Positions 1 through 64,000 of a stretch of DNA of 64,000 nucleotides are shown here, piece by piece. The DNA lies in assembly GCF_035582795.1 (NCBI RefSeq), contig NC_134366.1:175048272-175112271 (forward strand), given 5' to 3'. A program made the translations under genes and the position numbers. The notes under the pieces were generated by a model. It did no database searches. It was not told where the DNA came from and saw nothing but the letters and a program-made list of their open reading frames with translations. Source of the DNA: Mycteria americana. Its lineage: Eukaryota; Chordata; Aves; Ciconiiformes; Ciconiidae. How positions within the stretch are numbered: position 1 is the stretch's first letter; every line of letters begins with the position of its first letter.

Positions 1-840
1 CCCCTCCGACCCCGCTCGGCCGAGGAGCGCAAGCCGGACCCCGCAGAAGGAGGGTGCTGGGTGGCTCGTCCCCCCCCACCACGCCGCGGCACCCTGCCTG
101 TCTCCGTCCCCCGCCCTGCCCCTCGTACGGTGGGACACGGGACCGTTCCCCATGCCCCATCCCGACCCTCCGGCCATCTCACTGCCCACCTCTTCGCCGG
201 CCGGAGGGATCGGCCGCTTTGGGGGTCCCCAGGGACGGCGGCACCCACAGAGCGGGCGAGGAGCATCCCGGCTCCCCGGGGACGGGCGGCCTTTCCAGCC
301 CGGGTGTCCTGGGTGGCCGTGGGTGGCAGCGGGGACCTGGGGAGCGGGTGAGGGTGTGGGGGACGGGCTGGGCAGGGAGGGGGGGGGGAGTCAAACGGGT
401 CCCCCCCCCCACGTCTCCGTTGGGGTTGAGTCTTTGGCTGAGAGCAGAGCCGTGGGGCAGCCGTGGGGCAGCCGTGGGGCAGGGAGCACCTCCAGGGCCG
501 GGAGAAGCCGGCGGTGCTGAGCTGAGCAGGCGTGGAGCACCCGGAGACCGTGGCACATCGGGGACCAGAGTGACAAGTGTCCCAGTGCCAGGAGAGTCCC
601 AGCCCGCAGGGAAGGAGACCGCGGGCACAACCGGGGTGCGTCTCGCGGCGGAGGTGGGTGCCCCCAGGGGCGGGTGCTGGGGGTCCCTTCGGGGTGCCCC
701 GGGTGGCTCATTGCGGCCGGTTGCCCATCCTGGGGTGCTGGAGGAGCTGGGCAGGCAGGTCGCTGCCCGCGCACGTCCCGGCGCCCGTCCCTGGCAGCGC
801 AGCGGACGCGTCTCACCACACGTCGGCACCACCGGGCCCC
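1..840. other. Left edge, no gene recognised
   Basis: This GC-rich stretch has several overlapping open frames, none with recognisable protein content, so none is called. In the human block the gene expected on this side of C8orf82 is ARHGAP39. The first 50 or so bases could be the end of one of its exons, but nothing here proves it. Short poly-G and poly-C runs and a small triplication near 450-480 (a gccgtggggca-type unit) are visible. Confidence 0.4.
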
Positions 841-3000
841 AAAGGACCCGTCTTGGCACCCACCGTGTCTGCTTGGCGCCGCTGGACCCATCACAGGTCC
901 CGTCATCTGCTCCTGGCCTTGAAAGACCCATCCTGACACCAGCGATCTCTGCCTGGCGCTGCTGGACTCCTCGTGGCACCCATCAGCTGGTCCTGGTCCT
1001 GCCCAACCCATCTTGGCACCCGTAATCTCCGCTTGGTCCTCCTGAACCCATCTTGGTGTCCATCATCTCTTTGCGGTCCTGCTGGACCCATCTTGGTGCC
1101 GGTCATCACCTCCGGGTCCTGCCCAACTCATCTTGGCGCCTGTCATGTCCTCCTGCTCCTGCTGGACCTATCTTGGCACTCGTTATCTCCCCCTGCTTCT
1201 CCTGGACCCGTTTTGGCGCCCATCGTGTCCTCCTGGTCCTGCCCAACTCATCTTGGTGCCCATCATCTCTGCTTGGCCCTGCTGGACCCATCTTGGCATC
1301 TGTCACGTCCTTCTGGTCCTGCTGGAACCATCTTGGCACTCATCATGTCCTCCTGGTTCTCCTGGAACCATCCCGATGCCTGTCATCTCTGCTTGGTCCT
1401 GCCCAAAACATCTTGGTACCCGTCATCTCTTCCTGCTCGTGCTGGACCCATCTTGGTGCCCACGATCTTCTCCTGGTTCTCCTGGACCCATCTTGGCATC
1501 CATCATCTCCTTCTGCTCCTGCTGGACCTATCTTGGTGCCCATCGTCTCTGCTTGGCCCTGCTGGACCCATCTTGGGATCCATCATCTCCTTCTGCTCCT
1601 GCTGGACCCATCTTGGTGCCCATCATCTCCTCCTGGTCCTGCCCAACTCATCTTGCCACCCATCATCTCTGCTTGGCCCTTGGTGGACACATCTTGGTAC
1701 CTATCACGTCCTCCTGCTGGACCCACCTTAGCAACCATCATCTCCTGCTTCTCCTGGACCTATCTTGGCACCCATCATCTCCTCCTGCTTCTCTGGACCC
1801 ACCTTGGTGCCCATCATCGCCTGGTCCTCCTGGACCCATCTTTGTCCCCATCATCTCCTCCTGGTCCTCCTGGACCCATCTTGGTGCTCATCATCTCTTC
1901 CTGCTTCTCTGGACCCATCCTGGTGCCCCTCATCTCCTCCTGCTCCTGCCCAGCCCATCTTGGCACCCATCATCTGCTGGTCCTCCTGGACCCATCTTGA
2001 TGCCCATCATCTCCTGGTCCTCCTGCACCCATCTTGGTGCCCATCATCTCCTCCTGGACCCATCTTGGCACCCATCATCTCCTGGTCCTCCTGGACCCAT
2101 CTTGGTGCCCATCATCTCCTCCTGGACCCATCTTGATGCCCATCATCTCCTGGTCCTCCTGGACCCATCTTGGCACCCATCATCTTCTCCTGGACCCATC
2201 TTGGTGCCCATCATCTCCTCCTGCTCCTGCCCAACCCATCTTGGCACCCATCATCTCCTGATCCTCCTGGACCCATCTTGGTGCCCATCATCTCTTCCTG
2301 GACCCATCTTGGTGCCCATCATCTCCTCCTGCTTCTCTGGATCCATCTTGGTGCCCATCATCTCCTCCTGCTTCTCTGGATCCATCTTGGTGCCCATCAT
2401 CTCTTCCTGCTTCTCTGGACCCATCTTGGTGCCCATCATCTCCTCCTGCTCCTGCCCAACCCATCTTGGCACCCATCATCTGCTGGTCCTCCTGGACCCA
2501 TCTTGATGCCCATCATCTCCTGGACCTCCTGGACCCATCTTGATGCCCATCATCTCCTGGACCCATCTTGGTGCCCATCATCTCCTCCTGGACCCATCTT
2601 GATGCCCATCATCTCCTGGTCCTCCTGGACCCATCTTAGTGCCCATCATCTCCTCCTGGACCCATCTTGGTGCCCATCATCTCCTGATCCTCCTGGACCC
2701 ATCTTGGTACCCATCATCTCTTCCTGGACCCACCTTGGCACCCATCATCTTCTCCTGGACCCATCTTGGTGCCCCTCATCTCCTCCTGCTCCTGCCCAAC
2801 CCATCTTGGCACCCATCATCTGCTGGTCCTCCTGGACCCATCTTGATGCCCATCATCTCCTGGTCCTCCTGCACCCACCTTGGCGCCCATTGTCTTCTCC
2901 TGGACCCACCCTGGTGCCCCTCATCTCCTCCTGCTTCTCTGCACCCACCTTGGCACCCATCACCATCTCCCGCTCCTCCTGCACCCACCTTGGCACCCTC
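840..3000. repeat. Minisatellite, 40-bp unit shortening to 37 and 31 bp
   Basis: The unit has the core ATCTTGGTGCCCATCATCTC followed by a variable CTCCTG/GTCCTG linker and a GGACCC end. Units are about 40 bp from roughly 1000 to 1700. From about 1750 on they are mostly 37 bp or 31 bp, differing by loss of one or two linker blocks. Because 40, 37 and 31 are not multiples of three, a stop-free unit stays open in several frames, so the long open frames here are artefacts of the repeat. The array decays after 2900 into C-rich sequence. Confidence 0.9.
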
Positions 3001-3830
3001 CTCCCCGCCCCACCCCCACCCCCCCCCTCCCCACCGCTGGAGCCGAAGGGTCCCCCCGGTGCCCCACCCCCCACCCCCCGGCCGCCCCCCAAGTGCCTTC
3101 GGCTCCACCCACGGGGGGCACCCACCGTGGGGGATGGGGGGGGCACCCACTGGGTGGGGGGGCACCCGCTGGGTGGGGGGCACCCATCAGAGTATATAGA
3201 GCTATAAAGAGAGTTATTAATTAATTACCCCCCCCCCATTTTCAAGCCTATTTTCTCGAAGGGGGGGGGGGGTCCCCAGGGGTGGGGGAGGGGGGGGGCT
3301 CCCCAGGGTGGGGGAGGGGGGACCCAGCGCTACCTCCCAGCTCTGCTCACTGCCGGGGGGGGGAGGGGCACCGGGGGGTGGCAGCGGTGGGGGAGGGGGG
3401 GTCCCCACTTCCTGAATTCCCGTTTAATTCTGGGTTTCTCCGAGTTTTCTATTCCGGTTTTTTCCTTTAATTTTTTGGTTTCCTCCCCCCGCCCCCCCCC
3501 TTTTTTTTTTTGGTTTTTTTTTGTTTTTTTTAAACTCGCGGTTTTATTTATTACGAAAAAAGGAGAAAATGCTTAAAAAAAAAAACACAAAAAAAATAAA
3601 AAAGGGGGGAACAAACCCCCCCCCCCTCCCCCCCCGCGGCTGCTGCGGGGCCCCTCCCCCCGCGCTGGGGGAGGGGAGCAGGACCCCGCCCCTCCCCCAC
3701 CCCAGGAAAGGGGGGGTGGGGGGAGGGGGTGGGGGAGGGGGTGTCCCCTGGGCTGCCGAACTCTGTCACTGGGGCGCGGGGACGTATGGAGGCCCCGCCC
3801 CGTCGTGTGAATAAAGCAACGTATGGAGAG
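3001..3830. other. Homopolymer-rich gap, possible 3' UTR of an upstream gene
   Basis: This holds C-runs and G-runs, a small AT-rich island with TATATA and TATAAA at about 3192-3208, a poly-T block (about 3499-3532) followed by an A-rich block (about 3574-3602), and G/C-rich sequence. AATAAA sits at about 3811-3816 and another lies in the A-rich block; TTTATT near 3543 would be a minus-strand signal. These are compatible with the 3' end of a plus-strand gene lying left of the window, but no coding exon is visible, so this is an inference. Confidence 0.35.
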
Positions 3831-3979
3831 CGCGTGGGTGCTGCGCGTTCACTCTGGAGCGGATCGAGGGCTGGGGAGGGCACAGCGGCCCTATAGGGAC
3901 CATAGGGGGGGCTGGAAGGGGCTGGCTGCACCCTATGGGCTGTGCAGGGCCACAGAGGGGTGCATGTGAGATGTATAGG

Positions 3980-4650
3980 GGTGGCTGCAAGCCCCACCCA
4001 TGCCGTATATCCTCTATAGGTGTATATGGGTGGCCTCCTCCACCACCCAGGCTGTATAGGGACACCCCGCCCATGCCATACAGCCTCTATAGGGTGTATA
4101 TGGTCATCCCCTGCCACGCAGGCTGTATAGGAACGCCCCACCCACGCCATACAGCCTCTATAGGGTGTATATGGTCATCCCCTGCCACGCAGGCTGTATA
4201 GGGACACCCCACCCATGCCATACAGCCTCTATAGGGGTGTATATGGTCATCCCCTGCCACCCAGGCTGTATAGGAACGCCCCACCCACGCCATACAGCCT
4301 CTATAGGGTGTATATGGTCATCCCCTGCCACCCAGGCTGTATAGGAACGCCCCACCCACGCCATACAGCCTCTATAGGGTGTATATGGTCATCCCCTGCC
4401 ACGCAGGCTGTATAGGGACACCCCACCCACGCCATACAGCCTCTATAGGGTGTATATGGTCATCCCCTGCCACGCAGGCTGTATAGGGACACCCCACCCA
4501 CGCCACACAGCCTCTATAGGGGTGTATATGGTCATCGCCCACCACACAGGCTTTATAGGGACACCCCACCCACGCCACACAGCCTCTATAGGGTGTATAT
4601 GGTCATCCCCTGCCACGCAGGCTGTATAGAGTGTGTATAGGGCTCCCCCT
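3980..4650. repeat. 71-bp minisatellite
   Basis: About eight tandem copies of a 71-72 bp unit. Unit starts (cagcctctatag) fall at 4081, 4152, 4223, 4295, 4366, 4437, 4508 and 4580. Each copy contains two TATAGGG-like motifs and a GGTCATCCCCTGCCAC core. Copies differ by a few substitutions and single-base indels. Degenerate TATAGGG-containing sequence continues to about 5030. Confidence 0.93.
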
Positions 4651-5029
4651 GCAAGCAGTATAGCATGTACCAGGCAGTATAGGGTGCATAGGGCAGTGTA
4701 TGTACCCCACTCCCCCGGGGCTGTATGGGGTGTATACATACCGTCCAGGGGGTGTAGGGACGCACACGGGGTGTATAGGGGATGCTGGGAGGTGTATAGG
4801 GGCCGAACAGGGGGCCTATAGGGAGCGCATAGGAAGAGATGGGGGAGCACAGCGGTATATAGGGGGTGTACATAGGGGTATATAAACACCCCCAGGGGTA
4901 CATAAAGCCACACGGGATGTATATAGGGGCACGTAAAGGGCGTGTAGAGGGGGAGCTTGTGGCATATAGAGGGTTTCTATAGGGGAGCACAGGGGGAGGG
5001 GGCAGGGGAGAGGCACAGGGAGCGTATGA

Positions 5030-6280
5030 GTATGTATAGGGTGCACAGGGGGTGCATGGGTGTCTGTAGGGTCGGGTGGGTGCCTATAGGGGTGTATGGG
5101 TGTCTATAGGGGCACACAGGTGGGTACGGGTGTTTATAGGGGCACATGGGTGGATATGGGTGCATATAGGGGCACATGGGTCTATAGAGGGGTGTGTCTA
5201 TAGAGGGGTCTATAGAGGGGTGTGGCCGTGTCTATAGGGGTGGGTGGGTGTGTATAGGGGTGCACAGGTGTCTGGGGGGGGTTGGTGTCTATAGGGGGGT
5301 CTGGGCGTCTATAGGGGTTTGTGGGTGTATATAGGGGGTGTGTATAGGGGCACACGGGGGTAGGGGTGTCTATAGACTATAGAAGTATGGATACCTGTAG
5401 GGGTGGGTGGGTGTCTATAGGGGGTATAGGTATTTATGGGGGGGCTGTAGGGGGTATGGGTGTCTATAGGGGCAGGCAGGTGTATGGGGGGGGGGGTGTA
5501 TAGGGGTGCCTGGGTGTCTACAGGGGTGCGCGGGTGTCTATAGGGGTGCATGGGTGTCTATAGGGGTGGGTGTACATAGCGGTGCACAGGGGGTGCATGA
5601 GTGTATATATAGGAGTGTACGGGTGTATACAGGGGTGCATGTATAGTATAGGGTGTATAGGGTGTATAGGGACGGGTGGGTGTCTATAGGGGAGGGGGGG
5701 GAGGGGGGCGAGAGGGGGTATGTGTGTCTATAGGGCCGGGTGAGTGTCTATGGGGGGGTGAGGGTGTCCATAGGGGGTACGAGCGTCTGTAGGGAGTGCA
5801 GGTGTCTACGGGGCGGGTGAGTGTCTATAGGGGCGGGTGGGTGTCTATAGGGGTGCACGGGTGTCTATAGGGGCCGGTGGGTGTCTATAGGGGTGCACGC
5901 GTGTCTATAGGGGCGGGTGAGTGTCTATAGGGGTGCACGGGCGTCTGTAGGGGTGCACGCGTGTCCATAGGGGTGCACGGGTGTCTATAGGGGTTCACGC
6001 GTGTCTACAGGGGCGGGTGGGTGTCTATAGGGGTGCACGGGTGTCTATAGGGGCGGGTGAGTGTCTATAGGGGTGCACGGGTGTCTGTAGGGGCGGGTGG
6101 GTGTCTATAGGGGTGCACGGGTGTCTGTAGGGGCGGGTGGGTGTCTATAGGGGTGCACGGGTGTCTATAGGGGCGGGTGGGTGTCTATAGGGGCCCACGT
6201 GTGTCCATAGGGGCGGGTGGGTGTCTATAGGGGCGCACGGGTGTCTATAGGGGCGCACGCGCGTCTACAGGGGCGGGGCG
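5030..6280. repeat. 20-bp minisatellite, GTGTCTATAGGGG core
   Basis: A tandem 20-bp unit starts with GTGTCTATAGGGG and ends in either GTGCACGG or GCGGGTGG; the two endings alternate irregularly. It is most regular from about 5820 to 6270 and more degenerate before that. It shares the CTATAGGG core with the 71-bp array on its left and ends about 180 bp before the C8orf82 start codon, so it forms the upstream flank of that promoter. Confidence 0.92.
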
Positions 6281-6456
6281 GGGCCTGCCCGGGTCCCGCC
6301 CCCCGCCGGGCTCCCCGGGGCGGGGCAGGCTCCGCCCGGAGCGGTGCCGCAGTGGGACCGGCGCGGGCCGCTTCCGGTGCCGCTTCCGGGACTGGGCCCG
6401 GGGCCGCTGTCAGGCCCGGGGCCGGTGTCGGGGCCGGGGCCGGTGTCGGGGCCGGG

Positions 6457-8744
6457 ATGCGGCTGCCGCCAGCGCTTCGGCTGCGGCTCCGTCCCGGGGC
6501 GAGCGGGGCGGCGGGGCCCGGGGCCGGTTACCAGCAGGGGCAGCGCCCGGGGCCGCGCACCCGCGAGTACTTCTACTACATCGACCACCAGGGCCAGGTA
6601 CCGGTACCGGCACCCGCACCGGCACCGGGGGGAGCAGCCGGGGGACCCCGCCCCGCCGCGGGGCTCGGCCGGAGCCGACGGGGACAGGGACGGGGACGGG
6701 GACGGGGTGTCCTTGGGGGGACGGGGACGGCGGCACCGGGGGTGGAGTGGGAGCACCGGATCCCGGGTGGGTCCCCCTCAGATCCCATCAAGATCCCGGG
6801 TGGATCCCGCTCAGATCCCAGGCGGGTCCTGGATGGATCCCGGGTGGATCCCATAAAGATCCCAGGTGGATCCTGGTTGGGTCCCGGACAGATCCCATAA
6901 AGATCCCGGTCAGATCCCAGGTGGGTCCCATAAAGATCCCGGGTGGATCCCGGACGGATCCCAGGTGGGTCCCCAATGGACCGTAAATGGACTCAGGACA
7001 GATCCTGGACAGACCCCAAACAGATCCTGCATGGACCCAGGACAGACCCCGGTCAGATCCCAAACAGATCCCAAATAGAACCCACACGGACCCACGACAG
7101 ATCCCACACGGACCCACGACAGATCCCAGACAGATCCCAGACAAAGCCCAGACAGATCCCCCAGGCAGATCCTGGACAGGCCCCAGACAGATCCCAAAAA
7201 ACCCCATAGATGGACTCAGGGCAGATCCCGGATGGACCCCAGACAGATCCCAGACAGATCCCAAACAGACCCCACATGGATCCAAGACAGATCCCAAGTG
7301 GATCCAAGGCAGATCCCAAACAGACCCCACATGGATCCCAGACAGATCCCAAACAGATCCTGGACAGATCCCAAACAGACCCCACACGGATCCCAGACAG
7401 ATCCCAGGTGGATCCCAGACAGATCCCAGGTGAACCCAGGACAGACCCGAGATGGATCCCAGACAGACCCCAAAGAGATCCCCCATGGATCCAAGACAGA
7501 TCCCAGACAGACCCCACACAGATCCCAGACGGATCCCGGAAAGGCCCCAGTCAGACCCCAAAGAGATCCCAAGACGGACCCAGGACAGATCCCGGCCGGC
7601 CCTTGGGTGGATCCCCACAGGATCCCCGCCAGGCCCTGGATCTGCCGGCAGCTTCGGGGGGGTTGAGGCTTTTCCCGCTCTCCCGCAGCTTTTCCTGGAC
7701 GACACCAAAGTCAAGAACTTCATCACCTGCTTCAAAGGTACCGGGACCCCCCCAAACCCCCTGGGACCCCCCTAAAACCCCCCGGGACCCCCCTAAAACC
7801 CCCCTGGGACCCCCCCAAACCCCCCTCATCCTTGATTGGGATCCCATCCTTAATGGGGATCCCATCCTTAATGGGGATCCCATCCTCAACCGGGGTCCGA
7901 GCCCTCGCCAGCCGGGGAGGGGAGAGGGGACACCCCCCCAACTCTGGCGCCTTTGCCGGCGACATTTGCGTATTAACCACCTTATTACGCATATATTTGC
8001 ATATTAATTACCTTACTAATTAAGCAGCTCCCACTTAATAACTCCCCTTTGCGTTTGCCGGCGCGGTTGAGTCCTGCCGAGCCGACTGCTCCTCCCTCCC
8101 CCCAAAATGGAGGCGCACGAACGAACAAACCCCCAACCCCGCGGTTAATTACCCTCCCCGGGGGTTAATTACCCTCCCCGGGGGTTAATTACCCTCCCCG
8201 GGGGTTCATTACCGGGGAGCGGCGAGCTGACGGCTGTCCGGCTGTCCTGGCAGACGTTGGCTTCCTCACCTTCTTCTTCAAGCGGCTGGAGCCGAACCGG
8301 AGCGGGCGTTACGAGGCCGAATTCCCTTTCCTCTCGCTCTGCGGACGGGAGCGGAATTTTCTGCGGTGCGACGATCGTCCCGTCGTCTTCACCCAACTCC
8401 TGCCCGGCTCCGGTGAGAACCGGCTCCTCTCCTACTGCGGCGGCGGTGAGCGCCTAGCCGTACCTTTCCAACCGGAGAGTTTGGTGATGTTACCGGAAAA
8501 CGGGCGGCTCTATCATCCGGCACCGGTAAAAGCCGGCGGCGTGGGTTTGGTGCGCTCGGCGTTGGCTTTCGAGTGGAGTCCCTGCTTCGAGTACGGTCGG
8601 GGGCCGGCGCAGCCCCCCACTCATTTTATCTGGGAAGGGCGGCGCTACCGGCTCACCGAGGAATTGCTGCCGCTGCTCCGAGCCGGCGGACCGGGCTGTG
8701 CCGGGGAATCCCCGGCTGTCCCCGTCACCCCGTGCCAGGGCTGA
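6457..8744 (+). CDS. C8orf82: C8orf82 homologue (UPF0598 family)
   Basis: Small conserved animal protein of unknown function; the human protein is thought to be mitochondrial. Three coding exons: 6457-6597, 7689-7737 and 8254-8744, in phase and giving 226 aa (human 216, from memory). Exon 1 has an Arg-rich N-terminus compatible with a mitochondrial leader, then TREYFYYIDHQGQ. Exon 2 gives LFLDDTKVKNFITCFK. Exon 3 carries RLEPNRSGRYEAEFPF, GRERNFLRC, RPVVFTQLL, LSYCGGGE, NGRLYHPAP and GGVGLVRSALAFE, all matching the family. The ATG at 6457 is the one that starts the short conserved N-terminus; upstream in-frame ATGs fall in the minisatellite. Donors are gtaccg-type. A TATAAA near 8901 is a weak poly(A) candidate. 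The orientation and place beside LRRC14 fit the human block. Confidence 0.95.
6770..7620. repeat. Decamer minisatellite in C8orf82 intron 1
   Basis: Intron 1 (6598-7688) is almost entirely a 10-bp-periodic repeat built on GATCCCAGACA and relatives (GATCCCGGGT, GATCCCAAACAGACCCCA). Longer 20-40 bp combinations are visible between 7000 and 7560. The short exon 2 (49 bp) follows about 70 bp after the repeat fades. Confidence 0.85.
8141..8210. repeat. Four copies of a 20-bp TTAATTACC repeat in C8orf82 intron 2
   Basis: GGTTAATTACCCTCCCCGGG is repeated about four times with a 20-bp period; the last copy reads TTCATTACC. It contains palindromic TTAATTAA-like cores in otherwise GC-rich DNA and ends about 40 bp before the exon 3 acceptor at 8251-8253. 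Between 7740 and 7900 the same intron has short repeats of GGGACCCCCCTAAAAC and GGGATCCCATCCTTAAT. Confidence 0.75.
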
Positions 8745-9095
8745 GTTGGGGACCCACCCCCAGCCGTCCCCAGCACCCCCACGCCGATGGGAAAACAGGC
8801 GGCAGAGCCCAGCGCCGGCTCACCGCCGCGGGGTGGGTGCTGCCGCGGTGCCGCCGCGGTGGGGTGGGTGCCGCCGCGGCAGCCGGGACCCCTGTTAATC
8901 TATAAAAAACCAAGAGCTTAAACGGCGTGACCGAGCTGTGCTGTTCCCTCGCCCCGAGGCGCCGCGGGACCTGGGGTACGGGGGGGCTTTGGGGGGGCCG
9001 AGGCAGGAGCACGGCGTTACCGTAGGGGCTGCCTGCACCGCGGTTACCGTGTCTGCCAGGACTCCGCTCTCCTGGCACCTGCCAAGCGGCAGCGA

Positions 9096-9101
9096 TTTAT
9101 T
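9096..9101 (-). terminator. Candidate LRRC14 poly(A) signal
   Basis: TTTATT on the plus strand reads AATAAA on the minus strand, 300 bp past the LRRC14 stop codon. It is the first canonical hexamer downstream of the gene. Confidence 0.5.
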
Positions 9102-9400
9102 AACCAGCCTCCCGGTGTTAATTAACCGGCACGGCGTGGACGCCGATCCGCCCGTAAGCCGGCACGCTGTCCCGGTGACACAAGGCACCGCCGGGTGTTG
9201 CCGGTGGCACCGGGTCCCCCGCAGCTGGGGCTGATGCTGGTGGCACGGTGACAGTAAAAGGGAGAAGGGGCCGGAGAAACACCGGGATGAGGAGGAAACA
9301 CCAAATTTTGGGAGGAAGGAGGGGTTGGGGGACAGCGGCGAGGCCATGGCGGTTCACCGGGTGCCACGGGGCGGGATGAGGGCTCCGAGCTCCGCCCGAG

Positions 9401-11488
9401 CTACAAGGTGAAGTAGTCAAGGGCGCCGTGCCGGCAGAGGCTGGCGGTCCAGACGGCGTCGGCTCTGCCGGAGCTCACCAGCATCCGGCACAGCTCGGCG
9501 CTCACCGCGGCGAAACGTTCCTCATCCACCGTGTCCTCAAAGAGCCAGCCGGAGGCGGAGGGCGGCCGGGGCGGCTCCCGGCTGTAGCAGTCCACGGGGT
9601 AAGGGTAGACGACCAGGCGTAAATCCGGGAGAACCACGGTTTTCCGTAACAAGGTCTTGAGTCCCGGCGTGGAGAGAGGGTTGCCAAAAAGTCCCAGGCA
9701 ACGGAGGCGGGAGCAGCGGCAGAGCGCCGGCAGCAGAGCCTCCAGCCGGGCGTCCGTCAGCCGGCACTCCATGAGGTCGAGGTGGAGCAGAGAGGCCGAG
9801 GTCTCCTCCAGGAGATGCCGGAAAGGTTGGAGAAGATTTTCGGAGAAATCGTGGCCGCTCAGGTCTAATTTCCGCAGCGCCGGAGCGTGGCAGCTTTGGG
9901 AAAGGAAGGCGAGGTCGCCGGGAAGGAGGTAGCAGAAGGCCAGCTCCAGGCTTTCCAGCGGCGCCTGCAGGTCGCTGCCGGGAGGAGAGAGTGAGCCGGG
10001 AGGGAGCCGCCGCCGGACTCAACCTCGTATTAAGTCTTTGAACAACGGGACGGGGACGGTTCCCGTATTCCCGGAGGAACCGCGGCAAACCCGCCCGGAT
10101 CCCGAGCCGCCGCGCGCGAGCCGGGACCCGTGAATTTCCCCCCCACCCCGGGCGTGGAAAGAGCAGGTTGGGGACCTGCTCCCCCAGGAACTTACCCGAG
10201 AAGTTGCCTCAGTTTCCCCGAAAGCCTGGAGGAACCCAAGTTGAGCTCCTTGAGGCACGGCAGCTTCCCCAGCTGCGCGGCGAGGCGCCGGAGACCGGCA
10301 TCCGTCCCCGCCGCGAGCCGCCGCACGTCGACGTTGCTGTAGGGCAGCTTGAGGCTGAGGAGGTCGGGGAATCTGGCGAGGTGCGGCAAAACGGCGCAGA
10401 GACCGGCCAGCCCCAGGTTGTTGAAACGCAGATCCACCCGCCGCACGCCGGCCGGTTCCAGGGACTCCAGCAAACTCACGGTGCCGGCAATGGAGAGTTC
10501 CTCGGCGTGGAAATCCCGGCATTTGAGGCGCAGGGGGCCGGCGACTCCGGTCTGCAGGGCGTCCCGCAGGACGCCGTAGGACGTGCCGTTGACGAAGAGA
10601 TCGGCGCGGACCTCCACGCCGACAGGCTGCGGGGCCGCCGAGGCGCCGGAGGGACCTTTACGCCGCTTGGAGCCGCGTTTCAGACACTCGTTTTGGTGTT
10701 TGGAAACCTCGATGCAGGCTTTGGCCAACGCCACCGTGCCGGACCACAGGCTCATCCCCTCCGGGCCGCGGTCGGCGTCATCGTCCTGGAGACCCGTCAT
10801 GTCCAGCACCCGCAGGCGGCACCGTCCCTCGCTGGGCGAAGACAAGAAATCGGTGAATAAACGAGCGGGGAAATCGGGGAACCGAAGGGCGCGGCCGGCT
10901 CCTGGCAGAGCCGCGGCCATCCGGCAACTCGCTCCAGCCCCGAGGCGGGGTGAGGGTCGCGGTCCCGCTTTCCCGCCACGTTGCCGACGCACTAAACGAG
11001 CCCGGCACTGCCCGGCGGCTTCCTCCTCCACCGCGGCCAGAGCTGACAGCCCCAGGACGAGCATCGTCACCTCCATCGCCCCGAGGAGGAAGGAAACGGC
11101 TCCTGCCCGTCCCGGTGGAGTTTGGCGTCGCGGTACCCACCTCGTGCCGCGGCAGGACTCCTCCAGCGCCCGGCGGAGATGTGCCACGACGGCCAGGATG
11201 ACGGCCTGGACGCACAGCTTGCTGGGTTTCTCCTCGAGGAACGGGTGACGGCCGCGGTGACGGCCACGGTGACCCAACAGCCGCCGGAAGCTGAGGACGG
11301 GGAAGGGCCACGTCCCCACCAGGTCGCGCAGCGCCAGCGTCCGCCCGTCCAGGAAGGCGGCTTGGAAGAGGACGGGGTAAAGCTCGGCGGGGAGGAGGGC
11401 GAGGGCGCGGCGGGCGCCGGGGCGGTGGCTCACCAGGCGGCGGGCGCAGAGGAAGACGAGGGAGTGCATGGCGCCCGGCGCCGAGGGG
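9401..11488 (-). CDS. LRRC14: LRRC14, PRAME-family leucine-rich repeat protein
   Basis: Leucine-rich repeat protein of the PRAME-like group; the human protein is reported to damp TLR/NF-kB signalling by binding IKK-beta. The first coding exon opens at 11488 after a ccgcag acceptor; the ATG is at 11469. Coding parts are 11469-11141, 10831-10196 and 9974-9401, giving 512 aa (human about 493, from memory). Conserved stretches are MHSLVFLCARR at the start, LVGTWPFPVLSF, LRVLDMTGL, VEVRADLFVN, RRVDLRFNNLGL (about residues 240-251), LKELNLGSS, LESLELAFC, LRCLGLFGNPLS and PYPVDCY. It ends ALDYFTL. Donors (gtgggt, gtaagt) and acceptors are all standard and phases agree. A basic insert near residues 155-170 (CLKRGSKRRKG) is longer than in the human protein. 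The gene is head to head with RECQL4, as in human. Confidence 0.96.
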
Positions 11489-11589
11489 CTGCGGGGAGAA
11501 GAGGAGCGGGGGGCGGGGGGACGCAGGCTGGGACCCCCGGCTGGCCCCGCACCGCCGGTCTGGCGGCGAGGGGCTCACCCCCCAGCTCG

Positions 11590-12110
11590 CCCCCCATCAG
11601 CGGGGCACCCCACAGCACCCCAAACGCAGCCCCCCCACCAATGGGAAGCCCATGTTGGGACCCCTAACTCAGCCCCCCAACCAAAGGGCACCCCACAGCA
11701 CCCCTAACCCAGCCCCCCATCAGTGGGAACCCCACGTTGGGCCCCCTCACCCAGCCCCGCTCAAAGGGGCACCCCACAGCACCCATCAGTGGGGCACCCC
11801 ACAGCACCCCAGACCCAGCCCCCACCAATGGGAACCCCATGTTGGGACCCCTAACCCAGCCCCCCCCAAAAGGGAACCCCATGTTGGGACCCCTAACCCA
11901 GCCCCCCACCAAAGGGCACCCCACAGCACCCCAAACCCAGCCCCCACCAATGAGAACCCCACGTTGGGACCCCTCACCCAGCCCCCCATCAGTGGGGCAC
12001 CCCACAGCACCCCAGACCCAGCCCCCCACCAACAGGAACCCCATGTTGGGACCCCTAACCCAGCCCCCCACCACAGGGGCACCCCCAGCCCCCCCACCCC
12101 CCATCACAGG
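11590..12110. repeat. Minisatellite in LRRC14 5' intron
   Basis: Degenerate tandem units combine CAGCCCCCCACCAATGGGAA, CCCCATGTTGGGACCCCTAA and GGGCACCCCACAGCACCCC. The spacing is irregular because blocks are gained or lost. It occupies most of the intron between the proposed noncoding first exon and the first coding exon. Confidence 0.8.
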
Positions 12111-12178
12111 GACCCCCAGCACCCCCAAACCCCCGCCCCCCCCCAACATGGCGGCCCCCGCCGGCCCCGCCCACTCAC

Positions 12179-12250
12179 CGCGCGCCCGCAGCCCCCCACT
12201 CTCCGCCGGCTCCCCCGGCTGCCCCGCTCCCGCCGCGCTTCCGGGCATGC
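12179..12250 (-). other. Probable LRRC14 5' noncoding exon
   Basis: On the minus strand a gtgagt donor occupies 12178-12173, so an exon would end at 12179. It lies next to the CpG-rich promoter and pairs with the acceptor at 11491-11489. The 5' boundary cannot be fixed from sequence. Confidence 0.5.
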
Positions 12251-12560
12251 GCGCTGACGCCCAGCACGGCCCCGCGCCAATCAGAGAGCGAGGCCCACCA
12301 GGAGAGGCGGGCCCAGCGCCGTTCCTCGGTGACGCCAGCGCTCCTCCCTCGCACACTGGCTTCTGCCGCCGTCCGTCAGCATACCCTCCCTTCCCATTGG
12401 CTGAGGCGCGGCGGGAGCGGGAGGTTCGCTCTCTCGCCGCTCTGAGGCGCGGACGCCTGGGTCCTCCCTGGGCGGCCCCGGGACCCCCGGGAGGCCTCGG
12501 AGCTCCCCCCCGAGACCCCGGGGAACCGGCCCCGGGGGTCTGGGCCCCGCTCCGGGGGCC
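12240..12560. promoter_or_regulatory. Head-to-head LRRC14/RECQL4 promoter
   Basis: The CpG-rich, repeat-free interval has a CCAAT box at 12277-12281 and an inverted one (ATTGG) at 12396-12400. An NRF1-like GCATGCGCGC with a TGACG half-site lies at about 12245-12259. No TATA box is seen. The arrangement fits a bidirectional housekeeping promoter; start sites are not determined. Confidence 0.65.
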
Positions 12561-15500
12561 ATGGAGCGGCAGCGGGAGGTGAAGGCCCTGCTGAAGCGGT
12601 GGGAGGCGGCCTTCCTCCGGGAGCGGCGGAGGAAGCCCAGCCAGGTGTCCGGTGGCGGGGGAGGCCCATGGGAGAGGGGCCCTTCCCAACCCGGTGGGCT
12701 GTGGCCTGCAGCCGGGGTGGACCGGGGAAACCTCACGGGTGTTCCCCGGAGAGGGCTGCCCCCTCCCCGGGAGCCCGGTTGCCGGCGTCCCTGCACCGGC
12801 TGTCAGCCCAGCAGCCTCCCTGCCTCTCCCTGTAGCCCCTTTTCCACAACGTTAAAGCCAAGAGAAGCTCCCCTGGTAGTACTTCTGTAAGGTACCTAAA
12901 GAAATCACGGGAGAACAGATATCCTGGGGTCAGGAGCAAGCGTAACGCTGCCCCAACCACGCTTTTCTTTAAGAAAAAAACCCAAACCAGCAAAAAAAAC
13001 AACAGCCCTCTCATTCTACGGTAGCAGAAAACAACGATAATTCGCTCCCTAGCCTGAAATAATGATTTCTAATGTGTTTTTGCCTTGCAGGCTGACATCG
13101 AGGCGGCTCCGGAGGACACCAGACGTGAGTGCCAGCCCTGCCACGGGGTATTTTGGGTTCCTGGGTGGTGCTGGGCTATCCCCACGGACAACCGGAGCTG
13201 CGGGTGCCGCGTGGGTGGGGGTGACCCCTCGTGCCGAGCCGTGCCGGACCCTCATCATCGGGACGGTTTGACGTCAGAGCGGGTCTTTGGCGGCGTGTGT
13301 TGATGCGGGAACCGCTGGGGTTTTCCGGTAAGTACTGGCTATGCCAAAACCCAGCCTTGATGATCTGTCACAGGGCTCTACAAGGAGTATAAGATGCTCA
13401 AGCAGCGGAGCAAGGAGTCGGATCCCGCCCGGCTCAGCCCATCCTGCCAGCCGGCTGCCCAGGAGACCCTAACCGCAGAGCAGGTACCGGAGAAACCCCC
13501 CCTTCGGCCTTGGGTTTTGTGTCCAGGAGCCTCGAACCCCCGAGATTCGCCCTTGACGCGAGCGCTTCAGGGTGTTTCTGCTTTGTCCTTGGCTACAGGC
13601 GAAGCCCTGTTCATCCTCCCTGTTTATAAAAAGGTTTATTTGGCCTTTGCAGGGAAAATCGCCGAATTACCACCACGTAACGCCTATTTTTGACTTAGTG
13701 GATGAATAACACACCCCAAACAGAGCGTACGAGGACGAGCGCGGGCTCGTTTTAACCAGCCTCTTAACGAGGCAACGATCGAGCCAACCCCTGTGCTTGA
13801 CGTGAGGTGTTAAGTGCCCCAGAGCTGGGTTTTTCACCCCAAAATGCGCAGGATGTGCCGTCCGTGGCCAAAAGATGCTGCGGCACGATGACACCACGCT
13901 CGTTCTCTAGCTCCTTTCTCCTCTCGGAGATGTCGGAGCTCGTCTTCGTGATAGGATTCACGGTTTTTGGATTTAAAGGATTGGATTTAACAGGGTTTTG
14001 GATTTAATGGCTTGGATTTAATGGTTCGCGGTGTCATTGCAGGTGCCGGACTCTGGTTGTTGGGGCGCACACCTGAACCGGCAGCCAAAAAACCCCGGGC
14101 TGAGCCGCTGCGGCCGCGCCGTGCCGAAAGCCTCCGCGCAGTACTATGGGATGAAGCTGAAATCCAACCTGGGAGCTACTGGGAAGGTCAGGGCTGGCTG
14201 GGGATCGGCACCGAGCGCTGCGGCACGGAGAGAAGCTTCTGCCGAAGCGCTCCGAAATGGCAGCCGCCTCCTGCCAGAGCCCCCCCGCTGTCAGCAGAGG
14301 GTGGGAGCTGGGGGTGGGGAGCACCCACAAACGCTGGCGAAGGTCCTGTTTGATTTGGAGGGAGGGGTGCGGAGTTTCAGTGGACAATCTGACCCCCATC
14401 TGTCCTTCCTTCCCCTGCCATCTGTCCTTCCCCCCTTCCACAGGAGACGCCCCTGACCCCGAGGAGGACCCCGACTCCCAGGAGGACCCCGGTTGTCCCC
14501 AAGCTTCAGACAAATCTGGAGACTGGTGAAAAAGCCGCATCCCCGGCGCCGGCGGAGGCTTCGCAGAGCGAAGGAGGCGAGCCGGGAGATCTCCTCCTTC
14601 CTCCCTCGGTGTCGGGGCTGGCCCCCATCGTCCTCGCTGCGGGGTTGAAGTCTCCCCCGCCGCCGCAGCCACCAAATAAATTCCAGCAGCTGAAGCGGAC
14701 GGTGGCACAGAGACTGAGCTCGCTGGATCCCGCCTGGCTGCGGAGGTGCCAGGGGACACCCGGGGACGAAGGGACGATGCCGGGTGCTGCGCGGGAGGGG
14801 GAGCAGGGAGAGGTCGGATGGGCCCCTCCGGAGCAGGAGGGAGGTGGTGGGGGACCATCGGTGGGAGATTCTGGGAGGAAAAGGCCACACGGAGACGGTG
14901 GAGACGGCACAGGGGCTCCTGCGAAGCTCAGGCGGTGCCGCCGAGGCTCGGCCGAGGAAGAGTTTGGTGCTGCCGGCGGGCTGAAGCAGAGCGAGGAGGA
15001 GGAAGAGGAGGAGGGGGAAGAGCGCGTGGCAGCTCAAAAGGAGAGCGAGAAGGTGTCGGATCCCTCGGAAAATCTCCTGGGGGAGGTGGAGGAGGAGGAG
15101 GAGGAAAAGAAGCCCAGATCCACCCGCAGAGCCGTCGCTGCCAGGTAGGTCCTGCCGACTTCCCGGTGTGCCGGTGGTGCTGCCGGGCGCTCTGCCGCAG
15201 GTTCGCCTGCCCCGGCGTAGCTCCCGGCTGGCTTCAAACTCCCCTTTCCTCTTGGGGGGGGGGGGGGGGACCAAAACAATTAGGTTTGGACTTGGGAAAA
15301 AAAAAAAAACCAAAGCAATTAAACCCGATCGCACACGGGCTGCGACGATGCCTCGTGGCGCTCGAAAGCACCGAAACGTGGCCAGAAAAGGATGCTGAGG
15401 GAGCCGGGGGGCCGTTTCCTACCAATTTTTAGAAATAGCGAGCTGCTCTTTCCTTAATTCCTCCTTCTTTGCGTTAAGTCAGGAATTTGAGGGGGAAGGA

Positions 15501-18500
15501 CTAAGTTTTGGGGGTTTTTTTAGCCTGATTTTCTTATGTCATTACACCCTGCGTGCCTTTTGCCTCCCCCTGAGCGTCTACATCGCCTTCGGTCACGTTT
15601 AAGAGACGAGAAATGTAGAGATTATTTCCCTTAAAGCCATTTTGCGGGCAGGGCGCCGGGGCTCTGCCTGCTCCTGCCTGCGCTGGGTGCAGGCAGGAGC
15701 CGGGGTGGGGGAGGAAGGATGGAGGACCCCCAACGCGCTACCGCACCTCTCTCCCCGCAGAGCACCTCCGCGGGGAGGCGGCAACTTCGTCAGGCTTAAC
15801 CTGAAGAAGAAATCGCACGTCCGAGGTTACGCCCTGCGAGGAAATCGCCTTCGCAAGCAGGTAACGTCCTGCCCGGCGGCTGCCTCGGCGCTGCCGCCAT
15901 CTCCCGAGGCATCGCCGAAAGCCTCCCGCCGGGCGGGACCGCGCTGCTCGCTCGCTCTCACCGCCCAACCCTTTTCCCATCAAATTGAAATTCACCCGGT
16001 CCAGGATGAATTTCAAACTCTTCCAACTCTCGTTTGTCTTCACGCTGTTCTTCGAATTTCCGTATTTTACCTTTTAGTTAATTTATCTTTACTTTCGAGT
16101 CGTCCCCAGCTCTGTGGCGGCGCAGGCAGGAGGCGCGGCTCGGCTCCCTGCCCTTCCCGCTGCTGCCTGACTTCTCGGCCTTTTCCAGCTTCACCTCTGC
16201 AACAAAAAACTAGGATTTTTTTATTATTTCCCCATTAATTAATGTTTTAGGTTAATTAATCCCTTGGGATCATCTTTGGGGGGGGCAAGCATAAAGTTGG
16301 AAGAAAATTGCCTTTATTTTTAAAGCTTGGCGTGTTTATGCAGCGCTTTGGCAAAAGCCCGGTGCTGGCGTGAAATAAAATATCTAAAAAGCAGACTTTT
16401 ATTTTTAATAAAAGTATAAAAATAACTAGAGATGGTTCTGCCTCGCAGGTGTGGAAGCAGAAGTGGCAGAAGAAAGCGGAGCAGTTTGGAGGAGGCGGCG
16501 GATCCGTCGACCGAAGCTCGGACGTCTGCTTCAGGTGCGGCGGGACGGGGCACTGGGCATCGGCGTGCCGGGGCCGAGGTAAGGCTCGGAGCGCCGGATG
16601 ACGGGGTTGGTTTGGCAAAGCCACGGGCTGGGTTCGGATCCGGCTGTGCCGGAGCAGAGGCTGGAGAACGGGGAGCACCGGTCGCGCTTTCCCACCTCCC
16701 TGCGGCTTCTCTCCGCTGTCGGCTTCAGGATTTTCAGGGATAATAACTTGTGGGAAGAGGGTGAAAAGCTGAGGCTGTTTCTTTACCGTGGATTTAAGTA
16801 GAGAAGGGACTCGCTTCTCGCCTGGAGACGGCTGCCGGCTCGCTGCCGCAGGAGAGCGGCTACGCCGATGAAGAGGAGGAGGCTCCCCTGCCCACGCTGG
16901 AAGAAGTGGCTCGCAGGACCAACACCATCTGCCGAGAGCTCTCCGGTGAGGCCCCGTGGCTCGCTGGCCTTGCCGGCTTGCCTCGCTCTCCGCTGACACG
17001 CTGTGGCTGACTCTGGGATGAGCTCCCAGAGATGTGGAATCGTTTCCTTTTCCCCCTGGGAAGTTTCTTTGTGTTCCCTGGAGGATTTCTTTGCTCGGGC
17101 TCTCTTCCTCCGAGAACGCCAGCCTAAAATACAGGCAGGCTCACCGCGCTTGCACCACGTGGCGGTGGGTGTCCGGGCAGGGTAGGAAAAGCTGCCTGCA
17201 GATCCCGACTGCGACCTTCATCCCCGACAGCGAGCGGAGGCAGTGACGGGGAAAGATCCGAGAAGATTTTGGAGGCGACGCCTTACCTGGATGTGCGGAG
17301 GCCGGCGTACGAGCCGCCCGCTCCCCCTGCGCCCATGGAGCCCCTCTACGGCCCCGGGCCGGAGGGGAAGGTGCGAGGTACGGCTCCCCGAGACGCTCCG
17401 AGCGGGGCCGGGTGGGTTTGGCCCCTCTGGTCCCCTCCTGACCGTGTCTCCTTCCCTCTGCAGAGACCCCGGAGGAGGTGTTTGAGGCTCTGAAGACGTT
17501 GGGCTACAGCTCCTTCCGCCCGGGCCAGGAGGTGGCCATCATGAGGATCCTTTCAGGTGGATTTGTTTTCCCCCACGGGTTTTGGACTCCCTGCGATCCC
17601 CTCCCGTGCCGGCTGGCCGGGTTATCTCCAAGCTAAGTCCCCAACCCCTCGTTCTGCCAGGTCTGTCCACGCTGGTGGTGCTATCGACGGGGATGGGGAA
17701 GTCCCTCTGCTACCAGCTCCCCGCTTACCTCTACCACAAGCGTTCCAAGTGCATCACCTTGGTCGTCTCCCCTCTGGTATCCCTGATGGATGACCAGGTA
17801 CCGCTCACATATCCCGGTTCTCCCACCCCAACCCCTACGAGGACGTTGCTGGGTGCGCGTTGTTGCGGTTAAAGGCTCGCCTACACCCAAAACGGGGAGG
17901 CGGGGGTCCAAGAGGGTTCCCCCCAAGTCACCGGAGGCCAGCGCGGCCGGGTGACGGGCTTCGCTTCCAGGTCTCGGGGCTGCCGCCGTGCCTGAAGGCC
18001 GTCTGCATCCACTCCAACATGACCAAAGCCCAGCGGGAAGCGGTGATGGAGAAGGTGAGGGACTGGGAGCTCTGAACTCTCCGGGGAGAACCGTGCGTGC
18101 TCGGGGTCCCGGCGCTGCCGTGCCCGTGCAGCCACGTGATCCCAGTGAGGGCAGTGCCGGCTGGCTGCGGCGCCAGGTCCCGGCCAGCCTGTTCCCCTGG
18201 CAGAGCGGGTAAAGCAGCCCTCGTGCCGCTCTCCTCCCTGATCCGGCGCTCCCGGATCCGCTTTTCCCGGTGCAGGTGAGGCAGGGCGAGGTGCAGGTGC
18301 TGCTGCTGTCCCCCGAGGCCCTGGTTGGCGGAAGCGGATCGGCATCCTGCTGCCTACCCTCCGCCGACCGCCTGCCGCCCGTGGCCTTCGCCTGCATCGA
18401 CGAAGCTCACTGCGTCTCCGAGTGGTCCCACAATTTCCGTCCCTGCTACCTGCGGCTCTGCCAGGTGCGAGGGGGGAGCGCGTCCCCAGGGGAGGGAAGC

Positions 18501-21500
18501 CGGCGGGGCGAGGAGGGACGTCAGGCTCCCGCTTTTTTCCCCTCCTCTCGTCAGGTTCTCCGGGATCGCCTGGGCGTGCGCTGTTTCCTGGGGCTGACGG
18601 CGACCGCCACCCTGGCCACGGCACGGGACGTGGCCCAACACCTCGGCATCCCGGCGGAGGAAGGGGTAGCCGTGCGCTCCGCCGTCGTGCCCCCGAACCT
18701 GCACCTCTCCGTCTCCGTGGACAGGGACAGGGATCAGGTAAGGGACAAGGACGGGTCTAAAGAAATCGGATTTGTTGCTGTGACGCTGGATTCGGGGTGG
18801 ATCTTGTAGGAGGGAAGATCCCCAGCCCTTTTGGGGGACCCTCACCCCCTTCTCTGCCCGCAGGCCCTCATCTCCCTCCTGCGGGGCGAGCGTTTCGGCG
18901 GCCTGGACTCCATCATCGTCTACTGCACGCGGCGGGAGGAGACGGCTCGCATCGCGGCGCTCATCCGGACCTGCCTCCAAGGAACGCTGCTCAAGGAGCC
19001 CGCCGGAGCCGGGGAGCCGGGGCAGGACGCTGCCGAAAGGAAGAAAGCGAAGGGTAAACGGCACGGCCTCGCTCTCCGAAAGGAGCGCGAACCCAAAAAT
19101 GTCCCGTCTGGTGAATCCACGCTGGAACGGAGAATCCCTAGGGAATGAGCTGCGCTTGGGGGACTCTCCACGGAGGCGTCTGGCTCTGTCGGCCGCTGCG
19201 CCCCGTGCGCTTTTGACGGCGGCAAAGCATTTCTCTTCCCCCGCCTGCGTCGGAGGCTTTAAAGCCGGGCTTTGATTTTTTTTTTTTTTTTTTTTTCCTA
19301 GCAACAGCCGATAACGACGGATGCTTATTAGCTGTCGTTAATAAGGCTCGATGTTGGGTTTAGTACGCGGGGAACCTTCGCCGTCCGGCTCTGCGGGGTT
19401 TTTCTTTCCAAGCCTCGTAGCTGTGACTTGGGAGTGACTTTATTCCCCCTCGAAATCCGCAACGTGGATCCGTGCTCTGCCTCGCGAGCGCTGGAAACGC
19501 TTGGCCCCTGGGATCCTCTCCCTCGCCCGCTTTGTTTGCTGAAGCTGGGCGAGCTCCTGCCATCTCCCTTCCAAACCAGCCGGGGCTTAACGACTTCTGG
19601 CAGCTAACGAGGAGCGCACAGCCCTTTGCTGGGGAGCAGCAGCCCTGCTCCTGCCTGCAATACCCCCTCCCCAGGGCGGATTTCTGCCCAGGCAGGGTTT
19701 CCTGCCATTTGCCGCTCATTTCAATCCCCGATTTAATTAACAGTTGTGCTAAAATCGCTAATTAAAAGCCGTTAAAGCCTCTCTCCCCGCTTCCTTTCAG
19801 CAAAGAAGAGCGTCCGTCGCCCGCTGAAGTGGATTGCGGACGCTTACCACGCCGGCCTATCCGCTACCGAACGCCGCCGAGTCCAGAACAGCTTCATGAG
19901 CGGCCAACTCCGCGTGGTGGTGGCCACGGTGGCTTTCGGCATGGGGCTGGATAAATCGGACGTCCGCGGCGTCGTGCATTACAACATGCCCAAGAATTTC
20001 GAGAGTTACGTCCAGGAGATCGGCCGGGCTGGGCGAGACGGTGAACCGGCTCACTGCCATCTCTTCTTGGACCCGGAGGTAATGCTTGCCAGCGGGGTGG
20101 AGGGGTTTCTCCTAAATTTTTGGGGGTCTTCCCCAAGGCTCACCGCTTCCTCCCCAGGGCGGGGATCTCCACGAGCTGCGGCGCCACATTTACGGCGACA
20201 CGGTGGATTTTTTCACCGTCAAGAAGCTGGTGCAGAAGGTTTTCTCTCCCTGCAAGTGCCTGGAGCTGCACCAGAAACACCAGGACGTCATCCGGGTGAG
20301 GAAAGGGGCTGAGGGCTCTGCTCCCGTGGCCTTCCCAGCTTCTTAACTCGTTAAGTAACGAGCTAACTTGGTAGAAAACACTTTAATTGTTGGGTGGCCG
20401 CGTCGGGGAGCTTAAATTAGTTGAGGGAAGTCTGGGGAACACCAGAGCTGGGGCGAGGTGAGCCGTGGTGTAAGGATCTGGCCAGGAACGGGCCAGAGAG
20501 GGGTTGCGATGTCCCAAAAGGAAGGTGGGAGCCTGCCCGTCCTCTAACCGGTGATGCCACGCTGCGCGATGCCTCCCTCGCAGGACGGGGAGGTGGAAGA
20601 CGCCGAAATAGCCGAGCTCTTGGAGGAGGAGGAGGAAGACGGCGGCGCGACGAGGCAGAGCGGGCAGCGGGTGTGCTACAAGCACGAGCGAGCCATCCCC
20701 GTCCAACAAACCGTGGAGTCCCTGGACATACGGGAGGAAGGTGAGGGGGCGGAATCGGCACCGAGCGAGGCCGGCGGAGGTCCCGGAGGGAATCGGGATC
20801 CCCCCGCAGCTCCCCGCTCTCCTCCCTCCCAGGCATCGAGACCCTCCTGTGCTACCTGGAGCTTCACCCGCAGCGCTGGCTGGACCTGCTGCCTCCCACC
20901 TACTCCTCCTGCCGGCTGCTGTGCTACGGGGGACCCCGGCAGCTGCGGGCTGTGGCGCGGAGGTGAGAGCTGCGCCGCGGGGTGCCGGCGTGAACGCCAC
21001 GGCGTTCCCCGTGCCAGGAGAGAGCCCCCGCGGCGTGGGCTTTGCCGGGTGGGAGCTGCTCTGTGGCCCTGGGGTCTGTTGGAGCCCACTTTTTACCTCC
21101 AAGCCACGGTGCCAGCGGGTTTCCGGTGTCTCCTGCCTTCAGCTCTCCCCCCATCGCCGTCTTCCTGGCCCGGGAGCGCCTGGCAGGGAGGGACCACGGC
21201 CACGCCAGCTCCCTGGAGTTCGACGTGGTCTCGCTGAGCGATTCCATGGGTTGGGAGGTGGCGCTGGTGAAACGCGCCCTGCGCCAGCTCCAGTGGGATC
21301 CGCGCCTGCGGCAAGGTACCGGCGTCCCCCGGGTTCCACGTTGGGGGGGGAAATCCCTCCTGCGCCGCCGGCAGCTGGCCGGATCTCGGTGGGCACCGGC
21401 TCAACCAGCTCTTGGTGCCTTCAGACGGCCACGGCAAGGGGAAAAGCGGGGTCCTGGTGGAGTTTGGAGACCTGTCCTTCCACCTACGCGCCTACGGTGA

Positions 21501-22397
21501 CCTCACCGACCAGGAGCTGGACTCCATCTGTGACTTCCTCCACCAAAGGGTGGTGGCCAGGGAGAAGATGGCTCTTGGCCAGCTCCGCGCCTGCTTCCAG
21601 GCCTTCCAGAGGTGAGCGTGGATGGAGAAGCCCACCCAACCCCTGCAGACCCCTCTGTGTGGTGGCCCCCACGCTTGCCCACCCTCCCATCCTTCCCAGT
21701 CTGGGGCCCGTTTTGGTGCTGGGAAGGGCGGAGGTTGACACCGGGGTGCGCAGCGTGGCCTTCCAGACCTACGGCCCTCACCCTGCGGATGAGGAGGAGG
21801 AGAGGAGCTCCCGCCTGAAGGCTCTGCTCGGCGACTACTTTGAGAAGGAGCCCGCTGGCGAGCAGGCTGAGCGTGGCTGCGAGGAGGAGGAAGAAGAGGA
21901 AGATCTCGGCGATGCCAAAGTGAGCAAATCGGGCTCTGACCGTCGGCCGGTATTTCTGGTACACGGCAGCTCCGGTTTAGATGAGACCGGGGATGGGTTT
22001 TGGGGTGAGGAAGAGGAGGGACGCGACCTCCTCGCCCTGTCCTTTCCTTCGCAGCTATGGGAGTGGGAGAGCCAGATCCGTGCCGACATCCGCCATTTCC
22101 TCGCCATCCGCCAGGACGAGAAGTTCTCCGGCAGAGCCGTCGCCAGGATATTCCACGGCATTGGTAAGAGAAGGGGCCGGGTGCCGAATTGGGCTTCTTC
22201 CACCCCTTTTCTGGCACCTGCCTGGTCCCTGCCCGTCCCTTCCTAACCGGGGGCTTCTCTGCCCGCTCCCCGCAGGCAGCCCCTGTTTCCCTGCCCAGAT
22301 CTACGGCCGCGATCACCGATTCTGGCGGAAATATCTCCCCTTCGACTTCCACCGCCTCGCCCGCCTGGCCACCGAGGAGATCCTGGCCGGCAGGTGA
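12561..22397 (+). CDS. RECQL4: RECQL4, RecQ-family DNA helicase
   Basis: ATP-dependent 3'-5' helicase acting in replication initiation and repair; the human gene is mutated in Rothmund-Thomson syndrome. Coding exons: 12561-12644, 13091-13124, 13374-13483, 14043-14186, 14444-15144, 15761-15860, 16449-16578, 16802-16945, 17231-17377, 17464-17556, 17661-17797, 17971-18054, 18276-18464, 18555-18737, 18864-19053, 19801-20078, 20158-20295, 20584-20740, 20833-20962, 21143-21315, 21425-21611, 21754-21919, 22055-22163, 22276-22397. Phases agree throughout, giving 1309 aa (human 1208). The N-terminus ([22 protein letters not shown]) is the Sld2-like region. A canonical CCHC zinc knuckle is at about 418-431. 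The helicase core has Walker A STGMGKS (571-577), DEAH (678-681), LTATAT and [10 protein letters not shown] (895-904). A C-terminal RQC-like region ends FHGIGSPC...ILAGR. The exon 8 acceptor (tag before 16802) was chosen because the cag at 16849-16851 breaks the frame. Confidence 0.97.
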
Positions 22398-22697
22398 GGG
22401 CAGGAGGCAAAACGGCGGGGCCACCTCGCCCGCGAGGGACAGCGCTGCCACCCGGGACGTCACCGTCACCCCCGGGGGTTGTGCCACCCCCCTGCCAGCT
22501 GCCCCTCGCCCCCTGAGGACCCCGTCTTGGGGGGGTGCAGAGCACCCTAAACGCCAAGAAGCGGGGCGTAACGAGCACGGGCTCGTTTGTGGTGCGCGCG
22601 TACCCCTGCCTTCTGGGGTGGGGGGGCTGCCCGCGCTGCCCGCTCTGCGCCTTTCCCTGTGCCGCAGGGATTTTTATCGGGATTTTATTAAGGAATT

Positions 22698-22703
22698 AAT
22701 AAA
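22698..22703 (+). terminator. RECQL4 poly(A) signal
   Basis: AATAAA lies 301 bp after the RECQL4 stop codon, in a local AT-rich patch, and is followed by G-rich sequence. Confidence 0.75.
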
Positions 22704-22779
22704 GGGCACTGATATTTACACCCCCCACCCCGCCCCTGCCTGCACTTTGCTGCCTGCACCCGTGGGGGGGGTGAATCGG

Positions 22780-23934
22780 CTGTGGGTGACGATGAGGGGG
22801 GCGTTGCCATGGTGATGTTGAGGTGTTGTTACTATGGCAACATCGGGGGGGGGGTCTGTTGCCGCCGTGATGCGGAGGGGCCGGCGCTGGCCATGGCGGG
22901 GGGACCGTCACCACGGCAAGAGGGGGGTCGTTGCCGTGGTGGGGGGGGGGGGGGGGTGCATTGCCGCGGTGATGGGGGGGTCGGGTGTCCGTTGTCATGG
23001 CAATGGGGGGATCCATCACCGTGGCTGTCGCCAGGAGGGTGCCAGGGTCCCTGCCCTCACCGGGCGCTGCCGCGGTTCTGGCCGCCTGCCCGTGCCCTGT
23101 CCGTGCCGCCCCAGTAAGCAGCCGCTCAGGGCGCCGGCGAGGAGCCGGAGCAGCCAGCCCCGCCATGCCTTTCCAGCCAAAACGGGGTGCTCTTCCCCTG
23201 GCACCCGGCTCTCGGGGGGGCCCAGAGGGGATGAAGACCTTCCCCCTCCGCCCCCAACATCGGTTTGGTTTTCGCCACCGGCAGCTCTTGGACAACCGAA
23301 ACCATCCCGGCAAGGCTGGGGTGGAAACTGGTTTCCAACCGGAGAACTTCACGCCCCAGTTTCCTCCTGGCGCTGGGCTCCGCCAGACGTGCCATCCCAT
23401 CCCGATGCGGTGTCGTCCACGGTTCGGGAAGGTCATGCCGCAGCAGCACCCCACCGCGTTGCCAAAACCCTTTTAAACATTAACCGGTGGAGCTGGGTAT
23501 CGAGTCCGTGCTGTCCCCGAGGGACGCCGGTGCCACGCAGCCTCCTCCATCCCTCCTCCTCCTCCTCCACCAGCCCCAGAGGAAACCCCGGCTCGCGGCA
23601 CGACCCACGGCACGGGTGGTAAAAGCCGAGGGCCGGCTGCAGCACCAGATTTTTCCTCCTCCTCCTCTTCCCTTTAGGTTTTCCCGGCATCGTGCCGGAG
23701 CAGGGAGGTGGTGAGGGTGTGCCGGTGGCCGGAGCATCAGGGAGGGGCCGGCGGGGATTCTCCAGCCTTTCCCTCACCAGCACGTCTCGTGGTAAGCGCC
23801 GACGGTGGGAGACAGTGGGCTCGGGCTACACCCGGGAAGTGGGTCGGGACCCTCTCCCCGTGGTGGGACCCTCTCCCCGGGGACCAGGGTGGTCCCCGAC
23901 CGCCGCGTCCCCCTTCCTCCGCAGCCCCCGTGCC
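22780..23934. other. Intergenic region, no gene seen
   Basis: From 22790 to 23030 there are degenerate repeats of GTTGCCATGG/GTTGCCGTGGTG with long G runs. From 23030 to 23930 no exon with recognisable content was found. The promoter or a 5' noncoding exon of the lectin gene probably lies in the second half. In mammals MFSD3 lies between RECQL4 and GPT; I see no trace of it here. Confidence 0.4.
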
Positions 23935-26900
23935 ATGGCCCTGCCGTGGGCTCTGTTGCTGCTCGGCAATGTCCTGGCACAGGACGCGGCCGCCCAGGGC
24001 TGCCTCCTTCCGCCGGCTGGTGAGTCCAAACCCTCCCTCACCAGTGGGAACGTTCCCAGGGTTGCTCCCGGTGGGACAGAGCCTCGCCGGGACACCCCGG
24101 TGACGGGCTGACCCCCCTCTTGGCAGCTTATAACGCGGCGCTGGGGCGCCCGGCCAGCCAGTCCTCCGTCTTCCCCAACATCAGCATCGCCGCCAACGCG
24201 GTGGACGGGAACCGGGACGGCATCTGGCAGCACGGCTCCTGCGCCCGCACGCAGCAAGAGCGGGAGCCGTGGTGGAGCGTGGACCTGGGCGGGCGCCGCG
24301 CCGTGGCGGCCGTGGTGGTGAAGAACCGGCAGGATTGCTGCTGGCAGCGGCTGCGGGGAGCGCAGGTCCACGTCGGTGACGCGCCGGCCGAGCGCGGCAG
24401 GGACAACCCCATGTGAGCCGAAAACGGGGGGGCTGGAGGGGGGCATCACCGCCCCACCGGTGCCACCATCTCCTGAGCCCCATCTCTTCCTCCCCGGCAG
24501 CTGCGGCATCATCACGGACGCCGGGCCCGGCTCGCTCAGCACCGTCTGCTGCGCCGGGCTGGTGGGTCGCTACGTTTCCATCCTCCTCCCCGGCCGGGAG
24601 GACGCGCTGGTGCTGTGCGAGGTGGAGGTGGTGGAGCAGGGCTGCCTCCCCCTGCCCGGAGGTGAGGGGCTCCCAGGGCAGCGACAGGGGGCCGGCAGGA
24701 TGGCAGCCGGAGCCGGCAGCCTCGTGCCACGCTCCCTCCGGCAATTCCAGCCCCCAACGTGGCACGGGGCCGTGCCGTTGCCCAGTCGTCCACGCTGAAC
24801 GCCATCAGCCTGGCCGCCAACGCTGTGGACGGGAACGGTGACGCCGACTGGGAGCACGGCTCCTGCGCCCACACCGAGAAGGAGCTGGAGCCATGGTGGC
24901 ACGTAGACCTGGGCTGCCGGTACGCCGTATACGCTGTCACCGTCACCAACCGCGGCGACTGCTGCTGGGAGAGCCTCCTCGGTGCCCAGGTCCACGTCGG
25001 GGACTCCTTGGCCAACCATGGCAAGCGCAACCCCGTGTGAGTGGGATCCCCCGGTGAGGTCCCCCACCCCAGCACGGGGCTCTCCCACCGGCCATAGCCA
25101 TGACGGTTCCCTCCCGGCAGCTGCGGGGCCATCTTGGACACCGGCCCCGGCTCCACCACCACCGTCTGCTGCAACGGGCTGCCGGGTCGCTACGTCTCCA
25201 TCATCATCCCCGGCCGGGAGGATTTCCTCGTCCTCTGTGAAGTGGAGGTGACGGCGCAGAGCTGCGTCCCCCCGCCCAGCGGTAAGGACAGAAAGACCCC
25301 CCGCCGGCAGGGAGTCGGCACGTGCCGGATGGCCGCCGGCAAGCGCTGACCTCCCCCAGCCCTTGCAGAGGTGATTTGGTCCCCGCAGCACCAGGGGAAG
25401 CGGGGGGCGTGGGGGACAGGGATGTCACACGTGTCCCTGAGCTGGCGGCACCTCGGTGTGCCGGGACGTGGCGTGGGGGTGCCTGGAGGGACAGGGGCCA
25501 CGGGTCACCGTTGGCGGTGAGCACCTGGAGCTGGCGTCACCGTCCCGTGGCATCCCCCAGCCCAAAACCTGGCCCTGTGGCGCCCAGCGGCACAGTCCTC
25601 CACAGCCGGCGAGGCCGGCAGCGCCATCAACGCCGTGGACGGGAACCGGAACAGTAACTGGCAGCACGGCTCCTGCTCTCAAACCAAGAGGGAGCCGGAG
25701 CCGTGGTGGACAGTGGACCTGGGCCGGCGCCGTGCCGTGGCGGCCGTGGTGGTGAGGAACCGCCTGGACTGCTGCTGGCACCAGCTGAAGGGCGCCCGCG
25801 TCCACGTCGGCGACTCCCTCGCCGGCCACGGCACCAATAACCCCGTGTGAGTGCCACCGCGCCGGCCCCATGGTACATGGCTGCTTTGGTGCTCGCCCAC
25901 CCTCACCCCCCTCCCCATCCCCGCAGGTGCGGCACCATCACGGACACCCGCCCTGGCTCCACCAGCACCATCTGCTGCCGCGGGCTGCGCGGCCGCTACG
26001 TCACCATCGCCATCCCCGGCCGGGAGGAGCAGCTGAGCCTGTGCGAGGTGGAGGTGGTGGAGCAGGGCTGTGCCGCGCTGCCGGGGGGTGAGTGGGCTGA
26101 GGGGGCACCGGGGGGGTCTTTTGGGCACGCGTCACCCCCAGCCTGGCCGTCCCCGCAGCCCAGAACGTGGCCCTGGGCCGCCCGGCCACCCAGTCCTCCG
26201 TGCTGGATGCCAGCAGCAGCGCCGCCAACGCCGTCGATGGGAACCGGGACGGCAACTGGGAGCACGGGTCCTGCGCCCACACCGTGGAGGAGCTGGAGCC
26301 GTGGTGGCGTGTGGATCTCGGCCGCCGGCACGCCGTCTACGCTGTGGTGGTGAAGAACCGCCACGACTGCTGCTGGGAGAGGCTGAAGGGTGCTCAGGTC
26401 CACGTCGGCAACTCCCTGGTTGACCGTGGCCGGCACAACCCAGTGTAAGCCCCCGCCCTGTCACCACCACCAGGATCCCAGCTGGGACCGTGCCGGCTTA
26501 TCATCCTCCTCCTTCTCCTAGCAGCTGCGGCATCATCACGGACGCCGGCCCTGGTTCGCTCAGCACCATCTGCTGCCACGGGCTTCACGGTCGCTACGTC
26601 TCCATCCTCCTCCCCGGCCGGGAGGACGCGCTGGTGCTGTGCGAGGTGGAGGTGATCCGGCAAGGCTGCGCCCCGCTACCCGGAGGTGAGCTGCCGGCAG
26701 AGTCCCCCCCGCAAGCCCAGGCACCCCGGCACCCACCCACGCACCCCGTGGTGTTTGCAGCCCCCAACGTGGCGTGGGAGCAGCGGGCGACGCAATCCTC
26801 CACCGCCAACGGCGCCGGCATCGCATCCAAGGCTGTAGACGGGAACCGGGACGGCATCTGGCAGCACGGCTCCTGCAGCCACACGCGGCGAGAGTGGGAG

Positions 26901-27288
26901 CCGTGGTGGAGCGTGGACCTGGGCGGGCGCCGCGCCGTGGCGGCCGTGGTGGTGAAGAACCGGCAGGATTGCTGCTGGCAGCGGCTGCGGGGAGCGCAGG
27001 TCCACGTCGGTGACGCGCCGGCCGAGCGCGGCAGGGACAACCCCATGTGAGCCGAAAACGGGGGGGCTGGAGGGGGGCATCACCGCCCCACCGGTGCCGC
27101 CCTCTCCTGAGCCCCATCTCTTCCTCCCCGGCAGCTGCGGCATCATCACAGACGCCGGGCCCGGCTCGCTCAGCACCATCTGCTGCCAGGGGCTGCAGGG
27201 CCGCTACGTCACCGTCACCATCCCGGGGCGGGAGGAGCAGCTGGCTCTCTGCGAGGTCGAGGTCTACGGCGTCTTCCCCGACCTCTGA
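23935..27288 (+). CDS. Secreted F-type lectin (fucolectin) with five FTP domains
   Basis: Eleven coding exons: 23935-24019, 24127-24412, 24501-24661, 24751-25036, 25121-25281, 25561-25846, 25927-26087, 26159-26444, 26525-26685, 26761-27046, 27135-27288, in phase, 770 aa. Exon 1 encodes a signal peptide (MALPWALLLLGNVLAQ). Each domain is one 286-bp plus one 161-bp exon (149 aa), repeated five times from about residue 29; the last is shortened. Each carries the eel-fucolectin/tachylectin-4/pentraxin signature: AANAVDGN, HGSC, EPWW.VDLG, NR.DCCW, AQVHVGD, GRYVSI..PGRE, LCEVEV. Such lectins bind fucose through a His-Arg-Arg/Lys triad. By alignment only domains 4 (CAHT, NRHDCCWER) and 5 (CSHT, NRQDCCWQR) keep all three. 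Domain 1 has CART; domain 2 has His but NRGDCCWES; domain 3 has CSQT and NRLDCCWHQ. Family assignment is firm; sugar specificity and physiological role are not shown. I do not recall a mammalian orthologue. Confidence 0.93.
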
Positions 27289-27471
27289 GGGGACGCGGGG
27301 GGACGATGCCGTGTTCGTGTGTCCCCCCCGGCACAAGGGGACCGCAGCCCTGTCCCAGAGCCACCCTGTGTTACCGGGATGCCCGGGGCTCAGGTGCCAG
27401 GATCTGGCAACACCCGGGAGAGGGGGGCTACTCGCAGTGGCATCAGGGCTCCCCGGCATCGCGGCCACCCC

Positions 27472-27477
27472 AATAAA
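27472..27477 (+). terminator. Lectin gene poly(A) signal
   Basis: AATAAA lies 184 bp past the lectin stop codon. No other canonical plus-strand hexamer occurs nearby. Confidence 0.75.
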
Positions 27478-27499
27478 CGCTGCCGCGGTGCCCGTCTGG

Positions 27500-28392
27500 T
27501 GTTTGTGCCTGTCCTTGGGCTCCCACCAGTGCAGTTACGGCACGGCCGTGTCACCCACCGACACCGCAGCCCCCCGGGAGGGCCTCACCGCGAAGGGGCC
27601 GCTCCTGCGGCTGGCACCGGGCACCCCGTGGCGTTGGGCACCCCGTGGGCTCTGCCGGGGCACCCTATGAGCCACGTTGGCCACCCCGCCACCCATGCTG
27701 GCCACCCCATGGGACGCCCCCGAGCACCCTATAAGCCACACCAAGGGTGACGCCAAGCTCCCCGTGTGCTGCCGCGGGGCACCCCCCACCGACACCGCCG
27801 GGCAGCCGGTGAGCCGTGCTGGACCATCTCCCACAGGACCTGCCGTGCCCGGCGCCGGGCACCCTCGGGCACAGCGGGGATGCCCAGGTGGCCGAGACCT
27901 GGTAGATGGGTGGCCAGGGGACCGGGGCGGGGCATGGTGGCAGGTCGGCGGTGCCAACCCCGGTACCCAGCGGTATTTGGCGCAGGGCAACCGGTGGGCC
28001 CCGTCCCACGGCGTGAGCGTCGTCGCTGCTGCAGTCCTCGGGGACGCCAGGCACCGGCATTGGCACCGATGGCCCCGATGTTGTCCCCTCTGCCGTGGCC
28101 GTGGCTGCGGGCGCCACGGTCCCCACGGGGAAATGCCGGGGGCGGGGGTGGTAATGGGGCCGGTAACGGTGAGGGCACATGGCGGGCAAGGGTGCGGGTA
28201 CCAGGACGGGCGCGGGGGTAACGGAGCCCGTGGTGGCTAGCGGGGCAGGCAGGGTGACCAGGACCTTGCCCGCCCCGGCACGCCACGTGCCGCCCCGGCA
28301 CGGCACGCACTGCCGAGCCGCTAACCATTAACCCGGGCTCTCTCCCTGTCCCTCGGCCGCACTCGCCCACGGCTCTGGCTCCTGCCCCGGCC
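27500..28392. other. Intergenic region before the GPT paralogue
   Basis: GC-rich, with degenerate CACCCC(A/G)TG repeats between about 27590 and 27730. No coding exon was recognised. It must hold the promoter of the plus-strand aminotransferase paralogue; there is no clear TATA or CCAAT box. Confidence 0.4.
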
Positions 28393-31300
28393 ATGGAGGC
28401 GGTTGGCACCTCGGGGGGCACTGGCCTCCCCCCGTCTCCGGTGAACCCCGGCAGCCAGCACGCACCGCCGTCCCCCCTGCAGTCCCTGCTTGAGCGGGCT
28501 GCTGCCATCGAGGAGGAGCTGGCCCAGGTGAGAGCCCCACGGGTCCCCGTGGCCACCCAGAGCCCCACGGGACCCACAGACACCCACAGCCACAGAGGCC
28601 CATGGGTCCCACTGGCCACCCACAGGTCCCCGTAGCCACCCATGATCCCAGAGCCCCATGGGTGGCCATGGCCACCCAGAGCCCCATGGGTCCCCATAGC
28701 CACCCAGGGATCCCCATGGCCACCCAGAGCCCCATGGGCCCCCACAGCCACCCACAACCATGCATCCCTGTCCCCAGAGCCACCTGCATCTCTACACCCA
28801 CTCGTGTCCCCGTGTCCCCCTCCAGGTCCCTGTGGTCCCCAGGTCCTTGCAGTCCCCCCAGGTCCCCACGACCACCCAGATCCCATGTCCCCAAAGCCAC
28901 CCCCATCCCCAGACCCCTTGTCCCCATGGGTCCCCACAGCCCCACATCCCCAAGCGACCAATCCTACCCTGGTGTCCCCCATCCTTTGGGGTGCTCTGGG
29001 ATGCTCCGGGGTGCCCTCCCCCTCCCCCAGCCCCCCCGGGATTCGAGGGGGGGACATGGGGGGGACACAGGACGGTGTCCCCGCTGAGCCACCTCCTGTC
29101 CCCAAGGGTGAGGACAAGCCCTTCACCGAGGTCACCCGCTGCCATTCGGGGGACGCAGTTGCCACCGGCCGCCAGCCCCTCACCTTCCTCCGGCAGGTAA
29201 CGGGGAGCCCCACGGCTGCCTGCACTCTGGGGGGGGGGGCCCACAGCCGGACACCCCCACCCCACAGCCGTGGGGCCATTGAGCATCAATCCAGGCACCA
29301 CCAAAGCAGATGTGGGGCACAGCTGGATCCATGACCCCCCACATCCCCCCCAGCACCCTGGGGATGGGTGGGGGGGGCCAGATCCTGACCCTGGGGGTGC
29401 CGCAGGGTGTCGGGGGGGGCTGTGACCGGCGGGACGGCCGGGTCCCCGCAGGTGGCTGCCATCTGCGCGTACCCCGAGCTGCTGGGCGCCGAGTGCCTGC
29501 CGGCGGATGCCAAGCGGCGCGCGGGCCGGATCCTGCAGCACCTGCACGGCGGCAGCCCAGGTACGGCGGGGACGGGCACGCCGTGGGGAGGGCTAGCCTC
29601 ACAGACGGGGTGTGCGGCACGGAGGGTTCACTGGATGCGGTGACGCCGGATCCGTCCCCAGGGGCGTACAACCTGGAGTACGTCACTGAGACCGTGGCCG
29701 AAAAGGTGGCCCGTTACCTGGAGCAAAGGGACGATGGCATCCCCAGCGACCCCCGCTGCATCGTCCCCTGCAGTGGCACCGCGGCGGCTGTGGTGGTGAG
29801 CGTGGCACGGGGACCAACGGTGGCACCTCCATGGTCTTGGGGACACCGAGGACCCTCCAGCCACAGTGGCTCTTCCCGGCAGGACGTGATGACGCTGCTG
29901 GTGGACGAGACGGCAGCGCAGCCAACGGGCGTGCTGGTACCGGTGCCGGGTCCCCCGCTCCATGGGGCAGCAGCGGGGCTGGCGGGGGCCCTGGCCGTGC
30001 CGTACCCGCTGGCCGAAGAGCGAGGCTGGGCCGTGGCCGGTGGGGCGGTGCGGCAGGTGCTGCGGTGGGCGCGGGCGAGATGCCACCCCAAGGTGCTCTG
30101 CGTCGTCAACCCCGGGGACCCCACAGGTGAGTGGGGGGGGACACGGGTGGCTGCCCCGTGCCTCAGTTTCCCCCATGTGGGGGGACAAAAGTGGGCTCCC
30201 CACGCACGGTGGGAGGGGACACGAGTGGGGTCCCCCCAGCAGGGCACGTGCTGAGCCGGCAGAACATGGAAGACGTCATCCGGCTGGTGGCCGAGGAAAA
30301 CCTCCTGCTGCTGGCGGACGAGGTGGGTGCCGGTGGGGGCTGGGGGGGGCCGTGCCCCCCACCCCGGCCCCCCCTGAGCCCTGGGTGCTGCAGGTGCTCC
30401 AGGACAACGTGGCCACCCCCGGCCGCCCCTTCCTCTCCTTCAAGCGGGTGCTGTGGGAGATGGGTGCTCCGCTCTCCTCCACCGTCCAGCTCGTCTCCTT
30501 CTACTCTCTCTCCAAGGGGATTGGGGGGTGAGTACCGACCCCCCAAACCCCCCCAAACCCCCCCAAACCCCCTTTCCCAGCCCCCTCCACCCTGCTGCTC
30601 CCCCAGGGGCGGTTTCCGAGCAGGTTTCTTCGAGCTGGTGAATATCGACCCGAGCGTCCTGAAGTGCTTCTACACGTGGGGGCTGTCGGTGTATCCCCCC
30701 ATCCTGGGGCAGGTGATGCTGGATACGGCCATGGAGCCCCCGCTGCCCAACGAGACCTCCCACATGGCCGTGGAGGAGGTGGGGAACACCGGGTCCTCTC
30801 CCACGCTCTGGCTGAAGGAGAGGCGGGTGCTGTGCAGCCCACCTCCATCTCCATCCCATCCCATCCCATCCCATCCCATCCCCATCCCATCCCATCCCAT
30901 CCCATCCCATCCCCACCTCCATCCCCATCCCATCCCATCCCATCCCATCCCCATCCCATCCCATCCCATCCCATCCCCACCTCCATCCCCATCCCATCCC
31001 ATCCCATCCCCATCCCATCCCATCCCATCCCATCCCCATCCCCATCCCCATCCCATCCCATCCCATCCCATCCCATCCCATCCCATCCCCATCCCATCCC
31101 ATCCCATCCCATCCCCATCCCATCCCCATCCCATCCCCACCTCCATCCCCATCCCATCCCATCCCATCCCCATCCCATCCCATCCCATCCCATCCCCATC
31201 CCCATCCCCATCCCATCCCATCCCATCCCATCCCATCCCATCCCCATCCCATCCCATCCCATCCCATCCCCATCCCCATCCCCATCCCATCCCATCCCCA

Positions 31301-33551
31301 TCCCATCCCATCCCATCCCATCCCCATCCCCATCCCATCCCCATCCCATCCCATCCCATCCCATCCCATCCCATCCCCATCCCATCCCATCCCATCCCCA
31401 CCTCCATCCCCATCCCATCCCCATCCCATCCCATCCCATCCCCATCCCATCCCATCCCATCCCATCCCATCCCCATCCCCATCCCCATCCCCATCCCATC
31501 CCATCCCATCCCCATCCCATCCCCATCCCATCCCCATCCCATCCCATCCCATCCCATCCCATCCCATCCCCATCCCATCCCCATCCCATCCCATCCCATC
31601 CCCATCCCATCCCATCCCCACCTCCATCCCCATCCCATCCCATTCCATCCCATCCCATCCCCATCCCATCCCCATCCCCATCCCATCCCCATCCCATCCC
31701 ATCCCATCCCATCCCATCCCCATCCCATCCCATCCCATCCCCATCCCCGTCCCATCCCATCCCATCCCATCCCATCCCATCCCCATCCCCATCCCATCCC
31801 ATCCCCACCTCCATCCCCATCCCATCCCATCCCATCCCATTCCATCCCATCCCATCCCATCCCATCCCCACCTCCATCCCCATCCCATCCCATCCCATCC
31901 CATCCCCATCCCATCCCATCCCATCCCCATCCCCATCCCCATCCCATCCCATCCCATCCCATCCCCATCCCATCCCCATCCCATCCCCATCCCATCCCAT
32001 CCCATCCCATCCCATCCCATCCCATCCCATCCCCACCTCCATCCCCATCCCATCCCATCCCATCCCATCCCATCCCATCCCATCCCCATCCCATCCCATC
32101 CCATCCCCATCCCCATCCCATCCCATCCCATCCCATCCCATCCCATCCCATCCCCATCCCCATCCCATCCCATCCCCACCTCCATCCCCATCCCATCCCA
32201 TCCCATCCCATCCCATCTCACCCCACCCCACCCCACCCTCCCGCTCACCCCCTCCCACCCCAGCACAGGCAGGGGCTGCGCCGTGACCTGGCCCACAACG
32301 CCCGGCTGGTGCAGGAGCTGCTGGGCCGGGCCCCCGGCATCCGCTGCCAGCCCCTGCACGGCGGCGCCCGCGCCTTCCCCCGCATCCAGCTCCCGCCCCG
32401 CGCCCTGCGCCAGGCCCGGGTGAGCGCCCGGGGGACGGGGGACCCCAGGGCCGCGGGGCCCCGGGCAGTGGGGCACGCTGGGGACAGGAGCCACCCCAGG
32501 GACGTGGGACAGCGTGGGTGCATTGGGAACCCTCTGGTAGGGGGTGTCCTGGGGACGTGGGGCATCCTGGGGACTTGGGACACCATGGGAGATGGGACAC
32601 CATGGGAGTACAGAGCATCCTGGGGACATGGGACACCCTGGGGACATGGGACACCATGGGAGATGGGACACCGTGGGAGTACAGAGCATCCTGGGGACAT
32701 GGGACACCTTGGGGCCATAGGACTCTCCAGGGACATGGGACACGGTTGGAGTATGGGGCACCCTGTAGTACGGGGCGTCCTGGGGACGTGGGGCACCCTG
32801 GAGATGCACAGAAACCCATGGCATGGGGTGTCCTGGGGACGTCCTGGGGACACCCTGGGGACAGGGTGACCATCCCATCCCTCCTCCTCCAGGAGCTGGG
32901 CCTGGAGCCCGATGTCTTCTTCTGCCAGAAGCTGCTGGAGGCAACGGGGATCGTGCTGGCCCCAGGGAGCGTGTTCGGGCAGCCGGAGGGCACCCACCAC
33001 GTGGGGTACGCAGGCGGGGGCGGGGGGGGCGATGGGTGACGAGAGGTGCTGGGGTGGGCGTTTGGGTGATGGGAGATGGTGGGGAGGGGCCCTTGGGGTT
33101 GATGTTTTGGGGTTGGGTGGTGGGTGGGCGACGTTGGGGGCTCATGGGTTGGCAGGGGGAGATGGTTTGGGTTGGGAAGTTGGGGTGATGGGAGATGCGG
33201 GGGGCCGGTGGGGTGGGTGGGGCTGGGGGGTTGGGTTGGGTGTCGGGGGCCGAGGGTTGGGTGGGGTTGGGGGCTGGCTGGGACGGGTGGGTGAGGACAG
33301 GTTATGGGGGGGGCCGGTTGAGGTTGGCCAACGGGGATGTCATGGATGGTGGGGCTGGTTGGGGACCACTGGGTTTGGACACCAGGAGGTTTTTTGGGGG
33401 GGGACAACGGGGATGGGGGGGTGGAACCACCCACGTCCCCACCGCGCCCCCCACCCCCAGGCTGTCGCTGCTGCTGCCGGCCGAGGCGCTGGAGCGGGTG
33501 CTGCTCGCCCTCACCGGCTTCCACGCCGCCTTCCTGCGGGACTTCTCCTGA
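28393..33551 (+). CDS. Divergent alanine-aminotransferase paralogue
   Basis: Class I/II PLP aminotransferase related to GPT. Exons: 28393-28527, 29107-29196, 29452-29560, 29662-29795, 29883-30126, 30243-30322, 30394-30527, 30607-30778, 32264-32419, 32893-33005, 33461-33551, in phase, 485 aa. Exon lengths match the neighbouring GPT almost exactly (90, 109, 244, 80, 113 and 91 bp identical), so it is a duplicate. Retained: KPFTEV, LTFLRQ, LLADE, QDNV, SLSKG with the PLP lysine at about 305, and FGQPEGT. Lost or changed: VEYAVRG is absent from exon 1; STGAS became SGTAA; PQYPLYS became PGPPLHG; NPGNPTG became NPGDPTG; DEVY became DEVL; the carboxylate-binding Arg of HFRMTILPP is Gly (about 456). 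Frame and splice sites are intact, so it is not an obvious pseudogene, but ordinary transaminase activity is doubtful. The exon 6 acceptor could lie 3 bp upstream. Confidence 0.88.
28540..28760. repeat. Degenerate minisatellite in intron 1 of the GPT paralogue
   Basis: Repeated GCCACCCAGAGCCCCATGGG and ATGGGTCCCCATAGCCACCC blocks, roughly 30-35 bp each. Further C-rich degenerate repeats run on to about 28970. Confidence 0.65.
30845..32216. repeat. (CCCAT)n pentanucleotide array in intron 8 of the GPT paralogue
   Basis: About 1.37 kb of CCCAT units mixed with CCCCAT. A recurring CCCCACCTCCATCCCC interruption (for example near 30911, 30976, 31136, 31398, 31617, 31805, 31866, 32032 and 32176) suggests a loose higher-order unit. 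Left border: CACCTCCATCTCCATCCC. Right border: a change from CCCAT to CCCAC units, then C-rich sequence up to the exon 9 acceptor. Long open frames here (SHPIP-type peptides and their complement) are artefacts. Confidence 0.97.
32480..32870. repeat. Minisatellite in intron 9 of the GPT paralogue
   Basis: Tandem variants of GGGGACATGGGACACC and ATGGGAGTACAGAGCATCCT with irregular period; the clearest stretch is 32570-32720. Confidence 0.7.
33010..33440. repeat. G/T-rich degenerate repeat in intron 10 of the GPT paralogue
   Basis: The intron is full of GGTTGGGTGGGGTTGGG-like variants without a strict period and has no coding signal. The exon 11 acceptor (cccccag) ends at 33460. Confidence 0.5.
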
Positions 33552-33581
33552 CGTGGCCCCGTCCCCTCCGGCCTCAACCCC

Positions 33582-33587
33582 ATTAAA
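33582..33587 (+). terminator. Poly(A) signal of the GPT paralogue
   Basis: ATTAAA lies about 30 bp past the stop codon. A minus-strand signal for GPT lies about 190 bp further on, so the two convergent transcripts end very close together or overlap. Confidence 0.6.
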
Positions 33588-33774
33588 GCCCCCCCGCAGA
33601 TCGCACCGCGCCTCCGCTTGCCCCCCACAACCCCACAGGGAGCCCCGAGGGACCCGTGGCGCGAGCGCGGGGGGGTCTCAGCCCAACCTTGTTGGGTGCT
33701 GGTGGGGCGGAGGGGGCACCCACGGGTGCCTGGTCGTAGGTGATACACAGCTCGTCCCGGCTGGTCGCTGCCCT

Positions 33775-33780
33775 TTTATT
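33775..33780 (-). terminator. GPT poly(A) signal
   Basis: TTTATT on the plus strand reads AATAAA on the minus strand, about 290 bp downstream of the GPT stop codon at 34067. Confidence 0.7.
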
Positions 33781-34066
33781 AGTGGGGTTTCTGAGGGGAG
33801 AGCTGGCCCTGCCCACCGTCCCCGTGTCACCTCCCCCCAGGGGACACGGGGACAGCGGCGGGGGGGAACCAGCCCCGGGACGTGGTGTGACCCCCCAGGA
33901 AGGCACAAAGAGGTTGAAGGCACTTGAAGACCACCGAGATCACCCGGAGCAGGGGCCCGGCCCGCGGCACCCGGGGCCCGGCGGGGAGTGTGGGGGGGTG
34001 GGTGCTGGTGGGTGGGTGGGGGGGTGTCGGGCGGGGGGTGCCGGAGTCGGGGCGGGAACACCGGCG

Positions 34067-42589
<8,523 letters not shown>

Positions 42590-42949
42590 GGCCCGCCCGG
42601 CCGGGAGCCTGCGGGGCCGCAGCGCCCTCAGCGCCCGCATCGCCCCGGGGCCACCGGCACCGGCCCCGGGCGGAGACGGAGCCACCCCCCCCACCCCCCC
42701 CCCCGCCCCCCGGCACCGCCCCGGGCAACGGGCACCGGCACCGGCACCGGCACCGCCCCGGGCAGCGGGGCAACGAGCGGCGGGGCCGGGCACCAGCACC
42801 GGGCACCGGGACAGGGGACAGGGAACCGGGCACCGGCACCGGCGGCAACGGGGGCGGCACCGTGACCGGGACCCGGGCACCGGGACCGGCACCGGGCGGG
42901 GTCTCGGGAGCGTGCGGTGCTGCCACGGAGTGTCCTGGCCCGCGGGCTG

Positions 42950-43600
42950 GGGGGGGCACGGGGGGACACGGGGACGTGGGACATGGAGGGACAGGGGGAC
43001 ACGGGGCACAGGGACATGGGGGGACACGGGGGACACAGAGGGAGATGGGACACAGGGACAATGGGGGACACGTGGGGACATGGGGGGACATGGGACACAG
43101 GGATATGGGGGGACACGGGGGACACGGGGGACGGTGACATGGGGACACGGGGATGTGGGGACATGGGGGACACAGGACATGGGGACACGGGGACACGGGG
43201 ACACAGGAGAGATGGGTGGGGCACAGGGGCAGGGGAGACACGTGGACAGAGGGACGGGGGACATGGAGGGACATAGGGGACATAGGGGGACATAGGGGAC
43301 ATGGGGGGACATGGGGGGCACGGGACACGGGGACACGGGGGATGATGACATGGGGATGTGGGGACATGGGGGACACAGGACATAGGGACACAGGACATAG
43401 GGCCACAGGACATGGGGACACGGGGAGAGAGGACATGGGGACATGGGGGACACAGGGACATGGGGGATGATGACATGGGGGGACACAGGGACACGGGAGG
43501 ACACGGATATATGGACATGGGGGGACGTGGGGATGGGGGACACAGGGACACGGGGGGACACGGGGGACGATGACATGGGGACGTGAGGACACTCAGGCCC
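42950..43600. repeat. GGGGGACACGGGGACATGG repeat upstream of GPT
   Basis: About 650 bp of short units built from GGGGACA(C/T)GG with occasional AGGGACA and GATGATGACATGGGG variants. It is G-rich on the plus strand and lies between the GPT start codon and its likely CpG promoter. Confidence 0.88.
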
Positions 43601-43859
43601 GGCAGCGGGGCCACGGGGCGACCCACAGCGGACCCCGCGTGGGAGATGTGGGGCTGGGACCCACGGGGACAACTGCCACCAGGGCGGGGGGGGGGGGACG
43701 GGACGACACGACTGTCCCCCTGCCCCACAGCCCCATAGCCCCCCCCAGGCCCCCCAGTGCCCCATAGCCCCCCCAGTGCCCCCCAGCCCCATAGCCCCCT
43801 GCCCCATAGCCCCCCCGCCCCCCAGCCCCCACTGACCCGCGCTGCTTCATGGCCCCCCA

Positions 43860-44010
43860 CTGCCCCACAGCGCCCCCTACCGGCTCCAACGGCCGCCCCC
43901 GCAAAGCCCCGCCCCCCCTCCTCCGAAGCCAATCAGTGCACGGAAGAGCGGGCGCTGGCCCCGCCCACCCGAAGCCGATTGGCTGCAGCTGATGCCCCGG
44001 CAATGGAGGG
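43860..44010 (-). promoter_or_regulatory. Candidate GPT promoter
   Basis: Repeat-free CpG-rich patch with CCAAT at 43929-43933 and an inverted CCAAT (ATTGG) at 43978-43982. It lies about 1.35 kb upstream of the GPT ATG, so a 5' noncoding exon or long leader would be needed. The assignment to GPT rests on position only. Confidence 0.4.
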
Positions 44011-44704
44011 GGCGGGGACACCCAACTGCCGGGGAGGGGGGGGGAGTAACGGGGGGTAACGGCCAAGCTATGGGGTGCCCCATAGAGACCCCTCACTACG
44101 GGTGCCCCATAGAGACCCCTGGCTGTGGGGTGCCCCATAGACACCCCTCGCTATGGGGTGCCCCATAGCCGCCCTTCCCCGTGGGTGCTCCAAAACCGAA
44201 CCCCAGCACGTGGGGTGCCCCATAGCAACCCACTTTCCCCATGGGGTGTCCCACCCTCCTCGCCCCCACACCGTCCCTGACCCACGGCGTGCCCCACACA
44301 TTGTCTCCCGGAGCGCCGTGGGTCCCAGCCCCACACATCCCCTTCCGGGGTGCTGTGGGTCCCACCCCGCTCTCCCCACGGAGAAGCGGGGCACCCCGGG
44401 GTGCCGTGGGTCCCACCCCATTCACACCCTTATCCGCCCCCCATGCAGCGTGGGGCAGTGCTGGCCGTGGGGCCACCGCGACCACCCCCCCCACCCCCTC
44501 CCCAGCCCCACAGCGCCGTGGGGCTCAGCCCCCCCCTCCCCCTTCCATAGCAGCCCCCCGCCCTACCCGACCCCATCCCGTGTGCCCCACGGCACCCCGG
44601 GGCACCGGCCCCACGGCGGCTCACCTGCGTCCGTGGGGTGGGGTGGGGAGGGGGGGGGGCTGCTGTGGGGCAGGAGCGGGGGGGCGTCACCGCCGCGGCC
44701 TGAC

Positions 44705-44990
44705 CTTTGCGAGCAGCTGCCTGCCGGGTCCCTAAATAGAAGCGGGTGCAGGCAGCTGCCTGCGCTGCCCTGCCTGCCCCGACCCCAACCCCGCGCCGTG
44801 GGGCGCAGGGCGGCAGGGAGGGGGGGACACGGCTGGGGGGGGGAGGGGGGGGGGCGGGGGAAGGCACAGGCAGCGCCACGTCCTGCCGGCACCCTGCCTG
44901 CACCCTGCCTGCGCCCTGCCTGCGCCCTGCCGGCGCCCAGGGACCCTTGGCGGAGGGAGGGGAAGCAAGGAGGGGGCTATTTTTACCGCG
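44705..44990. promoter_or_regulatory. E-box / TATA-like / MEF2-like cluster
   Basis: Two CAGCTG E-boxes at 44714-44719 and 44753-44758 flank CTAAATAG at 44732-44739. About 240 bp away is CTATTTTTAC (44977-44986), close to the MEF2 consensus. The stretch between contains a CCTGCCTGCGC-type short repeat. Such clusters are typical of striated-muscle control regions; the target (GPT or PPP1R16A) is unknown. Confidence 0.35.
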
Positions 44991-45322
44991 GCGTCTCGGA
45001 GAGAGGTGACGCCGTACGCGGCACGGGGACAAGGACGCGGTGACCTGCGGGGGGGAGGCGGGGGTCCCCGGCACGGCACGGAGACGGGGTGCTGCAAAAA
45101 CCACGCGGTTTTGATTTCGGCAGGAAAAAAAACAAACAAACAAACAAAAAAAAAACCAAAAAAACCCCCACACGCACGTTTTAGGGGACAAAAGAGTCAG
45201 AAAAAGGCAAGTGCCACGCCCAGCCGCGCCGGCGGCACACCGGCGGCACGCCGGCGGCGAGGGGAGCGGTGGGAGGCAGGAGCGTGGGTGCCGGGCGCTG
45301 CGCCCACGGGTGCCGCAGCCGC

Positions 45323-50799
<5,477 letters not shown>

Positions 50800-50800
<1 letters not shown>

Positions 50801-51020
50801 GTACCTGCCCGCTCCCGGCGCCGCGGCCCTGCCCGCTGGGAGCCGCTGCTCGGGGCGGGGCCGCCGCTCGCCATGGCAACCGGCCACGCTTCCGGCGACG
50901 CCGGAAGTGGGCGGGGCTACTCGCGGAAGAGGCGGAGCCTCGGCGCCATGAGAGGAGTGGCAGAGCGGGCGGGGGCGGGCGGCCACTCCCAAGATGGCGG
51001 CCGAAAGGGGGCGGGGAGGA
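50800..51020 (-). promoter_or_regulatory. CpG promoter with possible PPP1R16A noncoding exon
   Basis: The CpG-rich segment has an ETS motif CCGGAAGT at 50901-50908 and a YY1-like AAGATGGCGG at 50991-51000. A minus-strand gtacgg donor at 50804-50799 would end an exon at 50805, which could be the first noncoding exon of PPP1R16A. The exon is inferred from the donor and CpG context only. Confidence 0.4.
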
Positions 51021-51179
51021 GAGCGGGCGCGGCGGCGCCCCCTGGCGGGCGGAGGGCCGCCACCGCACCCCGGGGTCAGCGGGGTCAGCGGGGTCAGCGT
51101 CCCCCGGGGCATCGGGGTCACCCCGGGACCCCCCGTGTCCCCAGCCCCATCCCTGCCCCGGCCGAGGGGCCAGGGGAGC

Positions 51180-51920
51180 CCCCAGCTGCATCCTGTCCCC
51201 AGCCCGTCCCCGTGTCCCCAAACCCCGTCCATGTCCCCACCCCCTGTCCCGTGTCCCCACCCCCTGTCCCCACCCCCTGTCCCGTGTCCCCAAACCCCGT
51301 CCCATGTCCCCACCCCCTGTCCCGTGTCCCCAAGCCCCGTCCCCTGTCCCCACCCCGTCCCCGTGTCCCCACCCCCTGTCCCGTGTCCCCACCCCCTGTC
51401 CCGTGTCCCCAAGCCCCGTCCCCTGTCCCCACCCCGTCCCCGTGTCCCCACCCCCTGTCCCATGTCCCCACCCCCTGTCCCCAAACCTTGTCCCCACCCC
51501 GTCCCCGTGTCCCCAAACCCCATCCCATGTCCCCAAACCCTGTCCCCACCCCATCCCTGTGTCCCCACCCCCTGTCCCCGTGTCCCCAAGCCCCGTCCCA
51601 TGTCCCCACCCCCTGTCCCCAGCCCCTGTCCCCGTGTCCCCAAAACCCGTCCCATGTCCCCGTCCCTGTCCCCACCCCTTGCCGCATGTCCCCACCCCCT
51701 GTCCCCAAACCCTGTCCCATGTCCCCACCCCCTGTCCCGTGTCCCCAAGCCCCGTCCCCCTGTCCCCACCCCCTGTCCCCTGTCCCCAGGCCCCGTCTGG
51801 TGTCCCTGCCCCCGGTCCTGTGTCCCCACCCCCCGTCCCCGTGTCCCTGCCCGGGGTGGGGACACGGGACGGGGCTTGGGGACATGGGACGGGGTTTGGG
51901 GACAAAGGACGGGGAGTGGG
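51180..51920. repeat. GTCCCCACCCCCTGTCCC minisatellite
   Basis: About 700 bp of short units (GTGTCCCCACCCCCTGTCCC, GTCCCCAAACCCCGTCCC, ATGTCCCC) arranged in higher-order repeats of 60-120 bp. After 51850 the complementary G-rich version appears (GGGACGGGGTTTGGGGACA), making an imperfect inverted repeat. Confidence 0.9.
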
Positions 51921-52470
51921 GACATGGCACAGGGCTTGGGACACGGGAGGGGGGCGGGGTCACGGGACGGTGTTTAGGGACACGGGGACACGGGGCCAGG
52001 GCCAGGGGACAGGGGGTGGGCTCAGGGATGGGGACACCGACCCCAGGGCCAGGGGACACCAGCAGCGACACCGTGGGGCCCTGTCCCCCCCCCGGGTGTC
52101 CCTGTCCCCCCCCCCGGGTGCCCTGGGGAGGGGACACACCCCTTCACCCACGGGTGACACTTTGGGGACACGCCTGGGACCCCAGGGTGACACCAGACCC
52201 GGGCACAGCCCCCCACCCCCCCGTGTCTGTGTCCCCCCCCTCCACGCCGTGGGGTCCCCTCGCCCACCCGTGTCCCCCCCCAAGGGCCACCTGCCCCCCC
52301 CCCCAGGGTGCCCTGGCCCTGGGGCCACCGCTGCCCACGGGGGTCCCCACGGGTGCCCCCCCCCCCGGTTTTGGGGGGGCTCAGGGTGTCTGAGGGCCCC
52401 CCCACAAGCGGGGGTCCCCCCACGCGGGGGGGGGCAGGCACCCAGCACCCCACGGCTCCGACTCAGCACC

Positions 52471-52476
52471 TTTATT
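52471..52476 (-). terminator. Orphan minus-strand poly(A) signal
   Basis: TTTATT in GCACCTTTATTGGCAG reads AATAAA on the minus strand. No intact gene was found just upstream of it on that strand (52480-55000). It could belong to an unidentified or degenerate minus-strand transcript. Confidence 0.35.
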
Positions 52477-52989
52477 GGCAGGGCCCCACATTTTGGGGGG
52501 GCCCAGCCCCCCATCTCCAGCGTGGGGCACCCCCCACCCTGGGGCGCAGGGGGGACCCCCCCCCAGCTGTGCCCAGTCCTGGGGTGCAGGGAGGGGGGGG
52601 TAGGGCCCCCCCCTAAAGTGGGGTGCGGGTGGAAAGGGGGTGCCCCCCCCCAGGGGTCTCATCCCGGGGTCCCCCCCCGCCCCCTCAGCACCCAAAGGGG
52701 CTCAGGGATGGGGGGGGGGCCCAGGGGTCCCAGACACCCCCCCCCCCAGCAGCACCCCCATCCTGAGGGGACCCCCCCAGCCCGGGGACCCCCAGTTCCA
52801 GGGACCCCCACCCAAGGGACCCCCCCCAAACCGGGGGCCCCCCCAACCCCAGCTGCCCCCCAGCCCTGCCCCAGCCCCAGGGACCCCCGGCCCCAAGGGG
52901 CCCCCCAACCCGAGGGGACCCCCCCCACCCCGGGACCCCCACCCCAGGGACCCCAATTCCGAGAGAACCCCCCCAACCCAAGGACTCCC

Positions 52990-53560
52990 ATCCCCAAGGG
53001 ACCCCACACCCCAGTGCTCCCAGTGCAGCCCAGTGCCACACCCCAGTGCTCCCAGTCCAGCCCAGTCTCCAGCCCTGCTCCTTTGTGCTCCCAGTCCAGC
53101 CCAGTCACACACCCCAGTGCTCCCAGTCCAGCCCAGCCCCCTGGCACAGCTCCCCAGTGCTCCCAGTACAGCCCAGTCCCGCTCCCCAGTGCTCCCAGTA
53201 CAGCACAGTTCCTCAGCCCTGCTCCTTTGTGCTCCCAGTGCAGCCCAGTCCTCCCGCATGGCACCCTGGCACCCAGTGCTCCAGTCCAGCCCAGCCCCCT
53301 GGCATGGCACCCTGGCACCCCAGTGCTCCCAGTACAGTCCAGTATAGCCCAGCCCTGCACCCCAGAGCTCCCAGTCCAGCCCAGTCCCCACTCCCTCACC
53401 CCAGTCCTCCACCCAGTGCTCCCAGTCCCCCCTCAGCGCTCCCAGTCCCCCACCCAGCGCTCCCCTCCAGTACTCCCAGTCCCCCCCAGTCCCCCCCCCA
53501 GCGCTCCCAGTCCCCCCCAGTGCTCCCAGTCCCCCCAGTCCCCCACCCCAGCCCCGGCCC
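52990..53560. repeat. CCCAGTGCTCCCAGTCCAG decamer-type minisatellite
   Basis: Roughly 10-bp-periodic units (CCCAGTGCTC, CCAGTCCAGC, CCCAGTACAG) run for more than 500 bp. Blocks such as CCCAGTCCTGCTCCTTTGTG are duplicated at larger spacing. Confidence 0.85.
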
Positions 53561-53760
53561 CACGCCCGTTCCCTTCTCAGCGCAGCCCCGACGGGGCGGG
53601 CGGCGGGTCCGGGCTGCCGGCGGGGCCCCGGAGGGGGGGGGGATTGGGGTCCCGGGGGGGGGGTGGGGACCCCGGGGGTCCCGGGGGGGGTGGGGGGTCC
53701 CGGGGGTGCCGGCGGTACCGGTACCGCTGCCGCCCCGCCCGCCCCGCCGCCATCGCCACC
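53560..53760 (-). pseudogene. FOXH1-like 5' fragment
   Basis: Two short blocks match FOXH1 in the same order and orientation. CGGCGGTACCGGTACCGCTG (about 53709-53729), reading QRYRYRRHP on the minus strand, matches the FOXH1 exon 1 start at about 57830-57851. GCGCAGCCCCGACGGGGCGG (about 53579-53598) matches FOXH1 intron 1 near 57133-57152. An ATG at 53759 opens a short frame that runs into repeat and lacks the forkhead. It could be a partial duplicate or shared GC-rich motifs by chance. Confidence 0.45.
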
Positions 53761-54060
53761 GCTCGGGCCGGTTCGGCTCCGCTCGGCTCTGCCCGTCCCG
53801 TCCCGGCTCGGTTCGGCTCCGCTCGGGCTCGTTCGGCTCCGCTCGGGCCGGCTCGGTCCCGCTCGGGCTCGTTCGGCTCCGCTCGGGCCGGTTCGGCTCC
53901 GCTCGGGCCGGTTCGGTCCCGCTCGGCTCTGCCCGTCCCGTCCCGTCCCGTCCCGTCCCGTCCCGCCCGGGCTCTGCCGGGCCCGGTGGAGCTGAGCCCG
54001 GCTCAGCCCGGTTCGGCTCTGCCAGGCCCGGTTCAGCCCGGCCCGGCCCGGCCCCGCCCG
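53760..54060. repeat. 20-bp GC-rich minisatellite
   Basis: Units of about 20 bp built on TCGGCTCCGCTCGGGCCGGT, with GTCCCGTCCCGTCCC slippage at 53935-53965. Confidence 0.85.
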
Positions 54061-54179
54061 CCCCGTCTGGTCCCCCCGGGGCACCGACACGGAGGCGCCG
54101 GGTCGGGCCGGGCTTTATCAGGGGCCGAGACCCCCCGGGGCGGGCGGGGGCTGGCACGGGGGAGCCGGGGGGGCCGAAC

Positions 54180-54595
54180 CCGGGGGGATTCGGGGGGTCC
54201 CGGGGCAGGTGGGGGGCAGAGCCCCGGGGGGGGGTTCGGGGGTCCCGCGGGGGCGTTGGGGGGTCCCCGGGGGGATTGGGGGACAGAGCCCCGGGGGATT
54301 CGGGGGTCCCGGGGGGGGATTTGGGGGTCCCGGGGCAGTTGGGGGGGTACAGGCTTGGAGGGTTCCGGGGCAGGTGGGGGGCAGAGCCCCGGGGGGGGAT
54401 CGGGGGTCCCGGGGGGGCGTTGGGGGGTCCCGGGGCAGGTGGGGGGGCAGAGCCCCGGGGGGGGATCGGGGGTCCCGGGGGGGCGTTGGGGGGTCCCGGG
54501 GCAGGTGGGGGGGCAGAGCCCCGGGGGGGGATCGGGGGTCCCGGGGGGGCGTTGGGGGGTCCCGGGGCAGGTGGGGGGTCCCGGGGACCGGCGCC
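54180..54595. repeat. About 65-bp G-rich minisatellite
   Basis: Three to four near-identical copies of a roughly 65-bp unit with GGCAGAGCCCCGGGG, GGGGATCGGGGGTCCCGGGG and GCGTTGGGGGGTCCCGGGGC; units start near 54384, 54449 and 54514. More degenerate copies lie to the left. Confidence 0.9.
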
Positions 54596-55300
54596 CACCC
54601 CCTAGGACCACCAGTGCCCCCAGCCCCATGAGCCCCAGTCCCAGTGCTCCCAGTGCCCCCAGCCCTGGAGAACCCCGGCCTCCTCCCCCCCTCCCATCCC
54701 CCCCCTCCCCCCGGTGCCCCCTCCCCCACCCCCGGTGTCGCCCGCTCTTTGTTGTGCAAAGGCCCCGGTGCCGCCAGCCCGGCCCCGCCGCGGGGGAACG
54801 GGGGTGGGGGGGCACCGGGGGGGGGGGATGGGGGCGCGGGGGATGGGGGGCACATGGCAGGAGCAGGGCGGGGGCACAGCCCCCCGGGTGTCCCAGGACA
54901 CTGGGGGGAGGCCGCCCCCCCCCCCGCGTGGGCTTTGCGGAGGGGGGGGGTCACCCACCCCCGTGTCCCCCCCCCCATGACACACACACCAGTGCCACCA
55001 GTGCCACCAGCTGCTCTTTATTGGGTCCCATCCGGGGTGGGGGGCACAGGGGTGTCCCCAAGGGGGGGGTGGGGAGGGGGTGCTGGGGGTGACACGGGGG
55101 GGGGGGGTGACACGGGGTGTGACAGGGACGTGGCGTGGGGGGGGGGCGGACGACACGGCGTGGGTGCATGGGTGCTGGGGGGGTGGGGGTCACTTCTGGG
55201 TGCTGAGGGGGCCGGATGGTGCGGGGGGGGGGGGGGTCCAGCTGCCACCCTGCCCCCCCGGGGGGGTCAGAGCCCCCCAAATCTCGAGGTGGGGGAGGGG
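54596..55300. other. FOXH1 3' flank
   Basis: GC-rich, with G runs and C runs and no recognised exon. The region from about 55020 to 55300 is expected to be FOXH1 3' UTR because a minus-strand poly(A) signal lies at 55017-55022. Confidence 0.45.
55017..55022 (-). terminator. FOXH1 poly(A) signal
   Basis: TTTATT on the plus strand (AATAAA on the minus strand), about 280 bp beyond the FOXH1 stop codon at 55303. Confidence 0.65.
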
Positions 55301-55302
55301 TG

Positions 55303-57864
55303 CTAGCCGTGCAGCGTGGGGTGCACGATGTCCCCGGGGTGGCTCAGCCAGACGTCGAAGATGCTTTTATTGGGGGGCATGGCCTGCACCCCCCCCTCGG
55401 GCTCGGGGGGGGGCCCTGGGGGTGGGGGGGGCCCGGGGGGCAGCACCCCCCAGCGCAGGGCGAGGAAGGGGGCCCCGCTCGGGGGGGCCACGGCGTTGGG
55501 GGCCACGGCGGTGCTGTAGGAAGTGGGGAGCTGCCCCCAGGCCGGAGGGGGGGGGGCGGCGTGGGGACCCCCCCGGGGGTCAGCAACGGGGAGAGCGGAC
55601 CCCCCCAACTGCCCAATTTGGGGGGGAGCCGGAGGGGGGGGCACCCAGGGGGGCGTCGGCGGGGTGGCGAGGTGGAGGATGGGCGCGGACCCCCATAAAT
55701 TGGCCGGGGGGGGGGTCCGCAGGTACCGGCGGAGGGGGGGTCCCCGATTTGTCCGGGGGGTCCCCCCTTTCCGGGGAATCCCTGAGCAGGGAAGCGATGG
55801 AGAAGCCGCCGCCGTCACGGGGACGACGGGGAGGGGGGGCCGGGGGGGCCGGGGGGTTGGGGACCCCGCAGCTGTAGGGGTGACCCCGTAGGACGAAGGG
55901 GGCCAGGTCCCGGGCGAAGGTGGTGGCCCCCCCCCGCGCCACCGCCGTGTTCTGCAGCCGGAGGGCGGCGGGGGGGATGCGGCTCACGTCCACCGTCCAG
56001 TAGTTGCCCTTGGCCTTGGGCTTGGCCGGGTCCTTCAGCACCTGCGGGGGGGGGGGGCACGGCCCGGGCTGGCACCCCCCCACTCGTGGCTGCACCCCCC
56101 CACTCGTGGCTGCACCCCGGGGGAGGGGCACCCGGACCCCCCCCCCCCCCCTCCGGAGCAGCACCCCGAGCCCTGCAGACCCAAAGCATCCCCCCCTTTG
56201 ATGGGGCACACACACACCCCCCCCTCAAACCAGGACCCCCCCATCCCAAGGGACCCCCGTGCTGAGAGGACCCCCCCACCCCGGGGACCCCCACCCCCAG
56301 CTGCCCCCCCACACACACGGAGCCACCCCCCCCAAGGACCCCCATCCCCAAGGGACCCCCCCTATCCCAGCCCTGCCACCCCCGGGGGACCCCCCCCTCG
56401 GGGACCCCCCCCACCCCATCTGCCCCCCGGTCCGGGGACCCCCATCCCAATGGACCCCCCCATCCCGAGGGGACCCCCCCACATCCCCCAGGGCCCCCCC
56501 ACCCCCATTTGCCCCCCAGCCCTGCCCCACCCCCAGGGCCCCCAACCCCCAGGGCCCCCCCCCCATCCCGAGGGGACCCCCCCCCCCACCCCGGGGCCCC
56601 CCCCGCGCCCCCCACCTTGGCGAAGCAGGGGTTGGAGGAGAGGTTGTGGCGCACGGAGTCCTTCCAGCCCTGGTAGCCCCCCCCGAAGGAGGGGAAGAGG
56701 CTGCGGATCCCCTGGATGATCTGGGGGGGGCCGCGTCAGGGGGGGCCTAACACCCCCCAACACCCCCACACCCCCCCCAGCCCCCCACACCCCCCCCAGG
56801 GCTGGATCCGCGCCCCCCCCCCCCCCCCCGCCAACCCCCGCCCCCCCCGTGGCACCCCCCCACACGCACACAGCGGGACCCCCCCCCCCCCGCACCCTGG
56901 GCCCCCCCCCCCCTTCCGCGCTGCCCCCCCCCGGTGTCCCCCCGGGCCCAGGCTGCGACACCCCGGGGGGCGTGGGGGGAGGGGGGCCGTCGCCACAGCG
57001 TGCGGGTGGGGGGAGGGGAGGCGGCCCGATAGAGGCGACAGAGGCGACAGAGGCGACAGACCCCCCGGCGCCGCCAGGGCCGCCCCCCGCCGGGCGGGAC
57101 CCCCCCCCCCCCTAAAAAAACCGGCGGGAAGCGGCGCAGCCCCGACGGGGCGGGCGGGCGGGGAGAGAGGGGGGTCCCGGGGGTCCCGGGGGTGCCAGGG
57201 GTGCCGGGGGGGGCTCGGGGGTCCCGGGGGGGGTCGTGGTCCCGTAGCTGGAGGGGCCCGGGGGTGGGGGGAGGGGTCCCCGGGGGTCCCGGGAGGGGGT
57301 AGGGGGGCTCGGGGGGCCCGGGTCTCGGGGGGGGGGAGGGATGGCGAGGAGGGGGGGTCCCGGGGGGGGGCGTGGGTCGGGGGGGTCCCGCGGTCCCGTA
57401 CCTGGGGGGGGTCCCGGGGGTGCCGGGAGTCTCGGGAGGGGGGCTCGGGGGGTTACGTGGGTGCCGGGATGGGGGTGCCGGGGGGATGGGGGGGGGCTCG
57501 GGGGTCCCGGGACGGGGGTGCGGAGCGGGGGGAGCCGGGGGAGGAGTGGGTTGGGGGGTCCCGGGGGGTCCCGGGGACGGCGGGAGGGGGGACAGGGGGG
57601 GTCGGGGGTGCCGGGACGGGGGTGCGGAGGTGGGGGGACCCGCGGGGGCGGTGGTCCCGGGGTGGGTGGGGGGTGCCGGGGGGGGGTGCGAGGACCCCGG
57701 GGGTTGGGGGGGGTCCCGGGGGTCCCGGGGGTCCCGGGGGCCGGTACCTGGGCGAGCTTGAGGCGGCGGCCGGGGGCGGCGCGGATGACGAGGGCGATGA
57801 GCGCCAGGTAGGAGTAGGGCGGCTTGGGGTGGCGGCGGTACCGGTACCGCTGCGGGGGGGCCAT
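55303..57864 (-). CDS. FOXH1: FOXH1, forkhead SMAD-partner transcription factor
   Basis: Forkhead DNA-binding protein that recruits SMAD2/3-SMAD4 in Nodal/activin signalling. Minus-strand exons: 57864-57748, 56720-56616, 56041 onward. The forkhead runs from about residue 12 ([64 protein letters not shown]). Downstream are [20 protein letters not shown] and FSIASLLR. The C-terminal SMAD-interaction part ([40 protein letters not shown]) is in a different frame. An in-phase junction is possible if a 118-bp intron (55726-55609; donor gtacct, acceptor gggcag) splits exon 3 into 56041-55727 and 55608-55303, giving 280 aa (human 365). The alternative is a 1-2 base error or frameshift in a C/G run near 55700-55750. 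The start codon lies about 90 bp from the large pentanucleotide array, with a TATA-like CATAAAG just upstream near 57893. Confidence 0.9.
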
Positions 57865-57949
57865 GGCGGGGAGCGGCGGGAGGGGCGGGGCTTTATGGGC
57901 AGGGGGCGGGGCGGGGGCGGGGCTTTGTGGGGCGGGGCGGGGCGGGGCA

Positions 57950-60900
57950 GGGGGTGGGGTGGGGTGGGGTGGGGTGGGGTGGGATGGGATGGGATGGGAT
58001 GGGATGGGATGGGATGGGATGGGATGGGGATGGGATGGGATGGGGATGGGGGTGGGGATGGGATGGGATGGGATGGGGATGGGATGGATGGGATGGGATG
58101 GGATGGGCATGGGATGGGGATGGGATGGGATGGGATGGGATGGGATGGAGATGGGATGGGATGGGGATGGGGGTGGGGATGGGATGGGATGGGATGGGAT
58201 GGATGGGATGGGATGGGATGGGATGGGATGGATGGGATGGGATGGGATGGGATGGGATGGGATGGGATGGGATGGGATGGGGATGGGATGGGGATGGGAT
58301 GGGGATGGATGGGATGGGATGGGGATGGGATGGGATGGGATGGGGATGGATGGGGATGGGATGGGATGGATGGGATGGGATGGGATGGGATGGGATGGGA
58401 TGGATGGGATGGGATGGGATGGATGGGATGGGCATGGGATGGGATGGGATGGGATGGGATGGGATGGATGGGATGGGCATGGGATGGGGATGGGATGGGA
58501 TGGGATGGGATGGGATGGATGGGATGGGATGGGGATGGGATGGGATGGGATGGGATGGGATGGGGATGGGATGGGATGGGATGGGGATGGGGATGGGATG
58601 GGATGGGGATGGGATGGGATGGATGGATGGGATGGGATGGGATGGGGATGGGGATGGGATGGGATGGGATGGGGATGGGATGGGATGGGATGGGATGGGA
58701 TGGGATGGGATGGGATGGGATGGGATGGGATGGGATGGGATGGGATGGGGATGGGGATGGGATGGGATGGGATGGGATGGGATGGGGATGGGGATGGGAT
58801 GGATGGGGATGGGATGGGATGGGATGGGATGGGGATGGGATGGGGATGGGATGGGTTGGGATGGGATGGGATGGGATGGGATGGGATGGGATGGGGATGG
58901 GATGGGGATGGGATGGGGATGGGATGGGATGGGATGGATGGGATGGGATGGGATGGGATGGGATGGGATGGATGGGATGGGATGGGATGGGATGGGATGG
59001 GGATGGGATGGGGATGGGATGGGATGGGATGGATGGGATGGGATGGGATGGGGATGGGATGGGATGGGATGGGATGGGATGGGATGGATGGGATGGGATG
59101 GGATGGGATGGGATGGATGGGATGGGATGGGGATGGGGATGGGATGGGATGGGATGGGATGGATGGGATGGATGGGATGGGATGGGGATGGGATGGGATG
59201 GGGATGGGATGGATGGGATGGGATGGGATGGGATGGGATGGGGATGGGATGGGATGGGATGGATGGGATGGGATGGGATGGGGATGGGGATGGGATGGGA
59301 TGGGGATGGGATGGGATGGGATGGGATGGGGATGGGATGGGATGGGGATGGGGATGGGATGGGATGGGGATGGGATGGGGATGGGATGGGATGGGATGGG
59401 ATGGGATGGGATGGGGATGGATGGGGATGGGATGGGATGGGATGGGGATGGGATGGGATGGGATGGGATGGGATGGGATGGATGGGATGGGATGGATGGG
59501 ATGGGATGGGATGGGGATGGGATGGGATGGGGATGGGATGGGGATGGGATGGGGATGGGATGGGATGGGGATGGGATGGGATGGGATGGGATGGGATGGG
59601 ATGGGGATGGGATGGGATGGGATGGGATGGGATGGGGATGGGATGGGATGGGATGGGATGGGGATGGGATGGGGATGGGATGGGGATGGGATGGGATGGG
59701 ATGGATGGGATGGGATGGGATGGGATGGGATGGGATGGGATGGGATGGGATGGATGGGGATGGGATGGGATGGGATGGGGATGGGATGGGATGGGGATGG
59801 GATGGGGATGGGATGGATGGGATGGGAGGGATGGGGATGGGATGGGATGGGGATGGGATGGATGGGATGGGATGGGATGGGATGGGATGGGATGGATGGG
59901 ATGGGATGGGATGGGATTGGGATGGGATGGGATGGGATGGGATGGGATGTGGGATGGGATGGGATGGGATGGGATGGGATGGGATGGGATGGGATGGGAT
60001 GGGATGGGATGGGATGGGATGGGATGGGATGGGATGGGATGGGATGGGATGGGATGGGATGGGATGGGATGGGATGGGATGGATGGGATGGGATGGGATG
60101 GGATGGGATGGGGATGGGATGGGATGGGATGGGATGGGATGGATGGATGGGATGGATGGGATGGGATGGGATGGGATGGGATGGGATGGGATGGGATGGG
60201 ATGGGATGGGATGGGATGGGATGGGATGGGATGGGATGGGATGGGGATGGGATGGGATGGGATGGGATGGGATGGGATGGGATGGGATGGGGATGGGGAT
60301 GGGATGGGATGGGATGGGATGGGATGGGAGATGGGATGGGATGGGATGGGGATGGGATGGATGGGATGGGATGGGATGGGATGGGATGGGATGGGATGGA
60401 TGGGATGGGATGGGATGGGATGGGATGGGATGGGGATGGGATGGATGGGATGGGATGGGATGGGATGGGATGGGATGGGATGGGATGGGATGGGGATGGG
60501 ATGGGGATGGGATGGGATGGGATGGGATGGGGATGGGGATGGGATGGGATGGGGATGGGATGGATGGGATGGGATGGGGGATGGGATGGGGATGGGATGG
60601 GATGGGATGGGATGGGATGGGATGGGATGGGATGGGATGGGATGGGATGGGATGGGATGGGATGGATGGGATGGGATGGGGATGGGATGGGATGGGATGG
60701 GATGGGATGGGATGGATGGGATGGGGGATGGGATGGGATGGGATGGGATGGGATGGGATGGGGATGGGAGGATGGGGATGGAGGGATGGGGATGGGGATG
60801 GGATGGGATGGGATGGGATGGATGGGATGGGATGGGATGGGATGGGATGGGGATGGGATGGGATGGGTGGATGGGATGGGATGGGATGGGATGGGATGGG

Positions 60901-63900
60901 ATGGGATGGGATGGATGGGATGGGATGGGATGGGATGGGATGGGATGGGGATGGGGATGGGATGGGATGGGATGGGATGGGATGGGGATGGGATGGGATG
61001 GGGATGGGGATGGGATGGGGATGGATGGGATGGGATGGGATGGGATGGGATGGGATGGGATGGGGATGGGATGGATGGGATGGGATGGGATGGGATGGAT
61101 GGGATGGGATGGGATGGGTGGATGGGGATGGGATGGATGGGATGGGATGGGATGGGATGGGATGGGATGGGATGGGGATGGGATGGGATGGGATGGGATG
61201 GGATGGGGATGGGATGGATGGGATGGGATGGGATGGGGATGGGATGGATGGGATGGGATGGGATGGGATGGGATGGGATGGGGATGGGATGGGATGGGAT
61301 GGGGATGGGATGGGATGGGATGGGATGGGATGGATGGATGGGATGGGATGGGATGGGATGGGGATGGGATGGGATGGGATGGGATGGGATGGGATGGGAT
61401 GGGATGGGATGGGATGGGGATGGGATGGGATGGGGATGGGATGGGATGGGATGGGATGGGATGGGATGGGATGGGGATGGGATGGGATGGGATGGGATGG
61501 GATGGATGATGGGATGGGATGGGATGGATGGATGGATGGGATGGGGATGGGATGGGATGGGATGGGATGGATGGGATGGGGATGGGATGGGATGGGATGG
61601 GGATGGGATGGGGATGGGGATGGGATGGGGATGGGATGGGATGGGATGGGATGGGGATGGGATGGGATGGGGATGGGATGGGATGGGATGGGATGGATGG
61701 GATGGGGATGGGATGGGATGGGATGGGATGGGGATGGGATGGGATGGGGATGGGGATGGGATGGGATGGGATGGGGATGGGATGGGATGGGATGGGGATG
61801 GGATGGGGATGGGATGGGATGGGATGGGATGGATGGGGATGGGATGGGATGGGATGGGGATGGGATGGGATGGGATGGGATGGGATGGGGATGGGATGGG
61901 ATGGGATGGGATGGATGGGATGGGTGGATGGGATGGGGATGGGATGGGGATGGGATGGGATGGGATGGGATGGGATGGGATGGGGATGGGATGGATGGGA
62001 TGGGATGGGATGGGATGGGGATGGGGATGGGATGGGATGGGGATGGGATGGGATGGGATGGTGGGATGGGATGGATGGGATGGATGGGATGGGATGGGAT
62101 GGGGATGGGATGGGATGGGATGGGATGGGGATGGGATGGGATGGGATGGGATGGGATGGATGGGGATGGGATGGGATGGGATGGGATGGGATGGGATGGG
62201 GATGGGATGGGATGGGATGGGATGGGATGGGATGGGATGGATGGGATGGGATGGGATGGATGGGATGGGGATGGGGATGGGGATGGGATGGGATGGGATG
62301 GGATGGGATGGATGGGGATGGGATGGGGAGGGATGGGATGGGATGGGATGGGATGGGATGGGATGGATGGGATGGGATGGGGATGGGATGGGGATGGGAT
62401 GGGATGGGATGGGATGGGATGGATGGGATGGGGGGATGGGATGGGATGGGATGGGGATGGGATGGGGATGGGATGGGATGGGAGGATGGGATGGGATGGG
62501 GATGGGATGGGATGGGGATGGGAGGGATGGGGATGGGATGGGGATGGGATGGGATGGGATGGGGATGGGATGGATGGGATGGGATGGGATGGGATGGATG
62601 GGATGGGATGGGATGGGATGGGATGGGATGGATGGGATGGGATGGGATGGGGATGGGGATGGGATGGGGATGGGATGGGATGGGATGGGGATGGGATGGG
62701 GATGGGATGGGATGGGATGGGATGGGATGGGGATGGGATGGGATGGGGATGGGGATGGGGATGGGATGGATGGGATGGGATGGGGTGGATGGGATGGGGA
62801 TGGGGATGGGGATGGGATGGGATGGGATGGGATGGATGGGATGGGATGGGGATGGATGGGATGGGGATGGGGATGGGATGGGATGGGATGGGATGGGGAT
62901 GGGGATGGATGGGATGGGGATGGGATGGGGATGGGGATGGGGATGGGATGGGATGGATGGGATGGGATGGGATGGGATGGGATGGGGATGGGATGGGATG
63001 GGATGGATGGGGATGGGGATGGGATGGGATGGGATGGGGATGGGATGGGATGGGATGGGATGGGGATGGGATGGGATGGGATGGGATGGGATGGGGATGG
63101 GGATGGGATGGGATGGATGGGATGGGATGGGATGGGATGGGATGGGGATGGGATGGGATGGGATGGGATGGGATGGGATGGGATGGGATGGGATGGATGG
63201 GGATGGGGATGGGATGGGATGGGATGGGGATGGGATGGGATGGGATGGGATGGGATGGGATGGGGATGGATGGATGGGATGGGGATGGGATGGGATGGGG
63301 ATGGGATGGGATGGGATGGGGATGGGGATGGGATGGGATGGGGATGGGATGGGATGGGATGGGGATGGGATGGGATGGGATGGGGATGGGATGGGGATGG
63401 GATGGGATGGGATGGGGATGGGATGGGGATGGGATGGGATGGGATGGGATGGGGATGGGATGGGATGGGGATGGGATGGGTGGATGGGATGGGGATGGGA
63501 TGGGATGGGATGGGATGGGATGGGGATGGGGATGGGATGGGATGGGGATGGGATGGGATGGGATGGGATGGGGATGGGATGGGATGGATGGGATGGGATG
63601 GGATGGGATGGGGATGGGATGGGATGGGATGGGGATGGGATGGGGATGGGGATGGGATGGGGATGGGGATGGGATGGGATGGGGATGGGATGGATGGGGA
63701 TGGGGATGGGATGGGATGGGATGGATGGGGATGGGAGGATGGGGATGGGATGGGATGGGATGGGGATGGGATGGGATGGGATGGATGGATGGGATGGGAT
63801 GGGGATGGATGGGATGGGATGGGATGGGATGGGATGGGGATGGGATGGGATGGGGATGGGATGGGATGGGATGGGGATGGGGATGGGATGGGATGGGGAT

Positions 63901-64000
63901 GGGGATGGGGATGGGGGGAGGGGTGGATGGGATGGGATGGGGATGGGGATGGGATGGGATGGGATGGGATGGGATGGGGATGGGGATGGGGATGGGATGG
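57950..64000. repeat. (GGGAT)n array of at least 6 kb
   Basis: Continuous GGGAT units mixed with GGGGAT and GGAT variants from about 57985 to the window end, preceded by five to six GGGGT units (57954-57984). It is G-rich on the plus strand with no flanking unique sequence on the right, so its full length is unknown. The very long WDGMG-type open frame across it is an artefact of a stop-free pentamer. Single-base variants (GGGTT, GGGAG, GTGGG) are rare and scattered. Confidence 0.98.

Follow-up and report, generated by a model that had tools for sequence, protein, structure and literature searches.

Alanine aminotransferase, which is measured routinely as a clinical marker, connects amino-acid with sugar metabolism. 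A PLP-enzyme paralogue devoid of catalytic residues is described for serine palmitoyltransferase, where the non-catalytic subunit LCB1/SPTLC1 lacks the PLP-binding lysine and is described as part of a heterodimer (PMC3794620). Fast-evolving "hidden" genes have been described for GC-rich avian regions, with a drift of the encoded proteins to GC-coded residues (PMC8449477). Four genes were tested there (ALDOA, ENO3, PYGM, and SLC2A4), to which a crucial part in the energy homeostasis of muscle is ascribed; the name GPT is absent from the main text of that paper.

The window, i.e., the whole stretch of 64,000 nucleotides from Mycteria americana analysed here, is the final 64 kb of its chromosome-size contig, which terminates in 6 kb of (GGGAT)n. 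It contains a GPT-like gene (GPTL) next to canonical GPT. Like LCB1, GPTL is a PLP-enzyme paralogue that has lost catalytic residues, but it keeps the PLP lysine, and it is known here from its sequence, whereas LCB1 is a described heterodimer subunit. GPTL shares a high GC content, richness in GARP and poverty in FYMINK residues, accelerated divergence, and a subtelomere-type place with the avian hidden genes. Unlike the four genes named above, it has lost its catalytic set. We consider it probable that GPTL is a fold-conserved pseudoenzyme, an intact single-copy paralogue placed tail-to-tail to GPT that would have kept the scaffold and given up alanine transamination. The features are as follows.

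28393..28527, plus strand: GPTL exon 1; ATG in GCCATGG context, without the VEYAVRGP plug motif
29107..29196, plus strand: GPTL exon 2
29452..29560, plus strand: GPTL exon 3
29662..29795, plus strand: GPTL exon 4; Tyr114 (AlaA Tyr68*) kept, phosphate-loop Ser replaced by Ala152
29883..30126, plus strand: GPTL exon 5; ring-stacking Tyr replaced by Pro180, NPGNPTG changed to NPGDPTG (Asp235)
30243..30322, plus strand: GPTL exon 6; Asp263 (pyridine N1) kept
30394..30527, plus strand: GPTL exon 7; Tyr replaced by Leu266, Ser304 and Schiff-base Lys305 kept
30607..30778, plus strand: GPTL exon 8; Arg313 kept
30845..32235, plus strand: (CCATC)n array within GPTL intron 8
32264..32419, plus strand: GPTL exon 9; Tyr replaced by Arg402
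32893..33005, plus strand: GPTL exon 10; its last two bases start the codon in which Arg is replaced by Gly456
33461..33551, plus strand: GPTL exon 11 with stop
33582..33587, plus strand: ATTAAA, a polyadenylation-signal-like hexamer 3' of GPTL, beginning 31 nt past the stop
33775..33780, minus strand: AATAAA hexamer 3' of GPT
34067..42640, minus strand: canonical GPT, 11 exons, 519 aa, convergent (tail-to-tail) with GPTL

As the initial annotation had proposed, the eleven GPTL exons (28393-33551, plus strand) join in phase. They form a stop-free frame of 1458 nt (485 aa) from the ATG at 28393 to the TGA ending at 33551, and all ten introns are GT-AG. No pseudogene marks (stops, frameshifts, or broken splice sites) were found in this eleven-exon model. 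Intron positions and phases are common to GPTL and GPT (ALT1) at the same locus in 10/10 cases, which supports GPTL as a GPT-type gene duplicate. Exon lengths had been said to match exon by exon. This holds for seven of the 11 exons (90, 109, 244, 80, 156, 113, and 91 nt); three internal exons differ by a single codon each (134/131, 134/137, and 172/175 in GPTL/GPT), and exon 1 (135/234) does not match.

The GPTL protein is a class I/II aminotransferase. Its sole Pfam family match is Aminotran_1_2 (E 2.4e-23), and among solved structures it comes closest to human GPT2 (3ihj, E 3e-120). It is 46.5% identical to the neighbouring GPT (225/484) and 40.9% identical to the GPT2 of the same genome (C8 copy; 193/472). 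At E <= 0.01, only GPT and GPT2 were found as other matches in the 1.35-Gb genome, and every GPTL exon was recovered once as a near-self match. An assembly or gene-model artefact within this GC-rich stretch might be suspected from the place at the contig end, next to the (GGGAT)n array. Such an error is highly improbable, as eleven exons are in phase across 5 kb and each has a single near-self match. Moreover, each exon by itself shows 33-61% identity to GPT, so a single local error does not explain the differences.

In tree tests, GPTL was placed either as sister of GPT (AU 0.41) or outside GPT and GPT2 (AU 0.63), so that the duplication may have preceded or followed the split of GPT and GPT2; a sister position to GPT2 gave AU 0.015, KH 0.088, and SH 0.13. 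Descent from GPT2 was rejected by AU in three data sets (0.013, 0.023, and 0.015) and by KH and SH in none. Long-branch attraction likely affects the placement of GPTL. The branch lengths are 1.09 substitutions/site for GPTL, 0.21 for GPT (about one-fifth of the GPTL branch), and 0.035 for GPT2 of the same genome. The polarised count of shared residues was 7 for GPTL with GPT, 6 for GPTL with human GPT2, and 18 for GPTL with barley.

Twenty active-site positions were mapped from E. coli AlaA, with residue roles taken from its description (PMC4094517). GPT is the same as human GPT2 and barley at 20/20 positions. In GPTL, 12/20 are changed, so that GPT and human GPT2 keep 12 mapped residues which GPTL lost. 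This supports the loss of transaminase residues claimed in the initial annotation, and all replacements listed there were found: NPGNPTG to NPGDPTG, DEVY to DEVL, PQYPLYS to PGPPLHG, STGAS to SGTAA, HFR to HVG, and the absence of VEYAVRG. The substrate-carboxylate arginine (AlaA Arg378) is Gly456. The O3' ligands Asn179 and Tyr210 of AlaA correspond to Asp235 and Leu266, and the stacking Tyr129 corresponds to Pro180. The plug motif Tyr-x-Val/Ile-Arg-Gly is gone, as Tyr59, Val61, Arg62, and Gly63 of GPT are replaced by Pro, Pro, Leu, and Gln. In human ALT2, the plug sits elsewhere and the role of Tyr15 may be taken over, according to the same source (PMC4094517); its loss in GPTL therefore counts less. 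Schiff-base Lys305 and N1 Asp263 are kept. The early claim that the SLSKG lysine and the LLADE aspartate stay was correct and even understated, since the PLP-phosphate site also keeps Ser304, Arg313, and Tyr114. Two AlaA residues act across the dimer, of which Tyr68* is kept (Tyr114) and Leu276* is Val.

Compared with class-matched background columns, ring and substrate-chemistry positions are kept at 1/12 versus 6.3 expected (P 0.0007), and phosphate, N1, and Schiff-base positions at 5/6 versus 3.4 expected (P 0.17); this division into groups was made only after the pattern was visible. With all 20 positions pooled, 8 are kept versus 10.7 expected from the matched background (P 0.15), so the loss is not above background. 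Judged from these residues, ordinary transamination by GPTL is very unlikely. Probably, the enzyme chemistry was lost while the overall fold and part of the cofactor pocket were kept. GPTL may be a PLP-binding protein, as initially suggested, with the 5/6 retained contacts not above background. A PLP enzyme with another reaction, e.g., on amines, would not need the alpha-carboxylate arginine and would fit the retention of Lys305, Asp263, Ser304, Arg313, and Tyr114. We regard it as improbable, as GPTL has lost the stacking Tyr and the plug along with the two O3' ligands, and the PLP set is not retained beyond the background. Furthermore, with Aminotran_1_2 as sole Pfam family and human GPT2 as best solved relative, there is no pointer to another enzyme class.

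GPTL shows a strong drift to GC-coded residues, with 13 FYMINK-to-GARP changes versus 1 reverse. FYMINK (AT-coded) residues are kept at 28/76 positions versus 69/99 for GARP. Hence, adaptation need not be invoked for a large part of the divergence. The idea of a new substrate is unsupported, because residues on the substrate side are gone and much of the overall change tracks this drift. FYMINK positions are kept about alike in the active site (3/10) and elsewhere (11/29). At non-FYMINK positions, 5/10 are kept in the active site versus 71/102 elsewhere, and composition alone may therefore not account for all active-site loss. GPTL suggests how AT-coded tyrosines and asparagine could be removed from an active site by GC-biased substitution near a chromosome end, so that a pseudoenzyme would arise in part without adaptation.

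The same drift, the long GPTL branch, and the similar fate of FYMINK residues inside and outside the active site would also be expected of a decaying gene that lost its function recently and is eroded by GC-biased substitution near the chromosome end, with no stop yet. We consider such decay unlikely, if worth serious attention; the lower retention at non-FYMINK active-site positions, the intact frame, and the ten GT-AG introns speak against it. Deeply conserved columns (identical in GPT, human GPT2, and barley) are preferentially kept, at 117/187 versus 59/133 where barley differs (P 0.0014). In neutral simulations at 0.4 substitutions/site, a mean of 6.1 stops arose from the GPT CDS (P(no stop) 0.0015) and 4.7 at 76% GC (0.0075). 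P(no stop) was 0.016-0.029 at 0.2 and 0.08-0.12 at 0.1 substitutions/site. For branch dN/dS, proposed earlier as a check, setting the GPTL branch to omega = 1 cost 21 lnL units and was rejected, in a test that is rough because dS is saturated, branch lengths are at the bound, and base composition is very different between GPTL and GPT. The pairwise dN/dS of GPTL and GPT is worthless as a figure with dS saturated (about 20). The codon-position pattern (0.372/0.329/0.440) was dropped as a sign of constraint because much the same could arise if GPTL were neutral and GPT constrained. Neutral decay ever since the duplication fits poorly with the lack of stops, the single-codon indels, and the codon test at saturated dS. 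The claimed selection on the protein is supported for the past, and recent relaxation may have followed; the intact frame tells of most of the history of the gene and not of its present.

For the favoured pseudoenzyme, selection on the folded protein would have retained GPTL through much of its history. The remaining contacts to the PLP phosphate, N1, and the lysine may permit weak cofactor binding, and GPTL would probably act without catalysis, in a dimer with a second GPTL or with GPT. This dimer formation is the weakest step and is proposed by analogy, from the habit of the family and one kept tyrosine that is trans-acting in AlaA. A dedicated regulatory partner, in which GPTL as the dead subunit of GPT-GPTL heterodimers would lack a working site, donate the trans phosphate tyrosine to GPT, and tune alanine transamination in this lineage, seems rather doubtful. 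With a neighbouring paralogue that is open but shorn of catalytic residues, one could ask whether evolution can preserve a transaminase fold for a use other than transamination.

The only vertebrate in the searched collections is the window's own genome, and missing orthologues there are uninformative. With GPTL exon 5 (81/485 residues) as query, no relative was found in viral_contigs, and at least two Geothrix loci were found in genome_contigs. No report of the GPTL gene was found in the open-access literature searched, and no bird was among the titles for "alanine aminotransferase 2-like." The latter name occurs in coral-snake and toad transcriptome papers, as a name only, and "alanine aminotransferase 1-like" was found in papers on two moths and one crab.

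GPTL, the divergent GPT-like gene under study, has an open frame in its 11-exon model: the spliced sequence comprises 1458 nt (485 codons) with no internal stop, and 10/10 introns are GT-AG with matching phases. Hence, the real, intact gene with eleven in-phase exons proposed in the initial annotation is confirmed. The predicted protein matches Aminotran_1_2 (PF00155, E 2.4e-23), and among solved structures it comes closest to 3ihj, human alanine aminotransferase 2 (E 3e-120). GPTL forms a convergent pair with GPT, the canonical alanine aminotransferase gene:

28393-33551, plus strand: GPTL, 11 exons
34067-42640, minus strand: canonical GPT, 519 aa, intron positions and phases the same as in GPTL
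33582, plus strand: ATTAAA sequence, starting 31 nt past the GPTL stop
33780-33775, minus strand: AATAAA sequence of GPT

The exon-by-exon match in length to GPT, also claimed initially, holds for 7/11 exons; three are off by one codon, and exon 1 is different, its first stretch aligning poorly to GPT. Directly 5' of the GPTL ATG, the DNA is CpG-island-like (observed/expected 0.78-0.79, GC 0.74; 500-base windows starting at 27.75 and 28.0 kb). At its N terminus, GPT carries an extension ahead of MNP (42407-42640, minus strand) that begins arginine-rich and turns alanine-rich; codons 1 and 18 are both in-frame ATGs. This extension could be a mitochondrial targeting sequence. A comparable extension is absent from GPTL.

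The window is C2:175048272-175112271, the final 64 kb of its contig in a 1.35-Gb assembly of 279 contigs, which by its size and order of genes is probably that of a bird. A six-frame genome search with GPTL (E <= 0.01, only the best candidates scored) gave 21 matches in three places: GPTL (11), GPT (6), and a gene on C8 (4). As matches fall only there, GPTL is single-copy at the depth of this best-candidates search. The C8 gene is 90.3% identical to human GPT2 (428/474) and reads as GPT2, the ALT2 paralogue.

Trees place GPTL beside GPT or outside GPT plus GPT2, with neither placement favoured. A sister relationship to GPT2 was rejected by the AU test only (0.015, 0.023, and 0.013 for three data sets, the last including a provisional human GPT1 sequence). 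Because GPTL adjoins GPT tail-to-tail, we favour a local inverted duplication of GPT, and the deep tree placement would be long-branch attraction. Intron 8 contains a (CCATC)n array in both GPTL (30845-32235) and GPT (35027-35803). Both arrays are on one DNA strand, hence in opposite sense relative to the two genes, a layout at odds with simple inverted duplication. Two Geothrix genomes (L001:611-1945, L002:611-1945) encode a GPT-type aminotransferase with canonical motifs; the L001 enzyme shares 49-50% identity with GPT and with each GPT2, more than GPTL shares with any of these three.

Active-site residues of E. coli alanine aminotransferase (AlaA) are named in PMC4094517, where position 276 is given both as Leu and as Ile. 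Sixteen were transferred by alignment (numbering offset 26), and 16/16 then bore the letter given there. Removing Val104, which is not conserved, and adding five motif-placed residues (Tyr15, Ile17, Arg18, Ile40, and Gly41) gave twenty positions, and GPT, human GPT2, and barley are identical at 20/20. In AlaA numbering, GPTL keeps eight, namely Gly41, Tyr68 (acting across the dimer in AlaA), Asp207, the Ile213 position, Ser239, Lys240, Arg248, and Leu382. The twelve losses are Tyr15, Ile17, Arg18, Ile40, Ser105, Tyr129, Asn179, Tyr210, Leu276 (acting across the dimer in AlaA), Leu332, Tyr333, and Arg378. The residues named in the initial annotation had been read correctly. Asn179 and Arg378 make the PLP-N-R link, a hallmark of productive binding according to PMC4094517. 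GPTL is without both and without Tyr210. In class I aminotransferases, loss of these three equivalents should abolish normal transamination, and on these losses it should be abolished in GPTL.

GPTL is fast-evolving, with 148 unique residue changes versus 23 in GPT (outgroup human GPT2) and a tree branch of 1.09 versus 0.21. It keeps 117/187 deeply conserved columns versus 59/133 where GPT and human GPT2 agree and barley differs (P 0.0014). Neutral simulation from the GPT CDS (2000 runs) at 0.4 substitutions/site gave a mean of 4.7-6.1 stops and 0.15-0.75% stop-free runs; the latter were 1.6-2.9% at 0.2 and 8-12% at 0.1 substitutions/site. GPTL and GPT show three internal length differences, each of one codon, where ~56 indels are expected at 0.4 substitutions/site on the assumption of 1 indel per 10 substitutions. 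Under a codon model with three branches, omega = 1 is rejected for GPTL (lnL -4519.1 vs -4540.0); as branch lengths are at bound and compositions differ (GC3 0.90, 0.94, and 0.43), this is no more than supporting evidence. The earlier claim of selection on the protein stands as far as the stop-free frame, single-codon indels, favoured deep columns, and rejection of omega = 1 carry it; it does not extend to present-day constraint.

GPTL has 143 changes in the 314 columns where GPT and both GPT2s agree, 13 from FYMINK (AT-coded) to GARP (GC-coded) residues versus 1 in the reverse direction. Retention is 28/76 for FYMINK versus 69/99 for GARP (P 1.7e-5), and GARP/FYMINK contents are 0.365/0.126 in GPTL, 0.306/0.213 in GPT, and 0.247/0.312 in the GPT2 of the same genome. 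This fits genes of GC-rich avian regions, for which PMC8449477 describes such a GARP-up/FYMINK-down signature with accelerated protein divergence, GC-enriched chicken macrochromosome subtelomeres, and GC-biased gene conversion as a likely mechanism. Among the catalytic residues lost, several are Tyr, Asn, Ile, or Met in GPT and belong to the erosion-prone FYMINK class; the others, Val61, Arg62, Ser184, Leu371, and Arg490 (GPT numbers), lie outside it.

The background comprised 151 columns in which GPT, the two GPT2s, barley, and one Geothrix enzyme all carry one residue; off the active site, GPTL retention in these columns was 36/44 for G/A/R/P, 35/58 for the middle class, and 11/29 for F/Y/M/I/N/K. 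At class-matched rates, the twenty active-site positions pooled show no significant excess loss (8 kept vs 10.7 expected, P 0.15). When positions are grouped by the roles in PMC4094517, a grouping imposed once the pattern was seen, GPTL keeps 1/12 for ring and substrate chemistry (6.3 expected, P 0.0007) and 5/6 for phosphate/N1/Schiff contacts (3.4 expected, P 0.17), the plug positions being neighbours and hence not independent. Unmatched, 8/20 active-site versus 109/167 other positions are kept (P 0.048), or 8/20 versus 83/132 with two Geothrix enzymes included (P 0.08). The retained lysine alone is weak evidence of PLP binding.

Judged from sequence, the best account is that GPTL would be a fold-conserved, transaminase-dead GPT paralogue, partly shaped by GC-biased drift. 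It could plausibly serve in a non-enzymatic role or as a partner; the new substrate suggested in the initial annotation is unsupported.

A secreted-looking gene 5' of GPTL (23935-27288, plus strand) has five domain copies with a WxHGSC...NRxDCCW signature, which we take to be that of F-type (fucose-binding) lectins; 2/2 tested domain halves match F5/8 type C families in Pfam. The other flanking genes (6.4-57.9 kb) are presumably C8orf82, LRRC14 (minus), RECQL4 (plus), PPP1R16A (minus), and FOXH1 (minus; exons read by eye), and in the human genome MFSD3 presumably sits between GPT and RECQL4. Pfam gave matches in 4/8 flanking stretches, namely DUF4505 (8.2-8.7 kb), ankyrin (46.0-46.9 kb), and the two lectin halves, and no match for the LRRC14, FOXH1, and two RECQL4 stretches (4/8 tested). 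F-type lectin domains are present in birds and reptiles and apparently absent from eutherian mammals, according to PMC5712786. At 57951-64000 lies ~6 kb of (GGGAT)n with a G skew of ~1, and the contig ends inside this array.
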